Origin: Lysobacter capsici
GTDB lineage: Bacteria; Pseudomonadota; Gammaproteobacteria; Xanthomonadales; Xanthomonadaceae
Assembly: GCF_014779555.2 (NCBI RefSeq)
Contig: NZ_CP094357.1
Location: 1,612,001-1,676,000, forward strand
Direction: 5' to 3'
DNA: 64,000 nt
A model generated the notes under the pieces. The model saw only the letters and a list, made by a program, of their open reading frames with translations. It was not told the origin of the DNA and searched no databases. Position 1 is the stretch's first letter. Each line of letters opens with the position of its first letter. Below, one piece after another: positions 1-64,000 of this stretch. A program made the position numbers and the translations under genes.

Positions 1-1394
1 CGGCCGCGCGGGTGAGCCTGATCGTCGGCGTGCTGGCGATCGTGGCGCTGACCGCCGGCATGCTGTGGTGGCTGATGGCGCCGCGCCAGCAACTGCTGTT
101 CGGCAAGCTGCGCGAAGCCGACACCGCCGAGATCGTGCAGTCGCTCAACGAGTGGAAGGTCCCGCATCAGATCATCGACGGCGGCACCGGCATCACCGTC
201 GCCGCCGACAGCGTGTACGAAACCCGCATGCGCCTGCTGTCGGCCGGCGTGCCGCGCGGCGGCCATGTCGGTTTCGAGCTGTTCGACGATGCCGATTTCG
301 GCGTCACCGAGTTCGCCCAGCGGGTCAATTACCAGCGCGCGCTGCAGGGCGAGATCGAACGCACCGTGGCTTCGCTGCCGGGCGTGCAGACCGCGCGCGT
401 GCATCTGACCATCCGTCGTCCGGGCATGTTCGTCGGCGATCGCGAAAGCTCCAAGGCCTCGGTCGCGGTGGCGATGAATCCCGGCGAGACCCTGGCGCGA
501 CCGCAGGTGCAGGGCATCCGCAGCCTGGTCGCCTCGGCGGTGGAAGGGCTGGCCGTGGCCGACGTGTCGGTGCTCGATTCCAACGGCACCTTGCTGGCCG
601 GCGGCGCCGACGGCGGGCGCGGCGCGATCGCGCTGGACGAACGCTCCGACGAGGAAGCGCGGCTGGAAGACCGCATCCGTCTGCGCGTGGTCGAACTGCT
701 CGGCCAGGTGCTCAACAACGAGGAGTTCAAGGTCTCGGTCGATGCGAGCCTGAACTTCGACGCGGTGCGCGAGGTCAGCGAGCGTCCGATCGCGCAGGGC
801 GACGACGGCAACGGCCTGCTCGCGCGCAAGCGGATCAATTCCAGCCAGGCGCCCGACGCCGCCGGCCGCAGTCAGAGCCAGGAAGAATCCGAGTACGTGC
901 ACGGCATGTCGCGCGAGGAGATTTCGCGCGCGCCGGGCCGGGTCGAGCGTTTGTCTGTCGCGGTGATCCTGCCGCAGCACCTGGACGAGCAGGAGGTCGC
1001 GCGGATCCATTCGCTGATCTCGGCCGCGGCCGGCATCGACACCAATCGCGGCGACCGCCTGGAAGTCTCGCGCCTGCCGAGCGGCAAGGTCCGCGCGACG
1101 CCGCCCGCAGTGGCCGCGTTGACCGCGCCGCAACCCGCCGATCGCGTCGCGCTCGCCGCGCCGCACGGCAATCTGATCGCCAACCGCTCGTTGCAACTGC
1201 AGCCGTGGATGCCGTGGGCGCTGGCCGGCGCGGTCGGCCTGCTGCTCGGCGCGATCTTCGCCTTCGCCGCGCAGCGCAAGCCGCGCAAGCTCAGCGCCGA
1301 AGAACGCGAAGCGGTGCTGGCCAAGCTGCGCGGCTGGCTGTCGGAAGGGCAGATGCCGGTCGAGCATCGCATCGTCGCGAGCAAAACCCCATGA
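1..1394 (+). CDS. fliF: Flagellar MS-ring protein FliF (5' end probably outside window)
   Basis: FliF forms the inner-membrane MS ring on which the flagellar export gate and rotor assemble. The reading frame is open from the window edge. A GTG at 12 gives 460 residues, but the frame runs back to base 3 and the usual cytoplasmic N-terminus is missing, so the true start is probably upstream. Visible are a first membrane segment (about residues 2-24), the periplasmic ring-building region with 'LPGVQTARVHL', and a second membrane segment near residues 400-420. Only about 45 residues follow that segment, shorter than the usual FliG-binding tail. The stop overlaps the next gene by 4 bp, so the two are translationally coupled. 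Family assignment is firm; the short tail is direct observation, its meaning inferred. Confidence 0.9.
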   Translation, partial: AARVSLIVGVLAIVALTAGMLWWLMAPRQQLLFGKLREADTAEIVQSLNEWKVPHQIIDGGTGITVAADSVYETRMRLLSAGVPRGGHVGFELFDDADFGVTEFAQRVNYQRALQGEIERTVASLPGVQTARVHLTIRRPGMFVGDRESSKASVAVAMNPGETLARPQVQGIRSLVASAVEGLAVADVSVLDSNGTLLAGGADGGRGAIALDERSDEEARLEDRIRLRVVELLGQVLNNEEFKVSVDASLNFDAVREVSERPIAQGDDGNGLLARKRINSSQAPDAAGRSQSQEESEYVHGMSREEISRAPGRVERLSVAVILPQHLDEQEVARIHSLISAAAGIDTNRGDRLEVSRLPSGKVRATPPAVAALTAPQPADRVALAAPHGNLIANRSLQLQPWMPWALAGAVGLLLGAIFAFAAQRKPRKLSAEEREAVLAKLRGWLSEGQMPVEHRIVASKTP

Positions 1395-1867
1395 GCACCC
1401 TGGGCGAACGCAAGAGCGCGCTGTTGCTGCTGAGCCTGGGCGCGTCCGACCAGCGCCAGCTGCTGGCGCGGTTGCCGGCGGCGTCGGCGCGCACCATCCG
1501 CGCGCTGATGCACGACCTGCGTCGCAGCCAGCTGCCGGCGGCGGAACTCGTCGACGCCTTGCTCGGCGACGAGATGCGCGGCCTGACCGCGCGCACCTCG
1601 CTGGACGTCGATCAACTGGTCGCGTTGTCGACCACCTTGCCGCATGCCTGGTTCGCGCGGGTGCTGTCGGTGTGGACCGGGGTCGATCGCAATTTCTGCC
1701 TGGCCTTGCTCGATAATCGGGTCGCCGCGTCGGTGCGCGAGGAACTCGATCGCATCGGCCGGATGCCGCCGAAGCTGGCCGATGCCCTGCGCGCCGAATC
1801 GCTGCAACTAGTGTCCGAAGCGATGGCCGTGCCCGTCGCCGCGTCGCCGGCCAGGGGGCGCGTGTGA
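1391..1867 (+). CDS. Miniature FliG-like protein
   Basis: This 158-residue protein occupies the position of fliG, between fliF and fliH. Normal FliG is about 330 residues with N, middle and C domains, the last carrying the charged torque residues. The N-terminus ('GERKSALLLLSLG') resembles the start of FliG N domains, and the rest is helical with a region ending in 'VREELDRIGRMPP'. I see no 'EHPQ' motif and no room for a complete torque domain. It starts at the ATG overlapping the fliF stop and ends overlapping the start region of fliH. I infer a FliG-derived adaptor under the MS ring rather than a torque-generating rotor protein. The assignment rests partly on gene order. Confidence 0.6.
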   Translation: MSTLGERKSALLLLSLGASDQRQLLARLPAASARTIRALMHDLRRSQLPAAELVDALLGDEMRGLTARTSLDVDQLVALSTTLPHAWFARVLSVWTGVDRNFCLALLDNRVAASVREELDRIGRMPPKLADALRAESLQLVSEAMAVPVAASPARGRV

Positions 1868-2541
1868 TGGAGCGCATTCCCGCCAGCCACGGGCGCATCG
1901 TCGACTTGTCGACCTTGTTGCAGCCGGCCGCGGCGCCGAACACGGCGCCGTCGCAGCCGCGCCCGGATCCGGCCGCCGAACTCGAACGCGAACGCAAGGC
2001 GGTGCTGGAGCGCGCCGAAGCCGAAGGGCTCAAGCGCGGCCTGCAGCGCGCCGACGAACAGATCCTCGCCAGCCAGCAGAAGGCCGAGGCGCGGATCGAA
2101 CAGGCGCATGCCGCGCAGACGCGCAAGCTGGATAACGCCAATGCACAACTCGCCGCCTTGCTGAAGGCCTGGCCGGCGGCCGCGGACGAACTCGACCAGC
2201 GCCTGGAAACCCTGTCGCTGGATATCGCGTTCGCCTGCGTGACCCGTCTGCTCGGCGAAATCGGCGCCGACGGCGAACTGATGAAGCGCTTGTGTCGTCA
2301 GGCCTTGAGCGAATACCGCCAGCGCCCGGTGACCGTGCGCGTGGCCGCGGCCGATGTCGAAGCGGTCAGCGAACTCGCGTCCGATGCCGAGGTGCGGGTG
2401 ATCGCCGATGCGCGCCTGAGCCCCGGACAGTGCCGCCTGGAAACCCACAAGGGCCTGTACGACACCAGCCTGGAAGTGCGGCTGGACGCGTTGAAGCAGG
2501 CGCTGCTGCGCAGCGTCGACGGCGGAGACGCCGACGCATGA
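1867..2541 (+). CDS. fliH: Flagellar export apparatus protein FliH
   Basis: FliH is the stator-like regulator of the FliI ATPase and links it to the C-ring. The 224-residue protein has a Pro/Ala-rich N-terminus, a charged coiled-coil stretch (about residues 38-90, 'ELERERKAVLERAEAEG') and a C-terminal domain with 'DARLSPGQCRLET', typical of FliH/SctL. A GTG at 1864 directly before the ATG is an alternative start; a G-rich Shine-Dalgarno at about 1855 fits either. It lies between the FliG-like gene and fliI and overlaps fliI by 4 bp. Confidence 0.85.
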   Translation: MERIPASHGRIVDLSTLLQPAAAPNTAPSQPRPDPAAELERERKAVLERAEAEGLKRGLQRADEQILASQQKAEARIEQAHAAQTRKLDNANAQLAALLKAWPAAADELDQRLETLSLDIAFACVTRLLGEIGADGELMKRLCRQALSEYRQRPVTVRVAAADVEAVSELASDAEVRVIADARLSPGQCRLETHKGLYDTSLEVRLDALKQALLRSVDGGDADA

Positions 2542-3869
2542 ACGCTTTGACGGCGCGCGCCCAGGCCCATATTCAACTTGCGCCGATGGGACGCAGGCTG
2601 GGCCGCATCGTCTCGTTCAACGGTCTGGTGATCGAAGCGCTCGGGCCCGAAGCGCACCTGGGCGAATTGTGCGAGATCGAATCGGCCGCGCCGGGTCCGC
2701 GGGTGATGGCCGAAGTGGTCGGCTTCCGCGACGAGCGCGTGCTGTTGATGCCGTACGGCCATGTCGGCGCGATCTCCACCGAAAGCCATATCCGCGCGAC
2801 CGGTCAGCCGGTCACCGTGCCGGTCGGCGAAGCCATGCTCGGCCGGGTGATCGGTGCGTTCGGCAATCCGCTCGACGATCACGGCCCGATCACGTACTCC
2901 GATGCGTACCCGCTTTACCGCGAACCGATCAATCCGATGGCGCGCGCGCCGATCGACAGCGCGCTGGACACCGGCGTGCGCGCGATCGACACCTTGCTGA
3001 CCCTCGGCGCCGGCCAGCGCGTGGGCGTGTTCGCCGGCAGCGGCGTGGGCAAGAGCACCTTGCTCGGCATGCTCGCGCGCCAGGTGCGCAGCGACGTGAC
3101 CGTGTTGGCGCTGGTCGGCGAACGCGGCCGCGAAGTCGGCGAATTCCTGACCCACGCGCTCGGCGCCGAAGGCCTCAAGCGTTCGGTGGTGGTGGCGGCG
3201 ACCTCCGACGAACCGGCGCTGCTGCGCGCGCATGCCGCCCACGCCGCGCACGCGATCGCCGAATACTTCCGCGACCAGGGCCGCTCGGTGCTGCTGATCG
3301 TCGATTCGATGACCCGCTTCGCCATGGCCCAGCGCGAGATCGGCCTGGCGATCGGCGAGCCGCCGACCTTTCGTGGCTACACCCCGTCGGTGTTCAGCCA
3401 ATTGCCGAAATTGCTCGAACGTTGCGGGCGTTTGCGCGGCGGCGGTTCGATCTCGGGCATCTACAGCGTGCTGGTCGAAGGCGACGACATGAACGAGCCG
3501 GTCACCGATCACATGCGCGCGATTCTCGACGGCCATATCGTGTTGACCCGCGACCTGGCCGCGCGCGGCCACCATCCGGCGATCGACCTGCTGCAAAGCA
3601 CCAGCCGCCTGATGAGTCAGGTCGCCAGCGAATCCGAACAGGCCATCGCCCGCGATGCGCGCAAGCAGATCGCCGCCTATGCCGCATCGCGCGATCTGAT
3701 CGAACTGGGCGCGCATCAGCGCGGGGCCAATCCGGCGCTGGATCGCGCGGTCGACCTCAAGCCGGCGCTGGACCGGATCATGCAGCAGACCCCGCTCGAA
3801 GCGACCGCGCGCGCCGAGGCCTATCGCCAGCTCGCCGTCGCGATCAAGCACGAAGACGGCGCGGCATGA
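2538..3869 (+). CDS. fliI: Flagellum-specific ATPase FliI
   Basis: FliI is the hexameric ATPase that energises substrate unloading at the flagellar type III gate. The 443-residue length is normal. Walker A 'GSGVGKST' lies at residues 167-174, followed by 'GERGREVGEF' and a Walker B-like 'LLIVDSMTRFA'. The arrangement matches F1-beta-like FliI/SctN ATPases. The ATG overlaps the fliH stop, and the gene's own stop overlaps fliJ. All catalytic motifs look intact, so export activity is plausible even though other parts of the cluster are reduced. A virulence-type SctN is less likely given the flanking flgD, flgE and fliA. Confidence 0.95.
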   Translation: MNALTARAQAHIQLAPMGRRLGRIVSFNGLVIEALGPEAHLGELCEIESAAPGPRVMAEVVGFRDERVLLMPYGHVGAISTESHIRATGQPVTVPVGEAMLGRVIGAFGNPLDDHGPITYSDAYPLYREPINPMARAPIDSALDTGVRAIDTLLTLGAGQRVGVFAGSGVGKSTLLGMLARQVRSDVTVLALVGERGREVGEFLTHALGAEGLKRSVVVAATSDEPALLRAHAAHAAHAIAEYFRDQGRSVLLIVDSMTRFAMAQREIGLAIGEPPTFRGYTPSVFSQLPKLLERCGRLRGGGSISGIYSVLVEGDDMNEPVTDHMRAILDGHIVLTRDLAARGHHPAIDLLQSTSRLMSQVASESEQAIARDARKQIAAYAASRDLIELGAHQRGANPALDRAVDLKPALDRIMQQTPLEATARAEAYRQLAVAIKHEDGAA

Positions 3870-4315
3870 ACCGCAAACCTTCCGCCGCCGTTTCGACCCT
3901 GCTGCGCTGGCGCGAATTCGAAGAAGCGCGCGCCTCGACCGCGTTCCTGCAGCGCTGCCACGAAACCCGCCAGGCGTTCAGCCGCATGCAGGAAGCGCAG
4001 GACGTGCTGCAGGCGATCAACGCGCGGCGCGAGGAACTGCTCGCCGCCGACAGCGTCGACCTGGTGTTGCTGCAGGCGGTGGATAGTTTCGAAGCGCAGG
4101 CATGGAGCCGGCTCGACACCCGCCGCGACGAACACGCCGCCGCGCGCCGGCAACAGGATGCCGCGCAGGACGAACACGTCGCCGCGCGCGCCCGCACCCG
4201 CGTGGCCCAGACCCGGCACGAGCGCCTGCGCGCCGGCGAACGCGATCAAGAGGAAAAACTGATGTTCGATCGCATGGCCGATCTGTACGCGAGTCACCGG
4301 AGCGATCGCGCATGA
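3866..4315 (+). CDS. fliJ: Flagellar export protein FliJ
   Basis: This 149-residue protein is highly charged and almost entirely helical, with Arg/Glu/Gln-rich heptads, as expected for the FliJ central stalk that inserts into the FliI hexamer and contacts FlhA. Sequence conservation in this family is low, so the call relies on size, coiled-coil character and position directly after fliI. It overlaps fliI and the next gene by 4 bp each. Confidence 0.75.
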   Translation: MNRKPSAAVSTLLRWREFEEARASTAFLQRCHETRQAFSRMQEAQDVLQAINARREELLAADSVDLVLLQAVDSFEAQAWSRLDTRRDEHAAARRQQDAAQDEHVAARARTRVAQTRHERLRAGERDQEEKLMFDRMADLYASHRSDRA

Positions 4316-5109
4316 TCAAACCCACCTCCATCGCCGCCGCGGCCTTGTTGCCGCGTCACAACGCGACCCCGCGCGAAGGCGGCTCCGATTTCAGTCGCTG
4401 GATCGGTTCCGACCAGGGCCGCGCGCCGGCCTCGGATGCGCCCGATGCCCACCGAGATGCTCAACGCGAATCGCGCGCGGCCGGCGACATCGATGCGCCG
4501 TCGTTGGCGTTCGACCTGGCGATGGCCGACAAGGCCGATCTGCTGCTGGAGTTCCACGTCAGCGGCCGCGGCGGCGAACAGGAACTGCTGGCCCTGCCGT
4601 GGCGGCTGTCGGCCAACGGCCGCCTGTCGCAATTGCTCAGCGCAACGCAGCGGCCGGGCGGGCAGGGCTTGGCCTCGTCGCCCGCGCGCGACGCCGCGAC
4701 CCGCGCCAACGCGAGCCTGGCCGATGCCTGGGTCGAATACAGCATTCGCCATTTGGCCCAGGCCGACGCGGCGTCGCCGCAGGTGTTGCCGATGCCGAAC
4801 CTGGCCGATCCGCTGCAGTCGAGCGCCGCGAGCTCCAGCGAATCCACCGCTTCGGCGAGCGCGTCGCGCAACGCATCCGACGGCGCGGCCGCGCCGTGGG
4901 CCAGCCGATTGCTGCGCTGGATCGAGAGCGAGGGCGGCGACGCCACCTTGTGGATCCGTGACTACCGACTCGACCCGGACGCCGCGCAACGGCTCAGCCG
5001 GCTGATGCACACGCTCGCCGAAGAACACGGCACCCAACTGCAACGCATCGTCGTCAACGGCCGCGAACACTGGCGCGCCGATCGCAACAGCTCACAGGAG
5101 AACCTCTAA
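4312..5109 (+). CDS. FliK-like hook-length control protein
   Basis: The 265-residue product is Ala/Ser/Asp-rich and low in complexity up to about residue 195. A compact C-terminal domain follows (about 200-260), with 'LDPDAAQRLSRLM' and 'LQRIVVNGREHW'. This layout, a disordered export region followed by a small folded switch domain, matches FliK. So does the position between fliJ and flgD. It is shorter than typical FliK (about 380 residues or more), which would imply a short ruler. Primary identity is weak, so it could be another exported substrate. It overlaps fliJ by 4 bp, and its TAA overlaps the flgD start. Confidence 0.55.
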   Translation: MIKPTSIAAAALLPRHNATPREGGSDFSRWIGSDQGRAPASDAPDAHRDAQRESRAAGDIDAPSLAFDLAMADKADLLLEFHVSGRGGEQELLALPWRLSANGRLSQLLSATQRPGGQGLASSPARDAATRANASLADAWVEYSIRHLAQADAASPQVLPMPNLADPLQSSAASSSESTASASASRNASDGAAAPWASRLLRWIESEGGDATLWIRDYRLDPDAAQRLSRLMHTLAEEHGTQLQRIVVNGREHWRADRNSSQENL

Positions 5110-5528
5110 TGGCCATCGACGCCATCGGCAGCACGCCGAATCCGCAGAACCAGGTCCTGACCCGGCAGAAGAGCATCGACCAGGAAGATTTCATCAAGCT
5201 GTTCCTGGCTCAGCTGCAGTTTCAGGACCCGCTGGAACCGGTCGACAACCGCGAGTTCCTGGCTCAGCTGGCCCAATTCACCTCGCTGGAGCAATCGCGC
5301 CAGACCAGCGAGAACACCAACGAGCTGTTGTCGATGAACGCCACCAGCCAGGCCCTGGCGCTGATCGGCCGCGGCGTCGACGTGCAAGGTCAGGCGATCC
5401 CGCTGACCGGTTCGGTCACCGCGGTCCAGTTCACCGAAAACGGCCCGACCCTGAGCGTCACCGACGCCAACAAGCAGGTCACCACCGGCATCCGCCTGTC
5501 CCAGGTCACCCTGGTCAAGCAGCCCTAA
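5109..5528 (+). CDS. flgD: Hook-capping protein FlgD, short form
   Basis: FlgD caps the growing hook and is needed for polymerisation of FlgE. The conserved N-terminal signature is clear: 'DFIKLFLAQLQFQDPLEP' at about residues 27-44, then 'EFLAQLAQFTSLEQ'. The protein has only 139 residues, whereas typical FlgD is about 220. The C-terminal Tudor/Ig-like region is reduced to roughly one small beta domain. It precedes flgE with a 78-bp gap containing two direct copies of TACCAAGCAG (5561-5570 and 5574-5583). Start ATG 5109 overlaps the upstream stop. Confidence 0.85.
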   Translation: MAIDAIGSTPNPQNQVLTRQKSIDQEDFIKLFLAQLQFQDPLEPVDNREFLAQLAQFTSLEQSRQTSENTNELLSMNATSQALALIGRGVDVQGQAIPLTGSVTAVQFTENGPTLSVTDANKQVTTGIRLSQVTLVKQP

Positions 5529-5606
5529 CCGACCGCCGCGGCAGCCTGAGTAAACCGTCGTACCAAGCAGCCATACCAAGCAGTCTTAAGTCGCAGGAGC
5601 GCGCTC

Positions 5607-6773
5607 ATGTTCCAAGCCTTGTTCAACAGCCTGTCGGGACTATTCAGTTTCTCGCGCGGGCTCAACACGATCAGCAACAACGTGTCCAACATGAACACGC
5701 CCGGGTTCCGCGGCAGCGATGCGTTCTTCGAGAACGTGCGCGGCGGTCTGGGCTCGCGCATCAGCGGCGAGGGCATGCGCACCGAACCGGGCGACATCCG
5801 CCAGACCGGCAACGCCACCGACATGGCGGTCGACGGCGAGGGCTATTTCATTCTTCGCGATCGCAGCGGCGAGTTGCACTACACCCGCGCCGGTCAGTTC
5901 CGTTTCAACGAGAAGGGCGTGCTGGTCGACACAGTGTCGGATTACGAGGTGATGGGCTACGACGGCGACGGCAACCTGGCCGCGATCGATCTCACCCCGA
6001 TGCGCACCTTGCCGCCGGAGCTGACCAGCAAGGTCAACTTCAAGGGCACGCTGACCCCGAGCATGACCACGCCGTACACGATCACCTCGATCGACGTGTT
6101 CGATTCCAACGGCACCGCGCGGCGCCTGTCGGCGGTGTTCACCCGCACCAGCGCCAACAACATGCCGGCCGAGTTCAACGTGGTGATCAAGGATTCCACC
6201 GACGCCACTATCGCCACGCATACCTTGAAGTTCGATACGCTCGGCACGCCGACCCGCGAGACCAACGAGTTCACCGCGCAGTTCGCCTTCGGCGGCGCCA
6301 CGCCGCAGCCGGTGACGTTCAACTTCGGCACGCCTGGCGGCTTCGACGGCATTTACTCGTTCAGCGGCGGCAGCGTCAACGTCACCGCGACGGTCGCCGA
6401 CGGTCACGCCATCCTCGGTTACAACGACGTGGCCTTCGACGAGAAGGGCGTGTTGCAGCTGTCGTATTCGGCCAAGGAAAAGCGCCAGGGCCCGCGTCTG
6501 GCGCTGGCCTCGCTGCCTAACGAAAGCTCGCTCAAGCTCGACGGCGGCCGCCTGGTGTCGGGGCCGAGCGTGCAGGACAAGGAACTCGGCCGTCCCGGCG
6601 AATCGCGTTACGGCCGCATCGTCGGGCGCAGCCTGGAACTGTCCAACATCGACCTGACCCGCGAGTTCGCCGACATGATCATCATCCAGCGCGGCTATCA
6701 GGCCAGCTCGCGGGTGATGACCGTGAGCAACGAGATGATCGAGCAGCTCTACAACAGCACGAGGGGCAGCTGA
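5607..6773 (+). CDS. flgE: Flagellar hook protein FlgE
   Basis: FlgE polymerises into the hook after export through the type III gate. The 388 residues begin with the flagellar rod/hook N-terminal motif ('GLNTISNNVSNMNTPGF', about residues 19-35). They continue with the FlgE D1 domain ('TDMAVDGEGYFIL') and end with the C-terminal signature ('LSNIDLTREFADMIIIQRGY'). The terminal polymerisation helices therefore look intact. A good Shine-Dalgarno (GGAG at 5596) precedes the ATG. The stop overlaps the next gene, continuing the operon. Because the hook gene is present and apparently intact, the cluster is not purely an export-gate remnant. Confidence 0.92.
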   Translation: MFQALFNSLSGLFSFSRGLNTISNNVSNMNTPGFRGSDAFFENVRGGLGSRISGEGMRTEPGDIRQTGNATDMAVDGEGYFILRDRSGELHYTRAGQFRFNEKGVLVDTVSDYEVMGYDGDGNLAAIDLTPMRTLPPELTSKVNFKGTLTPSMTTPYTITSIDVFDSNGTARRLSAVFTRTSANNMPAEFNVVIKDSTDATIATHTLKFDTLGTPTRETNEFTAQFAFGGATPQPVTFNFGTPGGFDGIYSFSGGSVNVTATVADGHAILGYNDVAFDEKGVLQLSYSAKEKRQGPRLALASLPNESSLKLDGGRLVSGPSVQDKELGRPGESRYGRIVGRSLELSNIDLTREFADMIIIQRGYQASSRVMTVSNEMIEQLYNSTRGS

Positions 6774-7543
6774 TGGCCGTGTTGTTGCCGGTGCGCTGGC
6801 ATGGCGCGAGCCGCCTGGCGCGTCTGCGTTCGCTGCTGTCGGCGCGCGGCGGCGAATGGCTGCGCGAGTGGTCGAGCGACAAGGCCGCGCTGGAGTTAGG
6901 CCTGGAACCGCTCGACAGCGGCGTCGGCGCCGGCCAGTGGTTCGCCACGCGCGCCAGCGGCGGCACCGTGCATGCGTGCATGGCGTCGGCCGCGTTCGAT
7001 CAACTGGGCCGGCGCCTGCTCGGCAGCAACGAATCCGACACGCTCGGTCTGGCCGAAGGCGTCGGCCGCCGCGCCTGGAGCGATCTGATGCGCGCCTGGT
7101 TCGCCGCCGCGTCCGACGCCGATGCGTTGAGCGACGCGGTCGCGCCGAGCGAACGCGCGCTCGCCGCGCGTCACGGCGTGGTCGGTCTGCTGGTGCAGGT
7201 GGCCGGCGTGCGCATCGCCTTGTACCTCGACGCCGGCGTCTGCGATGTGCTGGTGCCGGTCGACAAACCCGCCGCGGCGCTCGCGTTGAGCAAGCGCGGC
7301 GACGCGATGACCCAGGCGCAGGTTGGCCTGGACGTCGTGCTCGACTTGGGCATGGCCGAAATCGGCCAGGCCTTCGATCTGCGCCCGGGCGAAATCATTC
7401 GCACCGCGGTCAAGCTCGACACCGCATTGATCTTGCGTTCGGCGACCGGCGCGGCGCTCGCGCGCGGTCAGCTGATCGCCCAGGACGGCCAACGCGCCAT
7501 TCGTATTTCCTCGATTTCCATGCAGCAAGGGGCAACCTCATGA
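6773..7543 (+). CDS. FliM/SctQ-like C-ring protein
   Basis: The 256-residue protein ends in a SpoA (FliM/FliN C-terminal) domain, about residues 180-252, with 'LDVVLDLGMAEI' and 'LRPGEIIRTAV'. The region before it is poorly conserved. Classical FliM starts with an 'EIDALL'-type CheY-binding peptide and has a CheC-like middle domain; I see no such N-terminal motif here. In organisation it resembles SctQ of non-rotary type III systems. It is followed by fliN with a 4-bp overlap. I call it the cytoplasmic sorting/C-ring component; rotational switching is doubtful. Confidence 0.7.
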   Translation: MAVLLPVRWHGASRLARLRSLLSARGGEWLREWSSDKAALELGLEPLDSGVGAGQWFATRASGGTVHACMASAAFDQLGRRLLGSNESDTLGLAEGVGRRAWSDLMRAWFAAASDADALSDAVAPSERALAARHGVVGLLVQVAGVRIALYLDAGVCDVLVPVDKPAAALALSKRGDAMTQAQVGLDVVLDLGMAEIGQAFDLRPGEIIRTAVKLDTALILRSATGAALARGQLIAQDGQRAIRISSISMQQGATS

Positions 7544-7842
7544 AGAACAGTGCAGCCGCCGAAGTCATCCCGGCCGACAAGACCACCCTCGATCTGCGCG
7601 ACGCCGGCGCGCGCCAGGACATCGGCCTGATCGGCCACGTGCAGGTTTCGCTGGCCGCCCAGGTCGGCACGATCAATCTGTCGGTCGAGCGTCTGTTCGG
7701 CCTCAAGGCCGGCGACGTGATCGACATGAACGAAGCGCTGGAAGCGCCGATCACCTTGATGCTCAACGGCCGCGCGGTCGCGCGCGCCGAGCTGCTCGCG
7801 GTGGACGACCACTTCGGCGTGCGGATCCTGGAACTGGCGTGA
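7540..7842 (+). CDS. fliN: Flagellar C-ring/sorting-platform protein FliN
   Basis: The 100-residue protein is a single SpoA domain: 'IGHVQVSLAAQVGTINLSVE' (about 28-47), then 'LKAGDVIDMNEAL' and 'DDHFGVRILELA' at the end. FliN forms the lower C-ring and docks FliH-FliI. Length and sequence are typical, without the extra N-terminal part seen in some FliN proteins. It overlaps the FliM-like gene and fliO by 4 bp each. Confidence 0.9.
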   Translation: MKNSAAAEVIPADKTTLDLRDAGARQDIGLIGHVQVSLAAQVGTINLSVERLFGLKAGDVIDMNEALEAPITLMLNGRAVARAELLAVDDHFGVRILELA

Positions 7843-8303
7843 GCGCCGAGGCAACGCAAACCGCCGCGAAGCAGAGCGCGCCGAAGGCGACCACGCCTGA
7901 CGTTGCGCCTGTCGCCGCGCCCGCAACGGCGCCTGTCGTCGCGCCCGGCGCGGTGCACAGCGCGGCGCCGATCGGCTTTCGCGACGAGCACGCATCGGTC
8001 GCCGATTCGGCGGTCGGCGTGCTGCTGGTGTTGGTGGTGCTGCTCGGCGCCTGCCTCGGCGGCCTGCTGTTCGCCAAGCGCAAGGGCTGGTTGAACCGCT
8101 GGCTGCCGGCACCGAGCGGCGCGGCCGACGACGCCTCGCGCCTGCGCGTGGAGCAGGTGCTGCGGCTGAGCCCGCGCACCGTGCTGTATCGCGTGGCCGA
8201 CGAACGCAACCGTTATCTGATTCTCGAATCGACCGCGAGCGCCCAGCTCGGTCCCGCGCAACCTCTCGATCAAGCGACCCCGCCTCATGACCCGCACGCC
8301 TGA
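7839..8303 (+). CDS. fliO: FliO-like export gate assembly protein
   Basis: The gene starts at a GTG overlapping the fliN stop and encodes 154 residues. There is an Ala/Pro/Thr-rich periplasmic N-terminus, one strong membrane segment ('VGVLLVLVVLLGACLGGLLF', about 61-80) and a short cytoplasmic domain ending in 'DQATPPHDPHA'. FliO assists assembly of the FliP ring. The family is divergent, so the call depends on topology and on position between fliN and fliP. It overlaps fliP by 17 bp. Confidence 0.7.
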   Translation: MSAEATQTAAKQSAPKATTPDVAPVAAPATAPVVAPGAVHSAAPIGFRDEHASVADSAVGVLLVLVVLLGACLGGLLFAKRKGWLNRWLPAPSGAADDASRLRVEQVLRLSPRTVLYRVADERNRYLILESTASAQLGPAQPLDQATPPHDPHA

Positions 8304-9051
8304 CCGCCGCCGTTGGCCGATCGCTGTCGGCGTCATGGCCGCAAGCTTATTGTTCGCCGGCGCCGCCGTGGCCGCGGGCGCGACCGCGCCGAGCGACTTG
8401 GTGGGCGAAGCGCTCAAGCAGGACTATTCGCCGGCGATCCGCAATCTGATCGCGCTGACCGCGTTGTCGCTGTTGCCGGTGGCGCTGATCGCGATGACCT
8501 CGTTCACCCGCATCGTGATCGTGCTGTCGCTGCTGCGTCACGCCCTGGGCCTGCCGCAGACGCCGCCGAACGCGGTGGTGGTGACCTTGTCGATCTGCCT
8601 GACCTATTTCTCGATGGCGCCGGTGCTCGACAAGGTCAACGACAGCGCGCTGCAACCCTACATGGCCGAGCAGATCGGCAGCGGCGAAGCGGTGCGTCGT
8701 GGCCTGCTGCCGATGCGCGAGTTCATGGTCGGCCAGACCCGCGAATCGGACCTGACCGCGGTGCTGGAAATGGCCCGCGTGCCGGCGCCGAAGACCATCG
8801 ACGACATCCGCTTCCGCCATCTGCTGCCGGCGTTTCTGCTCAGCGAGCTCAAGACCGCGTTCCAGATCGGCTTTGTGATTTTCCTGCCGTTTCTGTTGAT
8901 CGACCTGGTGGTGGGCGCGGTGCTGATGGCCTTGGGCATGATCATGGTGCCGCCGGCGACGATCAGCCTGCCGCTGAAGATATTGCTGTTCGTCTTGATC
9001 GATGGTTGGGTGCTGGTGTCCAGGGCCTTGTTGAGCAGTTACTGGACGTGA
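8287..9051 (+). CDS. fliP: Flagellar export gate protein FliP
   Basis: FliP forms the core pore of the type III export gate with FliQ and FliR. The 254-residue protein has a cleavable-type N-terminal signal (about 1-30) and the family signatures 'MTSFTRIVIVLSLLRHALG' and 'FQIGFVIFLPFLLIDLVV', and ends with the conserved C-terminal membrane segment. Length is normal and no motif is missing. fliQ, fliR, flhB and flhA, which usually follow or lie nearby, are absent; the next gene is the sigma factor. Confidence 0.95.
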   Translation: MTRTPDRRRWPIAVGVMAASLLFAGAAVAAGATAPSDLVGEALKQDYSPAIRNLIALTALSLLPVALIAMTSFTRIVIVLSLLRHALGLPQTPPNAVVVTLSICLTYFSMAPVLDKVNDSALQPYMAEQIGSGEAVRRGLLPMREFMVGQTRESDLTAVLEMARVPAPKTIDDIRFRHLLPAFLLSELKTAFQIGFVIFLPFLLIDLVVGAVLMALGMIMVPPATISLPLKILLFVLIDGWVLVSRALLSSYWT

Positions 9052-9067
9052 GGGACGCCGGGACGTG

Positions 9068-9760
9068 ATGGAAGCGGCGACGGCCGACGGCGAGGACGCC
9101 GAACTGTGGCAGCGCTACCGCGGCGGCAGCGACGACGCGCGCGACCGGCTGTTCCTGCGTCACGTCGGCTGGGCCAGGGCGATCGCCTCGCAGGTCCACA
9201 GCCGCATACGCGCCTATCCGGTCGACCGTCAGGATTTCATCCAGAACGCGACCATCGGCCTGCTCGATGCGATGAGCCGCTTCAACCCCGAGCGCGGCGT
9301 GACCTTCCGCGTCTACGCCAAGCCGCGCGTGCGCGGCGCGGTGTTCAACGGCTTGCGCGCGATCCTCGGCGACCGCCCGCCGCCGCGCGATGAGGCCACC
9401 ATCCGCGAACGCCTGCAGAGCCTGCAGGACAACGGCGGCCAGGACACGCTGGAAAGCATCGTCGACTCGGTGGTCGGCCTGGGCCTGGGCTTCCTGCTCG
9501 ACGAAGCCGGCCGCCATGGCGGCGCCAGCGACACCCGCGACGGGCTGGCCTATGTCGACCGCCAGCAGACCGAGCATCGCCTGAGCGCCGCCCTGAACAA
9601 CCTGCCCGAGCGGCTGAAGCTGATCATCCAGACCCACTATTTCCACTATGTCCCGTTCCAGGACATCGCCCAGAGCCTCGGCCTGACCAAGGGCCGGGTG
9701 TCGCAGCTGCACCACGCGGCCTTGACCAAGCTGCGCGAGAGTTTGCGGGATATGCAGTAG
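9068..9760 (+). CDS. fliA: Sigma-28 family RNA polymerase sigma factor FliA
   Basis: The 230-residue protein has sigma region 2 ('QDFIQNATIGLLDAMSRFNP', 'GVTFRVYAKPRVRGAV') and region 4 with a helix-turn-helix ('FQDIAQSLGLTKGRVSQLHH'), matching FliA. FliA normally transcribes late flagellar genes once the hook is complete and FlgM is exported. No flgM or flagellin gene is in the window. It follows fliP by 16 bp and is probably in the same transcript. An in-frame GTG at 9065 is an alternative start. Confidence 0.88.
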   Translation: MEAATADGEDAELWQRYRGGSDDARDRLFLRHVGWARAIASQVHSRIRAYPVDRQDFIQNATIGLLDAMSRFNPERGVTFRVYAKPRVRGAVFNGLRAILGDRPPPRDEATIRERLQSLQDNGGQDTLESIVDSVVGLGLGFLLDEAGRHGGASDTRDGLAYVDRQQTEHRLSAALNNLPERLKLIIQTHYFHYVPFQDIAQSLGLTKGRVSQLHHAALTKLRESLRDMQ

Positions 9761-10130
9761 GCCGGGCCAGGGCAGCCCGGGCGGGTGGATCGCGATGGCT
9801 TGGCATGTGCCTGGGCGGAGGCGGTCATCCCGCCCTTGGCAAAAGCGGCCAGCCCGGTCCCGCGGTGAGAGGCTTCAGCCCCGACGCCTTTCGTTCCAGG
9901 CGCCGCGCAGCCTGCCCAGGCCGGCGCGCCCGGCCGAAGCCGGCTTGCACAGACGACAGCGAACAGCCGTTCAGAGCCCCTTTCGAGCCCGCAAGCCCAC
10001 CCGGCGAGGCCCGTCCGGCCTACGCTTCAACCGGATTAGTCCGACCCGCCGCCGCGCCCGGGACCCATGGCGGAGCGGGGGGCTATAATCCATCATCTCA
10101 GCCGTATCCCGGCAATAGTTAAGGAATCCC
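9761..10130 (+). promoter_or_regulatory. Intergenic region with ssb promoter
   Basis: The 370-bp gap between fliA and ssb holds no convincing gene; the open frames in it are GC-rich artefacts. A perfect -10 hexamer TATAAT lies at 10084-10089, about 40 bp before the ssb start. The expected -35 position is GC-rich and does not match TTGACA. A Shine-Dalgarno-like AAGGAA precedes the ssb ATG. I saw no clear terminator directly after fliA. Confidence 0.5.
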
Positions 10131-10679
10131 ATGGCACGCGGCGTCAACAAAGTCATCCTGGTCGGCAACCTCGGTAACGATCCGGAGACCAAATACACCC
10201 AGGGCGGCATGGCCGTGACCACCCTCAGCCTGGCGACCACCAGCGTCCGCAAGGACAAGGACGGCAATCAGCAGGAACGCACCGAGTGGCACCGGGTCAA
10301 GCTGTTCGGCAAGCTCGGCGAGATCGCCGGCGAGTACCTGAAGAAGGGCCGTCAGGTCTACATCGAAGGCTCGATCCGCTACGACAAGTTCACCGGTCAA
10401 GACGGCGTCGAAAAGTATTTCACCGACATCATCGCCGACGAGATGCAGATGCTCGGCGGCGGCGGTGAAGGCGGCGGTGGCGGCGCGCGCGAAGGCGGCG
10501 GCCGCAGCGACTTCCGCGGTGGCGGCGGTGGCGGTGGCGATCGCCCGGCGCGCGCGGCCGGCGGCGGTGGCGGCAACTACGGCGGCAATCGCGATGCCGG
10601 TCCGCCGCGCCGCGAAGCGCCCCCGGCCAAGTCGAACGACTTCGGCGACGACTTCGCCGACGACGATATTCCGTTCTGA
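10131..10679 (+). CDS. ssb: Single-stranded DNA-binding protein
   Basis: SSB coats single-stranded DNA during replication and repair and recruits partners through its acidic tail. The 182-residue protein has the OB-fold N-terminal domain ('[19 protein letters not shown]', '[16 protein letters not shown]', about 1-110). A Gly-rich linker with many GGGG runs follows (about 113-155), then the canonical C-terminal tip 'DDDIPF'. This is a normal bacterial SSB. The Gly-rich linker is coded by GGC/GGT repeats that could be prone to slippage. It is a housekeeping gene with its own promoter and terminator. Confidence 0.97.
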
Positions 10680-10710
10680 TCCGCGGTTCGCGTTGTTCGC
10701 TGCATCTGTC

Positions 10711-10740
10711 GCAAAAGGCCCGCAAACGCGGGCCTTTTGC
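10711..10740 (+). terminator. Intrinsic terminator after ssb
   Basis: A perfect 13-bp stem (GCAAAAGGCCCGC with GCGGGCCTTTTGC) and an AAAC loop start 32 bp after the ssb stop. The CTTTT in the descending arm serves as the U-rich part. The remaining bases to 11010 hold no feature I can support. Confidence 0.85.
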
Positions 10741-11010
10741 TGTCTCCGGTTGGACGCCGCATCTTCGGCAACGGGGCGGCGGAGACCATCCAGGGACATC
10801 GCGCAGCGAGTCGATATTGAAGCCGGTATCGCGTCCGCGGCATTCGCAGTTGACGCTCGCGGCTGACGGGCGATACCCGATACAGCCGGTGGGCGCAGGT
10901 CGACGCGCGTAGGCTGACGCCAGGGCCACGGTACGGGCCGCGACCTGAAGACCCGGGCGACCCTTCGCCAGGTTCGACGGACATCCGTTCGTCTCGCCGA
11001 ACCCGGCGAC

Positions 11011-11835
11011 CTAATGCGAAAACAGCACCGGGCAAGGCGCGTGGTCCGAAAGGTGGCGGGTCGTTCCGCCCAGGATCTGCTCGATCAGCCGGGAATGGCT
11101 GTAGGCGCCGGCCACGATCAATTCGGCGTGATATTCGCTCGCATGATCGACGATTGCGCGCCCGACGTTGGCATGCGCCGCGGATCTGCGAACCCATTTG
11201 ACCTGTACCCCATGGCGCTCCAGATAGCTCGGCAAGAATGCATCCAGCGGGTACGCGATCGATGAGGTTTCGTCCACGCTCAGCAGGTCGACCGAGCGCA
11301 TGCGGACCAGCCAGGGCAAGGCATCGCGCAGCGCCCTGGCCGCTTCCCGGGAGGCCTTCCAGGCCACCACCGCATGGCCGAAGTTCGTCGGCAGGGCCTT
11401 GAAGGCCGGCACGCACAGGACCGGTCGGCCGGAGCCCGCGGCGACGGCCGCGAACACGCGGTGGCGGGCGTCGCGCTCGTTCGCGCCCATGCCGAGCACG
11501 GTGACGTCGGCATAGCGAGCGTGTTCGACGGTGATCTCCGAGGGCGTCAGCCAGAAGGATTCCGAGCGGCGAATCTCATAGGGCACCTCGTCGTAACGCA
11601 ATCGCGCGTCCGCGGCTTCGGCCATGCTTTCGACGGTGGCCAGCGCGCATTCGCGCATGCTTTCGTAGACGCCCGCGGGGTAGTACTCCCAGGCCTCCGG
11701 AATCGGCGCGACCTGGCTCACGCCCACCAGGGCGACCACCCTGCCGCGCCAGGCCTTGGCCATCGCGCAGGCGGTTTGCAGCACGGGCGAGGGAATGTCG
11801 CCCATCAACAGCGGTACGAGGAACTCCTTGAACAT
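11011..11835 (-). CDS. Tandem-domain universal stress protein
   Basis: The product is 274 residues, about twice a single Usp domain. It begins 'MFKEFLVPLLMGD' and ends with a second domain containing 'AELIVAGAYSHSRL' and 'LGGTTRHL'. The nucleotide-binding glycine pattern is degenerate (GAYSHS in place of GxxG), so ATP binding is uncertain. I chose ATG 11835 over an upstream start because the Usp fold begins there. An FNR-type box is centred 61.5 bp upstream. It is divergent from the GNAT gene. Usp proteins typically support survival under energy or oxygen limitation. Confidence 0.85.
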   Translation of the reverse strand: MFKEFLVPLLMGDIPSPVLQTACAMAKAWRGRVVALVGVSQVAPIPEAWEYYPAGVYESMRECALATVESMAEAADARLRYDEVPYEIRRSESFWLTPSEITVEHARYADVTVLGMGANERDARHRVFAAVAAGSGRPVLCVPAFKALPTNFGHAVVAWKASREAARALRDALPWLVRMRSVDLLSVDETSSIAYPLDAFLPSYLERHGVQVKWVRRSAAHANVGRAIVDHASEYHAELIVAGAYSHSRLIEQILGGTTRHLSDHAPCPVLFSH

Positions 11836-11889
11836 GGCACGCGCTCCGAAATCCGTGTCTGCAGCGTGGCAGTCGCGGCGACGGAGGCA

Positions 11890-11903
11890 TTGACGCGGAT
11901 CAA
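11890..11903. promoter_or_regulatory. FNR-type box (TTGACGCGGATCAA)
   Basis: This matches the TTGAT-N4-ATCAA consensus with one mismatch in the left half. It is centred 61.5 bp upstream of the universal stress protein start (minus strand), which fits an activator at about -41.5 with a 20-nt leader. Confidence 0.65.
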
Positions 11904-11931
11904 TCAAGCCGATGTGGCGCCGTCGCGGCGA

Positions 11932-11945
11932 TTGATCCAGATCAA
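11932..11945. promoter_or_regulatory. FNR-type box (TTGATCCAGATCAA)
   Basis: A perfect TTGAT-N4-ATCAA site, centred 62.5 bp upstream of the GNAT start. Together with the box at 11890 it gives each divergent gene its own activator site. Confidence 0.8.
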
Positions 11946-12000
11946 GAGCGAACTGCGGCGAAGCCCTAGGCTGGACCTGAACCCATCGCAGGAGCCCGCC

Positions 12001-12546
12001 GTGAACATCGCATCGCCCGCCACCCGCGTTTCAGCGCCGCTGAGATGGACGCAAACCTTGCGCGACCGCAGCCACGTCGTGATCCGATCCATTTCGCCGC
12101 TGGACCGCTCGGCCGAACGCAGTTTCCTGGAAGGGCTGTCGGCGGAGACCCGTCGATTTCGCTTTCTCGGACAGATGCGTTGCCCCAGCGAGCAATTGCT
12201 CGATCAGCTCACCGATATCGATCCCGAACACGAAATCGCCTTCGTCGCGGTGATTCCGGAAGGAAGCGCCGAACGCATCGTCGGCGCCAGCCGGTACAGC
12301 GCGTCGGCGGACGGCGAGTCCTGCGAATGCGCGGTGATCGTCGCCGACGAATGGCAGAACAAGGGCCTCGGCAGCGCGTTGATGAAGCACTTGATCGAGA
12401 TCGCGAGGCAACGCGGCATCCGTCGAATGTATTCGGTGGATCTGGCCGAGAACCTGCAGATGCGCGACCTGGCGACTTACCTCGGTTTTCACATGCGCGC
12501 CGACCCCGACGATGCCAACCAGGTCATACACGAGCTGTCGCTGTAA
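12001..12546 (+). CDS. GNAT family N-acetyltransferase
   Basis: The 181-residue protein has the GNAT acetyl-CoA binding motif A ('DEWQNKGLGSALMKHLIEIA', about 117-136; QxxGxG/A pattern) and motif B near 'LAENLQMRDLATYLGF'. Similar single-domain acetyltransferases act on proteins, including acyl-CoA synthetases and stress regulators; the substrate here is unknown. I chose GTG 12001 because AGGAG lies at about 11990 and the FNR-type box sits at the expected distance, although the frame is open further upstream across the promoter. A strong terminator follows directly. Confidence 0.82.
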   Translation: MNIASPATRVSAPLRWTQTLRDRSHVVIRSISPLDRSAERSFLEGLSAETRRFRFLGQMRCPSEQLLDQLTDIDPEHEIAFVAVIPEGSAERIVGASRYSASADGESCECAVIVADEWQNKGLGSALMKHLIEIARQRGIRRMYSVDLAENLQMRDLATYLGFHMRADPDDANQVIHELSL

Positions 12547-12553
12547 ACACCGG

Positions 12554-12580
12554 CGCCGCGCCCAGCGCGGCGTTTTTTTT
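12554..12580 (+). terminator. Intrinsic terminator after GNAT gene
   Basis: An 8-bp GC stem (CGCCGCGC/GCGCGGCG) with a CCA loop is followed by eight T residues, a textbook Rho-independent terminator. It ends only 23 bp before the next start codon. Confidence 0.9.
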
Positions 12581-12602
12581 ACGAAGCTGGGTGGCGCGGC
12601 GG

Positions 12603-12974
12603 ATGAAACTCACGCATGCATTCGATCGATTTTCGAAACTGGCGGCCCGGTTTTCCGGCCGGCCGCTGGCGTTCACCGCGGCGGTGGCGATCATCGCGGC
12701 CTGGCTGGTCACCGGGCCGCTGTTCGCCTTCAGCGACACCTGGCAGCTGGTGATCAACACCGCGACCACGGTGATCACGTTCCTGATGGTGTTTCTGATC
12801 CAGAACACGCAAAGCCGCGATACCGAGGCGATCCAGATCAAGCTCGACGAGCTGATCCGCGTGACCGAGGCCGCCAGCAATTCGCTCATGGACCTGGAAG
12901 AACTCGACGAAGCCACGCTCGAAGCGTACCGGCGCAAATACGAACTGCTGGCGCGTCGGTCGCGCGAAGGCTGA
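12603..12974 (+). CDS. Low-affinity iron permease family small membrane protein
   Basis: The 123-residue protein has two membrane segments (about 21-41 and 47-66), the motif 'VITFLMVFLIQNTQSRDTEA' and a charged C-terminal helix ('KLDELIRVTEAASN'). This pattern is the low-affinity iron permease domain of bacteria; a direct iron transport role is not proven for these short forms. The ATG lies 23 bp after a strong terminator. It therefore needs read-through or a promoter inside the terminator region. Confidence 0.75.
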   Translation: MKLTHAFDRFSKLAARFSGRPLAFTAAVAIIAAWLVTGPLFAFSDTWQLVINTATTVITFLMVFLIQNTQSRDTEAIQIKLDELIRVTEAASNSLMDLEELDEATLEAYRRKYELLARRSREG

Positions 12975-13024
12975 GCCGCGAAGTGCGAGCCATCGCCAGG
13001 TCGCGGCGCGGGCCGGGATTGCGT

Positions 13025-14281
13025 TCAACCCGGCCAGGCGACGAGCACGAAGCAGGCCGCCATCAGCAGCGTTCCCGGGATCAGTCGCGAGGCGAAAGCT
13101 CGGCCGCCCCGGGCCGCGGCGACGAAGCACTTCATCAGCGAATTGGCGATGACCGCGCCCATCAGCCCCTGTTGAGCCAACGGCGCATCGAGCGGGTCGC
13201 GCGCGATCGATTGCGCGGCCGATGCGGCGGCGGCATGCACGTCGGCCAGCCCGGACAGCGCCAGCACCCACGGCAGGCTCGCGTCGCCGAGGCTGCTTCG
13301 CGCGATCGCCGAACCCAGCATGATCGCGCCGAGCAAGGCCACGAACCGCAACGCGGCCATCGGCTCGAACGGCCGTTGCGAGACCAGCTTGCGCATCGGA
13401 ATGGCCGTCGTGGCGGAGGCCGAGCGAGTGGACAGCCACGCCGCCGCCGCGACGGCCGCGCCCGCCGCGATCAAGGCCGGCGTGGCCCAGCGCAGCATCG
13501 CCGGCGACAGCGCGCCGATCACGACCGCCAGTTGCACGATCGTGGCGACATTGGACATCAGCCCGGCGCTCGCCGCGGCCGGCGCCAGGGCGGGATCGGC
13601 ACGCGCGCGATCGGCCATCGCGGCGATCGTGGCGGTGCTCGACACGAAACCGCCGGCCAGGCCCGCGATCGAAAGCCCCAGGCGGGCGCCGAAGATCCGA
13701 AGCGCGACATAACCCACCGAACCGATCGCCATGACCGCGACCACCAGCACCCACAGACGGTGCGGGTTGATCGATCGCCAGGGGTCGATGGTCCGGTCGG
13801 GCAGCAGCGGCAGCACCACGAAGGCCGCCGCGGTCAGCAACAGCAGATCGTGCAGTTCCTGCCGCGTCAGCACCCGCCGGCTGAATCGGTGCAGGCGCTG
13901 TTTGCTGGCCAGGACGATGGCGACCAGCACGCCGAGCGCTGCGGCGATGTCGGGTGAGCGCATCGACAATGCGCCCAGCAGCCAGGTGACCAGCAATGCG
14001 ATTTCCGTGCTCAGTCCTGGGTCGCGATCGCGCGTGCTCAGGTACCCGGCGGTGACCAGCGCGCTCAGGAACAATCCGGCCGTCAGCAGGCCGAACTCGC
14101 CAAGGCTGACGGCGACCGCGCCGGCCAGGCTACACAGCACGAAGCTGCGAATGCCCGCCGGTTCGTGCAATGGGCCGCGTCCCCTGGCGCGTTCGCGATC
14201 CAGACCCACCAGCAGGCCGATGCCCAGCGCCACGCTCAGGCCGGTGATCGGAGACGGCGGGGTGATCGAAAGCGGCATCAT
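13025..14281 (-). CDS. MgtC/SapB N-terminal plus DUF4010 membrane protein
   Basis: The 418-residue polytopic membrane protein starts with an MgtC/SapB-like segment ('ALGIGLLVGLDRERARG', about 18-34). A DUF4010 region with about ten further membrane segments follows ('GLAGGFVSSTATIAAMADRA'). The biochemical role is unknown; MgtC relatives are linked to Mg/ATP homeostasis. It ends 16 bp from the adhP stop region and is transcribed in the same direction, so it is probably in the adhP transcript and under the same FNR-type box. A second ATG one codon downstream is equally possible. Confidence 0.8.
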   Translation of the reverse strand: MMPLSITPPSPITGLSVALGIGLLVGLDRERARGRGPLHEPAGIRSFVLCSLAGAVAVSLGEFGLLTAGLFLSALVTAGYLSTRDRDPGLSTEIALLVTWLLGALSMRSPDIAAALGVLVAIVLASKQRLHRFSRRVLTRQELHDLLLLTAAAFVVLPLLPDRTIDPWRSINPHRLWVLVVAVMAIGSVGYVALRIFGARLGLSIAGLAGGFVSSTATIAAMADRARADPALAPAAASAGLMSNVATIVQLAVVIGALSPAMLRWATPALIAAGAAVAAAAWLSTRSASATTAIPMRKLVSQRPFEPMAALRFVALLGAIMLGSAIARSSLGDASLPWVLALSGLADVHAAAASAAQSIARDPLDAPLAQQGLMGAVIANSLMKCFVAAARGGRAFASRLIPGTLLMAACFVLVAWPG

Positions 14282-14296
14282 GGGGCGGCAACCCGC

Positions 14297-15334
14297 CTAA
14301 GCGACCAGGCTCATGTCGAGCACCGCGCGGCCTTCGATTCCGCCCACCCGCAAACGGTCGAGCACCGTGTTGACCTGGCTCAGCGGAAAGGGTTCGACCT
14401 GGGCCCGCACCTTGCCGTAGGCCGCCATCGCGACGGCTTCGGCCAAGTCCTGACGATTGCCGACGATCGACCCGCGCAAGGTGATGCGCTTGAGCACGAC
14501 ATCGAAGATCGGCGTGGCGAATTCGCCCGGCGGCAAACCGACCAGGCTGATCGTGCCTTTGCGGCGGACCATGCCCAGCGCCTGAGTGAACGCACTGGGC
14601 GACACGGCGGTGACCAGCACGCCTTGCGCGCCGCCACCGGTGGCGCGGCGAATGTCTTCCAGCGCGTTTGCATCGTTGGCGTTGACGACGATTTCCGCGC
14701 CCAGCGAACGCGCCAGCGCGAGCTTGCTTTCGCTGACGTCGATCGCCGCGACATGCAGGCCCATGGTCTTTGCGTACTGGATGGCCAGATGGCCCAGACC
14801 GCCGATACCGGAAATCGCGATCCACTCGCCGGGTCGCGCCTCGGTCTCGCGAATGCCCTTGTAGCTGGTGACGCCCGCGCACAGGATCGGCGCGAGGGCG
14901 ATGAAGTCGCAATTGTCCGGCAGGCGCGCGACATAGGCCGCGTTGGCGATGGCATAGTCGCTGAAGGTGCCGTTGACGCTATAGCCGCTGTTGCGCTGGC
15001 GTTCGCACAAGGTTTCCCAGCCGCTGATGCAATACTCGCAATGCCCGCACGCGTCGTGCAGCCAGGCGATTCCCACCGGATCGCCGCCGCGCAGATGTTT
15101 CACTCCCGCGCCGACCTCGGTGACGACGCCGGCGCCCTCGTGTCCGGGAATGAACGGAAGGCCGGGTTGGATCGGCCAATCCCCCTGCACCGCATGCAGA
15201 TCGGTATGGCAGACCCCGCTGGCGCGGATCTTGACCAGCACCTCGCCGGGGCCGGGACTGGGGATGGGCAGATGCTCGATCGACAGCGGTACCCCGAGGC
15301 GATGCGCGACCGCCGCTCGCATGGTGCCCTTCAT
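14297..15334 (-). CDS. adhP: Zinc-dependent alcohol dehydrogenase AdhP-like
   Basis: This 345-residue medium-chain dehydrogenase interconverts primary alcohols and aldehydes with NAD(H). Visible are the catalytic zinc ligand in 'GVCHTDLH' (C42) and 'GHEGAG', structural-zinc cysteines in 'DACGHCEYCISGWETLC', and the Rossmann motif 'GIGGLGHLAIQYAKTMG'. GGAG lies 6 nt before ATG 15334. An FNR-type box is centred 63.5 bp upstream, consistent with fermentative or low-oxygen use. The neighbour upstream is a divergent response regulator. Confidence 0.93.
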   Translation of the reverse strand: MKGTMRAAVAHRLGVPLSIEHLPIPSPGPGEVLVKIRASGVCHTDLHAVQGDWPIQPGLPFIPGHEGAGVVTEVGAGVKHLRGGDPVGIAWLHDACGHCEYCISGWETLCERQRNSGYSVNGTFSDYAIANAAYVARLPDNCDFIALAPILCAGVTSYKGIRETEARPGEWIAISGIGGLGHLAIQYAKTMGLHVAAIDVSESKLALARSLGAEIVVNANDANALEDIRRATGGGAQGVLVTAVSPSAFTQALGMVRRKGTISLVGLPPGEFATPIFDVVLKRITLRGSIVGNRQDLAEAVAMAAYGKVRAQVEPFPLSQVNTVLDRLRVGGIEGRAVLDMSLVA

Positions 15335-15390
15335 CGCATGCTCCAGGTAGTGAGTCGATCTGGACTCTAGGCCCGCGCGCGAACGACGCC

Positions 15391-15404
15391 TTGATTTGGA
15401 TCAA
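15391..15404. promoter_or_regulatory. FNR-type box (TTGATTTGGATCAA)
   Basis: A full TTGAT-N4-ATCAA site in the divergent adhP/response-regulator region. It is centred 63.5 bp from adhP and 80.5 bp from the regulator start, so adhP is the better-placed target. Confidence 0.8.
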
Positions 15405-15477
15405 TGGGGGCCGACGGTTGCGATGATCGGGGGATCGGACCATTCTTTCCGCCTACCCACGGAGTTATTCGATCGCC

Positions 15478-16224
15478 ATGTCACCGGGAGCGAAGGACAA
15501 GGCATCGTCGGCCGGGCACCTGCCTGGTCTGCTGATAATCGACGACGACCCCGATATCGTCGCGCTGTTGTCGCGTTACTTCGGCGCCAACGGTTATCGG
15601 GTGATCGGTGCCGCCAACGCGGCCCAGGCGCGGGCGCTGATCGTGTCGGAGACGGTCGAACTGGTGCTGCTGGACCTGGGCCTGCCGGACGAGGACGGTC
15701 TGTCGCTGCTGCGCCATCTGCAGATGAACTGGCGAGGGCCGGTGATCGTGGTCAGCGGGCGGGGCGAAGCGGTCGAGCGCGTCGTCGGCCTGGAGCTGGG
15801 CGCCGACGATTACGTGACCAAGCCCTTCGATCTGCGCGAGCTGCTGGCGCGAACCCGATCGGTATTGCGCCGCTCGGTGGTCAAGGCGGAGGCGCCGGTC
15901 GCGGGCGAGTGCCTGGTCTTCGAAGGATTCAGCCTGGACATGCCCGCGCGCCGCCTGACCGATGCGTCGGGCAATGAGGTGCCGCTGACCACCGGCGAGT
16001 TCGAATTGCTCAAGGCGCTGCTGCAGCGTCCGCGCCAGGTGCTCAGCCGCGATCAGCTGATGACCAGCGTGCATGGCCGCGACGCCGGTCCGTTCGATCG
16101 AACCATCGACGTCGGCATCGGCCGGCTCAGGCGAAAAATCGAACGCAATCCCAGCGAGCCGACGCTGATCAAGGCGGTGCGTGGCGCCGGCTACCTGCTG
16201 GCCGCCGAGGTGCGCAGGACATGA
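15478..16224 (+). CDS. OmpR-family response regulator
   Basis: The 248-residue protein has a receiver domain (about 18-130) with 'IIDDDPD', phosphoacceptor D66 in 'LLDLGLPDEDG' and the conserved K in 'YVTKPFDLREL'. A winged-helix DNA-binding domain follows (about 145-245, 'DRTIDVGIGRLRRKIE'). It overlaps the kinase gene by 4 bp, so the two form a cognate pair. OmpR-type proteins bind direct repeats spaced about 10 bp; three such GTAAC repeats lie upstream of the nearby Crp/Fnr gene, a candidate target. An FNR-type box lies 80.5 bp upstream of the start. Confidence 0.93.
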   Translation: MSPGAKDKASSAGHLPGLLIIDDDPDIVALLSRYFGANGYRVIGAANAAQARALIVSETVELVLLDLGLPDEDGLSLLRHLQMNWRGPVIVVSGRGEAVERVVGLELGADDYVTKPFDLRELLARTRSVLRRSVVKAEAPVAGECLVFEGFSLDMPARRLTDASGNEVPLTTGEFELLKALLQRPRQVLSRDQLMTSVHGRDAGPFDRTIDVGIGRLRRKIERNPSEPTLIKAVRGAGYLLAAEVRRT

Positions 16225-18263
16225 GCGAAGACGCGCTGTTGCACGGCCTGTTCGAAGCCGTTCCGGATGCGCTGGTCGTCGTCGACGGCAACGGACGCAT
16301 TGTTCAGGCCAACCGTCAGGCGGAACGACTGTTCGGTTATCCGCAAGGCGGCTTGAACGAGATCGCCGTCGAACAGCTTATTCCCGAGGACGCGCGCGAG
16401 CGGCATCACGCCCATCGCGCGGGCTATATGGCGCGGCCGCATGTGCGCCCGATGGGCGTCACCGGCCAGAGTTTGATCGGGCAGCGACTGGATGGAACGA
16501 AATTTCCGGTCGAGATCGCCCTGAGTCCGATCGACAGCGATCAGGGGCCGCGTTATCTGGCGTCGGTTCGCGACATCTCCGAATCGCAGCGCGCGCGCCA
16601 GGCGCTGGTACGCGCGCGCTACGACGCCTTGGCGGCGAGAATCGGACAACTCGCCCTGGAGGCCCAGGACGAGTCCGCCGTGGTCGACCATGTGCCCGCA
16701 TTGTTGGCCGCGGCGTTGGACGCGCAAATCGTTGCCGTCGTGTTCGTGTCCACCGATCGGCAGACGGTCGAGACCCGAGCCTCGATCGGGTTGGATGGTA
16801 CGGACGCCGGCGACGGGTCGCTCGCCCGATTCGACGAATCAATGTTGCTGGAGTTGATTGCCAAGGGCGAAACCCTGGTGGTGGACGATCTGCAAGGCAC
16901 CGCCGCTGCGGCGAGCGGCTTTCCGATAAGCGCCGCGCGCGAGGGCAGCGGCGTGCTGCTGCCGCTGTCGGACCGCGGCTGGGCGATGGGGGCCTTGCTG
17001 GTGATGTCGGAAAAATCGCGTCACTTCGATCATGACGCCTTGCACCTGCTGCAATCGGTGGCCAATCTGATCGCCGCGTTCGTGCAGCGACGGCGTACCG
17101 AGGAACAGCTGGCGCATTCCCAGCGTCTGGACGCGGTGGGCCAGCTCACCGGCGGCATCGCCCACGATTTCAACAATCTGCTGACCGTGATATCCGGCAG
17201 CCTGCAGTTGCTGGAAATGGAGTGCGAGGACAAGCCCGACGCCAGCGAGATCATCGCCAGCGCATTGCGCTCGGTGGGGCGCGGCGCGGAACTCACCGGC
17301 AAGCTGCTGGCGTTCGCGCGTCGGCAGCGACTCATGCCGCACGCCGTCGATACCTCGGCATTGCTTCGCGACCTCGAACTGATGCTCAAGCGCACCCTCG
17401 GCGAAAGCATCCGGCTGCAGGTCCATTGCGACGACGATCTGCCCGCGGCCTATGTCGATCCCACCCAGTTGGATGCGGCGCTGGTGAATCTCGCCCTGAA
17501 CGCTCGCGATGCGATGCCGCGCGGCGGGGAAATCATCATCGAGGCACGCGCGCATCACAATGGCGATCAGGCCATGCCGGGCGAACTCGCCATCGGCCGC
17601 TACGTCAGGATCAGCGTGACCGATACCGGCCGCGGCATGGGGCCGGACACCTTGGCCAGAGCGATGGAGCCGTTCTTTACCACCAAGGAAGCCGGGCGCG
17701 GCAGCGGCCTGGGCTTGAGCATGGTCTACGGCTTCGCCAAGCAGAGCGGAGGGCATCTGCGGATCGAAAGCGCGCTTGGATACGGAACGCGCGTGGACTT
17801 GTTCGTGCCGTCGGCTCAGGCGAACGCGACCGCCGCGGCGCCGGCCAACGCCGTACGCATCCAAGGCAAGGGCGAGACGGTGCTGGTGGTCGAGGACGAC
17901 GAGGCCGTGCGCAATATCGCCGTCGCGTTCCTGCGTTCGTTCGGCTATCGGGTGCTTGCGGTCGGCTCGGCCGAAGCGGCGCTGAGCCGACTGGCGAGCG
18001 ACGAGTCCATCCGCATCCTCTTCAGCGATGTGATGCTCGGCGAGGGCATGAACGGCAAGGAGCTGGCATTGGCGGCGCGCGCGCTCCGGCCCGATCTGCC
18101 GGTGCTGCTGACATCGGGTTACGAGACCCAGAGCGTCGGCGAAAAGGATGCGCCGGCCGACAGTTTCGAACTGCTGCGCAAGCCGTATCGGCGCGAACAG
18201 CTCATGGCGGCGGTCGGTCGTGTACTCGATCCGCGCGAACAGGCACCGCCCGCGGCTCAGTGA
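16221..18263 (+). CDS. PAS-GAF hybrid histidine kinase with C-terminal receiver
   Basis: This 680-residue soluble sensor has no membrane segment. Domains in order: PAS (about 8-125, '[20 protein letters not shown]'), GAF (about 145-285), HisKA with H315 in '[12 protein letters not shown]', HATPase_c ('[12 protein letters not shown]', '[20 protein letters not shown]') and a receiver (about 555-675) with D603 in '[13 protein letters not shown]'. It should sense a cytoplasmic signal such as redox state or a small ligand and pass phosphate to the upstream regulator. The attached receiver may tune the kinase. The 3' end overlaps the convergent Crp/Fnr gene by 7 bp. Confidence 0.92.
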
Positions 18264-18979
18264 CAGGCGGTGCTTTCGCGCAGCACGGTCTGCAGTCCGG
18301 CGCGGTTCTGGATCCGGATCTCCCGGCCGGCCACCGCGATCAGGCCCCGTGCCTGCAGGCGCGACAGCACCCGGGTCACCGTCTCCAGCGTCAGCGACAG
18401 GAAGTTTCCGAGTTCGGCGCGGGTCATCCGCAGTTGCAGATGGCTCGGGCTGAAGCCCAGCCGTTCGAATCGCGACGCCAGATCGAACAGAAACGTAACC
18501 ACGCGCTGATCGGCGCCGAGGGTGCCCAGCGCCAGCATCCAGCCCCAGTCGCGGCGGATCTCGCCCGCGAGCAAGGCGGTAATGCGTTCCTGGAACTGGG
18601 GCATTTCGTCGCGCAATTGCGCGTACGGCAGTTCCCACAGTTCGCCGGTGTCCAGCGCGATCGCATCGCAGGTGTAGGTCGGCATGTCCAGCGAGTCCAG
18701 TCCGAGCAGATCGCCGCGCATGCGAAAGCCGGTGATCTTTTCGCGGCCGTCTTCGCTGATGAGGGCGGTCTTGAAGAATCCCGCGTGCACCAGATACAGC
18801 GCGTGGCGAGGCTGCCCGGCGCGGAACACATGCTGCTTGGCATGGACCCGCCGGCGTTGCAGCGGCCAGTTCTGCAACAGTTGCTCGAGACTGTGGGTTT
18901 CCCGCGCGCGTCCCGCCGAGGATGCGCCGGAATAGGTTTCGAACGACGGCTCTGGGCGGGAGGCGGTTTCGAGCAACAT
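18257..18979 (-). CDS. Crp/Fnr-family regulator without Fe-S cysteines
   Basis: The 240-residue protein has a cyclic-nucleotide-like beta-barrel (about 45-150), a dimerisation helix and a C-terminal winged helix ('MTRAELGNFLSLTLETVTRV', about 180-199). The recognition helix reads E-T-V-T-R, close to the E-T-x-S-R of FNR/Anr/FixK, which bind TTGAT-N4-ATCAA. The N-terminal cysteine cluster of FNR is absent, and the position equivalent to the fourth ligand is Trp in 'GELWELP'. It therefore cannot carry the FNR [4Fe-4S] cluster and is more like FixK or Dnr. It is the obvious candidate reader of the seven nearby boxes. Confidence 0.88.
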   Translation of the reverse strand: MLLETASRPEPSFETYSGASSAGRARETHSLEQLLQNWPLQRRRVHAKQHVFRAGQPRHALYLVHAGFFKTALISEDGREKITGFRMRGDLLGLDSLDMPTYTCDAIALDTGELWELPYAQLRDEMPQFQERITALLAGEIRRDWGWMLALGTLGADQRVVTFLFDLASRFERLGFSPSHLQLRMTRAELGNFLSLTLETVTRVLSRLQARGLIAVAGREIRIQNRAGLQTVLRESTACH

Positions 18980-19046
18980 GGCGGTGATCCGACGGCTGGG
19001 TTGGGATGAGCCTAGAGCGCTCGGGCGCCGGAATGATTCCAGCGCG

Positions 19047-19071
19047 GTAACCAGCGGTAACAGTTTGTAAC
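19047..19071. promoter_or_regulatory. Three GTAAC direct repeats at exact 10-bp spacing
   Basis: GTAAC occurs at 19047, 19057 and 19067; on the minus strand it reads GTTAC-N5-GTTAC-N5-GTTAC. The array lies 68-92 bp upstream of the Crp/Fnr start. One-turn direct repeats are the usual site type for OmpR-family winged-helix regulators. The adjacent two-component regulator is a candidate binder (inference). Confidence 0.5.
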
Positions 19072-19122
19072 AAGCGCACGGAAGCGGTCGCCGGCTGACG
19101 AGACGCGCGCGGCCATCGAAGC

Positions 19123-19136
19123 TTGATCCGGATCAA
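19123..19136. promoter_or_regulatory. FNR-type box, perfect palindrome (TTGATCCGGATCAA)
   Basis: A fully symmetrical TTGAT-N4-ATCAA site. It is centred 73.5 bp upstream of the RNR-like gene and 150 bp from the divergent Crp/Fnr gene, so it probably serves the former. Confidence 0.82.
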
Positions 19137-19202
19137 GGCCCGATCGGCAGCGCAGGTCACAGTGGCGGGGACGCAGCGCGGCGATGGCCGCTGGAAAAGG
19201 CT

Positions 19203-20093
19203 TTGACCTCCCCGACGCGATTCACGGACCCGCATGCGGTCGATCTTTGGGACAGCCAGTTCCGCTGGCGCAGCGGCCATCGGCTGTGCGACCGGACGAT
19301 CGATGCGACATGGCAACGCGTCGCCACGGCCCTGGCGGATCGCGAAGGCGAAGAGTGCGCGTACTGGCGCAGCCGCTACGCGTTCGCATTCGGTCAGTGG
19401 CAGCTGTTGCCCGATCCGAGGTTGCTGCGTTTCGCCGGAACCGACATGCCGGTTCCGGCGTTGCGCGAGCCGATCGCCGCCGTCAACGCCGCAGCGTTCG
19501 TCACCGATTCGCATACGCGACGCGCCCGCTTCGACCATCAGCGCTTCGGCGCGGCCGCGGCCGTGGCCGTGCGGATGCTCGACGATGCCGCGATCGCCTT
19601 CGGACCCGACGACGATCCGTCGATGCGTTTTGGAATCGGGATGATCGGCCTGGGCGATGCCCTGGCCTCGCTGGGACTGGCTTACGACTCTCCGCAAGCG
19701 ATCCGCGCGGCGCAGGCCATCGCCCGGAGCCTGGCGCTGGGCTGTCTGCACGGTTCGCTGAAGATGGCCCAAGAACGCGGCGATCGGTGCGGCCAGGGCG
19801 GTCAGGGCGGTCAGGGCCTGGCGGAGCTTTGGAGAAACCGCGCGCTCCCGGCCGAACTGGCCGAGGCGGTCGCACGCAATCATCGGCACGAAGGCTTGAC
19901 GCGCATCGATGGGTTTTCCGAACTCGCGCGTCTCGCCAACGGGGCCAGCGATGGGTTCGACCCGTCGAAGGATGCACTGCACGATTCGCTCGGGGCGGCG
20001 TCGGTCGACAGGCAGGCCGCGCAACGGGCGATCCGCGGCGCGGTCGCGCCCTGGATCGACGCGCAGCCGCAAACCTCGCCGCTCGAGGCCTGA
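19203..20093 (+). CDS. Ribonucleotide-reductase-like protein lacking the catalytic core
   Basis: The 296-residue protein resembles class II ribonucleotide reductase at both ends. N-terminal 'TIDATWQRVATALADREG' and 'LLPDPRLLRFAGT' match the RNR N-terminal domain. 'ARFDHQRFGAAAAVAVRMLD' and 'GIGMIGLGDALASLGLAYDS' match the C-terminal part of the RNR barrel. The central several hundred residues, with the radical and redox cysteines and the 'NPCGE' motif, are missing, yet the frame is intact. It cannot be an active reductase; it may be a regulator or scaffold (inference). The start is probably TTG 19203 beside GGAAAAGG. The FNR-type box at 19123 suggests low-oxygen expression. A short 'GQGGQGGQG' repeat is present. 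Confidence 0.7.
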   Translation: MTSPTRFTDPHAVDLWDSQFRWRSGHRLCDRTIDATWQRVATALADREGEECAYWRSRYAFAFGQWQLLPDPRLLRFAGTDMPVPALREPIAAVNAAAFVTDSHTRRARFDHQRFGAAAAVAVRMLDDAAIAFGPDDDPSMRFGIGMIGLGDALASLGLAYDSPQAIRAAQAIARSLALGCLHGSLKMAQERGDRCGQGGQGGQGLAELWRNRALPAELAEAVARNHRHEGLTRIDGFSELARLANGASDGFDPSKDALHDSLGAASVDRQAAQRAIRGAVAPWIDAQPQTSPLEA

Positions 20094-20117
20094 TCGCGGC
20101 GCAGCCGGTGCGCAGCG

Positions 20118-20372
20118 CTAGACGTCGCCAGCGACGCGGCGACGCAAGGCCGACCACCAGCGGTGAACGCGCGCGATCGCGCGGGTCCATCCGGATGGCG
20201 CGGTCGCCGGCGGTAGCGCCGCCGACAAGCGATGCAATGTCGCGTCGGCACGATCGGCTTGCGGATCGCGGCCGCGCAACGTGATCATGACATCGTCTTC
20301 GATCCAGCGCAGCTGGCGCCGGAGATCTTCTTCAACGCGGCGGGAATCGTCCGGGCCGTCAGGCATTGCCAT
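20118..20372 (-). CDS. Small hypothetical protein
   Basis: An 84-residue open frame starting 'MAMPDGPDDSRRVEEDLRRQ' and rich in Arg, Asp and Trp. I do not recognise a family. It lies between the RNR-like gene (convergent) and the second universal stress protein gene, on the same strand and 53 bp downstream of the latter, so it could be the second gene of that transcript. ATG 20399 would add nine residues. There is no signal peptide or membrane segment. Its reality rests only on position and the lack of a better frame. Confidence 0.4.
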   Translation of the reverse strand: MAMPDGPDDSRRVEEDLRRQLRWIEDDVMITLRGRDPQADRADATLHRLSAALPPATAPSGWTRAIARVHRWWSALRRRVAGDV

Positions 20373-20424
20373 GGTGTGCTTCCACGAATGAGGATGCATC
20401 GACAGGGGCGCGCAGCCGTCGATG

Positions 20425-21261
20425 TCAATGTCCGAACAACATGGGAAGGTCGGTGGCGATCAGCAGTTCCCGCGTGACCCCGCCCAGCGCCCACTCGCGC
20501 AGACGCGAGTGGCCGTAGCCGCCCGCGATCAGAACGTCCGCGCGCATTTCGCGGGTGTATTGCAGGATCGCGGTCGCCACGGTCTGACCGAGCGTCGGGC
20601 GGCTGACGAGATACGCTTCCACGCCATGCCGCGCCAGGCACTTCACCATGCGCCGTCCGGACGGTTCGACATCCGGCATGTCGTCACCATGGACGATCAG
20701 CACGTCCACCCGCTCCGCGGCCTTTAAGAAGGGCAATGCATCGTGCACGGCGCGGGTGCTTTCGCGCGTCGGTTGCCAGGCGATGGCGATGCGCTTCATC
20801 GGGGTGGTCGCCACGCAGCGCGGTGGAATCACCAGCAACGGACGCCCCGATTCGAGCAACAGGGCTACGAAGTAGTCGTGCGGCACGATGGCTTCGACCG
20901 TATCGCCGACCGATCCGGCCACGACGACCAAGTCGGCGTCGAAGGCCTCGCGCGCCGCCAATCTCGGCGACTCGGTGTATAGGGCCTCCACCAGCCGTGC
21001 CTCCGACGAGATGGGCTCGCCGGCGAGTTGTTGCTTGAGTTTTTCCAGGTTCTCCCGGCCGCGCTCGCGAAGGCTGTCGTGGATGCCGGCCGAGATGGAG
21101 TCGGGGATCAAACCCCAGGGATGGGCGAGCGGCATGGGCAGGTCGACCATCTCCAGCACCGACAGATGCGCGGCATGGAGCCGGGCCAGGGCCATCGCGA
21201 CGTTCAGGGCGCCGACGTCGCCTTCGGTGCCGGTCATTGGAATCATCAGATTCTTGTACAT
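20425..21261 (-). CDS. Tandem-domain universal stress protein
   Basis: A 278-residue double Usp protein starting 'MYKNLMIPMTGTEGD'. The second domain has 'VLIAGGYGHSRLREWALGG', where G-x-x-G is preserved but the final G-S/T is changed to G-G. It is paralogous to the protein at 11011-11835. ATG 21261 has GGAG upstream and begins the fold; the open frame further upstream includes the promoter and is rejected. An FNR-type box is centred 71.5 bp upstream. The BON-cyd operon is divergent. Confidence 0.88.
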   Translation of the reverse strand: MYKNLMIPMTGTEGDVGALNVAMALARLHAAHLSVLEMVDLPMPLAHPWGLIPDSISAGIHDSLRERGRENLEKLKQQLAGEPISSEARLVEALYTESPRLAAREAFDADLVVVAGSVGDTVEAIVPHDYFVALLLESGRPLLVIPPRCVATTPMKRIAIAWQPTRESTRAVHDALPFLKAAERVDVLIVHGDDMPDVEPSGRRMVKCLARHGVEAYLVSRPTLGQTVATAILQYTREMRADVLIAGGYGHSRLREWALGGVTRELLIATDLPMLFGH

Positions 21262-21325
21262 GCGGGCTCTCCACGGGCCGGGGTTGGCCGACATCTCAAG
21301 GTCCGTCCGCCGGTGGCGGCGCGTA

Positions 21326-21339
21326 TTGATCTGAGTCAA
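21326..21339. promoter_or_regulatory. FNR-type box (TTGATCTGAGTCAA)
   Basis: One mismatch to TTGAT-N4-ATCAA in the right half (GTCAA). It is centred 71.5 bp upstream of the minus-strand universal stress protein gene. Confidence 0.7.
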
Positions 21340-21393
21340 GCCGGGGCGTTCAAGGTGAGCCGCGGCTGGATCGCCATGCCGCGGTGCGGGTGG

Positions 21394-21407
21394 TTGATCT
21401 GGATCAA
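21394..21407. promoter_or_regulatory. FNR-type box (TTGATCTGGATCAA)
   Basis: A perfect consensus site centred 62.5 bp upstream of the BON-domain gene. It probably drives the whole BON-cydPABX-ybgE operon. Confidence 0.82.
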
Positions 21408-21462
21408 GTCGTCCCGCGGCGGCCGCTGGCGTAATGAGGCCGGGTTTTCACCGGAGCCGGGC

Positions 21463-22113
21463 ATGAACAGCGAACGTTTGCGCAAGTACGTGGTGGAGGA
21501 ATTGGCGTTCGACCCGCGGGTCGATGCTTCGGGCATCGGCGTGAGCGTGGACGAGCGCATCGTCAAGCTCACCGGGCACGTCCACAGCCTCGCCGACAAG
21601 ATCGCGGTGGCGCAGGCGGTGGAGCGGGTGAAGGGCGTGCGTGGCGTGGTGCTCGATGTCGAGGTCCGTTGCCCGCCCGACGCGCATGTGTCCGACGAGG
21701 TTCTGGTCAAGCGCGCCACCGACGTGCTGGCCTGGGACACTTCGCTGCCGAAAGGATCGGTGAAAGTCACCGTCGACCATGGCTGCCTGACCTTGACCGG
21801 CTCGGTCGACTGGCAATTCCAGCGCAGCGAGATCGAGAACGATCTGCGCTGCCTGGCCGGTGTGATCGACATCGACAACCAGATCGCGATTCGCGCGATT
21901 TCGTGCAAGCAGGACGTCAAGCGTTCGATCAAGGACGCGATGCACCGTCGCGCCGACGTGCAGGCCTCGAATATCCGCGTCGACGTGGACGAGGGCGGGC
22001 GGGTGACCCTTAAAGGCAAGGTCGACGACTGGCAGGCGCGAAACGCGGTCGAGGACGCCGCCTGGCTGATCGCCGGCGTCAAGGATGTCGACAACCGGGT
22101 CCGCATCCGGTGA
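21463..22113 (+). CDS. Triple BON-domain protein
   Basis: The 216-residue protein consists of three BON domains (about 3-70, 77-145 and 147-216), each with a V-x-L-x-G core ('VKLTGHVHS', 'LTLTGSVDW', 'VTLKGKVDD'). BON proteins such as OsmY are often periplasmic, but no signal peptide is visible here, so it is probably cytoplasmic. GGAG precedes ATG 21463. It overlaps cydP by 4 bp and is the first gene of the cytochrome bd operon, which ties it to low-oxygen growth. Its biochemical function is unknown; phospholipid binding is known for some BON proteins. Confidence 0.87.
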   Translation: MNSERLRKYVVEELAFDPRVDASGIGVSVDERIVKLTGHVHSLADKIAVAQAVERVKGVRGVVLDVEVRCPPDAHVSDEVLVKRATDVLAWDTSLPKGSVKVTVDHGCLTLTGSVDWQFQRSEIENDLRCLAGVIDIDNQIAIRAISCKQDVKRSIKDAMHRRADVQASNIRVDVDEGGRVTLKGKVDDWQARNAVEDAAWLIAGVKDVDNRVRIR

Positions 22114-22316
22114 GCACGCCCGCCGCGCCGCCACGTCGCGCGCGCAAGCGCGATACGACGGCGCGCCACGGCGGCCGGCTCAAGCGACGAGTCGCCATGG
22201 CGATCGCGGCGAAGCTGGTCTTGTTGACCTTCCTGTACCTGATGTTCTTCTCGCCGTCGCACCGGCCGCGCATCGACGATGCCGCGGTGGACCGGCATCT
22301 GATTCCCACAAGGTGA
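22110..22316 (+). CDS. cydP: Putative small cytochrome oxidase subunit CydP
   Basis: A 68-residue protein with a very basic N-terminus ('RRARKRDTTARHGGRLKRR') and one membrane segment ('MAIAAKLVLLTFLYLMFF', about 30-47). It lies 5 bp before cydA. This size, topology and position match the CydP putative small subunit found ahead of cydA in Xanthomonadales and relatives. It overlaps the BON gene by 4 bp. A role in bd oxidase assembly or stability is inferred. Confidence 0.8.
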   Translation: MSTPAAPPRRARKRDTTARHGGRLKRRVAMAIAAKLVLLTFLYLMFFSPSHRPRIDDAAVDRHLIPTR

Positions 22317-22321
22317 ACGCC

Positions 22322-23905
22322 ATGCCGGATCTCCATGTCGTCGATCTGTCCCGATTGCAGTTCGCGCTGACCGCGCTGTACCACTTCCTGTTCGTGCCGT
22401 TGACCATCGGCCTGGCCCTGATCATGGCGATCATGGAAAGCGTCTACGTGATGACCAACCGGGTGATCTGGAAGCAGATGACCCGGTTCTGGGGTGTGCT
22501 GTTCGGCATCAACTTCGCCATGGGGGTGGCCACCGGCATCACCATGGAGTTCCAGTTCGGAACCAACTGGGCGTATTACTCGCATTACGTCGGCGATATC
22601 TTCGGCGCGCCGCTGGCCATCGAAGGGCTGATGGCGTTCTTTCTGGAAAGCACGTTCGTGGGCTTGTTCTTCTTCGGCTGGGGCCGGTTGACCAAGCTGC
22701 AGCATCTGATCGTGACCTGGCTCACCGCGCTGGGCGCGAATCTGTCCGCGCTGTGGATATTGATCGCCAACGGCTGGATGCAGAACCCGGTCGGCGCGCA
22801 GTTCAACTTCCAGACCATGCGCATGGAAGTCACCGACTTCGCCGCGGTGGTGTTCAATCCGGTCGCTCAAGCGAAATTCGTGCATACCGTCAGTGCCGGC
22901 TATGTCACCGGCGCGATGTTCGTGCTGTCGATCAGCGCCTGGTATCTGCTGCGCGGGCGCAACATCGAGATCGCGCGCCGTTCCATCGTGGTGGCCGCGA
23001 GCTTCGGCCTGGCGTCGGCCTTGTCGGTCGCCGTGTTGGGCGACGAGAGCGGCTACACCGCCTCGGAAAACCAGAAGATGAAGGTCGCCGCGATCGAGGC
23101 CGAGTGGCGCACCCACCCGGCGCCGGCGTCGTTCACCCTGGTCGGATGGCCGGACATGCAACGGCGCGAAACCGCGCATGCGGTGCATATCCCCTGGGCA
23201 CTGGGCCTGATCGCCACGCGCTCGCTCGACAAGGAAGTGCCTGGCATTCACGACCTGGTCGAGGTCAATCGCCAGCGCATCCGCCGCGGCATCGGTGCGT
23301 ACGCGGCGCTGCGCGAATTGCGCGCCGACCGCGACGATCCGGACAAGGCCGCCGCATTCCTGGCCCTGCGCGAGGATCTCGGTTTCGGCCTGTTGACCCT
23401 GCGCTATGTCACCGATCCCGCGCTCGCCGACGAAACCGTCATCGATCGCGCGGCCTGGAGCACGGTGCCGAACGTACCGGTGCTGTTCTGGTCGTTCCGG
23501 ATCATGGTGGGGCTGGGCGTGTTCTTCATCGTGCTGTTCGGCTGGGCGTTCTATCTGGCCACGCGCGGACGATTGGAACGTCCGCTGTTCCTGCGTGTCG
23601 CCTTGTGGAGTCTGCCGTTGCCGTGGGTCGCGGCCGAACTGGGCTGGATCGTCGCCGAGTACGGCCGCCAGCCGTGGGCGATCGACGGCGTGTTGCCGAC
23701 CTTCCTGGGCGTGTCCTCGACCAGTTCCACGCAAGTGATCGCGAGCCTGGTGGGCTTCGTCGTGCTCTACACCGGACTGGCGGTGGTCGACGTGATGCTG
23801 ATGCTGCGCGCGATCCGTTCCGGGCCGGATCGACTCAAGTTCTGGCCGGCGTCGCGCAGCGGCCACGCCGTCGTCCCAACCCAACTTGCGAGGACCGACC
23901 GATGA
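22322..23905 (+). CDS. cydA: Cytochrome bd ubiquinol oxidase subunit I
   Basis: CydA holds hemes b558, b595 and d and the quinol site of this high-oxygen-affinity terminal oxidase. The 527 residues show 'LTALYHFLFVPLT' with heme ligand H21, 'MGVATGITMEFQFGTNWAYY', 'FVHTVSAGYVTGA', the heme-ligand Met region 'FWSFRIMVGLG' and the signature 'AEYGRQPWAIDGVLPT'. The length fits the long Q-loop form, as in E. coli (522). An upstream in-frame extension exists, but ATG 22322 after the cydP stop is the family start. It overlaps cydB by 4 bp. Confidence 0.97.
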   Translation: MPDLHVVDLSRLQFALTALYHFLFVPLTIGLALIMAIMESVYVMTNRVIWKQMTRFWGVLFGINFAMGVATGITMEFQFGTNWAYYSHYVGDIFGAPLAIEGLMAFFLESTFVGLFFFGWGRLTKLQHLIVTWLTALGANLSALWILIANGWMQNPVGAQFNFQTMRMEVTDFAAVVFNPVAQAKFVHTVSAGYVTGAMFVLSISAWYLLRGRNIEIARRSIVVAASFGLASALSVAVLGDESGYTASENQKMKVAAIEAEWRTHPAPASFTLVGWPDMQRRETAHAVHIPWALGLIATRSLDKEVPGIHDLVEVNRQRIRRGIGAYAALRELRADRDDPDKAAAFLALREDLGFGLLTLRYVTDPALADETVIDRAAWSTVPNVPVLFWSFRIMVGLGVFFIVLFGWAFYLATRGRLERPLFLRVALWSLPLPWVAAELGWIVAEYGRQPWAIDGVLPTFLGVSSTSSTQVIASLVGFVVLYTGLAVVDVMLMLRAIRSGPDRLKFWPASRSGHAVVPTQLARTDR

Positions 23906-25035
23906 TCGACTATTCGCTGCTACGCATGATCTGGTGGGTGCTGCTCGGGGTGCTGCTGATCGGCTTCGCCGTGACCGACGGCTACGACCTGGGCCTGGGC
24001 GCGATCCTGCGGTTGATCGGCCGCGACGATGTCGAACGGCGCATGGCGCTGGAGTCGATCGAGCCCAACTGGGAAGGCAACCAAGTCTGGTTCATCCTCG
24101 GCGGGGGCGCCGTGTTCGCTGCTTGGCCGCTGCTGTACGCGGCATCGTTTTCCTCGTTCTACTTCGCCATGTTGCTGCTGTTGGTGGCATTGATCCTGCG
24201 GCCGGTCGGCTTCGCCTTCCGCAACCGATTGCCGCATGCGCGCTGGCGCGGCGCGTGGGACTGGGCGCTGACGATCGCGGGCGCGGTGCCGTCGCTGGTG
24301 TTCGGCGTGGCTTTCGGCAATCTGCTGCTCGGCGTGCCGTTCCACTTCAGCGACGAAATGCTGCCGATCTACGACGGCAGTTTCATCGGCCTGTTCCGGC
24401 CGTTCGCCCTGCTCGCCGGCGTGGTCAGTCTGGCGATGCTGGTGATGCACGGCGCGTGCTTCGCCGCCATGCGCGTCGAGGATCCGGTCGGACAACGGGC
24501 GCGGCGTATCGCCCGCATCGCCGCGATCGTGGCCTCGATCGGTTTCGTGGTGGCGGGCCTCTGGCTTCGCTATCTTCCTGCCCCGGCGATCGTCGGCGGT
24601 CTGCACGCGGATGCGCCGTCCGACCCGCTGGTCAAGCATGTGACGCTGATCGACGGAGGATGGTTCGCCAACTACGCGCTCAATCCCTGGATGATCGCGG
24701 TGCCGGTGCTGACGGTGCTGCTGTTGATCGCGGTGGTGCTGTGCCGCGTGCGTTGGCTGGCCTTTCTGGCGAGCGGCGCAGCGGTGGCGGGGATCATCCT
24801 GACCGCCGGTCTGGCGATGTTTCCGTTCCTGATGCCGTCCTCAACGAATCCGGGCCACGGCCTGACGGTCTGGGACGCGTCTTCGAGCCAGCGCACGCTG
24901 GGGATCATGCTCGTCGCCGCGGCGATCTTCCTGCCGCTGATCCTGGCCTACACCAGTTGGGCGTTCCGGGTCATGCGCGGCACGGTGACGCGCGCTCATG
25001 TGCAGTCGCAGGACGAACTCGGAGGTGGCTACTGA
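23902..25035 (+). CDS. cydB: Cytochrome bd ubiquinol oxidase subunit II
   Basis: The 377-residue polytopic protein has 'AVTDGYDLGLGAI' (about 23-35) and 'EPNWEGNQVWFILGGG' (about 54-69), both diagnostic of CydB. Typical length is 379. It partners CydA in the inner membrane. Start and stop both overlap the neighbouring genes (ATGATC over the cydA TGA, TGATG into cydX), showing tight translational coupling. Confidence 0.97.
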   Translation: MIDYSLLRMIWWVLLGVLLIGFAVTDGYDLGLGAILRLIGRDDVERRMALESIEPNWEGNQVWFILGGGAVFAAWPLLYAASFSSFYFAMLLLLVALILRPVGFAFRNRLPHARWRGAWDWALTIAGAVPSLVFGVAFGNLLLGVPFHFSDEMLPIYDGSFIGLFRPFALLAGVVSLAMLVMHGACFAAMRVEDPVGQRARRIARIAAIVASIGFVVAGLWLRYLPAPAIVGGLHADAPSDPLVKHVTLIDGGWFANYALNPWMIAVPVLTVLLLIAVVLCRVRWLAFLASGAAVAGIILTAGLAMFPFLMPSSTNPGHGLTVWDASSSQRTLGIMLVAAAIFLPLILAYTSWAFRVMRGTVTRAHVQSQDELGGGY

Positions 25036-25160
25036 TGTGGTATTTCGCCTGGATACTGGGTTTGTCCCTGGCCTGCAGCTTCGGCGTGCTGAACGCCATG
25101 TGGTACGAATTGCGCAGCGACGAGGAGCGCGATCGTCGCGAAGTGCTGGAGGACGACTGA
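25035..25160 (+). CDS. cydX: Cytochrome bd small subunit CydX
   Basis: A 41-residue single-span protein beginning 'MWYFAWILGLSLACSFGVLN', with 'AMWYE' and an acidic tail. CydX is required for bd oxidase stability and heme retention. Its ATG overlaps the cydB stop by one base, and its stop overlaps the next start. The conserved N-terminal W-Y-F-x-W-x-L-G pattern makes the call secure despite the small size. Confidence 0.93.
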   Translation: MWYFAWILGLSLACSFGVLNAMWYELRSDEERDRREVLEDD

Positions 25161-25414
25161 TGGCGCGGGTCGTGTCCCTGCTGCTGGCCTGCGGCCTGAC
25201 GCTGGGATTGCTGTTCCTGCCGGCGATGCGCGGCGGCGGCATGACCGCCGCCGGGCACGGCTTGCTCAGTCCGCTGTTGCTGTCGATCTGCGCCGGATTC
25301 GTCCATGGCGTCGGTTACCGGCCGCTGCGGCCGTGGCTGCGCGCGCTTGTGCATCCGTTGCTGCTTTGGCCCGCGATGCTCGGACTGGCCATCTTGTGGG
25401 CACGCAGCTTCTGA
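25160..25414 (+). CDS. ybgE: cyd operon YbgE-family membrane protein
   Basis: An 84-residue protein with three hydrophobic stretches and 'FVHGVGYRP' near the middle, a motif seen in YbgE proteins encoded after cydABX. The function is not well defined. It overlaps cydX by one base and ends the operon. A universal stress protein gene with its own FNR-type box follows. Confidence 0.75.
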   Translation: MARVVSLLLACGLTLGLLFLPAMRGGGMTAAGHGLLSPLLLSICAGFVHGVGYRPLRPWLRALVHPLLLWPAMLGLAILWARSF

Positions 25415-25438
25415 GAAGCTCCGGGGCACCGCGCAGGA

Positions 25439-25452
25439 TTGATCTGGATCAA
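25439..25452. promoter_or_regulatory. FNR-type box (TTGATCTGGATCAA)
   Basis: A perfect consensus site in the ybgE-usp gap, centred 75.5 bp upstream of the single-domain universal stress protein gene. Confidence 0.82.
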
Positions 25453-25520
25453 ATCGGCGCTGCCCGGCCCGGACGAAGCTGTCGGCTCACCGGCGCACTC
25501 GCGTCGACCGGAGAAGATCG

Positions 25521-25943
25521 ATGCGTATCCTGATTGCGATCGACGGCAGCGACGTCGCGCTGCGCGCGGCCCGTTACGCCATAAAGCTCGCTGGTAATCT
25601 GAAGAAGACGCCCGAGCTGCATCTGGCGTATGCCGACGAGCCGCTCATGCGCAGCGTCGCCCTCAACCTCGGCCTGGAAGGCACGGCGCGTTATCACGCC
25701 GAGAACAGCGACGCGGCGATGCGCAAGGCTCGTGCGGCGTTCAATCGCGCCAAGCTCGAGGTGCGCGAGCATCTGTCCGTAGGCGATCCGGCCGCCACGA
25801 TCCTCAAACTGGCCCAGTCCAATCGCTGCGATCTGATCGTCATGGGGTCGCATGGCCGATCGCCGATCAAGAGCCTGTTCCTGGGCTCGGTGACCAGCAA
25901 GGTGCTGGGCGCCGATGCGGTGCCGGTGCTGATCGTGCGCTGA
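25521..25943 (+). CDS. Single-domain universal stress protein
   Basis: The 140-residue UspA-type protein starts 'MRILIAIDGSDVALRAARYA' and carries the complete nucleotide-binding pattern G-x2-G-x9-G-S in 'GSHGRSPIKSLFLGS' (about 112-126). Unlike the two tandem-domain paralogues nearby, it should bind ATP. AGAAGATCG lies just before the ATG. A GC-rich hairpin without a T-tract follows at 25958-25982 (9-bp arms, CGCGGCGCC/GGCGCCGCG). Confidence 0.93.
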   Translation: MRILIAIDGSDVALRAARYAIKLAGNLKKTPELHLAYADEPLMRSVALNLGLEGTARYHAENSDAAMRKARAAFNRAKLEVREHLSVGDPAATILKLAQSNRCDLIVMGSHGRSPIKSLFLGSVTSKVLGADAVPVLIVR

Positions 25944-25957
25944 GGCCTGGGTTCGTG

Positions 25958-25982
25958 CGCGGCGCCTCGGCGCGGCGCCGCG
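25958..25982 (+). terminator. GC-rich hairpin after usp
   Basis: Perfect 9-bp inverted repeat (25958-25966 and 25974-25982) with a 7-nt loop, 15 bp after the stop codon. It lacks a T-tract, so termination would be weak or Rho-assisted. Confidence 0.4.
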
Positions 25983-26006
25983 TCCGGTTCAAGGAGTCGC
26001 TCGATC

Positions 26007-26150
26007 ATGTGGGATGTGCTTGCTGCATCTCATGACACCGGACGGTTGCAGGTGCCGGCGTCGATCATGATCCGCTATGGTTTTGGCGACCTGGTCCATC
26101 GGCTGAGCCTCGCCACGACGCTCGCACGTGTCGGCAAGATCCTGCGATTG
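26007..26150 (+). pseudogene. UbiB/ABC1-kinase-like gene, only the N-terminus remains
   Basis: After a good Shine-Dalgarno (AAGGAG at 25991) the frame encodes 'MWDVLAASHDTGRLQVPAS' and 'IMIRYGFGDLVHRLSLA', which resembles the N-terminus of AarF/UbiB/ABC1 atypical kinases involved in ubiquinone metabolism. Resemblance ends after about residue 48. The rest of the frame (to 26462) is Arg-rich noise, and no kinase motifs appear in any frame. A full gene would be about 500-550 codons. I infer truncation by deletion, at the exact boundary between the FNR-box region and the oxidoreductase patchwork. Confidence 0.65.
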
Positions 26151-26422
26151 GACCATTCGAAGCACTGGCCGCGCCGCCGAGCGTTGCGCGCATCCGGCGG
26201 AACCCGCAGTGCGAGATCAAGATGGTCGCCTCGCGAGCCAGATACGAGGCGTTTTCTTCGACGATCTCGCAGCGTGTGCATTCATCGGGCGCGAATAATA
26301 GTCTGGCGTCGCGCGTGTCTCGCGGACCAACCCCGCCCATGCTCGAGCGCGGCTGAGCGGTGCCTCGCCCGGGGCATTCACCGGCACGGTGGCGCTTGCA
26401 TGCGAGCGGGGTTGGTTTCGAG
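26151..26422. other. Non-coding remnant after ubiB fragment
   Basis: About 270 bp without a supportable gene. Short open frames on both strands lack recognisable motifs. It is probably the scar of the event that removed most of the ubiB-like gene. Confidence 0.4.
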
Positions 26423-27292
26423 TCAGACGGCGGCCGCGGTTTCAGCGGCGAAGTCGCGATAGGAGCGCAAGGGGCGGCCCAGCAGCCGGGTCAGTCGCTC
26501 GACGTCGCCCTGATCGGGCACCATGCCCTCGGTGAGAAAGCCTTCGGCCATCTGGCGCATGTCGTAGGCCATCCACGCCGGCATGAACTGGCGCAGGTTC
26601 TGCTCGAAGCCGGCGGTGTCGTCCCCGCCGTAGGCAATCGCGCGACCCAGCGCATCCGACCAGATGCCTGCCACGTCGGTACCGGTCAGCGTGTCTGGAC
26701 CGACCAGGTTGATGCGGGTCAGCGCGCTGCCATCGGGTGCCCGCTCGCGAGAGAGCAATTCGATAGCGGCGATCTCGCCGATATCGCGCGCATCGATCAT
26801 GGCCAGGCCCTTGCCGCCGATGGGCATGGGATACACGCCGTAACCCAGCACTACGTCCTTGATCGTCAGGTCGTTGTCCATGAAATAGGCCGGACGCAGG
26901 ATGGTGGCGTTGAAGCCCATCTGCTCGATCATGCGCTCCACCCCGAACTTGCCCGCGAAGTGCGGCACGTTCACATAGCGATCGCTGTGGATGACCGAGA
27001 GGTAGACGAGCCGCTTGACGCCGGCCTCGCGGGCCACGTTGAGCGTGATGAGGGCTTGAGTGAATTCATCGGCCGCCACTGCGTTGAGCAGGAAGAGGGT
27101 GGAGACGCCCTCGAAGCCGCGCCGCAAGGCGTCGACATCGAGCATGTCGCCCTGGACGACGTCCACCCCGTCGGGCAGGTCGGCGGCGGCCGGATCGCGC
27201 ACCAAGGCCCGCGGCTTGGCGCCGCGCTGGATGAGTTGCTGGATGACGTGCCGGCCGATTTTGCCAGTGGCGCCGGTTACGAGAATGGTCAT
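26423..27292 (-). CDS. NmrA-like NAD(P)-binding protein
   Basis: The 289-residue Rossmann protein starts 'MTILVTGATGKIGRHVIQQL', with the G-x-x-G-x-x-G dinucleotide motif. It has 'RLVYLSVIHSD' where extended SDR enzymes carry catalytic residues, but the Y-x3-K pair is not obvious, as in NmrA/HSCARG-type redox sensors and quinone reductases (QorB). The C-terminus 'RLLGRPLRSYRDFAAETA' is typical. It is divergent from a LysR gene 99 bp away, which probably controls it. Confidence 0.85.
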   Translation of the reverse strand: MTILVTGATGKIGRHVIQQLIQRGAKPRALVRDPAAADLPDGVDVVQGDMLDVDALRRGFEGVSTLFLLNAVAADEFTQALITLNVAREAGVKRLVYLSVIHSDRYVNVPHFAGKFGVERMIEQMGFNATILRPAYFMDNDLTIKDVVLGYGVYPMPIGGKGLAMIDARDIGEIAAIELLSRERAPDGSALTRINLVGPDTLTGTDVAGIWSDALGRAIAYGGDDTAGFEQNLRQFMPAWMAYDMRQMAEGFLTEGMVPDQGDVERLTRLLGRPLRSYRDFAAETAAAV

Positions 27293-27326
27293 GGGACTGC
27301 TCCGGTTTGGTTTGGAGTCCCTATGG

Positions 27327-27341
27327 TTGGTGATTCGCCAA
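27327..27341. promoter_or_regulatory. Candidate LysR operator (TTGGTGATTCGCCAA)
   Basis: An inverted repeat (TTGG-N7-CCAA) with the T-N11-A spacing of LysR sites, in the divergent gap between the NmrA-like gene and lysR. It lies 35 bp from the former and 50 bp from the latter. Confidence 0.5.
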
Positions 27342-27390
27342 TGAGCCGATAGACCATATAATTAGACCTGCTGTCTTGCTGGTGGAACAC

Positions 27391-28281
27391 ATGGACCTGT
27401 TGGCTCTGGCTGATTTCAATCTGGTGGCGCGCCATGGCGGCTTTGGCCGGGCGGCCAGGGCGGCCGATCGACCCAAGGCGACGCTGTCGCGGCGGGTCGC
27501 GGAGTTGGAGGCCAGCTTGGGCGTACGCCTGTTCGAGCGTGGCTCCCACGCCTTGAAGCTGACTCAGGAAGGCCGGGCCTTGTTCGAGCGCACCGACACC
27601 TTGCTTGTCGAGCTGGGCGAAGCGACCTCCGCGGTCGCCGCTGGCGGCGAAACGCCCCGCGGCAGGTTGCGCATCAGCGCGCCGTTGCTGTTCTCCCAGA
27701 CCGCCATGGGGAAACTGTCCGCGCAGTTCGCGATGCGATACCCGCAGGTGCGCCTGGAAGTTACGACCGAAGACCGGCCGGTCGACATGGTGGAAGAGGG
27801 CTACGACCTGGTGATCCGGGTCAATCCCGATCCGGCCGAGCATTTGATCGGGCGCATCCTGCTTCGCGATCGGCTGGTGGCGGTGGCCAGGCCTGAGTTG
27901 CAAAGGCCGACGGCGGGTGCATCGGCGCCGGCGGTGGTGCGTTTGTCCAGCAATCAATCCGGCTGGGATCTGCTCACCCCTGAGGGCGAGGTGCGCGTGG
28001 CCATCGACCCGATCCTGCGGTTGGGCTCGCTCATCATGATTCGCGATGCGGTGCGCACCGGGATAGGCGCCGCTGTGCTTCCTCTGTCGCTGGTCGCTGG
28101 CGACCTGCGATCGGGGGCGCTGGTGCAGTGGGGCGACGGAAAGGGCCCGCCTATTGAGATCTGGGCGCTTTACCCATCGCGCCGCCTGCTCAGCGTGCGC
28201 GTCCAGGCCTTCCTGGATTTCCTGAAGCAAGCCTTTCCGCTGGGACAACCCGAAGAGCTGGCTGCCTACATCAAGGGTTGA
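27391..28281 (+). CDS. LysR-family transcriptional regulator
   Basis: The 296-residue regulator has an N-terminal winged helix (about 1-60, 'ARAADRPKATLSRRVAELEA', 'LFERGSHALKLTQEG') and a periplasmic-binding-like effector domain. I chose ATG 27391 ('MDLLALADFNLV') over the upstream TTG because the HTH begins there. It probably regulates the divergent NmrA-like gene and itself through the site at 27327. The effector is unknown. Confidence 0.9.
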   Translation: MDLLALADFNLVARHGGFGRAARAADRPKATLSRRVAELEASLGVRLFERGSHALKLTQEGRALFERTDTLLVELGEATSAVAAGGETPRGRLRISAPLLFSQTAMGKLSAQFAMRYPQVRLEVTTEDRPVDMVEEGYDLVIRVNPDPAEHLIGRILLRDRLVAVARPELQRPTAGASAPAVVRLSSNQSGWDLLTPEGEVRVAIDPILRLGSLIMIRDAVRTGIGAAVLPLSLVAGDLRSGALVQWGDGKGPPIEIWALYPSRRLLSVRVQAFLDFLKQAFPLGQPEELAAYIKG

Positions 28282-28417
28282 GGATCGGCTTGCTGCAGCC
28301 CTGGCCGGGCCGATGGCGGCCGCCGATGCGAGGGGATCGGTGAGAGGTCGTCATTGGCGTGCAGCTACTGTTCCAGGCATGACTCGAAAACACTGTTGCG
28401 GTGGATAGCGGGGTCAT

Positions 28418-28435
28418 ATATGATGAGCGTCATAT
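28418..28435. promoter_or_regulatory. TetR operator O1 (ATATGATGAGCGTCATAT)
   Basis: Six-base arms ATATGA/TCATAT around a 6-bp spacer, overlapping the tetR start codon. Sixteen of 18 bases match the site at 29049, which supports one regulator acting on both. Confidence 0.65.
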
Positions 28436-29012
28436 GGCAAGAACGCCCGCCAGCTCGAAAGAAGCCACCCGCGATCGCATCGTCGACGCTGCCGCGCGCG
28501 CCATCCGGCGCAGCGGTTATAACGGCACCGGCGTCGCGGACATCATGAAAGCCGCCGGCCTCACCCATGGCGGCTTCTACGCCCATTTCGACTCCCGCGA
28601 GGCCATGCTCGCCGAGGCCGCCGATCGCGCGGGCAGGGACGCCGTGGTGCTGATGGAACGCGTCGCCGCTTCGGTGCCGCCACAACAGGCGCTGCAGGCG
28701 ATGGCGCGGGCCTATCTATCCGAAACCCACGTAAAAAGCATCGAAACCGGGTGCGCGACTGCCGCGCTCGGCTCCGAAATGCCGCGTCAGGCGCCCGATG
28801 TACGGCGTGCCGCCACGCGGCGGATCAAGGAAATGATCGATCTCGTCGCCCGCCATTCGCCCGATTGGGGCCAGGCCGGCGCGCATGAGCACGCTCTCGT
28901 CGCGGTATCGACGATGGTCGGCGCACTCGTGCTGGCTCGCGCGGTCGACGACGCACGACTGTCCGATGCGCTGCGCGAGGCAGCGCTGAACCACCTCACC
29001 CCGGCCGACTGA
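28434..29012 (+). CDS. TetR-family transcriptional repressor
   Basis: The 192-residue protein has an N-terminal HTH (about 10-57, 'RRSGYNGTGVADIMKAAGLT', 'GGFYAHFDSREAMLAEA') and a helical ligand domain. C104 in 'ETGCATAALGSEM' recalls thiol- or electrophile-sensing subgroups, but this is speculative. ATG 28434 was chosen because it fits the HTH start. The operator at 28418 overlaps the start, implying autorepression. A second operator lies before the downstream SDR gene. Confidence 0.9.
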   Translation: MARTPASSKEATRDRIVDAAARAIRRSGYNGTGVADIMKAAGLTHGGFYAHFDSREAMLAEAADRAGRDAVVLMERVAASVPPQQALQAMARAYLSETHVKSIETGCATAALGSEMPRQAPDVRRAATRRIKEMIDLVARHSPDWGQAGAHEHALVAVSTMVGALVLARAVDDARLSDALREAALNHLTPAD

Positions 29013-29048
29013 TATGGCTCGCCGTATCGGCTCTCTTTTCGCTAATTA

Positions 29049-29066
29049 TTATGATGATCGTCATAT
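29049..29066. promoter_or_regulatory. TetR operator O2 (TTATGATGATCGTCATAT)
   Basis: Near-identical to O1 (16/18) and 43 bp upstream of the SDR start. It probably represses the SDR-quinone oxidoreductase operon. Confidence 0.65.
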
Positions 29067-29108
29067 TCGATTGGGCAACATCTACCAGTCATTGCACGCA
29101 GGCACACC

Positions 29109-29936
29109 ATGAAGCTTAAAAAATCCATAGCGCTCGTCACCGGCGCCTCCTCGGGCATCGGCAAGGCCACGGCGGAGCGTCTGGCGGCCGCGGGGTACAC
29201 GGTCTACGGCACCAGCAGGCGCGGGGCTCAGGCGGGCCAGCTGCCTTTTTCGATGCTGCCGCTCGACGTGACCCGCGATGAATCGGTCGACGCCGTCGTC
29301 AAGGACCTGCTGCGCCTTGAGGGACGCATCGACCTGTTGGTGAACAATGCCGGATTCGGCGTCGCTCCGGCCGGCGCGGAAGAAAGCTCCATCACCCAGG
29401 CTCAGGCCATCTTCGATACCAACTTCATGGGCATCGTGCGGATGACGCGCGCCGTCGTCCCGCACATGCGGCGCCAGGGCGGCGGACGCATCATCAACAT
29501 CGGTTCCGTGCTCGGTTTCCTGCCGATGCCGTACGGCGCGCTCTATGCCGCGACCAAGCACGCCGTGGCGGGCTATTCGGAATCGCTCGACCATGAGCTG
29601 CGCACGCGAGGCATCCGTGTTTCGGTGATCGAGCCCGCGTACACGAAGACGCAGTTCGACGCGAACTTCCTCGAGCCCGACGCGAAGCTCGAGGAGTACG
29701 ATCAGATCCGTGCGTCGCTTGAGGTAACACTCAAGAACGTGATGACCGCCGCCGACCCGCCCGAGGTGGTGGCGGACGCGGTGCTCACGGCCGCCACCGC
29801 GGCGCATCCGAAGCTGCGATACACCGCCGGCAAGCTCGCCGGGCGCTTGCGGATGCTTCGCCGGTTCGCGCCGGCCGCGGTATTGGATTCGGGAATCCGC
29901 AAAGACCTGCGTCTCGATGCGAGGAGCGTGCCATGA
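29109..29936 (+). CDS. SDR-family oxidoreductase
   Basis: The 275-residue classical short-chain dehydrogenase has 'VTGASSGIGKATAERLAAAG' (about 10-29), 'LLVNNAGFG', catalytic S in 'NIGSVLGFL' and 'YAATKHA' as the Y-x3-K motif. The substrate is unknown. It overlaps the quinone oxidoreductase gene by 4 bp, so the two enzymes are co-expressed under TetR control, a common layout for detoxification of reactive carbonyls or quinones. Confidence 0.9.
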   Translation: MKLKKSIALVTGASSGIGKATAERLAAAGYTVYGTSRRGAQAGQLPFSMLPLDVTRDESVDAVVKDLLRLEGRIDLLVNNAGFGVAPAGAEESSITQAQAIFDTNFMGIVRMTRAVVPHMRRQGGGRIINIGSVLGFLPMPYGALYAATKHAVAGYSESLDHELRTRGIRVSVIEPAYTKTQFDANFLEPDAKLEEYDQIRASLEVTLKNVMTAADPPEVVADAVLTAATAAHPKLRYTAGKLAGRLRMLRRFAPAAVLDSGIRKDLRLDARSVP

Positions 29937-30934
29937 AAGCCTTCATTCTCGATCGCTACGGAAAAACCACCGGCTTGCGCATGGGCGACCTGCCCGAGCC
30001 GAAGGTGGGCGAGGCCGACGTTCTGGTCCAGATCCACGCCGCCAGCGTGAACGTCCTGGATTCCAAGATCAGGAACGGCGATTTCAAGCTGATTTTGCCC
30101 TATCGCCTGCCGATGGTGCTGGGAAACGACCTGGCTGGCGTCGTGGTTCGCGTCGGCGCCAAGGTGCGGCGGTTCAAGCCGGGCGATGAGGTCTATGCCA
30201 AGACCGACAGCACGCGGATCGGCGCGTTCGCCGAAATGATCGCGATCAACGAAGATGCGGTAGCGCACAAACCCAAGACGCTCAGCATGGAAGAGGCTGC
30301 ATCGCTCCCGCTGGTCGCGCTGACCGCGTGGCAGGTTCTCGTCGAACGGGCGAAGCTGAAGCGAGGACAAAAAGTCTTCATCCACGCCGGTTCCGGTGGC
30401 GTGGGAACCGTTGCCATCCAACTGGCGAAGCATCTCGGGGCCTTCGTGGCGACCACCACCAGCGCGGCCAACGCGGACTGGGTGAAGCGGCTCGGCGCGG
30501 ACGTGGTCATCGATTACGCCAAGCAGGATTTCGAGCAGGTCCTTCAGGGCTACGACGTCGTCCTGAACAGCCTCGGCGCGGACGTACTCGAAAAATCGCT
30601 AAGTGTGCTGAAACCCGGCGGCAAGCTGATCTCGATCTCCGGCCCGCCCGATCCCGAGTTCGCGAACGAGATCGGCGCTTCTTGGTTCATGAGGCAGATG
30701 GTGCGCCTTCTGAGCCATAGCATCAGGACGAAAGCCAAGCGCCGTGGCGTGAACTATTCATTCCTCTTCATGACACCGAGCGGCGATCAGCTGCGCGAGC
30801 TGGGTTCCCTCATCGATTCCGGAGCGATTCGCCCGGTAATCGACCAGACATTCGCGTTCTCATCGACGAACGAAGCGATGGCGTACGTCGACAAGGGCCG
30901 GGCAAAGGGCAAGGTCGTCGTAAAAATACGCTAG
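29933..30934 (+). CDS. NADP-dependent quinone oxidoreductase-like MDR protein
   Basis: The 333-residue medium-chain reductase/dehydrogenase lacks zinc-binding cysteines. It has 'IHAASVNVLDSKIRNGDF' (about 41-58) and the NADP-binding 'HAGSGGVGTVAIQLAKHLG' (about 146-164). This is the zeta-crystallin/quinone reductase group, which reduces quinones or enones. It is the second gene of the TetR-controlled operon. A hairpin at 30976-31010 follows. Confidence 0.9.
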   Translation: MKAFILDRYGKTTGLRMGDLPEPKVGEADVLVQIHAASVNVLDSKIRNGDFKLILPYRLPMVLGNDLAGVVVRVGAKVRRFKPGDEVYAKTDSTRIGAFAEMIAINEDAVAHKPKTLSMEEAASLPLVALTAWQVLVERAKLKRGQKVFIHAGSGGVGTVAIQLAKHLGAFVATTTSAANADWVKRLGADVVIDYAKQDFEQVLQGYDVVLNSLGADVLEKSLSVLKPGGKLISISGPPDPEFANEIGASWFMRQMVRLLSHSIRTKAKRRGVNYSFLFMTPSGDQLRELGSLIDSGAIRPVIDQTFAFSSTNEAMAYVDKGRAKGKVVVKIR

Positions 30935-30975
30935 GAACCTTCTGATGAACCGGCGAGACTGAGCGAGGTACTAAA

Positions 30976-31010
30976 GCCGAGACCGCTTCGCGGCCCGACG
31001 CCGTCTCGGC
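30976..31010 (+). terminator. Inverted repeat after quinone oxidoreductase gene
   Basis: Arms GCCGAGAC (30976-30983) and GTCTCGGC (31003-31010) enclose a 19-nt loop, 42 bp after the stop. There is no T-tract, so it is a weak terminator candidate. Nothing else is evident up to the next gene end at 31165. Confidence 0.35.
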
Positions 31011-31164
31011 GCTGTCGTGATCAATTCTTTTCCGACAGACGAAGCGGCAGTGCGTTTGAGAGGTCAGTGGACCTCATCACTCGCATGAGCCGCCGCTTCG
31101 GCACGCGATGCGCAATGGAAAAACATCGCCCGCATTCAAGACGCGCTCCCTGGCCGGGCGCGGA

Positions 31165-32367
31165 TCAGGTGGATTGCGATCGCGACGTCATCCAGGACAG
31201 GAATGCCGCGAGCAACAAAACCGCCGCACTCGCCATGAAGCTGGCCTGGTAGCCGGCGCCATCGAACAGCGCGCCGCCGATGGTGGAGCCCAGGGCGATG
31301 GCCAACTGGATCACCGCCACCATCAGGCCGCCTCCGGCTTCGGCGTCCTTCGGCAAGACCTGGGCAATCCAGCTCCACCAACCCACGGGCGCCGCGGTGG
31401 CGAGCAAGCCCCATAGGCCGAGCAGAACGGCCACGGTGTCGACCCAGGCGCCGAAGGGAATCAAGGACAAGGCGATGGTCGCCATCAACACCGGAATGAT
31501 GATCAAGGTGCGGTAAAGGCTAGCCTTGAGAAACGCGCCGACGATCGTGGTGCCGACGAAGCCGGCCAGTCCTATCCCCAACAGGATCAGCGACAGCGTC
31601 GACACATCCACATGCGCCACCGTTTCCAGGAACGGACGCACATACGTGAACAACACGAACTGCCCCATGAAGAACGTTCCGCAGGCGGCCATGCCCAAGG
31701 CAACGGTTCGACGCTTGAGAAGACGAAACACGTTGCCGGAGTCCGCCGCGCGCGTCGCGGTGATGGCCGGCAAGGCGGCCCACTGCCAGATAAATGCAAT
31801 CACCGCCACGGGGATCAAGCACCCGAACGCGCCGCGCCAGCCGATGATCGAACCCAGGTAACTGCCAAGGGGCGCTGCGATCACCGTGGCGAGCGCGTTG
31901 CCGCCGTTGAAAATAGCCAATGCGCGTGGAACTTGCGCGGCCGGCACCAGGCGCATGGCGGTCGCCGCGGACATCGACCAGAAGCCGCCGATCACCACGC
32001 CGATGAGCGCGCGACCGATCATGTAGGTCGGGTAGTTCGGCGCCAGCGCGACCACGGCGCCGGACAAGGCCATCAGGGCGGTCAACCCCAGCAACAGGAT
32101 CTTGCGATCCATGCCGCCGGCCAGCGCGGAGATCGACAGGCTCGTAAGCACGGCGAATGCGCCGGAAATGGCGATGCCATATCCGGCCAGGCCTTCGCTG
32201 ACGCGAAGGTCGGCGGCCATCGGCGTGAGCAGACTGACCGGCATGAACTCCGATGCGATCAGCGCGAACACGCACAATGTCATGGCGAACACGCCGCCCC
32301 AGTGAGTGGTTGGCGCGGTGGCTTCGTTCTGTTCGATGCCCGATCGAGCCTCCAGCGGGATGGTCAT
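31165..32367 (-). CDS. MFS efflux transporter
   Basis: The 400-residue protein has about 12 membrane segments and the DHA1-type motifs 'FALIASEFMPVSLLTPMAAD' (about 32-51) and 'LAGGMDRKILLLG', resembling sugar/drug efflux proteins of the AraJ/YdhP group. The substrate cannot be told from sequence. The upstream in-frame extension is rejected because ATG 32367 starts the soluble leader before helix 1. It lies 50 bp downstream of the hydrolase gene, as the third gene of an ADH-hydrolase-MFS operon divergent from lysR. Confidence 0.88.
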   Translation of the reverse strand: MTIPLEARSGIEQNEATAPTTHWGGVFAMTLCVFALIASEFMPVSLLTPMAADLRVSEGLAGYGIAISGAFAVLTSLSISALAGGMDRKILLLGLTALMALSGAVVALAPNYPTYMIGRALIGVVIGGFWSMSAATAMRLVPAAQVPRALAIFNGGNALATVIAAPLGSYLGSIIGWRGAFGCLIPVAVIAFIWQWAALPAITATRAADSGNVFRLLKRRTVALGMAACGTFFMGQFVLFTYVRPFLETVAHVDVSTLSLILLGIGLAGFVGTTIVGAFLKASLYRTLIIIPVLMATIALSLIPFGAWVDTVAVLLGLWGLLATAAPVGWWSWIAQVLPKDAEAGGGLMVAVIQLAIALGSTIGGALFDGAGYQASFMASAAVLLLAAFLSWMTSRSQST

Positions 32368-32416
32368 GATTTCGTCTCCGGGAATGGATGGCGACGCGTG
32401 TCGGCCAAGCGCCAAC

Positions 32417-33451
32417 TCAGTTCGCGCCCAGGTTCTGCCGGAAGAACGCCGTCAGCTGGTCGAACGGAATCAGCTCGACGCGGTCGTAGAGATCCACGTG
32501 GCCCGCGCCCTTCACCCACAGCAACTGCTTGGGTTGACCGGCCAGGCGATACGCCTCCTCGCTGAATTCTTTGGAGTGCGCCTGGTCGCCCGCGATGAAC
32601 AGCATTGGCCGCGGCGAGATGGTCCCGATGTCGTTGAACGGGTAGAAATTCATGAACTTGACGTTGCTGGTCAGGGTCGGGTGGGTCGTCAGTTCGGGCG
32701 ACGAGCTCGCCGGCGTGAACTCGCCGCGCGCGGTGCGATAAAAATCGTAGAACTCGCGCTGGATGGGGTGGGTATTCGCATCGAGTCGATGCACCGTCCC
32801 GCTGGTGTATTGCGTTTCGCCCCCATCCGCTTCAACCCAACGCTGCTTCGCGGCCTGCGCGATGATCGCCTTGCGTTGTTCGATGGTCTGCGAATGATTC
32901 AGCGCATCGCGGTTGGCCGCGCCCATGTCGTACATGCTGACGGTCGCGATGGCTTTCATGCGCGGATCGATCTTGGCCGCGCTGATGACGAAGCTGCCGC
33001 TGCCGCAGATGCCGAGCACGCCGATGCGCTCGCGGTCCACGAACGCCTGGGTGCCCAGGAAATCCACCGCCGCGCTGAACGCCTCGGCATAGATGTCCGG
33101 CGCGACCACGTTGCGCGGCTGGCCCTCGCTCTCGCCCCAGAACGACTGGTCGATCGCCAGGGTGACGAATCCCTGCTCGGCCAGTTTCTGCGCGTAGAGG
33201 TTGGAGCTTTGCTCCTTCACCGCGCCCATCGGATGCCCCACGATGATCGCTGGGTAGCCGACACCCGGTTTGCGATCCTTGGGCAGGAACAGGTTGCCCG
33301 CGATCTTCATCCGGTATTGGTTGTTGAAGGAGACCTTTTCCGCGATCAGCCTGTCGCTCTTGTAGAAATTGTTCGCGCCGTTCGACATGTCTTGCCCCAC
33401 CGCGGTGAATGAGCTGGCCGCCAAGGCCAGCGACAGAAGCAGCTTTTTCAT
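32417..33451 (-). CDS. Secreted alpha/beta hydrolase with Cys nucleophile
   Basis: The 344-residue protein has a signal peptide ('MKKLLLSLALAASSFTAVGQ') and an alpha/beta-hydrolase fold. The nucleophile elbow reads 'GICGSGS', with Cys in place of the usual Ser, as in dienelactone hydrolases. Catalytic Asp ('LFIAGDQAHS') and His ('GAGHVDLYD') candidates are present. The fold also carries 'HPMGAVKEQSSN'. The substrate is unknown. It overlaps the ADH gene by 4 bp. Confidence 0.85.
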   Translation of the reverse strand: MKKLLLSLALAASSFTAVGQDMSNGANNFYKSDRLIAEKVSFNNQYRMKIAGNLFLPKDRKPGVGYPAIIVGHPMGAVKEQSSNLYAQKLAEQGFVTLAIDQSFWGESEGQPRNVVAPDIYAEAFSAAVDFLGTQAFVDRERIGVLGICGSGSFVISAAKIDPRMKAIATVSMYDMGAANRDALNHSQTIEQRKAIIAQAAKQRWVEADGGETQYTSGTVHRLDANTHPIQREFYDFYRTARGEFTPASSSPELTTHPTLTSNVKFMNFYPFNDIGTISPRPMLFIAGDQAHSKEFSEEAYRLAGQPKQLLWVKGAGHVDLYDRVELIPFDQLTAFFRQNLGAN

Positions 33452-34515
33452 TGGTCTTTCCTTGCTGGAGCGGACAAGGTCGCGTTGTCGATCACGAAGC
33501 GATACTCGACCTCGCCCTTGAGCATGCGTTCGTAGGCCTGGTTGATCTGATCGGCCCTGATCAGCTCGACCTCGGCCACGATCCCGCGCTCGGCGCAGAA
33601 ATCGAGCATCTCCTGGGTTTCCGCGATGCCGCCGATCATCGAGCCGGCCAAGGTGCGGCGCTTGGTGATGAGGTTGAACACGCCCGCAGACGGATGCGGG
33701 CTGGCCGGCGCGCCGACCAGCACCATCGCGCCGTCGCGTTTGAGCAATACGAGAAACGCGTCCAGGTCGTGCGGCGCGGCCACGGTGTTGACGATCAGGT
33801 CGAAGCTTTTGGCGTGCGCCGCCATTTCGTCCGAGTTGCGCGAAACCACGACCTCATCTGCTCCCAACGCCAGGGCGGCCTCGCGCTTGGACTGTGAGGT
33901 GGTGAACGCGACGACATGCGCGCCCATGGCATGGGCGAGCTTGATGCCCATATGGCCCAGGCCGCCGATGCCGACCACGCCGACCTTCTTGCCGGGGCCG
34001 ACGTTCCAGTGTCGCAGCGGCGAGTAGGTGGTGATGCCCGCGCACAGCAACGGCGCGACCGCCGCGAGTTGCGCCTCGGGGTGACGTATACGCAGTACGT
34101 AGCGCTCGTGGACGACGATTTGCTCGGAATAGCCGCCCAGCGTCCAGCCCGGAGCATCCGCGGTCGCGAAGTTGTAGGTTCCGACCATCGCGTCGCAGTA
34201 ATTTTCCAAGCCGCTCGCGCAGTCTTCGCAATGCTTGCAGCTGTCCACGATGCAGCCGACGCCGACCAGATCGCCTTGCTGGAAGCCCGTGACATGCGCG
34301 CCCACCGCCGTGACCCGCCCCACGATTTCATGGCCGGGCACGCACGGGAATTGGGTGCCCGCCCACTCGCCGCGCACTTGATGGAGGTCGGAATGGCAGA
34401 TGCCGCAGTAGGCGATGTCAATCCGCACGTCGTGGGGCCCGGGCGCGCGACGGGTGATTTCCATCGGCTCCAGGGGCTTGTCGCCGGCATACGCGCCGTA
34501 GGCTTGAACAGGCAT
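33448..34515 (-). CDS. NADP-dependent cinnamyl-alcohol-dehydrogenase-like ADH
   Basis: The 355-residue zinc MDR protein is of the YahK/CAD type. Catalytic zinc ligands lie in 'AYCGICHSDLHQV' and 'GHEIVG', structural-zinc cysteines in 'CKHCEDCASGLENYC', and the nucleotide-binding motif is 'GIGGLGHMGIKLAHAMG'. Such enzymes reduce a broad range of aldehydes with NADPH. It is the first gene of the operon and divergent from lysR (34646). Confidence 0.92.
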   Translation of the reverse strand: MPVQAYGAYAGDKPLEPMEITRRAPGPHDVRIDIAYCGICHSDLHQVRGEWAGTQFPCVPGHEIVGRVTAVGAHVTGFQQGDLVGVGCIVDSCKHCEDCASGLENYCDAMVGTYNFATADAPGWTLGGYSEQIVVHERYVLRIRHPEAQLAAVAPLLCAGITTYSPLRHWNVGPGKKVGVVGIGGLGHMGIKLAHAMGAHVVAFTTSQSKREAALALGADEVVVSRNSDEMAAHAKSFDLIVNTVAAPHDLDAFLVLLKRDGAMVLVGAPASPHPSAGVFNLITKRRTLAGSMIGGIAETQEMLDFCAERGIVAEVELIRADQINQAYERMLKGEVEYRFVIDNATLSAPARKDQ

Positions 34516-34575
34516 GAGTGAGTTCCAAAGGTCCGCCAGGAAAGGTGCGGGCCATTGTGCTCACCCGTGATCTAC

Positions 34576-34591
34576 TTGATTAGGCGATCAA
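34576..34591. promoter_or_regulatory. Candidate LysR operator region
   Basis: TTGAT-N6-ATCAA lies at 34576-34591 in the divergent ADH/lysR gap. A further CTAATCAA at 34616-34623 forms an inverted pair with TTGATTAG at 34576-34583. AT-rich bases surround both. The half-site spacing (N6) differs from the FNR-type boxes (N4). Confidence 0.45.
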
Positions 34592-34645
34592 TTCTTTTAG
34601 GCCTTATAAGTTTCACTAATCAATCAGCCATGCCAGACTGAGCCC

Positions 34646-35533
34646 ATGGCACGCCGCAACCTCAACGATTTGCTGGCTTTCGTCTGCGTGGCCCGGGAAG
34701 GGAGCTTCACCCGCGCGGCCGCTGTGCTGGGGGTTTCCCAATCGGCGCTCAGCCAGGCCATCAAGGCCTTGGAGGAGCGGTTGCAGATCCGGCTTCTGAC
34801 CCGCACCACGCGCAGCGTATCGCCCACGCCGGCCGGCGAGCGGCTGCTGCTGGCGATCGGAAACCGCTTCGACGAGATCGAGGCCGAACTGGATGCGCTG
34901 ACGGAACTACGCGACAAACCCGCCGGCTCGGTTCGAATCACCAGCGGCGACCACGTCCTGCGAACGATCCTGTTGCCCAAGTTGTTGCCGCTGATGCGTC
35001 GTTACCCGGATATCAACATCGAGTTCGATGTCAGTTACGGGCTGCGCGACATCGTCGCCGATCGCTTCGATGCCGGCGTCCGCCTGGGCGAAAGCATCGA
35101 CAAGGACATGATCGCGCTGCCGATCAGCCCGAAGCTGCGAATGGCCGCCGTCGCGACGCCGGCGTATTTCGAAAAGCACCCGATGCCGAAGGTTCCGGAC
35201 GACCTGACCCGACACAATTGCATCAACATCCGCTTCCCCACTTCCGGCGGCCTGTATGTCTGGGAGTTCGAGCGCCGCGGCCGACAGGTGAACGTGCGCG
35301 TGGCCGGGCAAGCGGTGTTCAACACCTCGCCCCACATCGTGCTCGCCTCACTCGACGGACTGGGCATCGCGTTCCTTCCGGAAGAAGAATTCGCGCCCCA
35401 CATCGAAGAGGGACGTCTGGTTCGCGTGCTGCAGGACTGGTGTCCGCCTTTCTCCGGCTATCACCTTTACTACCCCAGCCGTCGGCAGCACTCGCCGGCA
35501 TTCTCGCTGGTCGTGGATGCGCTTCGGATGTGA
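34646..35533 (+). CDS. LysR-family transcriptional regulator
   Basis: A 295-residue LysR protein with an HTH ('VLGVSQSALSQAIKALEERL', about 28-47) and 'LLTRTTRSVSPTPAGERLL', of the subgroup that controls oxidoreductase genes. It is divergent from the ADH-hydrolase-MFS operon, its likely target. The effector domain carries the usual 'GITSGDHV'-like start ('RITSGDHVLRTI'). Confidence 0.92.
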   Translation: MARRNLNDLLAFVCVAREGSFTRAAAVLGVSQSALSQAIKALEERLQIRLLTRTTRSVSPTPAGERLLLAIGNRFDEIEAELDALTELRDKPAGSVRITSGDHVLRTILLPKLLPLMRRYPDINIEFDVSYGLRDIVADRFDAGVRLGESIDKDMIALPISPKLRMAAVATPAYFEKHPMPKVPDDLTRHNCINIRFPTSGGLYVWEFERRGRQVNVRVAGQAVFNTSPHIVLASLDGLGIAFLPEEEFAPHIEEGRLVRVLQDWCPPFSGYHLYYPSRRQHSPAFSLVVDALRM

Positions 35534-35632
35534 CAGCGCTGCTTGCTTGATGACCGCGCGAATCGCACGGCGGCATTCACTCGCGTTCGCGCTCACGCGA
35601 TTGCGACAGGGGAATTTTCAGTAGCGCTGCAT

Positions 35633-36283
35633 TCAGGCCGAGCTGATTCCAGGCGCTTTATTGAGGTGCTCGTTATTGACGACCTCGCGGCTCGATATCT
35701 GGTTGAACATGAATATGGCCACATCCTCGCGGGCCACTGTCATCGAATGCCTGGTGTGGCCATACAGACCGACAATCGGCTGCCGCGCGGCGGGGCGATG
35801 GGTCAAGATCGCGACACGCACCATCGTCCAGTCCAGCTGCGAAGAACGTATCGCTCGCGAAAGTCCGATGATGTCGCGATAGGAACTCGGCAGCAGAAGC
35901 TTGATCATCAGCGCCTGAAGCCGGACCTTCCAATCCGGGCCGTCCTCCGGGTCCGGGGCCGTGCCGGTCGAAATAGCAATCAGCCGCTTCACGTTCTCGA
36001 GCTTCATCGCCGCGATGATGGCTTGCGTGGCTGCGGTAATCGGCAGGTCGTCGGGATGTCGCGGCGAAGTCGGGCCGAGCGCCGACAACACGGCGTCGGA
36101 CCCGCGAATCGCCACCCTAAGCAACTCCACGTCGGTCAGATCGCCACGGATGATGCTCACCATGGGGTGCTCGAACGGGCTGTTCGATCGCGCAACCACG
36201 GTGATTTCGAAGCCGCGCTTCAAGCCTTCGTCGATCAAGTACTTTCCGGTCTTGCCGGTGGCGCCAAAAATCGTAACTTTCAT
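35633..36283 (-). CDS. NAD(P)H-binding SDR-like protein
   Basis: A 216-residue protein starting 'MKVTIFGATGKTGKYLIDEG', an atypical SDR of the NmrA/biliverdin-reductase-like type (NAD(P)H-binding). It has 'RLIAISTGTAP' but no clear Y-x3-K. The function is unknown; relatives act as flavin reductases or redox sensors. ATG 36283 was chosen over an upstream frame start because the Rossmann motif follows at once. Base composition here is slightly less GC-rich than in neighbouring genes, in keeping with the patchwork region. Confidence 0.82.
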   Translation of the reverse strand: MKVTIFGATGKTGKYLIDEGLKRGFEITVVARSNSPFEHPMVSIIRGDLTDVELLRVAIRGSDAVLSALGPTSPRHPDDLPITAATQAIIAAMKLENVKRLIAISTGTAPDPEDGPDWKVRLQALMIKLLLPSSYRDIIGLSRAIRSSQLDWTMVRVAILTHRPAARQPIVGLYGHTRHSMTVAREDVAIFMFNQISSREVVNNEHLNKAPGISSA

Positions 36284-36372
36284 ATGCGTTCTCTGATAAA
36301 TCCCGTCTGTGGGCACGGCGCGTCGCGGTGCCCATCGCCCGGTACGGTCTTTCAGCCTTCGCCCCGATGGAT

Positions 36373-36486
36373 CAGCGCGCGCTGTCGATGATCATTCCGC
36401 CATCGGGGGCGAGGCTGTATCCGGTCAAGAACCGGGCATCGACCGGCGCCGGTCACCACGGCGACCTTTCCGGCGAGTCGAGCCAT
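36373..36486 (-). pseudogene. SDR gene with its centre deleted
   Basis: From ATG 36486 the frame reads 'MARLAGKVAVVTGAGR', the classical SDR N-terminus. Immediately after, in another frame, comes 'DARFLTGYSLAPDGGMIIDS' followed by a stop, the classical SDR C-terminus. About 200 codons are missing between them. The junction is near GGTCGATG, suggesting deletion at a short homology. Confidence 0.75.
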
Positions 36487-36497
36487 CCTGATATCCA

Positions 36498-36902
36498 TTA
36501 GTTGGCCACCTGGTGCTCCACCGCTGCGGGGGCGTAGGGCGAAGCAAGTTCGCGGGCGGCGTTCTGGGTCATGAACGATGCGATCAGCAGTGCCAGACCC
36601 GCCGCCGCCGGCAGGGCGCCGCCGGGTTTGCGGGCATTGAGATGCGCCGATGCGGACAGCAGCAGGTGATAGAACATGCCGGCATAGGCCAGGTCGCTGA
36701 GCGCCACGCTGATGCGCGAAACAATCGCCGCCACCGCCAGGATCTTCACCGTGGTGAGAATCGGTATGAGATAGCCGGGATAGCCAAGCTCGGTGAGTGC
36801 CTGACGAACCCAATTTGTTTTCACGACGTAGGTCGCCGCGGATGCCATGTAAAGCAGGCACAGCAGCGCCGTGCTGATCCAGTAGGCGTAAAGTTGAAAC
36901 AT
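36498..36902 (-). CDS. DoxX-like family membrane protein
   Basis: The 134-residue protein has four membrane segments. It starts 'MFQLYAYWISTALLCLLYMA' and has 'WVRQALTELGYPGYLIPIL', typical of DoxX_2 proteins. The function is unclear; some relatives are linked to thiol/oxidative stress. It is divergent from an HxlR regulator 95 bp away, with two inverted repeats between them. Confidence 0.82.
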   Translation of the reverse strand: MFQLYAYWISTALLCLLYMASAATYVVKTNWVRQALTELGYPGYLIPILTTVKILAVAAIVSRISVALSDLAYAGMFYHLLLSASAHLNARKPGGALPAAAGLALLIASFMTQNAARELASPYAPAAVEHQVAN

Positions 36903-36912
36903 GAGGTCTTCC

Positions 36913-36971
36913 TTCGCGAAGTCCTTTGCTTGGACTTTCGCGAAGAATGTCGCCTAACATGGAAGGCGACA
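36913..36971. promoter_or_regulatory. Two inverted repeats in the doxX-hxlR gap
   Basis: IR1: TTCGCGAAGTCC (36913-36924) pairs with GGACTTTCGCGAA (36932-36944) apart from one bulged base. IR2: TGTCGCCT (36948-36955) pairs with AGGCGACA (36964-36971) over an 8-bp spacer. IR2 is the more HxlR-like in size; both are operator candidates. Confidence 0.55.
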
Positions 36972-36997
36972 AGCAGGATGAATAACTGGTGGCTAGC

Positions 36998-37378
36998 ATG
37001 GAAAACCAGACTATTGGCGACCGCGAGATCAACATGCACGAGGAAATGCGGCGGGCGTTCGCGCTGCTCTCGGGCAAGTGGAAGCTTGAGATCATGTGGT
37101 TGCTCAACCAGCGCACGTATCGCTTCGGCGAACTGCGCAAGGCGATACCCGGAATCAGTCAGCACATGCTGACCGCTCAGCTGCGCGAGCTCGAGATGGA
37201 CGGCCTGGTGTTGCGTACCGTCTTCGCCGAGGTGCCGCCCCGGGTCGAGTACGAAATCACGGCGAAGGCGCGAGGGCTTTGGCCCGCAATGCAGGCGCTG
37301 ACCGCGTGGTGGAACGAGTACGGAATGAGCGTTCCGATAAAGCCAGGTACACGTGGGCGCAAAGCCAAGGGCGTTTGA
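36998..37378 (+). CDS. HxlR-family transcriptional regulator
   Basis: The 126-residue protein contains the HxlR winged helix ('LLSGKWKLEIMWLLNQRTYR', 'GISQHMLTAQLRELEMDGLV', 'PPRVEYEITAKA'). HxlR proteins respond to aldehydes, quinones or redox stress. The usual N-terminal sensing Cys is absent; no cysteine is visible anywhere. A GTG at 36989 would add three residues. It probably controls the divergent DoxX-like gene. Confidence 0.9.
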   Translation: MENQTIGDREINMHEEMRRAFALLSGKWKLEIMWLLNQRTYRFGELRKAIPGISQHMLTAQLRELEMDGLVLRTVFAEVPPRVEYEITAKARGLWPAMQALTAWWNEYGMSVPIKPGTRGRKAKGV

Positions 37379-37445
37379 GTATCGCGGTACTCGGTTGATG
37401 CCAGGAAAATTCAGTTGTAGCTAACCGGACCACCGGTTTCTTTGT

Positions 37446-37550
37446 CCGAGCGTCCGCCTCATCGAGCGTGGTGCCCGCAAGTTGAGGCTGACGCCCGAGG
37501 GCGCCAGCCTGCATGCGCGAACCGTTGATCGTTTCGGCGAGATCGCGTAG
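37446..37550 (+). pseudogene. LysR HTH remnant
   Basis: The + strand encodes 'PSVRLIERGARKLRLTPEG' and then 'ASLHARTVDRFGEIA' before a TAG stop, which matches the wing and linker helix of LysR regulators. The upstream HTH and the whole effector domain are missing. A decayed fragment; the rest of 37379-37639 holds nothing recognisable. Confidence 0.65.
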
Positions 37551-37639
37551 AGGGCGAGGATTGAAGTGCGTTATCGGCCGACCGCGCGGCGTTCGCCAGA
37601 CAGTCAGGCCGTTGCGTTCGAACTGTCTTCGACAAAGCC

Positions 37640-39235
37640 TTAGTTGACGACTCGCATCCATTGCTCCGCCGTCATGCTCAGCTTCCCGGCGCCCATCGAG
37701 GCACGCAAGGCGCCGAGCTCATCGATCCGATGCATCGTCATCGGGTAGGAAGGCACGCCATTGCGCCAGACGAACGGCACCTGCGCCGCCTGCGCCGGGC
37801 CAAGCGTGCTTCCCGCTGCGCCGCTGTCTCCTTCCCAACTGGCCCAGACGATGCCGCGATCGAGGAACGTCGCCTGCTGCGACGACACCGGCATGTACTG
37901 GGTGTCGCTGGCAAACAGCACATGGCGAACGCCGAAGGCCCGGATAGCGCCGGTGTAACGCGAATCGTTGGGATCGGTCTGATTGTTCCTAAGCGGGGTG
38001 AACACACCCCAGAACAGGCTGCGCTCGACCTGGACCGCGCCGCCTTCGGTCGACACCGAACCATTCAACACCACATCGAATTTGTAGGTCGGCGAACTGC
38101 CCTCGACCTTGGAACGCAGGGCCGGATTGGCCTGGACGACGGCGTCGCGGGTGGCCTTCATGATCCGCGCATTGGAGCTGTCGACGTACAGGTTGTAGGC
38201 GTGCACGTCGCCGCCGCGCAACCGCGGCATGCGGTCTTGCAGGTCGCGATAGTGGTTGTGATGCAGGGTCACCGTATAGGACGAAAGCCCTTCCAGATCG
38301 TTGGAGCCGATCAGGTGTCCCTTCTTTTGCGGCAGCGAGATGTCGACGATTTGCTGCCTGGTGAAGAAGCCGCGCAGGAAGTCGTACATCGCATTGGCCG
38401 AGCGATTGGCTTCGAGGTAATCGAACTGGCGCGCCACGAAGCTGCCCGGCCCGCTGGGCGGAGGAGCGGTTTCGATCCACGACACGGTGATGTTGTTCGC
38501 GCCCTTCTTGATGTCGACCACGCCGTCGTAGGCTTTGCTGAAACTGCAATGGTCGATCCAGATGCCCGAGGTCACGCCGCCGCCGTCGCCGAGGGTGACG
38601 AAATCCCAGTCGTTGCTGTCGTAATCGCCGCGGGTTCCCTCGTCCCATTCCCACAGCTCGTCGAAACGCAGATTGCGCAGGACCAGATTGGTTCCGCTTT
38701 TGATGTTCAGCTCGACATGGCGCAGGGTGGATCCGTTCCTGGAATAAATCGTCAGCCCGTTGAAGTTGGTTACATCGAGCAGGGACACGCCGCTCGCGAT
38801 CAGCGACGGATGCTTCTTGGGCGCCTTGTTCTGACGCAGCAGCCCATCGGCGCGGGCCGCGTCGTCGACTTCGTTCCAGCCCATGTCGAGGTCGTTGGCG
38901 ATCTCGATGACCTTGACCGGGGTGGAACTCGACGTGCGCGCGGCGCGCAGCGCGGCGATGAAACCGGCCGGCGTGGTCACCCGCCGGTACCTGGCGTCGG
39001 TTTCGGCGATATAGCCGCCGCCGGTGACGCTGGCCGCCGCATAGCCTTCGATGTTGTACATCGAAATGCCCGCGGCCGCGGCCGGCATGAGGCTTGCGAC
39101 GCCGAGGATCAGCGTCGCAATCAAGCATCGACCGCGGCGGCGCCGCTGCTGGGCTTGGTGGTGCAAGCGCGGCGGGGGCGCTGAAACGACGGCGCGCGCG
39201 ATCTGTAACGAACGACGGCTGGCGACGGTTTGCAT
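37640..39235 (-). CDS. Secreted pectate lyase, PL1 family
   Basis: Pectate lyases of PL1 cleave polygalacturonate by calcium-dependent beta-elimination. The 531-residue protein has an unusually long basic leader before a hydrophobic signal segment ('CLIATLILGVASLMPAAAAG'). The parallel beta-helix holds 'GIWIDHCSFSKAYDGVVDIK', the family calcium-site signature, and 'RMPRLRGG' with the catalytic Arg region. GGAG precedes ATG 39235. It is transcribed in the same direction as the PL3 gene upstream, but a hairpin lies between. This is the leftmost gene of the pectin locus. Confidence 0.9.
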   Translation of the reverse strand: MQTVASRRSLQIARAVVSAPPPRLHHQAQQRRRRGRCLIATLILGVASLMPAAAAGISMYNIEGYAAASVTGGGYIAETDARYRRVTTPAGFIAALRAARTSSSTPVKVIEIANDLDMGWNEVDDAARADGLLRQNKAPKKHPSLIASGVSLLDVTNFNGLTIYSRNGSTLRHVELNIKSGTNLVLRNLRFDELWEWDEGTRGDYDSNDWDFVTLGDGGGVTSGIWIDHCSFSKAYDGVVDIKKGANNITVSWIETAPPPSGPGSFVARQFDYLEANRSANAMYDFLRGFFTRQQIVDISLPQKKGHLIGSNDLEGLSSYTVTLHHNHYRDLQDRMPRLRGGDVHAYNLYVDSSNARIMKATRDAVVQANPALRSKVEGSSPTYKFDVVLNGSVSTEGGAVQVERSLFWGVFTPLRNNQTDPNDSRYTGAIRAFGVRHVLFASDTQYMPVSSQQATFLDRGIVWASWEGDSGAAGSTLGPAQAAQVPFVWRNGVPSYPMTMHRIDELGALRASMGAGKLSMTAEQWMRVVN

Positions 39236-39247
39236 AGGGACTCCAGT

Positions 39248-39270
39248 GACCGCGCGCGGCACGCGCGGTC
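39248..39270 (-). terminator. Hairpin between the two pectate lyase genes
   Basis: Perfect arms GACCGCGCG and CGCGCGGTC with a 5-nt loop, 13 bp before the PL1 start. There is no T-tract. It may attenuate read-through from the PL3 gene or lower PL1 translation. Confidence 0.4.
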
Positions 39271-39385
39271 GGTCGATTGATCTTCGGGATCGAAGCAGCG
39301 GACCGGCATGCCGTCGCGCTGTTCATCGATGACTGCCGAAAGCGCTTGTATGTCGGCGGCCGCGAACGGCGGCGTCGACGCGGCC

Positions 39386-40180
39386 TTAGCGGATGGTGCA
39401 GGCCCCGGGAACCGGCGAGATTTCGCTGGGTTCGCCGCTGGTCAGCCCGAGATATTCGACGCATTTGCGCCCGGAGGTCGAAACGCTGGTGAGCACGGCC
39501 TTGTCGCCGGCCACGCCGTTGGCGTAGCGCGAATTGATGCCGGCGATCGCGCCGGTCTCGGTGGCGACGACATTGCTGACCTGCACGGTCCGGCTGTACT
39601 GGGTCGAGCAATTGCCGCATGAGCGATACAGCTTGCCGGCCTTCTCGATCTCGAAGTATTCGATCTTCATCGTGCCCGGGCCGTTGTGCTGAAAGACCTT
39701 GTCCTTCGCCAGCCGCGCCCCGCCGCCCTGGATGAGAAACACGTCGGAGGCCTTGTTGTTCTTGAACGTCGCCGCGTCTTCGCCGACGTCGTCCCAATAG
39801 ACTTCCGACAGCGTGCAGGTGCCGTAGCAATGAATGCCGTCGCCGCCGCGGCCGCGATAATCGCGATTGGTTCCCGATTTCGAACCGTCGCCGATCACCA
39901 CGTTCCTGAGCACCGCGTTGTTCCTCAGGATGAAGGTCGGTTTCTGCTTTTCGGTCTGGTCGCCAGGGTCGCCGACATAGCGCACCGCGGTGCCGGCGGC
40001 GCAGTTGTTGCGCTGCGCCGCATCGTAGGTCTCGCCATCGACGGTGATGGTCTTGATGGCGCTGCCGCTGCCTATGTCGATGGTCTTGCACACGTTCGGA
40101 AGATCCAGCGCGAAACAGGAAGGAGACACCAACAGCAGCGCCAGATAGATGCAGTGCCGGAATCCTTGTGTTGTGTTCAT
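39386..40180 (-). CDS. Secreted pectate lyase, PL3 family
   Basis: A 264-residue protein with a signal peptide ('MNTTQGFRHCIYLALLLVSP', cleaved near 'FALD') and the PL3 core: 'TFILRNNAVLRNVVIGDG', 'DGIHCYGTCTLSEVYWDDVG', 'EDAATFK' and 'RSCGNCSTQYSRTVQVSN'. PL3 enzymes prefer low-methylated pectate. Many cysteines suggest disulfides. AAGGAG lies before ATG 40180. The first 21 residues of the longer frame are rejected. Confidence 0.92.
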   Translation of the reverse strand: MNTTQGFRHCIYLALLLVSPSCFALDLPNVCKTIDIGSGSAIKTITVDGETYDAAQRNNCAAGTAVRYVGDPGDQTEKQKPTFILRNNAVLRNVVIGDGSKSGTNRDYRGRGGDGIHCYGTCTLSEVYWDDVGEDAATFKNNKASDVFLIQGGGARLAKDKVFQHNGPGTMKIEYFEIEKAGKLYRSCGNCSTQYSRTVQVSNVVATETGAIAGINSRYANGVAGDKAVLTSVSTSGRKCVEYLGLTSGEPSEISPVPGACTIR

Positions 40181-40333
40181 GATCGAACTCTCCTTCAGCA
40201 GGTTGATTGGAATGTCGTGCGTGCTGCATCGACGCCGTCGCATGGCTGCAGCGGGCGTCAGTTATAGGGAGCTCATGCGGCGCAGCATGATGATGCGAGT
40301 CACAAGGCCTGCATCGGATCGCGGTCGCGGCGA

Positions 40334-40364
40334 TGTCCCCGGACAGGCGTGTTGTCCGGGGACA
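40334..40364. repeat. Perfect inverted repeat TGTCCCCGGACA / TGTCCGGGGACA
   Basis: Two perfectly complementary 12-bp arms (40334-40345 and 40353-40364) separated by 7 bp, in the 494-bp gap between PL3 and lacI. It could be a large operator or a stable RNA hairpin; there is no T-tract. The rest of the gap holds the two LacI-type sites listed next and no gene. Confidence 0.7.
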
Positions 40365-40552
40365 AGTGTTCAATCCCGCGTCACGGTTGGTTGCGCGCCA
40401 CCGGATGCAAGTCGACTCGGTCGGTCTTTGCGCGTCGCACGCGATCTTGTTTCTACGATGTCGGTCGCGGCGCAACAGACGATTCCGACGGTTCGAACGC
40501 CATGATCGAATCGCGAGGGTTGACGCAGCTCACGAAAGAACCGGTACCAGGC

Positions 40553-40563
40553 ATGACGCCGGT
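40553..40563. promoter_or_regulatory. Variant pectin-regulon operator upstream of lacI
   Basis: The minus strand reads ACCGGCGTCAT, 10/11 to ACCGGTGTCAT. It sits inside an inverted repeat GAACCGG/CCGGTTC (40538-40565), about 95 bp upstream of the exact site at 40649. Confidence 0.4.
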
Positions 40564-40648
40564 TCCAGATCGGCCCGCCTTGAGCGAATCCAGTGGTCTT
40601 CCCGCACCGCAGCATGCGCCGCGTTCGGGCCTCTGCTAGTGTATGACT

Positions 40649-40659
40649 ACCGGTGTCAT
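40649..40659. promoter_or_regulatory. Pectin-regulon operator (ACCGGTGTCAT)
   Basis: This exact motif is the core of the near-palindrome TATGACTACCGGTGTCATA (40642-40660), ending 15 bp before the lacI start. The position implies autorepression. Confidence 0.65.
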
Positions 40660-40674
40660 ATTCTGGCGATCAGG

Positions 40675-41814
40675 ATGATGCATGACGACATGTCCAGGGC
40701 GAAACGCGCGCGTGGGCTTCGTGACGGGGCGTTGAGCGGATCGGCGCTCGCGGACCGCATGGCGATGGCCGGATCGTCGACCGTGGACGACATCGCGCGC
40801 TTGGCCAATGTCTCGACCAAGACCGTATCGCGGGTGATCAACAAGTCGCCCCTGGTCAATGCCGAGACCCGCGAGCGCATCCTCGCGCTGATGAGCGGCC
40901 TGCGTTATCCGGGCGGCAGTCAAATGCCGGCGGAGACCGCGCCGCGGCGAAACTTGATCGGGCTGGTCTACGACAATCCCACCGCGCACTACGTCATCGA
41001 GATCCAGCGCAGCGTGCTCGCTGCGCTGAAGGACAGCGGCTTCGAACTGGTCGTGCACCCCTGCGACAGCAATCGCTCGGATTATGTCGACGGCGTGCGC
41101 CGTTTCAGTCTGCAGCACAAATTGCACGGGCTGATCCTGATTCCACGTGTGTCGGAGGATGAGCTGCTGGCGACGGCGCTGCGCGAAACCGGCTGTCGTT
41201 ATGTCCGCGTCGCCTCGATTCCCCTGGACGACCCGATGCGAACGGTGCTGACGCGCGATCGCCAGGCCGGTATCGAAGCCGCCCATCATCTGCTCTCGCT
41301 GGGGCATCGGCGGCTGGGCGTGATCACCGGGCCGCGGCGTTATCGCTCATCGATCGAGCGCGCGGAAGGTTTCGCCCAGCACCTGGCCGAAAGCGACGTC
41401 GGGCTGTCGTCGAAATGCGTGTATCTGGGCGGCTATACCTTCGAATCCGGCGTGGCCGGCGCGGAGTATCTGTTGGCGCAGACGCCGCGACCGACCGCGA
41501 TCTTCGCCTGCAACGACGAGATGGCGGCGGGCATCTACAAGGCGGCCATGCGTCTGGGGCTGTCGATTCCGGACGACCTGTCGGTGGTCGGTTACGACGA
41601 CAGCCCGCTGGCTTCGCAACTTTGGCCCAGCCTGACCACGATCCACTTGCCGGTTTCCGATGTCGGACGTCTGGCGGTGCAGTCGTTGCTGGGTCGCCCG
41701 GCAGCGGACAAAGCCGCGGCTGCGATGGTGGGTTGGCAGGCGGCGGTGACGCCTCGCCTCACCATTCGCGACTCTACCGGCGTACCGACCGGGCATCGAT
41801 CGGAGGCGTGCTGA
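40675..41814 (+). CDS. LacI-family regulator (pectin locus, first copy)
   Basis: The 379-residue regulator has an N-terminal HTH preceded by about 33 extra residues ('STVDDIARLANVSTKTVSRV', then 'INKSPLVNAETRERIL') and a periplasmic-binding-type sugar domain ('GLVYDNPTAHYVIEIQ', 'FACNDEMAAGIYKAAMRLG', 'VVGYDDSPLASQLWPSLT'). The start could also be ATG 40690. It is a close paralogue of the gene at 44289-45359; the recognition helices differ at few positions, so both may read ACCGGTGTCAT sites. The ligand is probably a pectin breakdown intermediate (inference). Confidence 0.9.
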   Translation: MMHDDMSRAKRARGLRDGALSGSALADRMAMAGSSTVDDIARLANVSTKTVSRVINKSPLVNAETRERILALMSGLRYPGGSQMPAETAPRRNLIGLVYDNPTAHYVIEIQRSVLAALKDSGFELVVHPCDSNRSDYVDGVRRFSLQHKLHGLILIPRVSEDELLATALRETGCRYVRVASIPLDDPMRTVLTRDRQAGIEAAHHLLSLGHRRLGVITGPRRYRSSIERAEGFAQHLAESDVGLSSKCVYLGGYTFESGVAGAEYLLAQTPRPTAIFACNDEMAAGIYKAAMRLGLSIPDDLSVVGYDDSPLASQLWPSLTTIHLPVSDVGRLAVQSLLGRPAADKAAAAMVGWQAAVTPRLTIRDSTGVPTGHRSEAC

Positions 41815-41846
41815 ATTCGCCGCAAACCCGCGGTCGGATCGAATCG

Positions 41847-42287
41847 TCAGCGTTTGCGCCTGTAGACGACGATGATGCTCAGGTCTTGCGCGCCGGTCTG
41901 GCGAAGGCCGTGGCGGCTGCCGTTCCGGGTCAGCACGGCGTCGCCGGCAACCACGTTGCGTCGTTTCCCATCCAGGGTCAGCTCGCCCTGTCCCGACACG
42001 ATATAGTAGATCTCGTCCTTGTCGTTGGTGTGTTCGCCGATCGACGCACCCGGATGCAGCGCGCGTTGGCGGAACACGATGTCGAAATCGCTGGCGTGTT
42101 CGAAGAACGGATACGCGGTCGTCGTGCCGTCGCCTTCATGCGGTCCGGGCTGCTCCACCGCGATGTCGGCGGCGCGCTCGACGTACGAATCCGAGCGCGA
42201 GAGCAGGGCGCGATCGGCGGCCAGGGCCGCCGGTGCCGCGAGCGCCGACGCGATGACGATGGCTTGGCTGAAGGCGTGGAGATTCAC
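41847..42287 (-). CDS. Secreted cupin protein
   Basis: The 146-residue protein has a signal peptide ('NLHAFSQAIVIASALAAPAA', ends near 'ALAAD') and one cupin domain (about 65-142) with 'GASIGEHTNDKDEIYYIVSG' carrying H, E and a later 'NGSRHG'. It is the third gene of the kduI-kduD-cupin operon. The cytoplasmic cupin KdgF linearises unsaturated galacturonate in other pectin degraders; this protein might do similar work in the periplasm. That is inference from domain and context, not from close identity. Confidence 0.8.
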   Translation of the reverse strand: MNLHAFSQAIVIASALAAPAALAADRALLSRSDSYVERAADIAVEQPGPHEGDGTTTAYPFFEHASDFDIVFRQRALHPGASIGEHTNDKDEIYYIVSGQGELTLDGKRRNVVAGDAVLTRNGSRHGLRQTGAQDLSIIVVYRRKR

Positions 42288-42308
42288 GATGAAAGCTCCG
42301 ATTGGAGG

Positions 42309-43070
42309 TCAGCGGGCCAGCCAGCCGCCATCGACTGGCAGGATCGCGCCGTTGACGTAGTCCGAGGCGCGGCTGGCCAGAAACACCGCCGCGCCGCCGA
42401 GGTCGGAGGGCTCGCCCCAGCGCCCGGCCGGAATGCGCGCGAGGATGTCGCGATTGCGCGACTCGTCGGCGCGCAGTTGCGCGGTGTTGTCGGTGCTCAT
42501 ATAGCCCGGCGCGATCGCGTTGACGTTCAGCCCCTTGCCGGCCCATTCGTTGGCGAGCAGACGGGTGATCCCGGCCAGACCGGATTTGCTGGCGGTGTAG
42601 GAGGGCACGCGGATCCCGCCCTGGAACGACAGCATCGAGGCGATGTTGATGATCTTGCCGCGTCCGCCGGCGATCATGCGCTTGCCGGCGGCCTGGGCGA
42701 GAAAGAACGCGCTCTTGAGATTGACGTTCATCACCGCATCCCAATCGGCCTCGCTGAAATCGATCGCGTCGGTGCGCCGGATCAGGCCGGCGTTGTTGAC
42801 CAGGATGTCGACGCCGCCCAGCGTCCGCACGGTGTCGTCGACGATGCGTTCGATCGGCTCCAGGCTCGACAGATCGGCCTCGATCGCATGCGCGCGCCGG
42901 CCCAGGCCGCGCACTTGCTCGAGGGTGTCCTGCGAGGAGCCGCTGGCGACGCAGGCGATGTCGGCGCCGGCTTGCGCGAGCGCGAGCGCGATGCCCTGGC
43001 CCAGGCCGCGATTGGCGCCGGTGACCAGGGCGACCTTGCCGTTGAGGCTGAAAGGATGGTCGTGGCTCAC
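42309..43070 (-). CDS. kduD: 2-dehydro-3-deoxy-D-gluconate 5-dehydrogenase KduD
   Basis: KduD reduces 2,5-diketo-3-deoxygluconate to KDG with NAD(P)H. The 253-residue SDR has 'VTGANRGLGQGIALALAQAG' (about 16-35), 'LVNNAGLIRR', 'YTASKSGLAGITRLLANEWA' with Y-x3-K, and 'NAIAPGYMSTDNTAQLR', which is characteristic of KduD. It is 10 bp downstream of kduI and 21 bp upstream of the cupin gene, one operon. Confidence 0.94.
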   Translation of the reverse strand: MSHDHPFSLNGKVALVTGANRGLGQGIALALAQAGADIACVASGSSQDTLEQVRGLGRRAHAIEADLSSLEPIERIVDDTVRTLGGVDILVNNAGLIRRTDAIDFSEADWDAVMNVNLKSAFFLAQAAGKRMIAGGRGKIINIASMLSFQGGIRVPSYTASKSGLAGITRLLANEWAGKGLNVNAIAPGYMSTDNTAQLRADESRNRDILARIPAGRWGEPSDLGGAAVFLASRASDYVNGAILPVDGGWLAR

Positions 43071-43080
43071 GCGCGCGTCC

Positions 43081-43926
43081 TCACTTGAGCTGGCAGATGT
43101 CGAGTTGATGCATGTCGGTGTAGTCGAGGTTCTCGCCGCCCATGGCCCAGATGAAGCAGTAGTTCTTGGTGCCCGAGCCCATGTGGATCGACCACGGCGG
43201 CGAGACTACGGCCTCGTCGTTGCCGATCACCAGATGGCGCATGTCGGCCGGTTCGCCCATGAAATGCATGACCCGCTGATCGCCCAGATCGAAGTAGAAA
43301 TACACCTCCGAGCGACGATCGTGCAGATGCGGCGGCATGGTGTTCCACACGCTGCCCGGCTTGAGCACGGTCAAGCCCAGCAGCAGCTGGCACGAGCGGC
43401 AGGTGGCCGGAACGATGTACTGATAGATCGTGCGTTCGTTCGAGGTTTCCAGCGCGCCGCGTTGCAGCGGCACGGCCTGGTCGATCGAGATATGCACGGT
43501 TTCGTAGCGCGCGTGCGCCGGCGTCGAAGCGAGATAGAACTTGGCAGGCTGCGCGGCATCGGCTGAGGCGAAGCTCACTTCGGCGCTTCCCATCGGCACG
43601 TACAGGCCGTCTCGGGGTTGCAGCGAATAGCTTTGCCCATCGACCACGACCGTGCCGGCGCCGCCGCCGACGTTGACGATGCCCAGTTCGCGGCGCTCGA
43701 GGAACGGCTTGCCCGCGGCCGAGGCCGGTTCGCTGTGGACCGGCAGACTGACCGTCGCATGCGTGGGCGCGGCGCCGCCGATCACGAAACGTTCGTTGTG
43801 CGAATAGTTCAGGCGCACCTCGCCGTCGGCGAACAGGTCGCCGATCAGATAGCGATCGCGCAGTTGCTGGTTGCTGGCGCCGGCCATCATGTCCGGATGG
43901 GTCGCGTGATACGTCTTTTGGAACAT
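43081..43926 (-). CDS. kduI: 5-dehydro-4-deoxy-D-glucuronate isomerase KduI
   Basis: KduI isomerises the linear keto-uronate from unsaturated pectin ends to the 2,5-diketo acid used by KduD. The 281-residue protein has the zinc-binding '[18 protein letters not shown]' (H-x-H...E) and ends '[16 protein letters not shown]', both family hallmarks. GGGAG precedes ATG 43926. An ACCGGTGTCAT operator lies about 76 bp upstream. It is the first gene of the kduI-kduD-cupin operon. Confidence 0.96.
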
Positions 43927-43996
43927 CGGGGAACTCCCTGGAAGCGGGCGCGCACGGCGCGGCGTCGGTTTCGAGCGATTCTAGTCCCGAAAGGTA

Positions 43997-44007
43997 ACCG
44001 GTGTCAT
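43997..44007. promoter_or_regulatory. Pectin-regulon operator (ACCGGTGTCAT)
   Basis: An exact motif copy inside GGTAACCGGTGTCATTAG, about 76 bp upstream of kduI. The remaining 44008-44288 to lacI contains no gene I can support. Confidence 0.65.
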
Positions 44008-44288
44008 TAGCCTGGACAAGAGCTGTCAGGTGGGGGTTGGCGGTCGGGATTCATGGCCGCGCCTGCGTTGCCGGCAGCGGTATGGGCGGGGCATCGCGGG
44101 TCGATGCGCGCGCGGTGGTGAGCGCGTTCGCTAGGCCACATTCGCCACCGGATTCGCCAGCGGCGTGACGCCGGATCGCTGGCCGGCGTTCTATTGCGTG
44201 GCCGGTCGCAAACGATGCGCGATCACACGCTCAGGACCCGCGTGCTTTCGCGCGCAATCGCTGTTGATATGGCCGTACTTGCGCTCGC

Positions 44289-45359
44289 TCAATACGCCGG
44301 CGGCTGACAGGAATCGCGCACGATCAGATGCGGCCGCACGCTGGCCGAGGCCACCACCGCGGCGGCGCCGGACTCGGGCTGCAGCAGCATCGAAGCGGCG
44401 ATGCGGCCCATGTCGCGCACCGGCAGACGCACCGAACTGAGCGCCGGCCACAACCGCGAGGCCAGCGGGCTGTCGTCGAAACCGATCACCGACAACTGCT
44501 GCGGAATGCTGATGCCCGAGCGCAGCGCGACCTTGTATACGCCGGCGGCCATTTCGTCGTTGCCGGTGAAGATCGCGCTGGGCCGCTGGCTGCCGGAGAG
44601 CAGCAGTTCCGCCGCCGCGACGCCCGATTCGAAGGTGTAACCGGCCTCGACGATGCGCGTGGACGGCAGTTCTATGCCGCGCTTGGCCAACGCATCGACG
44701 AAACCGGCGGTGCGCTCGTGGGCCGAGCGGTAGCTCGACGGACCGGTGATCAGGGCGATGTCGCGATGTCCCAGCGATTGCAGATAGTCGGCCGCTTCGG
44801 CGGCGCCGTCGCGGTCGTGGGTGATGACCATGCGCGAAGATTCGTCCAGCGACACCGAGGCGATGCGCGAGTAGCGACAGCCGATATCGGCGAGCATGTC
44901 GGCCAAGGCCTGGTCTTCCGACACGCGCGGCACCAGCATCACCCCGTGCAGTTTCTGCTGCTGGACGAAGCGGCGCACGCCGTCGATATAGCCCGGGCTG
45001 CGGCTGTCGCAAGGGTGCACGACCAGCTCGAAACCCGAATCGCGGATCGCGTCGAGCGCGCCGTACTGCATGTTGACGATGTACTGCGCGGTCGGGTTGT
45101 CGTAGACCATGCCGATCAGGAACGAGCGGCGGAACGCCAGCCCGCGCGCGAACGGATCGGGGGTGTAGTTGAACTCGCGCATCACCGCTTCGACCCGCTC
45201 GCGGGTTTCCTGATGCACCAGCGGCGACTGATTGAGCACCCGCGATACGGTCTTCTTCGACACGTCGGCCAGACGCGCGATGTCGTTGATCGTCTTGGCC
45301 CGATCCGGGATCGTCCGCGCCTGGGCCGGAACAGGTGCTTCAGTTTTCTTGCGCGGCAT
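44289..45359 (-). CDS. LacI-family regulator (pectin locus, second copy)
   Basis: The 356-residue regulator has 'KTINDIARLADVSKKTVSRV' and 'LNQSPLVHQETRERVEAVM' as HTH and hinge, and a sugar-binding domain with 'GMVYDNPTAQYIVNMQYG' and 'GNDEMAAGVYKVALRSG'. It is paralogous to the first LacI across its full length. It has no ACCGGTGTCAT copy at its own promoter, so unlike the first copy it may not be autoregulated by that site. The basic N-terminus 'MPRKKTEAPVPAQARTIPDR' precedes the HTH. Confidence 0.92.
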   Translation of the reverse strand: MPRKKTEAPVPAQARTIPDRAKTINDIARLADVSKKTVSRVLNQSPLVHQETRERVEAVMREFNYTPDPFARGLAFRRSFLIGMVYDNPTAQYIVNMQYGALDAIRDSGFELVVHPCDSRSPGYIDGVRRFVQQQKLHGVMLVPRVSEDQALADMLADIGCRYSRIASVSLDESSRMVITHDRDGAAEAADYLQSLGHRDIALITGPSSYRSAHERTAGFVDALAKRGIELPSTRIVEAGYTFESGVAAAELLLSGSQRPSAIFTGNDEMAAGVYKVALRSGISIPQQLSVIGFDDSPLASRLWPALSSVRLPVRDMGRIAASMLLQPESGAAAVVASASVRPHLIVRDSCQPPAY

Positions 45360-45494
45360 GGGCGAGGGAGCCGGGGGAGCGTTGTGGGGATTCTAGCCCG
45401 CATCGCCGGGTCAGGGCGCCCGGCTCCGCCCTCGCGTGTCCGCGTCCACCGCCATCGGCCGCGCCGGGACGAACCCGGCGCGGACGCGGGCGCA

Positions 45495-46778
45495 TCAGTG
45501 CTTGAGCAGGGACGGCAGCCACAACGACAGCTGCGGGACAAAGGTCACCACCAGCAGCACCGCCAGCGCCGACAGCCAGAACGGCCAGATCGTGCGCAGG
45601 GATTCGCCGATGGTGATCTTGCCGATCGCGGTGCCGACGAACAGCACCGAGCCCAACGGCGGCGAGATCAGGCTGATGCCGCCCTTGAGGATCAGGATGA
45701 TGCCGAAATGCACCGGGTCGACCCCGATGGCCTTGGCCAGCGGCAGGAAGATCGGCGTGCAGATGATGATCATCGGCGCCAGATCCATGAACGTGCCCAG
45801 CACCAGCAGGATCAGGATCATCAGCAGCAACAGCAGGTTCTTGTCGGTGGTCAGGCTGGTCAACGCGTCCACCGCGGCGGTCGGCACCTGCAGATACGCC
45901 AGCAGCCAGCCGAACGACGCGGCCGAGGCGATCACGAACAAGATCATGCCGGTGGTGCGCGCCGCGCTGGCCACGGTCTCGAGAAAATCGCCCCAGCGCA
46001 GGTTGCGGTACACCAGCGCGGTGACCAGCAGCGCATACACCACCGCGATCGCCGCGCTCTCCACCGCGGTGAAGATGCCGGCGCGGATGCCGACGAAGAT
46101 CAACGCGACCAGCAGCAAGCCCGGCAGCGCGGCGACGAAGCGGCGCGCGACCACGGCGAAGCCGGGGAAGGCTTCGACCGCGTAGCCGCGGCGGCGGGCG
46201 ATGATCCAGGTCGTGGTCATCAGCGTCACCGTCATCAGCAGCGCGGGCACGATGCCGGCGGCGAACAGGTCGGCGATCGAAATGCTGCCGCCGGCCGAGG
46301 CCGAGTACAGGATCAGATTGTGCGAGGGCGGCACCAGCAGCGCGACCATCGCCGCGGTCATGGTGACATTGACGGCGAAATCGCGATCGAAGCCGCGCTT
46401 GGCCATCTGCGGAATCATCGCGCCGCCGATCGCGGACACGTCGGCGATGGCCGAGCCGGACACGCCGCCGAAGAACAGCGACGACAGCACGCTGACCTGG
46501 CCCAGTCCGCCGCGCAGATGCCCGACCAGGGCCGAGGCGAGACCGATCAGGCGCTCGGAGATGCCGCCGCGCAACATGATCTCGCCGGCGAAGATGAACA
46601 ACGGAATCGCGATCAGCGAGGCCGAGCCCGCGCCCGCGGCGGTCTGCTGCACCACCACGATCGGCGGCAGGCCGATATAGATCAAGGTCGCCAGCGCCGA
46701 GGCCGACAACGAATACGCCACCGGCACGCCGATGATCAGCAGCGCGGCGAATACGCCAAACAAAATCGCGACTTCCAT
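45495..46778 (-). CDS. dctM: TRAP transporter large permease (DctM type)
   Basis: The 427-residue protein has about 12 membrane segments, starts 'MEVAILFGVFAALLIIGVPV' and contains 'SGSAIADVSAIGGAMIPQMA' and 'GTFMDLAPMIIICTPIFLPL', DctM signatures. It drives Na+-coupled uptake of acidic substrates. In this locus the likely cargo is unsaturated or saturated galacturonides. An upstream extension of the frame is rejected because it overlaps dctQ. ATG 46778 abuts dctQ. Confidence 0.93.
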   Translation of the reverse strand: MEVAILFGVFAALLIIGVPVAYSLSASALATLIYIGLPPIVVVQQTAAGAGSASLIAIPLFIFAGEIMLRGGISERLIGLASALVGHLRGGLGQVSVLSSLFFGGVSGSAIADVSAIGGAMIPQMAKRGFDRDFAVNVTMTAAMVALLVPPSHNLILYSASAGGSISIADLFAAGIVPALLMTVTLMTTTWIIARRRGYAVEAFPGFAVVARRFVAALPGLLLVALIFVGIRAGIFTAVESAAIAVVYALLVTALVYRNLRWGDFLETVASAARTTGMILFVIASAASFGWLLAYLQVPTAAVDALTSLTTDKNLLLLLMILILLVLGTFMDLAPMIIICTPIFLPLAKAIGVDPVHFGIILILKGGISLISPPLGSVLFVGTAIGKITIGESLRTIWPFWLSALAVLLVVTFVPQLSLWLPSLLKH

Positions 46779-47305
46779 TATTCGCTCCGGGCCGGGGCGG
46801 GGGAAACCAGCACGGTGAACAGCCGTTGCAGCGCGAACAGCGCCATCAACGCGCCGCCCGTAGCCATCGGCGCGAACACCGCGCTCTGCGGCAGCGGCGC
46901 GCCCGCCATCGGGATGTCGATGCCGTCGAGCAGCAACTGCGTCCCCCACACCGCCAGGGCGCCGCCGATGATCGCGATCACGCTGTTGGACAGCGCCAGC
47001 AGCACGCGCTTGATCGGCGGCGGGGCGGTATGCACCAGCACGAAGAAACCGAAATGCGCGCCGCGATGCACGCCCGCGGCGGCGCCGAAGCTCATCGCGG
47101 TGTTGAGCAGGATCAAGGCCACAGGTTCCGTCCAGCCCGGCGAGTCGTTGATCACGTAGCGCGCGAACACCTGCAGCGCCTGCACCGCGACCATGCCGAG
47201 CAAGGCCGCCCCGGCGATCGCGACTGCGCCGGCGGCGATGCGGTCCAGCAGGCCGAGCGCCACCGGCTGTTCGGCGTGCTCATGCGTATCGAGAGTCTCT
47301 TCCAC
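46778..47305 (-). CDS. dctQ: TRAP transporter small permease (DctQ type)
   Basis: A 175-residue protein with four membrane segments and 'ARYVINDSPGWTEPVALILL' (about 49-68), typical of DctQ. It bridges the binding protein and DctM. It shares one base with dctM and lies 10 bp after dctP in the transcript. Confidence 0.9.
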   Translation of the reverse strand: MEETLDTHEHAEQPVALGLLDRIAAGAVAIAGAALLGMVAVQALQVFARYVINDSPGWTEPVALILLNTAMSFGAAAGVHRGAHFGFFVLVHTAPPPIKRVLLALSNSVIAIIGGALAVWGTQLLLDGIDIPMAGAPLPQSAVFAPMATGGALMALFALQRLFTVLVSPAPARSE

Positions 47306-47315
47306 GGTCGATGCC

Positions 47316-48308
47316 TCAAGCCAGGGAGCGGATGTCGCGGTACAGCGCTTGCAGCGCCGGCACGCGGTGGTAGTCGGACAGCAGCGGCTGCACCGCCTTG
47401 CGGAACGCGGGCAGGTCGCATTCGTTCATCCGTACGCCGGCGGCGATCAAGGCGGTGCGCGCCTGCGCTTCGGACTCGTCCCACAGCTCGCGCATCACCG
47501 CGACCGAGCGGCGGGCGATGTCGAGCAACAAGCTGCGATCGTCGGCGCGCAGCGAATCGAAGCTGCGCCTGGACATCAGCAGCACATCCGGCGCGTAGGA
47601 ATGCTCGCTCTGCGACCAGTAACGCGCCGCCTCGAACTGGCGGCTGGAATGGAAGCTGCGCAGATTGTTCTCGGCGCCGTCGATCAGATGGGTCTGCAGC
47701 GCGGAGAACACCTCGCCGTACGCGAGCGGCGTCGGATTGCCGCCGAGCATGCGGATCATGCGCATGAAGATGTCCGACGAGGGCACCCGGAACTTCAGCC
47801 CGTGCAGATCGGCCGGGCCGACGATGGGCTTGCGCGCGTTGTAGAAGCAGCGCGCGCCGCAGTCGTAGATCGCCAGGCCGACCAGATCGCGCGCGCCGAA
47901 GCCGCGCAGCACCTGCGCGCCGACCGGGCCGTCCAGCGCGCGGCGCAGATGCGCCACCGAATCGAACACATACGGCAGCGATAGCACCTGGGTCAGCGGG
48001 AAGGCGTTGTTGAGCGCGCCGCTGTAGACGCGGGTGATGTCGATCGCGCCGAAGCGCGCCATGTCGATGGCTTCGGACTCGCGGCCGAGCTGGCCGGAGT
48101 GATACATGCGCAGGCGCAACCGTCCATCGGTGGCGCGCTCGAGTTCGCGGCCGATCCACTCGATCGCCGCGACCGTCGGGTAATCCTTGACGTGCACGTC
48201 GGTCGCGGTCAGCAGCCGATGGCCATCGCCCGCCCGCAGCGCGGCCGGCACCGCGGTCGCCACGCCGGCGGCGCCCAAGCCCAACAGGAAGTCGCGTCGC
48301 GTCGTCAT
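47316..48308 (-). CDS. dctP: TRAP transporter substrate-binding protein (DctP type)
   Basis: The 330-residue periplasmic protein starts 'MTTRRDFLLGLGAAG', a twin-arginine-like signal. The DctP fold follows: 'HSGQLGRESEAIDMARFGAI', 'LPYVFDSVAHLRRALDG', 'LKFRVPSSDIFMRMIRMLGG' (with the carboxylate-binding Arg) and 'EVFSALQTHLIDGAENN'. The close Arg and Asn pattern fits sugar-acid ligands. It follows the hydratase gene by one base. Confidence 0.92.
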   Translation of the reverse strand: MTTRRDFLLGLGAAGVATAVPAALRAGDGHRLLTATDVHVKDYPTVAAIEWIGRELERATDGRLRLRMYHSGQLGRESEAIDMARFGAIDITRVYSGALNNAFPLTQVLSLPYVFDSVAHLRRALDGPVGAQVLRGFGARDLVGLAIYDCGARCFYNARKPIVGPADLHGLKFRVPSSDIFMRMIRMLGGNPTPLAYGEVFSALQTHLIDGAENNLRSFHSSRQFEAARYWSQSEHSYAPDVLLMSRRSFDSLRADDRSLLLDIARRSVAVMRELWDESEAQARTALIAAGVRMNECDLPAFRKAVQPLLSDYHRVPALQALYRDIRSLA

Positions 48309-48309
48309 G

Positions 48310-49140
48310 TCATGCGTTCCTCGGATCGGTGGCCGTCATCGTTTCGCAAAACACGCTGCCCCAGCGGCCGAAATCGACCCGCGCGCGCTGACCGGCGACG
48401 ATATCGTGGATGCCGGTGGTAGCGCCGGTGGCGATGTGCATGCCGGCCTTGAGCGGATAACCGCGACGCGCGCAACGCGCAAGCGCGAAACGCAATGCCG
48501 CCAGCAGGCCGCCGGGAATGGAGGCGCTGCCGCCTCGGCCCACCGAACGATCGTCGATGAAGGTTTCGCAGACCAGTTCGGCGTCGTCGATGTGCTGCCA
48601 GTCCTCGATCCGCGGCCCGAGGATCAGGCCGGAGTTGTTGCCGAAGTCGGAGACCACCACCGCCGGGCCGAGGATATTGATCAAGGGCAGCGGACTGCCG
48701 GCCAGTTCGACGCCGACCGCGAGCGAATCCACCAGTGAGGCCGCTTCGGCCGCGCTGTACTCGGTCTTGTCCGCGGGCGCGTCGTCGCGCAGGGTGAACA
48801 CGTACTCGGCCTCGACCGCGGCGAAGCCGTCGCGAATGATCGGGAAGCGGCCGCTTTGCCCAGCCGCGACGCGCTGCACGGCGTCGGCGAAAATCGGGCC
48901 GACCAGACGCTCCTCGCCGAGCACGCGCTCCCATTGCTCGGGAATGCGCCCGACCTTCCAGCCGGCCAGCGGCCGATCCCACAGCGCGATCGCGCGATCC
49001 TGCACGCGGTAACCCTCATCCAGGCTCTGCGGCTGCGGCCCCGGGTAAAGCGCGAGTGCCTGGGCGCCCAGGCGGGCGTCGACCAACCGGGTCGCGAGCG
49101 CGGCCGCGTCGATAGGGTCGTGGAGAGGTTGGTTCGCCAT
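48310..49140 (-). CDS. 2-keto-4-pentenoate hydratase/FAH-family protein
   Basis: The 276-residue protein is of the fumarylacetoacetase/hydratase superfamily. It has 'GWKVGRIPEQW', metal-ligand region 'VEAEYVFTLRDDAP', 'SLAVGVELAGSPLP' and 'GATTGIHDIVAGQRARVDFG'. MhpD-type enzymes hydrate 2-keto-4-pentenoates from aromatic degradation, but no aromatic genes are nearby. Here it is the first gene of a hydratase-dctP-dctQ-dctM operon, 55 bp from an ACCGGTGTCAT operator. I infer action on a 2-keto or unsaturated sugar acid from pectin. ATG 49140 chosen over an upstream frame that covers the operator. Confidence 0.82.
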   Translation of the reverse strand: MANQPLHDPIDAAALATRLVDARLGAQALALYPGPQPQSLDEGYRVQDRAIALWDRPLAGWKVGRIPEQWERVLGEERLVGPIFADAVQRVAAGQSGRFPIIRDGFAAVEAEYVFTLRDDAPADKTEYSAAEAASLVDSLAVGVELAGSPLPLINILGPAVVVSDFGNNSGLILGPRIEDWQHIDDAELVCETFIDDRSVGRGGSASIPGGLLAALRFALARCARRGYPLKAGMHIATGATTGIHDIVAGQRARVDFGRWGSVFCETMTATDPRNA

Positions 49141-49189
49141 GCTTGAGCCGATCCCGGGGCAAATCCTGTCTGCGGCTGTTGTATAGGAA

Positions 49190-49200
49190 ACCGGTGTCAT
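49190..49200. promoter_or_regulatory. Pectin-regulon operator (ACCGGTGTCAT), divergent
   Basis: An exact motif between the hydratase-TRAP operon (55 bp) and the pectate-lyase-like gene (50 bp). Position suggests joint control of both directions. Confidence 0.65.
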
Positions 49201-49244
49201 TGACAATCCGGTCGTATGCTTGGCTCACAACCTGGGAGGGTGGG

Positions 49245-50648
49245 ATGGGGATTGGACACGTGCTGCGGGATCTCGGCGGCGACGCCGCGCAAGCGGGCCT
49301 GATGGATTTCGGCAAGGCCGCGGCGCGAGGGTTTCTGCTCGCCTCGCTGACCGTCGCGTCGTTTGCCGGCATAGCCAAAGATCGCATTTCACCCGGGGAA
49401 AACGCGGCCCTGGCATTTCCTGGCGCGCAAGGCTGGGCCGCGCACACGCCCGCCGGCCGCGGCGGAAAACTGTTGCGGGTGACCACGTTGGCGTCGAGCG
49501 GCCCGGGCTCTTTCGCCGAGGCGGTCGCGACGCCCGGACCGCGCATCGTGGTGTTCGAGGTCGGCGGCGTGATCGATCTGGAACGCAAGGAGCTGCGGAT
49601 CAGCGAGCCGTATTTGACCATCGCTGGACAAACCGCCCCGCAGCCCGGAATCACCTTCATCCGCGGGGGGCTGACCATCGCGACCCACGACGTCGTCGTC
49701 CGTCATATCCGGGTCCGCCCCGGCGAGGCGGGCCTGGCCAAGCGCGCCGGTGTCGACTTCGATGCGATCAACACCGTGCGCGGCGCGGCCGACGTGATCG
49801 TCGACCACTGCTCGCTGACCTGGGCCACCGATGAGAACCTGTCGGCCTCGAGCACGCGTTTTTTCGGCGAAAGCGAAGCCGACTGGATGCGCGCGGCGTC
49901 CAGGCGGATCACCTTCAGCAACAACCTGATCGCCGAAGGCCTGGCCAACGCCACCCACGGCAAGGGCGAGCACTCCAAGGGTTCGTTGATACACGACCAC
50001 GTCAACGACATCCTGATCGTCGGCAATCTGTACGCGCACAACTACGAGCGCAACCCCCTGTTCAAGGGCGGCGCGCGCGGACAGGTGATCAACAACCTGA
50101 TCTACAACCCCGGCCAGCGCGCCGTGCACTACAACCTGATCGCCGAGGAGTGGCTGGGGCATGCGTACTCGACCGGGCAGATGGCGGTGCGCGGCAACGT
50201 GATGCGCGCCGGTCCGTCCACCCAGACGCTGGCGTTCTTCAGCATAGGCGGCTCCGGCGACCTGGACTATTACGCCGACGACAACCTGGTCGTCGACCGC
50301 ATCGGCCAGCCGCTGCCGCAGATCGGGCGCTACACCACCGCGCCGCTGAAATTGAACGAACTCGCGCAGGCGCCGCGGCTTGCGTTCGGAGTGAAGCTGC
50401 TGCCGTCGGCGCAGGTGCAGGACGCGGTGATCGCCAACGTCGGCGCGCGGCCGTGGGACCGCGACGACATCGATCGCCGCATCCTGGCCGACACCATCGA
50501 GGGCCGCGGCAAGATCATCGACGGCGAAAACGAGGTCGGCGGCTATCCGAAGTTCGAGCAAACCCGGCAGGCCTTCGTGCCCGCCGATTGGGATCTGGCG
50601 ACGATGGAGCCGTTGAAGCCGTTGCCGCGACGCGCGCCGCTGCGCTGA
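49245..50648 (+). CDS. Secreted pectate-lyase-like protein (PL1 clan)
   Basis: The 467-residue beta-helix protein has 'LAFPGAQGWAAHTPAGRGGK', the typical start of pectate lyases, and 'VIVDHCSLTWATDENLSAS' matching the PL1 calcium-site strand. The signal peptide 'ARGFLLASLTVASFAGIA' is internal to the longer product: ATG 49302 would give a classical signal, whereas ATG 49245 has the better Shine-Dalgarno (GGGAGGG). It precedes a carboxylesterase by 7 bp, in the same operon. Confidence 0.85.
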   Translation: MGIGHVLRDLGGDAAQAGLMDFGKAAARGFLLASLTVASFAGIAKDRISPGENAALAFPGAQGWAAHTPAGRGGKLLRVTTLASSGPGSFAEAVATPGPRIVVFEVGGVIDLERKELRISEPYLTIAGQTAPQPGITFIRGGLTIATHDVVVRHIRVRPGEAGLAKRAGVDFDAINTVRGAADVIVDHCSLTWATDENLSASSTRFFGESEADWMRAASRRITFSNNLIAEGLANATHGKGEHSKGSLIHDHVNDILIVGNLYAHNYERNPLFKGGARGQVINNLIYNPGQRAVHYNLIAEEWLGHAYSTGQMAVRGNVMRAGPSTQTLAFFSIGGSGDLDYYADDNLVVDRIGQPLPQIGRYTTAPLKLNELAQAPRLAFGVKLLPSAQVQDAVIANVGARPWDRDDIDRRILADTIEGRGKIIDGENEVGGYPKFEQTRQAFVPADWDLATMEPLKPLPRRAPLR

Positions 50649-50655
50649 GGCGGAC

Positions 50656-52245
50656 ATGCGCCGTCGCGAGGTGCTCAAGGCGATAGCGGGCGGCGCGGCC
50701 GCGGCGATGCCCTGCGTCGCGCTGGCCGCTCTCGCCGGCGGCGGCGACGAGGCGCCGCTGGCGGTCACGCGCAGCGGCCGTATCCGCGGCTACCGCGATC
50801 GCGGCATTCTGGTGTTCAAGGGCGTGCCCTACGGCGCCGACACCGCCGCGCGTCGCTTCATGCCCGCGCTGCGCGAACTGCCCTGGCAGGGCGTGCGCGA
50901 TACCATCGAACACGGGCCGTCCGCACCGCAGAAGCGCGCCGACGGCCGCATCAGCGAAGACTGCCTGTATTTGAACGTATTCACGCCAGCACTGCGCGAC
51001 GGCGCGCGGCGACCGATCCTGGTCTACCTCCACGGCGGCGGCTACGACAGCGGCTCGGGCAGCAGTGCCTTGTACGACGGCGTCAACCTGTGCCGGCGCG
51101 GCGATGCGGTGGTGGTCACGCTCAATCACCGCCTCAATGCCTTCGGCTATCTGTATCTGGCGCAGTTGGGCGACGACAGCTTCGCCTGGTCCGGCAATGT
51201 CGGCCAGCTGGACTTGATCCAGGCGCTGACCTGGGTGCGCGAACATGCGGCACAATTCGGCGGCGAAGCCGCCAACGTCACCGTGTTCGGCCAGTCCGGC
51301 GGCGGCGCCAAGATCGCCACGCTGATGGCGATGCCGGCCGCGCGCGGCCTGTTCCATCGCGCGATGACCATGAGCGGGCAGCAGGTCACCGCGGCCGGGC
51401 CGCGCGCGGCGACCCAGCGCGCGCAACGCTTTCTCGATGAGCTGAGCCTCGCGCCGACGGATCTGCAACGCCTGCGCACGCTGCCGTTCGAACGGCTGAT
51501 CGAGGCGAGCCGGGTGCGCGACCCGTCGCGGATCGAAGACACCTCGCTGTACTTCGGGCCGGTGCTCGATGGGACGTCGCTGCACCGGCATCCGTTCTAT
51601 CCTGATGCGCCCGGGCAATCGGCGCGCATCCCGATGCTGATCGGCACGACCCGCGACGAAACCCGCGCCTTCCTCGGCCACGACCCGGCCAATTTCGATT
51701 TGAGCTGGGAGCAGTTGCCGGACAAGTTGCGCGATCATCAGTACGTCGATCTGAACCCGCACACGGTGATCGCGGAGTATCGGCGCCTGTACCCCGATTA
51801 CACACCGTCGCAAGTGTTCTTCGCCGCGACCACGGCCGGGCGCTCATGGCGCGCCGCGATCGTGGAAGCCGAGGCGCGCGCGGATCAGGGCGCGCCGACC
51901 TGGGCCTATCAGCTGGACTGGGGCTCGCCGCTGGACGAAGGCCGCTGGGGCGCGATGCACACCCTGGATATCGCGCTGGTTTTCGACAACACCGCGCAGC
52001 CCGGCTCGAACACCGGCGACGGCGCGCAGGCGCGCGCGCTGGCCGCATCGATGAGCGATGCCTTGCTGGCTTTGGCGCGTCATGGCGATCCCGGCCACGC
52101 CGGGCTGCCCGCGTGGCCCCAGTACTCGCGGCAACGGCGCGAAACCCTGTTGTTCGATGTCCAGCCGCGGCTGGAGCACGATCCTCGCGGCGGCGAACGC
52201 AGGGTGTACGAGCGCGTGCCGTTCGTGCAGCGCGGAACGTTCTAG
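50656..52245 (+). CDS. Type B carboxylesterase
   Basis: The 529-residue protein has a twin-arginine-like leader ('MRRREVLKAIAGGAAAAMP'), 'SEDCLYLNVFTP', the nucleophile elbow 'VFGQSGGGAK', acid residue region 'GTTRDETRAFLG' and catalytic His in 'GAMHTLDIALVF'. It would hydrolyse ester side groups; in this locus methyl, acetyl or feruloyl groups on pectin are plausible targets. It lies 7 bp after the lyase gene and converges with the CE12 gene (4-bp overlap). Confidence 0.9.
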   Translation: MRRREVLKAIAGGAAAAMPCVALAALAGGGDEAPLAVTRSGRIRGYRDRGILVFKGVPYGADTAARRFMPALRELPWQGVRDTIEHGPSAPQKRADGRISEDCLYLNVFTPALRDGARRPILVYLHGGGYDSGSGSSALYDGVNLCRRGDAVVVTLNHRLNAFGYLYLAQLGDDSFAWSGNVGQLDLIQALTWVREHAAQFGGEAANVTVFGQSGGGAKIATLMAMPAARGLFHRAMTMSGQQVTAAGPRAATQRAQRFLDELSLAPTDLQRLRTLPFERLIEASRVRDPSRIEDTSLYFGPVLDGTSLHRHPFYPDAPGQSARIPMLIGTTRDETRAFLGHDPANFDLSWEQLPDKLRDHQYVDLNPHTVIAEYRRLYPDYTPSQVFFAATTAGRSWRAAIVEAEARADQGAPTWAYQLDWGSPLDEGRWGAMHTLDIALVFDNTAQPGSNTGDGAQARALAASMSDALLALARHGDPGHAGLPAWPQYSRQRRETLLFDVQPRLEHDPRGGERRVYERVPFVQRGTF

Positions 52246-53033
52246 CGCGGCGGGGACGCGGGCTCGTTCGCCCGCAGGCATCGTGTCGGCAGCGGCCGCC
52301 GCAACATCCGGCTCAACGGCAGCTTCAACGCACTCAAGCCGTCGGCGACTTCGGCGGCCATGCAGCGCGCGCCCAGCGCCGAGAAATGGGTGTCGTCTTG
52401 CAGGCCGTCGGGATAGTTGACGCTGTCGCCGGGCCGCAGCCACAGGAACAGCTGCTTCGAATCTTCGGCGCCGTGCGAAGCCAGCACGGCTTCGCTGCGC
52501 CGCTCCAGATCGATCAGGGCCACGCCGCGCTCGGCCGCGACCGCGCGCACCAAGTCCGGATACTCGCCGTGGCTGTGCGACAGCGTGCCGTTCTGATCGA
52601 ACCGCCGCCGCGCGACCGGCGTCAGCAGGATCGCGGTGGCGCCGCGTTCGCGCGCCTGATCGACGAATCGTTCGAGATTGCGACGATAGTCGGCCGGTGG
52701 CGTGTAGCGGTCGGGTTTGTTCTGCGATTGATCGTTGTGGCCGAACTGGATCAACACGTAGTCGCCGGCGACGACGGCATCCAGCAATGCCTGCCAGCGG
52801 CCTTCCTCGATGAAGGTGCGGGTGCTGCGACCGTTCATGGCGCGGTTGTCGATCTGCACGCCGCTGCCGGCGAAGGCCTCGCCCAGGGCTTCGCCCCAGC
52901 CGGTTTCCGGGCGTTTTTCCGCGCGTTTGATCGCGATCGTCGAGTCGCCGGCCAAGTGTATCGTCGGTGCTCCGTCGGCGAGCGCGTCGTCCGATAACGC
53001 CATCAGCCATAAGACGAGAAAAATCGTACGCAT
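52242..53033 (-). CDS. Rhamnogalacturonan acetylesterase-like SGNH hydrolase (CE12)
   Basis: The 263-residue protein has a signal peptide ('MRTIFLVLWLMALSDDALAD'). The SGNH blocks are all present: 'HLAGDSTIA' (Ser), 'AMNGRSTRTF', 'IQFGHNDQSQNK' and 'LQDDTHFSALGA' (Asp and His). CE12 enzymes remove acetyl groups from rhamnogalacturonan or pectin. ATG 53048 would add five residues. The C-terminal 35 residues are Arg/Pro-rich and not part of the fold. It lies downstream of the TonB-dependent receptor on the same strand. Confidence 0.88.
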   Translation of the reverse strand: MRTIFLVLWLMALSDDALADGAPTIHLAGDSTIAIKRAEKRPETGWGEALGEAFAGSGVQIDNRAMNGRSTRTFIEEGRWQALLDAVVAGDYVLIQFGHNDQSQNKPDRYTPPADYRRNLERFVDQARERGATAILLTPVARRRFDQNGTLSHSHGEYPDLVRAVAAERGVALIDLERRSEAVLASHGAEDSKQLFLWLRPGDSVNYPDGLQDDTHFSALGARCMAAEVADGLSALKLPLSRMLRRPLPTRCLRANEPASPPR

Positions 53034-53178
53034 AAGTATTGAACCCATAAAGCGGGCGTAGAAATCGCGATGGCTGGCATCCGGCGTGGATTGCGCCGCG
53101 ACCGTGGATTGAGCCGGCGACGGCATGGCGACTTGCGCCGCCATGCCGCGTGGACAGATCGCCGACCTCAGATCCGCA

Positions 53179-55977
53179 TCACATCTTGTAGCGCAGGCCG
53201 AGGAAGTACTGACGCCCGGTATGGTGATAGACCGAAACCCGGTCGGCGGCCGAATCCACCCACTGATCGTTGTACTCGTCGGTGAGGTTGAGCCCTTCCA
53301 GGGTCAGCTCCAGCTGGTCGCTGATCTTCCACGAAGCCGACATGTCGATGGTCGTCGTGCCCTTGGTGCCTTCGACATCGGCATTGTTGCGGCCGGGCAC
53401 GGTAGTCAGGTAGTCGTCGCGGTAAGCGGCCGACACGCGCGCGCTGAAGCGATCGCCCTCAAAGTACAGCGTCGCGTTGTAGGCGTTCTTGGACAGCCCC
53501 ACCAGATCGGTCTTCAGCGAGGAAGCGCCGGCCGCGGTGACGTACTGGATCTTCGAATCGACGTAGGTGTAGTTGAACTGCACGCCGAAGTCGTGCCAGA
53601 AGCTCGGCAGGAAAGTGAAAGGTTGCTGATAGCTCAGCTCCAGGCCGCGCAGCTTTCCGCCCGGCGTATTGACCGGGATGTTGAACTGGAACTCATCGGT
53701 CGGCAGCGCGCCGGTACCGGCCAGCAGTTCGTCGGGAAGCCCTGAGGTGTTGTACGGCCGGATCTCGCGCGAGGTCTGCACGAAGGTGTCGATGTCCTTG
53801 TAGAACAGGCCGAGCCCCAGCAGCGATTCTTCGGCGAAGTACCACTCGAAACCCAGGTCGTAGGTCTTGGCGCGGAACGGTTCGAGCAGCGGATTGCCGC
53901 CTGACACCACGCGGTTGCCGCCGCTCACGCTCACCGTCACGCCCGGGGTGAGGTTGCCCAGGCCCGGACGCGACATCACCTTGGACGCGCCGAAGCGGAT
54001 CAGGAAATCCGGGGTGATGTCGGCGACCAGATTCAACGAGGGCAGGGTGTCGCTGTAATCGCGGCCCACCGTGGTCAGCACCGGCGTGGTGCCGGCCAGG
54101 GCGAAACCGGTCGAGGACTGTTTGGTCTTGACGTGGCGCACGCCGAAGTTGCCGCTCAACGGGATGCGGCCCAGCTGAGTGGAGAAATCGGCCTGCAGGT
54201 AATAGCCCAGGTCTTTTTCCTCGACGCTGCGGTTGTTGCCGCGCGCGCTGGCGACATCGGGCGAGACCGCGAAAATCCCGCTGTTGCTGTAGATACCGAA
54301 CAACCGGTTGAAGGCGTCGATGTTCGGAATCAGCCAGCTGGAATCGTTGTTGCCGCCGACGCTGGTGCCCTGCAGGGCGACGCGCTTGGTCAGGTCGGCC
54401 ATATTCGTGCCAGGTGGCAACGCCGGCACCACCAGTTCCGATGCGCGCCGGCTTTCGCTGCTTTCGAACTGATATTTCTTGGACTGCACGCCGCCCTTGA
54501 TCTTGAAACCCGGCGCCACGTTCCAGCGGAAATCCAGCTGCCGGTTGTCGAAGGTGTTCTGGGAGGCCTGCGGGCGCAGGCGGATTTCCGAGACCCCGTT
54601 GGCGAAGCTCCAGGCGTTGGGATCGTTGACGTCGAAGCCGTTGTCGATCACCGGCAGGCGGCTGTTGCCGCGGTAGTCGTAGCTGTAGCCCTGCACGTTG
54701 TTGCGATCCAGGGTGACCGTGGTCTGGATCGGGTTGTCGAACTGGGACTTGGCCCGGCCGATCTGGCCGCTGAGCGCGAAGTCGTCGCTGAACTTGTGCT
54801 CGCCGTAGAAATTGGCCTGGGTGAACTTGGTGCTGAGTTCGTCGTAACGCGCTTCCGAACGCACGTCGACGTTGTTGAAACGGCCGTAGACCAGATTGCC
54901 GTGTTCGTCGATCTCGCCGTCGAGCACCACGGTCTGCGGCTTGCCGGTGCCGGTGCGGCTGAAGGAGATGCCGTTGAGGAAGTTCTCGGTGCGGGTCGCG
55001 TCGAATTTGGCGTACAGCAGGTCCAGTCCCAGTTCGGTCTTGTCGCTGACCTTGAACTGCAGCGCGCTGGTGACGCCCAGGCGTTGTTGATCGTGCTCCA
55101 TCACCCCGTAACGCGGAATGCGCGGGTGGAAGGTGCTCGGAAGGCGCGCGGCGGCGAACGGCGAGCTGGCGGCGAAACCGCCGCTGCTCGGCCCGTTGTC
55201 CCAGCGCACGGTGCTGTGTCCCTCTTCGGTCAGGCGGCGATCGGTGTAGGCCACCGACAGCAACGCGCCGAAGCGGCCGTCCATCCAGGTGTTGCTGATC
55301 AGCGCGGTGGCGCGCGGATCGGTGTCCCTGGACAAATCGTTGAAGCCGAGCTGGCCGCCGGCGACGAAGGTCAACCCGTCGTAATCGAAAGGCCGCGCGG
55401 TCTGCAGATCCACGGTGGCGCCGAGCGAGCCTTCCTCGACATCGGCCGAGGCGGTCTTGCGCACCTTGAGGCTGTTGAACAGCTCCGAGGCGAACACGTT
55501 GAAGTCGAAGCCGCGGCCGCGATTGGCGCCGCCGGAGCTGTCGGTGCCGCCGGCGGTGGTCAGCGCTTCCATGCCGTTGATGCGCACTCGGGTGAAGTCG
55601 GGGCCCAGGCCGCGCACCGAAATCTGCCGGCCTTCGCCGGCATCGCGCGCGATCGACACGCCCGGAATGCGCTGCAGCGATTCGGCCAGGTTGAGGTCGG
55701 GAAAATCGGCGATGTCCTCGGCGACGATCGCGTCGACGACGCCGACTTCCTCGCGCTTGATGTCCAGCGCCTGCTGCAGGCTGGCGCGGAAGCCGGTGAC
55801 GACCACCGCGTCGAGGTTCTTGGCGTCCTGGGTCGATTCGGCGCCCGCCTGCGCGGGCGGTGCCGGATCGGCGGTCGTCTGCGCGCGACCGGTCATGGGC
55901 GCGATCGACAGGGCCAGCGCGATCGCGCCGGCCAGCATGGTAACCGGTGTCTTTCCTATCACTGACTGCACTTGCAT
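53179..55977 (-). CDS. TonB-dependent receptor (Xanthomonas/Caulobacter type)
   Basis: The 932-residue outer-membrane protein has a signal peptide (about 1-33) and a plug domain ('DAVVVTGFRASLQQALDIKR', 'LNLAESLQRIPGVSIARDAG', 'QISVRGLGPDFTRVRINGME'). A 22-strand barrel follows, ending in Met after an aromatic-rich last strand ('RQYFLGLRYKM'). This subgroup imports plant glycans; oligogalacturonides are the likely cargo. A very strong Shine-Dalgarno (GGAGGGGAG) precedes the start. A variant operator lies about 91 bp upstream. A related motif (ACCGGTGTCTT, 55943-55953) lies inside the signal-peptide coding region. Confidence 0.93.
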   Translation of the reverse strand: MQVQSVIGKTPVTMLAGAIALALSIAPMTGRAQTTADPAPPAQAGAESTQDAKNLDAVVVTGFRASLQQALDIKREEVGVVDAIVAEDIADFPDLNLAESLQRIPGVSIARDAGEGRQISVRGLGPDFTRVRINGMEALTTAGGTDSSGGANRGRGFDFNVFASELFNSLKVRKTASADVEEGSLGATVDLQTARPFDYDGLTFVAGGQLGFNDLSRDTDPRATALISNTWMDGRFGALLSVAYTDRRLTEEGHSTVRWDNGPSSGGFAASSPFAAARLPSTFHPRIPRYGVMEHDQQRLGVTSALQFKVSDKTELGLDLLYAKFDATRTENFLNGISFSRTGTGKPQTVVLDGEIDEHGNLVYGRFNNVDVRSEARYDELSTKFTQANFYGEHKFSDDFALSGQIGRAKSQFDNPIQTTVTLDRNNVQGYSYDYRGNSRLPVIDNGFDVNDPNAWSFANGVSEIRLRPQASQNTFDNRQLDFRWNVAPGFKIKGGVQSKKYQFESSESRRASELVVPALPPGTNMADLTKRVALQGTSVGGNNDSSWLIPNIDAFNRLFGIYSNSGIFAVSPDVASARGNNRSVEEKDLGYYLQADFSTQLGRIPLSGNFGVRHVKTKQSSTGFALAGTTPVLTTVGRDYSDTLPSLNLVADITPDFLIRFGASKVMSRPGLGNLTPGVTVSVSGGNRVVSGGNPLLEPFRAKTYDLGFEWYFAEESLLGLGLFYKDIDTFVQTSREIRPYNTSGLPDELLAGTGALPTDEFQFNIPVNTPGGKLRGLELSYQQPFTFLPSFWHDFGVQFNYTYVDSKIQYVTAAGASSLKTDLVGLSKNAYNATLYFEGDRFSARVSAAYRDDYLTTVPGRNNADVEGTKGTTTIDMSASWKISDQLELTLEGLNLTDEYNDQWVDSAADRVSVYHHTGRQYFLGLRYKM

Positions 55978-56062
55978 TCCGCTCCCCTCCCAAAGGTGTC
56001 AGGCCGCTTCTGAGCGGCCTTGACGGGCTTGCTGCGCCTGTTATGGTGTCCCCTGAATGAAA

Positions 56063-56073
56063 ATGACACCGCT
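56063..56073. promoter_or_regulatory. Variant pectin-regulon operator, divergent
   Basis: The minus strand reads AGCGGTGTCAT, 10/11 to ACCGGTGTCAT. It lies between the TonB-dependent receptor (about 91 bp) and kdgK (about 111 bp). Confidence 0.5.
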
Positions 56074-56178
56074 GGTCAAAACCCTAACAAAACCTTGAGC
56101 GAACAGCATGCTGCGGTGCGCAAATAGTTACGAGAGCCCGGTCACAGGTGACCGTGCCGGCAACCTTGAGGAGGCCGT

Positions 56179-57198
56179 ATGAGCCGGAAAGTGCTGTGTT
56201 TCGGCGAGTTGCTGCTGCGGCTCGCGGCGCCGGCCAGCGAGCGATTGTTGCAGTCGCCGCGCCTGGATATCTGCGTGGGCGGCGCCGAGGCCAATGTCGC
56301 GGTGTCGTTGGCGCGGCTGGGGCACGAGGTGGCCATGGTCAGTGTCGTTGCCGACAACGCCCTGGGCCAGGCCGCGGTGGGCGAATTGCGCCGGCACGGT
56401 GTCGACACGCGGTCGATACGCGCCGGCGCGGGCCGGATGGGGTTGTATTTTCTCGAGGCCGGCGCGATCCAGCGGCCGAGCCGGGTGCTGTACGACCGCG
56501 CCGGCTCGGCGTTCGCGCGCGCCGATGCCGACAGTTACGACTGGCCGGCGCTGCTGGACGGCGTCTCGTGGCTGCATTTGTCTGGGGTAACTCCCGCGCT
56601 GGGCGCATCGGGCGCGGCCGCGGCGATCGCCGCCGCGCGCGCGGCGCGCGCGGCCGGCGTGCGGATTTGCTTCGACGGTAATTTCCGCAGTTCGCTGTGG
56701 CAGGAGTGGGGCGTCGATCCGGCGCCGATCCTGCATGAGTTAATGAGTCAGGCCGATGTGCTGGTCGCCGATCATCGCGACATCGCTGTCGCCCTGGCGA
56801 CGCAGTTCGATCCGCATGCCGCCGACGGCGGCCTGGCCAAGGCGGCCGAGCTCGCATTCGCCGCGTTCCCGAACCTGCAGCGGCTGGCCTGCACTCAGCG
56901 CCAGCAGCGCAATGTCGATCACCATGCCTTGTCGGCGGCGCTGTTCCATCGCGACGGCTCGGCGATCTCGACGCCAACGTACGAGCTGCCGTCGATCGTC
57001 GATCGCATCGGCACCGGCGATGCGTTCGCGGCGGGACTGTTGCATGGATTGCTGCGCGAAATGAGCGACGAGGCCGGGCTGCATTTCGCCTTGGCCGCGG
57101 CGAGCCTGAAGCACTCGGTGCCGGGCGATTTCAATCTGGTCGACGCGCAGGAGATCGAGGATCTGCTGAGCGGCAACGGGTTTCATGTGCGTCGCTGA
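56179..57198 (+). CDS. kdgK: 2-dehydro-3-deoxygluconokinase KdgK
   Basis: KdgK phosphorylates KDG, the KduD product, to KDPG. The 339-residue PfkB-family sugar kinase has 'CFGELLLRLAAPASERLLQS', 'GGAEANVAVSLARLGHEVAM' and the anion-hole/catalytic 'DRIGTGDAFAAGLLHGLL' (about 274-291). AGGAGG lies just before the ATG. It is divergent from the receptor gene. KDPG aldolase is not nearby and must come from elsewhere (e.g. the Entner-Doudoroff operon). Confidence 0.92.
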   Translation: MSRKVLCFGELLLRLAAPASERLLQSPRLDICVGGAEANVAVSLARLGHEVAMVSVVADNALGQAAVGELRRHGVDTRSIRAGAGRMGLYFLEAGAIQRPSRVLYDRAGSAFARADADSYDWPALLDGVSWLHLSGVTPALGASGAAAAIAAARAARAAGVRICFDGNFRSSLWQEWGVDPAPILHELMSQADVLVADHRDIAVALATQFDPHAADGGLAKAAELAFAAFPNLQRLACTQRQQRNVDHHALSAALFHRDGSAISTPTYELPSIVDRIGTGDAFAAGLLHGLLREMSDEAGLHFALAAASLKHSVPGDFNLVDAQEIEDLLSGNGFHVRR

Positions 57199-57324
57199 GG
57201 TGTCGCGCGCCGGGCCGCTTCGCTGATCGGATCATCGGTCCGGCCGAACAGGCTGGACCTGGCTACGCTCGCGTCGCTGCGTCGCGAATGAAACCTCGCG
57301 GCTTGCGTGCAGTGAAACCGGCTG

Positions 57325-57576
57325 CTATCGATCAGGCCAGCCCTGCCGTCGGCGCGTCCACGCGCCGATGATCCAGCCCACGACGACCGCGATGACGAAG
57401 GTCTGCGCAGGGTGTAGGCGCGCGATCGTCACGGCCGGATCGAGCATCCCCGCCGGCTTGCCGCGATCGGCGATTGCCGGCGCCGGGATCGGGCTGGCGA
57501 CGTCGACGGTCGGCGTGTCGATCGCGCCGAGCGCGGCATGGTCGTTCGCGGTGGCCGGCGGATGGGAGGCTTGCAT
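57325..57576 (-). CDS. Small membrane-anchored protein (DUF883/ElaB-like tail)
   Basis: The 83-residue protein starts 'MQASHPPATANDHAALG' and ends with one membrane segment and a basic tail ('QTFVIAVVVGWIIGAWTRRR'). The C-terminus resembles DUF883/YqjD proteins, which tether to the inner membrane; the N-terminus does not. AGAGGAA lies before ATG 57576. Its function is unknown. Confidence 0.65.
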   Translation of the reverse strand: MQASHPPATANDHAALGAIDTPTVDVASPIPAPAIADRGKPAGMLDPAVTIARLHPAQTFVIAVVVGWIIGAWTRRRQGWPDR

Positions 57577-57613
57577 CGTGAGGTTCCTCTGCGCGGTGAT
57601 CGGTTGCTGGCTG

Positions 57614-57680
57614 CGAACAGATAGTCGAACAGGTATTTGAACAAAGATTCGGATAAAGATTCGGCCAAAGACTCGAACAG
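57614..57680. repeat. Degenerate 12-bp tandem repeat, 5.6 units
   Basis: Successive 12-mers: CGAACAGATAGT, CGAACAGGTATT, TGAACAAAGATT, CGGATAAAGATT, CGGCCAAAGACT, then partial CGAACAG. The array lies in the gap between the glycine-zipper gene and the small membrane gene. On the minus strand it would read as ESLx-type tetrapeptides, but no credible gene contains it. Confidence 0.75.
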
Positions 57681-57682
57681 AA

Positions 57683-57708
57683 CGAAGCGGCGCATTCGCG
57701 CCGCTTCG
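57683..57708 (-). terminator. Hairpin after glycine-zipper gene
   Basis: Perfect 11-bp arms CGAAGCGGCGC / GCGCCGCTTCG with an ATTC loop, 14 bp past the stop codon of the minus-strand gene. A weak T-rich stretch follows on that strand. Confidence 0.65.
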
Positions 57709-57721
57709 GTGGCGGTCTGTC

Positions 57722-58498
57722 TTATCGGCCGTCTTTGTCGGCGTCGCCAGGCAGGGCGCGCTCGACGCTGTGCCAGGCATCCTTGGTCGCCGCCTTGGCC
57801 TTGTCCCAGCCGAGCCTGGACTCGCCCTTCACCGTGTCCCAGCGCTGTCCCAGTTCGGCTTCTAGCTTGTCGTCCCAATCGCGATCGCCGTAGTGCTGGC
57901 GCGCATGCGTGCCGTAGCGATAGGCAGGACGATAATCGGAAAACTCCGCGTCGGCCGTGCGATACGAGGTCTGCTCGAACTGCGACTGGTGGTAACGATC
58001 GCTCGCGTCATAAGTGCGGTAAGTACGATCGGCCCGGGTCCACGAATCCTGCACCGCGGGCCTTGCGGCTTCCCAGTCCAGTTTCGACTGGCCGCGCGCG
58101 CCGGCCCAATCGCGTTCGAGCTCGGCCGCGGTCTGTTCGTCCCATGGGCGGTTGCCGAGGCGCGACCTGGCTTCGGCGCCGTACGAATACGCCGGCGCGT
58201 AGTCGGTGTCGTAGTTGTACTCGGGGTTGTAGTAGGGGCGACGCACATGTTCTTCCTGCCAATACTGCGTTTCGCCGGTGGGATCGATGCGTTCGGCCAC
58301 GCCCTTGCCGGCCGCCGCGCCGGCGATCGCGCCGATGCCGCTGCCGACCAGCATGCCGATCGGGCCGCCGAACGCACCGACGAATGCGCCGGCCACCGCG
58401 CCGCTTACGCCGCCCACGCCGACGCCTACTGGATGCGCGCCGGGCGTTCCGGTGATCGGATCGCGGTTGAGGTCTCGCTTGTCGTTGCTGTTGCTCAT
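57722..58498 (-). CDS. Glycine-zipper protein with duplicated soluble domain
   Basis: The 258-residue protein has a glycine-zipper membrane region ('VGVGVGGVSGAVAGAFVGAF', then 'GAIAGAAAGKGVAERIDP', about 24-72). Two related soluble repeats follow: 'APAYSYGAEARSRLGNRPWD' (about 101-120) and 'RPAYRYGTHARQHYGDRDWD' (about 188-207), each continuing with E-L-x-x-x-W, a K-L-x-W / R-L-x-W step and a final 'DSW'/'DAW'. No family name comes to mind beyond glycine-zipper stress proteins. ATG 58498 was chosen over the upstream frame start because the protein-like composition starts there. Confidence 0.8.
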   Translation of the reverse strand: MSNSNDKRDLNRDPITGTPGAHPVGVGVGGVSGAVAGAFVGAFGGPIGMLVGSGIGAIAGAAAGKGVAERIDPTGETQYWQEEHVRRPYYNPEYNYDTDYAPAYSYGAEARSRLGNRPWDEQTAAELERDWAGARGQSKLDWEAARPAVQDSWTRADRTYRTYDASDRYHQSQFEQTSYRTADAEFSDYRPAYRYGTHARQHYGDRDWDDKLEAELGQRWDTVKGESRLGWDKAKAATKDAWHSVERALPGDADKDGR

Positions 58499-58675
58499 GC
58501 TGTCGCTCCTTGCCTTCGGCGGAGACATCCGCTGATAGAGGTCGAGCATCGACCGCGGCGCATGTGCGCGATGTCGTCGTGTTGCGAAGCCGCTCTTAAC
58601 ATCGCGCGTCGGCGCCTTAGTATTCGCAACACGCTGCGCACATTGCCGCTGAATCATTAAGGCGTCGGCGTTGGA

Positions 58676-59329
58676 TCACGCTCCGGTTTGCGAATGCGGC
58701 GCATCGACCGGCTTGGATTGCGGCGAATCCTTCTGACGCAACCAGATCGTGAGGATCACCAGCGCGGCCACCGCCAGAAATTCGCTCTGCCAGTTTTGAA
58801 ACGACTCGAACCAGAACTGCGCATCGCCCACGAACGCGGCCAGCCCGACGGGAGGCTCGCCCTTCATCGCCTGTTCGGCGTTGTGCGCGCGCCAACTCCC
58901 GCACAGGTGCAGCGCGAACGAAGCAGCGAACAGCAGGCCGAACGCGATCGACAGGGAACGTTCGTAGAGCCGTCGCCACAGGCCGCCGGCCTTGACCGGC
59001 CACGGCGCGGGACCGGGCTCGATGCGTTCGCTCCGCGGTTCCAGCGGGCGCGATTCCGCCGAGCCTTTCTGGCGCAGGCTCACGGTCAACAGCACGTACA
59101 GTCCCATCTGCAGGAATTCGCTTTCCCAGTTTTCGAAAGTGGCCGAAACGAAATGGCCGCTGGTCAGGTATTGGCCCAGGGCCAGCGCCGGCAAGTGGTG
59201 TTCCAGTCGCTCGGCGTTGTAAACCGAGCGGCCCGTGGCGATCTGACCGATCAGGGCCGCGAGCAGAAAGGTGAGCAAGACGATGGATAAGCCGTTGCGG
59301 CGCCAGAAGCTCGGTGCATACAGGGGCAT
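58676..59329 (-). CDS. DUF6766-type membrane protein with internal duplication
   Basis: A 217-residue protein with about four membrane segments. Two halves each contain an F-x-N-W-x-S-E-F-L motif followed by a membrane helix and 'LRQK' ('FENWESEFLQM...VSLRQKGS' and 'FQNWQSEFLAV...IWLRQKDS'). The function is unknown. ATG 59329 ('MPLYAPSFWRRNG') has GGAGA at good spacing; an upstream ATG 59386 is less likely. Confidence 0.78.
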   Translation of the reverse strand: MPLYAPSFWRRNGLSIVLLTFLLAALIGQIATGRSVYNAERLEHHLPALALGQYLTSGHFVSATFENWESEFLQMGLYVLLTVSLRQKGSAESRPLEPRSERIEPGPAPWPVKAGGLWRRLYERSLSIAFGLLFAASFALHLCGSWRAHNAEQAMKGEPPVGLAAFVGDAQFWFESFQNWQSEFLAVAALVILTIWLRQKDSPQSKPVDAPHSQTGA

Positions 59330-59467
59330 GCGGGTCTCCGTGTGCGCGGTCGCGGTCGCAGCCGCGCTCGACGCTGTGATGTTCATTGACGACGTGGATG
59401 GGCCGCGGCCGGATTCGTATTCATGAGCATCGACGTCAAGCGTCGATTCCGATTGCGTGAATACCGT

Positions 59468-60760
59468 TCAAAGCTGCGACTTGATCGGCAGGACGAACCG
59501 CTCCATGGCTTTCTCCGTCCACGGGCGATTCGTCCAGGCCTGGTAGGTGTAAGGCTTGGCCTGGGACAGATCGTCCTCGAACACCCGGGTCATCTCGTCG
59601 GCGAACCCGGATTCGTAGACGTTCAAGCTGGCTTCGTCGTTGAGCTGAAACGAACGCGAATCGAAGTTGGTCGATCCCACCGACACCAGGTGGCGATCCA
59701 CGATCAACAACTTCACGTGCATCATGGTCGGGCGGTACTCGTACAGCTCGACGCCTTGGCGCAGCAGCGGCCCCCACTGCGCCTTGGACGCCAGACGCAC
59801 GGCATCGGAGTCGATATGTTCGCCGGGCACGAGGATGCGCACGCGCACTCCGCGTTCTCTCGCCTCCAGCAAGGCGCGCTGGGTGAGTTCGTCGGGAACG
59901 AAATAGGCCGCGGCCAGGTCGATGGATCGCGACGCCGCCGCGATCGACATCAGATACATCAGGTGCATGCTTTCGCTGCCGCCCGAGGGCGAGCTCAGGA
60001 ACACCTGCGCATCCATGTCGCCGTGCCTGGACAGGGCCGGATAGTACGACGGCCCATGCAGCACGCGTCCGGTCATCTTGACCCAGTTGTCGCCGAATGC
60101 CGCCTGCATCTGCGCGGCCGCCGGGCCTTCGATCAGAAAATGGCTGTCGCGCCAATGCCCGGGGTCCTGGGCGTGACCCTGCCATTGGTCGGCGATGCCC
60201 ACGCCGCCGGTGAACGCGGTTGCGCCGTCGATCACCAGTAGCTTGCGATGCGTGCGGTGGTTGATCCGGTCGAGGTTGTACCAACGCAAGGGTCGATAGC
60301 GTTCGACCTGCACGCCGGCCTGTTTCATGCCGTCGATCAGGCGCGCATCCATCTTGCTGCTGCCGACCCAGTCCAGGGTGACATGCACCGGCACGCCGGC
60401 GCGCGCGCGTTCGGACAGCGCGTCGCTGAAGCGTTGGCCCACCTCCCCGGACCAGTAGATATAGGTTTCGAAGGCGATGGAACGGCGCGCCGCCGCGATG
60501 GCGGCGATCATCGCCGGAAAAATTTCTTCGCCGTTGCGCAGATGGCGAACGCGATTTCCGGTCAGCACCGGCGGCCCGAGCATCACGCCCATCTCGCGCC
60601 GGAACTGCGGGTCGGTGACATCGAAGCGATGCTGCACCAACTGTTGAACTTTCTTCTCCGGCCCGGTCACGTTGGCGACGACGATCACCACGGCCAGGGT
60701 CAGAAGCGCTGTAAGCAGAATCGTTGCAAGCATCGGTCGGCCATTGCGATGCGGAGCCAT
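59468..60760 (-). CDS. Cardiolipin synthase-like phospholipase D protein
   Basis: The 430-residue protein has an N-terminal membrane segment ('LATILLTALLTLAVVIVVAN') and two HKD motifs: 'THRKLLVIDGATAFTGG' and 'MHVKLLIVDRHLVSVGSTNF'. This is the ClsA/ClsB-type arrangement that makes cardiolipin from phosphatidylglycerol or phosphatidylethanolamine. The start is uncertain: ATG 60733 begins at the hydrophobic segment, ATG 60760 adds nine residues, and neither has a strong Shine-Dalgarno. It lies among other stress-type genes. Confidence 0.88.
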   Translation of the reverse strand: MAPHRNGRPMLATILLTALLTLAVVIVVANVTGPEKKVQQLVQHRFDVTDPQFRREMGVMLGPPVLTGNRVRHLRNGEEIFPAMIAAIAAARRSIAFETYIYWSGEVGQRFSDALSERARAGVPVHVTLDWVGSSKMDARLIDGMKQAGVQVERYRPLRWYNLDRINHRTHRKLLVIDGATAFTGGVGIADQWQGHAQDPGHWRDSHFLIEGPAAAQMQAAFGDNWVKMTGRVLHGPSYYPALSRHGDMDAQVFLSSPSGGSESMHLMYLMSIAAASRSIDLAAAYFVPDELTQRALLEARERGVRVRILVPGEHIDSDAVRLASKAQWGPLLRQGVELYEYRPTMMHVKLLIVDRHLVSVGSTNFDSRSFQLNDEASLNVYESGFADEMTRVFEDDLSQAKPYTYQAWTNRPWTEKAMERFVLPIKSQL

Positions 60761-60936
60761 TGGGCGTGCTCGGCGAAAGTGGAGTGGATGTTCGTAAGCG
60801 GGCGGACGGTGCGTGCCAGGCGTGACGGACTCGCGAGCGACACACAACCGTTGCCCCTTGGCCCGCGGGCTGCACCGATCCTTGCCCACGAATGGTTAAT
60901 GCCGCGTCGTGCCCAGGAGGCTGTGTGCGCCATCAA

Positions 60937-61782
60937 TCATCCGGTGGCGGCAGTCGGTCGCGCGGATCGGCCGCGCGGCTTCGCGCGCGATGCCGATTTC
61001 CCCAGCGTGACCCAGGCCGGCGCGTGATCGCTGGGCTTGACCAGGCCGCGAACCCAGCGGTCGACGCCGGCGTCTTTCAATCGTGGAGCCAGTTGCGGAC
61101 TCAACAGGATGTGGTCGATACGCAGGCCCGCATCGCGCTGCCAGTGCTGGCGGAAGTAGTCCGAGAACGTGAACAGCGGTGGATCGGGGTGGCGCTCATG
61201 CAGCGCATCGGTCCAGCCCTGCGCGAGCAAGCGGGCGTAGCGTTCTCGGCTTTCGGGTTGCAGCAATGCGTCCTTGCGCCAGGAGCGCGGATCGTAGATG
61301 TCCGCGTCGGTGGGCACGACATTGAAGTCGCCGGCCAGCACCACCGGATGACCGCTGCGTATGAGTTCGTGGGCGTGCGCGATCAGGCGGTCGAACCAGC
61401 GCAGTTTGTAATCGAATTTCGGTCCCGGCCGCGGATTGCCGTTGGGCAGATACAGGCAGGCCACGATGAGCCCGTGCACGGCGGTCTCCAGGTAACGGCC
61501 TTGATCGTCGTTGCGATCGCCTGGAAGCGCCCTGCGGCTCTCGATCGGATCCGCGTCGCGGGCGAGGATGGCCACGCCATTCCACGCCCGCTGTCCGCGC
61601 CACAATGCGCCATAACCGGCATCGTTCACCGCTTTCAAAGGAAACGCGGCATCCTCGGCTTTGAGTTCCTGCAGGCACACGATGTCCGGGGATTCGCGTT
61701 GCAACCATTGCAGCAACTGCGCAAGACGCGTGCGCACCCCGTTGATGTTGAAGGTGGCCAGCTTGAGCGTGCGCGCTGTCAC
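60937..61782 (-). CDS. xthA: Exodeoxyribonuclease III
   Basis: XthA is an AP endonuclease and 3'-5' exonuclease in base excision repair. The 281-residue protein has 'KLATFNINGVRTRL' (about 7-20), 'CLQELKAED' with the metal-binding Glu, 'GDFNVVPTDADIYDP' and 'RIDHILLSPQL', and ends its fold with 'KPSDHAPAWVTL' (Asp-His pair). All catalytic residues are visible. It lies 42 bp downstream of the ferritin-like gene on the same strand. Confidence 0.93.
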   Translation of the reverse strand: MTARTLKLATFNINGVRTRLAQLLQWLQRESPDIVCLQELKAEDAAFPLKAVNDAGYGALWRGQRAWNGVAILARDADPIESRRALPGDRNDDQGRYLETAVHGLIVACLYLPNGNPRPGPKFDYKLRWFDRLIAHAHELIRSGHPVVLAGDFNVVPTDADIYDPRSWRKDALLQPESRERYARLLAQGWTDALHERHPDPPLFTFSDYFRQHWQRDAGLRIDHILLSPQLAPRLKDAGVDRWVRGLVKPSDHAPAWVTLGKSASRAKPRGRSARPTAATG

Positions 61783-61824
61783 GGCGTCGTGGGGGCCACG
61801 CAGCCTGTCGCCGGCCGGGTCGGA

Positions 61825-62442
61825 TCAGTTCTTCTTCAACATCTGGTCGCGCGCCTGCTCCGCGCGCGATGCGCCAATCGCGGTTTCGACCTGCTTGATT
61901 TCCTCCGGCGGCGGCAGCACTGCGGGGAAGCCCAGCGACTGGATCCACAACTCGCGGGTCCAACCCTGGGTGTGATACAGGTGATGGTCTTCGTCCTGTT
62001 CGACCGCTTCGAACGCGGCCTGCAGGACTTTCACTTGCGGGCCCTTGCCGTGCTTGGCCACGTGGCCGATCAGTTCCCAGTTCAAATGGTCTTTGGTTTC
62101 GGCCAACACCACGCATTCGCCGGCGACCAGTTCGGCCGCGGCCGGATCGCCCGCCGCCAATGCCATTTCCATCGCCTTGACCAGGGATTTGCCGATGTGG
62201 CCGACCACCTTGCGTCCGGGCGTGGAGGTATCGGGATCGAGGCCGAGTTCCTGGAACACGTTCAACAGCACCTTGCGATGGGTGCGGGTTTCATCCAGAT
62301 ACTCGGTCCATTCCTTGCGCAGGTCGTCGTTGACCGCGCACCGGATAGCGGTTTCGTACACCTGGATGCCGCCGAGTTCGGTTTCCAGTGCCTGATACAG
62401 CAGTTCTTCGACTTGCGCGGAATCTTGTGCGTTCTTCGCCAT
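61825..62442 (-). CDS. Ferritin-like stress protein (DUF892/YciF-related)
   Basis: A 205-residue helical protein with E...E-x2-H type pairs in 'LETELGGIQVYETAIRCAV' (about 19-37), 'DETRTHRKVL' and 'EAVEQDEDHHLYHTQGW', consistent with a di-iron four-helix bundle. YciE/YciF-like proteins are induced by osmotic stress and stationary phase; some bind iron. The start has GGAGA just upstream. It is probably co-transcribed with xthA. Confidence 0.75.
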   Translation of the reverse strand: MAKNAQDSAQVEELLYQALETELGGIQVYETAIRCAVNDDLRKEWTEYLDETRTHRKVLLNVFQELGLDPDTSTPGRKVVGHIGKSLVKAMEMALAAGDPAAAELVAGECVVLAETKDHLNWELIGHVAKHGKGPQVKVLQAAFEAVEQDEDHHLYHTQGWTRELWIQSLGFPAVLPPPEEIKQVETAIGASRAEQARDQMLKKN

Positions 62443-62583
62443 TGGAGTTCTCCTCAGAGCGCCTTATGACGCCGATGCGAAAACCTTAGGCGTCGTGGTA
62501 TTTGATCGACGTGAAGTTCTAAGCGGCATGGTGAACGATTCAGCGGCGATTCGCGGGCGTCGACGACGATGCCGCGCGATGCA

Positions 62584-63633
62584 TCATCCGCGCGGTCCGC
62601 CCATGACCGGCAACACCACGCCGTTGATGTAGGAGGCGGTCACCGGCGATGCGAGGAACACGTAAGCGGGAGAGATTTCCTCGGGCTGAGCGGGCCGGCC
62701 CATGTCGCTGTCGGCGCCGAACTTCGCCACCTCCTCGGCCGATTTGTCGGCGGGATTGAGCGGCGTCCACACCGGACCTGGCGCGACCGCGTTCACGCGG
62801 ATGCCGCGCGGCAGCAACTGGCTGGCGAGCGACAGAGTGAAGGCATGGATCGCGCCCTTGGTCGCCGAATAGTCCAGCAGTGCCTTGTGTCCGAACAGTC
62901 CGGTCTCCGAGCCGGTGTTGATGATCGCCGAACCGTTGCCCATGTGCGGCAAGGCCGCGCGCGCCATGTGGAAGTAACCGGCGATGTTGGTCTGCAGGGT
63001 TTCCTGCAGATGTTCGTCGCTGAGGTCTTCCAACGCGTCGCAATGCGCCTGGAACGCGGCGTTGTTGACCAGGATGTCGAGCCGGCCGAAGGCGGCGACG
63101 GTTTGCGCGATCGCATCGTCGCAGAACGCCCGGTCGCGCACGTCGCCGCTGATCGCCAGGCTGCGCTGGCCTTCCTGGTCGATGAACATGCGGGTGTCCT
63201 GCGCGTCCTGATGTTCGTTGAGATAGACGATCGCCACGTCGGCGCCCTCGCGCGCGAACAGCACCGCCACCGCGCGGCCTATTCCGGAATCGCCGCCGGT
63301 GATCACGGCGACCTTGCCCTGCAGTTTTCCGCTGCCGCGATAATCCGGCGCCATGAATTTCGGCGCCGGGTTGAGCAGATGCTCGTGCCCGGGCTTGACT
63401 AGGTGCTGCTTAGGCAACGGGTTTTCCGGTTGCGCGCGTTCGCCGGCCTGCACCGCGGTTTTTTTCGCCGGCTTCGCCTGCTTGTCGGGCTTGCCCTGGT
63501 CGAGCGCGTCGACCTGGCGCTGGATCGCCTTCTGGCGGCGGACGGTCGCGCCCGCGCTGGTCCGAGAGGCGGAGTCCGATGGATTGTCTGTCGACGGAAT
63601 CGCGCGTTGACCCTCTACGTTCTTCTTGGCCAT
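62584..63633 (-). CDS. SDR oxidoreductase, YghA type, with long basic N-terminus
   Basis: The 349-residue protein has a Lys/Gln/Pro-rich disordered N-terminus (about 1-95), then 'AVITGGDSGIGRAVAVLFAR' (about 107-126), 'LVNNAAFQ', 'INTGSETGLFG' and 'DYSATKGAIHAFTLSLASQL', with Y-x3-K. This layout matches the YghA/glucose-1-dehydrogenase-like general stress SDRs (e.g. GsiB/YdaD-like in Bacillus), whose substrates are not firmly known. ATG 63633 lies 27 bp inside a longer frame whose extra residues are unlikely. Confidence 0.88.
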   Translation of the reverse strand: MAKKNVEGQRAIPSTDNPSDSASRTSAGATVRRQKAIQRQVDALDQGKPDKQAKPAKKTAVQAGERAQPENPLPKQHLVKPGHEHLLNPAPKFMAPDYRGSGKLQGKVAVITGGDSGIGRAVAVLFAREGADVAIVYLNEHQDAQDTRMFIDQEGQRSLAISGDVRDRAFCDDAIAQTVAAFGRLDILVNNAAFQAHCDALEDLSDEHLQETLQTNIAGYFHMARAALPHMGNGSAIINTGSETGLFGHKALLDYSATKGAIHAFTLSLASQLLPRGIRVNAVAPGPVWTPLNPADKSAEEVAKFGADSDMGRPAQPEEISPAYVFLASPVTASYINGVVLPVMGGPRG

Positions 63634-63849
63634 GACGCCTCCTGCTGATGCGATCAACAAGGAACCTAAGCCAGCGTATCTTTCACCGACGTGAAATCCG
63701 CGATGAGCGATGGTGATGTCCTGGTTATGTCGTCGATTGAAGCTGTACGGTTAATGTCGAAGCCGATGAATGCGAAACAGTTCGCAGTCTTCGCGGTCGG
63801 CTAACGATGGGCCGTGCAGGTTTGAGTCATCCAACGGCAGGTGATTCCC

Positions 63850-64000
63850 ATGAAACAGCGCCGCGTCTACCGCACCGACGACATCGCCCAGGCCACGCGC
63901 GCGGTCGAGGCATTGCGGGCCCAGGGAATCGGCGACGACGATATTTCGCTGGTGGCCCGTTCGGATATCGAGTTGCAGAGCGTTCCCAACCGGCACAAGG
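63850..64000 (+). CDS. Stress-type hypothetical protein, cut by the window end
   Basis: From ATG 63850 the frame stays open to the end of the window (50 codons). It starts 'MKQRRVYRTDDIAQATRAV' and continues with 'LRAQGIGDDDISLVARSDIE'. The alternating helix-strand start resembles the N-terminal ferredoxin-like part of small stress proteins that continue with a Gly-rich hydrophobic region; that part would lie outside the window. I give no firm family. It is divergent from the YghA-type SDR gene, 216 bp apart. Confidence 0.7.
   Translation, partial: MKQRRVYRTDDIAQATRAVEALRAQGIGDDDISLVARSDIELQSVPNRHK

Follow-up and report, generated by a model that had tools for sequence, protein, structure and literature searches.

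The gene at 19203–20093 of the window (the whole 64-kb stretch of Lysobacter capsici DNA that was analysed) encodes what we call a shell of a ribonucleotide reductase (RNR); there is hardly any doubt that the protein is homologous to RNR and that its catalytic residues have been lost. We propose that the shell is probably a bacterial RNR pseudoenzyme, that is, a non-catalytic protein that would act by binding within a low-oxygen response. The proposal draws on homology to RNR, a deletion common to the family, the grouping of the shells into a single clade, purifying selection, a predicted fold, the architecture of the promoter, and linkage to a regulator gene. The shell is a conserved homologue that is predicted to fold and is devoid of catalytic residues, as a pseudoenzyme is, suggesting that the RNR shape has been reused for a purpose other than the making of DNA precursors.

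The shell lacks the catalytic residues of class II RNR

The shell gene and its parts are as follows (positions are those of the window).

19203..20093, + strand: RNR shell gene; 296-aa open reading frame with a TTG start, PF02867 and NrdJ_Z matches, 40-member alignment, one clade at 100/100
19203..19454, + strand: retained N-terminal helical domain of NrdJ, shell residues 1–84, rich in invariant columns (alignment with intact NrdJ, invariant columns)
19452..19457, + strand: junction, at which 233 consecutive residues of the genome's own NrdJ (first redox Cys, N-P-C-G-E, finger loop) are without a counterpart (alignment)
19455..20090, + strand: retained second RNR half-barrel, shell residues 85–296, with the substrate loop P-T-G-S-I-S altered (PF02867 match to residues 92–193, column counts)

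The original prediction of a real gene with an intact frame held up: the open reading frame encodes 296 amino acids and contains all four of the motifs then quoted. A 1077-aa reverse-strand frame that overlaps the shell gene in the six-frame list was taken for an artefact of GC-rich DNA. Shell residues 92–193 match the RNR barrel domain of Pfam (PF02867) at 44.4 bits, against a cut-off of 23.9, while the match to the N-terminal RNR domain (PF00317) is weak (14 bits, below the cut-off of 28). The best NCBIfam match is to the class II RNR NrdJ_Z, at 57.3 bits and far below its cut-off of 399.95; the profile of the PRK06948 kind (NF005401) gave 41.9 bits against a curated cut-off of 906.

In the alignment with the complete NrdJ of the same genome, the longest unmatched run spans 233 NrdJ residues and follows shell residue 84. 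The skipped residues are 155–387, counted from the start of the open frame, and beyond the gap the shell is colinear with the second half of the NrdJ barrel to near its C-terminal end. Both the first redox Cys and the thiyl-radical motif N-P-C-G-E fall within the deletion; no N-x-C-x-E occurs in any of the 40 aligned family members. The NrdJ columns C162, N379, C381 and E383 (same numbering) are empty in 40/40 shells, and the column of the second redox Cys, C392, just past the gap, holds a Cys in none of the 40, i.e. all five catalytic or redox residues checked are missing throughout. The absence of the catalytic core, as first claimed, was thereby borne out. The accompanying picture of two ends kept and a middle lost needs partial revision: colinearity and gap agree with it, but the motifs 'IGMIGLGDAL' and 'LANGASDGFDP', which had been thought to mark the far end, lie in the retained second half-barrel, and it is not the entire middle that is missing but the first half-barrel with the finger loop.

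The alignment comprises 40 of 45 possible rows (the window and 44 further loci); L048, L053, L070, L074 and L077 were left out owing to contig-end cuts, a broken frame or an unsure start. Since the deletion is common to all 40 members, a sequencing or frame artefact was ruled out. A recent deletion in a single strain, which the original prediction had named as a way to be wrong, was likewise rejected, as the relatives share the gap and form one clade.

Of the 124 columns with 95% conservation among 34 NrdJ proteins, 62 are empty in all 40 shells. The substrate loop, which reads A-P-[TA]-G-[ST]-I-S in most NrdJ, has its P-T-G-S-I-S residues altered in most shells, with Pro in the Gly column of 33/40 and Ala in the final Ser column of 39/40. 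Because half of these conserved columns are empty and most members have a changed substrate loop, the earlier suggestion that the protein binds nucleotides or B12 appears disfavoured, at least at the known sites. Scaffold residues are kept. Across the 40 shells, 19 columns are invariant, and 61 are conserved in at least 85% of them, of which 31 are common to NrdJ, 15 are partly so and 15 are shell-only, the last including F20, W22, R23, W66, D71 and R192. The sole Cys column in most shells is residue 181 (31/40, missing in 9/40). We also noted that the shells of L. antibioticus (L039) and of three further Lysobacter loci (L012, L013 and L014) carry a Cys-rich C-terminal tail, D-C-E-D-R-L-C-S-x-C, reminiscent of the class I RNR redox tail; no such tail is present in the window protein.

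Elsewhere, the same genome encodes a complete NrdJ and a complete class I NrdA-type protein, hence the dNTPs of the cell presumably do not depend on the shell gene.

The retained parts are predicted to fold as a partial RNR barrel

AlphaFold2 modelled the window protein with a pLDDT of 91.2 and a pTM of 0.91, and a 359-aa form from Rhodanobacter with a pLDDT of 90.2 and a pTM of 0.91. In Foldseek searches, the best 50 of 221 matches (window protein) and the best 50 of 230 (Rhodanobacter form) were all RNRs, so the predicted models match the RNR fold, in line with the original prediction. TM-scores over the query were 0.43–0.53 for the window protein and 0.52–0.72 for the Rhodanobacter form, and cover a partial barrel only. 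For the Rhodanobacter model, two E. coli NrdA entries superposed across the long gap, with TM-scores over the query of 0.72 and 0.69 and rmsd values of 5.4 and 10.4. These two superpositions weakly suggest that the N-terminal domain and the second half-barrel sit roughly as in a native RNR, with the lost wedge between them. The matches listed for the window-protein model included no such superposition, and many of the longer alignments had an rmsd of 15–18.

The shells form one clade under purifying selection

The shell was found in 14 of 60 genomes of close relatives, including 11 of 20 from the same genus (the genome of the window counted). L. enzymogenes ATCC 29487 is among the carriers of the gene (L035). 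When one genome per GTDB species was scanned for a sequence pattern, 44 loci came up, all from genera or families of the Lysobacterales or from unspecified Proteobacteria MAGs. In an order-wide draw of 299 genomes, at least 12 have a shell and four more a full-length NrdJ-type match, the count being a lower bound from up to seven scored candidates per genome. A phylum-wide draw of 398 genomes showed, among the matches listed, shells in two genomes, both of the same order; this is again a lower bound, from up to five candidates per genome, and weak copies could be missed. A search of plasmids gave no shell match. Two shell copies are present in a Pseudoxanthomonas wuyuanensis genome (G629, which holds L037), and two lie at the same places in genome G888; the loci noted here are L037 and L143.

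In both trees, the shells make up one side of a branch supported at 100/100. The best tree places them beside NrdJ proteins of ~600 aa (the PRK06948 kind) with weak support (85/72), and the resident NrdJ form a separate clade, apart from the shells. An origin of the shell as a duplicate of the resident NrdJ is therefore unsupported by the best tree, yet an AU test did not reject the grouping of shells with resident NrdJ (p = 0.25), nor that of shells with the alpha type (p = 0.25). A single clade of shells and three full-length NrdJ from the same order was rejected (p = 0.018). Owing to the long shell branch, the trees do not fix the exact parent NrdJ lineage. The first tree had 18 of its 74 rows dropped for thinning, and the second kept 22 of the 40 shells; NrdJ loci left out were L085, L087, L092 and L093, whose sequences were in a wrong frame, as well as such loci as L079, L080, L082, L083 and L090. 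As the shells found form one clade, a single loss before the sampled Lysobacterales lineages parted would be the simplest account.

All ten pairs tested are under purifying selection, with dN/dS values of 0.17–0.34. Values of ~0.25 together with long branches indicate that the shell is less tightly constrained than core enzymes usually are. One copy is broken: in a Dokdonella MAG (L077:9914-10429), the shell frame ends after ~143 codons, and the response regulator, kinase and Crp-like genes adjoin it as elsewhere. A separate NrdJ match was found in 36 of 39 shell-bearing genomes (35 over the cut-off and one split over two contigs), and the three genomes without one are MAGs. Shell-less relatives also show full-length NrdJ matches, hence the co-occurrence of shell and NrdJ cannot discriminate between explanations.

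An FNR/FixK-type box precedes most shell genes

Two promoter elements lie upstream of the shell gene.

19123..19136, + strand: FNR/FixK-type box TTGATCCGGATCAA, an exact TTGA-N6-TCAA
19158..19163, + strand: -10-like hexamer CACAGT, 21 nt past the box

The FNR-type box that the original prediction had placed before the gene is thus present, and is common in the family: an exact TTGA-N6-TCAA lies within 150 nt upstream of the shell in 35 of 43 loci, against ~1.3 expected (0.03 per locus, from the box density over the loci and the window). The count covers 43 of the 45 loci, L048 and L063 being without upstream DNA. Among the eight loci without an exact box, five carry one that differs by a single mismatch; the other three (L045, L050 and L052) have none. 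In 24 of the 35 box-bearing loci, a hexamer NA[CT]A[CGA]T starts 21–23 nt past the box, inside the nine-base window of offsets 18–26; other windows of nine bases hold 0 or 1 such hexamers, and the mean after shuffling was 0.6. From this spacing, transcription would start near 19170, with the box centred near -41. A box near -41 is the arrangement of class II activation by Crp/Fnr proteins.

At L045, L050 and L052, the shell lies downstream of a usp gene on the same strand, and the box stands in front of usp; Pfam identified the Usp in L050 and L052, and in L045 its identification comes from 34% identity to one of the Usp proteins of the window. Genes for a phasin (L050), an Hsp20 (L045) and a phosphoketolase (L052) are found near these pairs, as are further usp genes.

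As a control, 28 hand-picked frames of intact NrdJ were inspected, and in none does a box lie in the 350 nt that precede the frame (L096 and L098 with only ~290–310 nt of upstream DNA); at L078 and L086, boxes lie 448 and 395 nt before the frame. Full-length NrdJ of ~600 aa from the same order, with an intact N-P-C-G-E, have a near box in two of three cases (L140 and L142, not L141). The box is therefore not exclusive to the shell, and the near boxes at L140 and L142 imply that, in this order, control by the box may predate the deletion or may have been acquired more than once. A further NrdJ-like frame of 555 aa (L145) reads N-V-C-G-E instead of N-P-C-G-E.

Within the window as a whole, there are nine TTGA-N6-TCAA boxes against 0.29 expected. 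Seven of the nine lie within a 13.6-kb stretch (11890–25452) that carries, among its genes, three usp, cytochrome bd subunit I, a BON protein, an MgtC/DUF4010 protein and an alcohol dehydrogenase, and that looks like a low-oxygen gene island.

The shell gene is linked to a Crp-family regulator and a hybrid kinase

Three regulatory genes lie on the other side of the promoter.

18257..18979, - strand: Fnr/FixK-like Crp-family regulator, divergent to the shell (profile matches, neighbour counts)
16221..18263, + strand: PAS-GAF hybrid histidine kinase, whose PAS region resembles FixL under the family cut-off
15478..16224, + strand: OmpR-type response regulator (profile matches, neighbour counts)

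The best profile matches of the Crp-like regulator are Fnr (157 bits, cut-off 228) and FixK (76 bits, cut-off 300). Fnr carries an N-terminal Cys cluster, which this regulator lacks; a Cys at residue 104 is present in 32 of 39 aligned members. The PAS region of the kinase matches FixL at 123 bits, against a cut-off of 850.

The Crp-like gene is adjacent and divergent to the shell in 38 of 44 loci, and the order response regulator, hybrid kinase, Crp-like gene, shell is complete in 33 of 44. The six loci without an adjacent Crp-like gene are L048 and L063 (contig end), L045, L050 and L052 (the usp pairs), and L060 (kinase match only). In the 60 genomes of close relatives, every one of the 14 shell loci has the regulator next to the shell. 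Within Lysobacter, it is present in 11/11 shell-bearing genomes (three of them searched for it, and all checked beside the shell) and in 0/9 shell-less genomes, none of which gave a regulator match at 1e-30. In two genomes of other genera, the regulator is present (67% identity in G021, 62% in G031) and no shell was seen.

Proposed mechanism and alternative explanations

We suggest that a class II RNR ancestor would have lost the first half of its barrel together with the finger loop, and that the N-terminal domain and the second half-barrel would have been kept as a stable protein. In the cell, the PAS kinase would sense oxygen and signal through the response regulator to the Fnr/FixK-like activator without the Cys cluster, which in turn would activate the shell promoter from a box at the position typical of class II Crp/Fnr activation. 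The shell would then work without catalysis, by binding, within the low-oxygen stress response and alongside universal stress proteins. Counted against this reading are the patchiness of the family (at least 12 of 299 genomes of the order), the broken frame of L077, the loose constraint with its long branches, the 8 of 43 loci without an exact box, the boxes before some intact NrdJ, and the regulator with no shell seen in G021 and G031.

Two partners seem about equally likely, namely the oxygen-sensing module, in view of adjacency and co-inheritance, and a true RNR, in view of ancestry. The idea that this half-barrel RNR pseudoenzyme is the divergent, co-inherited partner of the FixK-like regulator and serves in signalling, either as feedback on the oxygen response or as a coupling to DNA-precursor supply, can be held only tentatively. 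Taken by itself, a feedback role, in which the shell would tune the response through contact with the kinase, response regulator or Crp-like protein, much as FixT does, albeit as an unrelated protein, strikes us as somewhat unlikely. The divergent position in 38/44 loci and the joint presence and absence of shell and regulator in Lysobacter speak for such a role, as does Caulobacter FixT, a member of the FixLJ regulon that inhibits FixL according to the part of the report consulted (PMC7078487); however, no such regulator gene was found in the 13–21 kb surrounding the shells behind usp at L045, L050 and L052, two genomes hold the regulator with no shell seen, and the RNR fold is not that of a receiver. 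Alternatively, the shell might act on a real RNR (NrdJ or class I NrdA), whose activity it would lower or stabilise at falling oxygen, thereby adjusting the dNTP supply of arrested cells, a role that we doubt to a similar degree. RNR ancestry and the separate NrdJ match in 36/39 shell-bearing genomes are consistent with it, but the latter says little given the full-length NrdJ of shell-less relatives, and descent from the resident NrdJ, though not rejected, finds no support in the best tree. Moreover, the parts that form the dimer interface with the specificity site lie inside the shell deletion, which weakens the case for this partner, and any contact with a true RNR would need another surface. 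That the dimer interface of NrdJ goes with the specificity site is taken from part of a published account (PMC3267527).

The remaining explanations fare less well. A new catalytic activity, or the binding of a nucleotide, cobalamin or another small ligand in the opened half-barrel, is improbable in our estimation: the shell-only residues F20, W22, R23, W66, D71 and R192, in a model of high confidence, leave room for a pocket, but the known radical and redox residues are missing, the substrate loop is altered in most members, and C181, the only frequent cysteine, is itself missing in nine of 40. It is very improbable that the shell is a decaying remnant without function, as the loss of the catalytic core, the patchy distribution and the one broken copy might have indicated, in the face of purifying selection in 10/10 pairs, a conserved promoter, 19 invariant columns across 40 members and a confidently predicted fold. 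A pseudoenzyme acting by binding in the low-oxygen response thus stays our favoured reading.

RNR is a highly constrained enzyme. A stable natural family that kept the N-terminal domain and the second half-barrel and lost the catalytic half would be proof that, in bacteria, an RNR scaffold can persist after the chemistry has gone, and would provide RNR structural biology with a minimal folded half-enzyme. If the shell is active in the low-oxygen response, an oxygen-sensing cascade would be tied to a former DNA-precursor enzyme; if the signalling interpretation is true, the shell would represent a bacterial regulator derived from RNR and dedicated to a non-catalytic role, and our literature search returned no description of one. 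Annotation pipelines should be wary, since the shell scores over the Pfam RNR cut-off and may be miscounted as an RNR gene.

Comparison with known systems

The original prediction knew of no described function for such a protein, and our literature search of titles and abstracts agrees, in that it returned no description of a half-barrel RNR protein of this kind; the part of an RNR family survey that was consulted (PMC9669993) likewise contained no inactive or half-barrel RNR. The closest enzyme is class II NrdJ (NCBIfam TIGR02504; PDB 1xje, a B12-dependent RNR), which is colinear with the shell over the N-terminal domain and the second half-barrel and has the scaffold residues R39, G79, N95, D127, G149, Y161, R228, P254 and D286 in common with it. 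Unlike NrdJ, the shell is without the 233 residues, the catalytic Cys and N-P-C-G-E, and its substrate loop is changed. Small NrdJ of the PRK06948 kind (NF005401, 'ribonucleotide reductase-like protein') are also colinear with the shell over both retained parts, but those aligned here keep N-P-C-[GAS]-E, which the shell does not. The name 'ribonucleotide reductase-like protein' is also borne by BCAM0310, which the part of the report consulted assigns to the low-oxygen-activated lxa locus of Burkholderia (PMC4981469).

On the side of regulation, the shell resembles FixT, which the consulted part of its report describes as the product of an oxygen-regulated gene in a FixL-FixK-type module and as an Fe-S-binding receiver-domain protein (PMC7078487), whereas the shell is an RNR homologue. 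Neither the receiver fold nor the four-Cys motif of FixT is found in the shell.

The UL45 and M45 proteins of betaherpesviruses are viral, and are homologues of cellular R1, hence of class I. We know of no half-barrel deletion or oxygen control in either. They nevertheless offer the nearest precedent for a reuse of RNR: in the parts of the reports consulted, these R1 homologues are large-subunit relatives without activity that have been reused in signalling by protein contact (PMC5469499, PMC11772975), and the shell is likewise an RNR homologue without catalytic residues.
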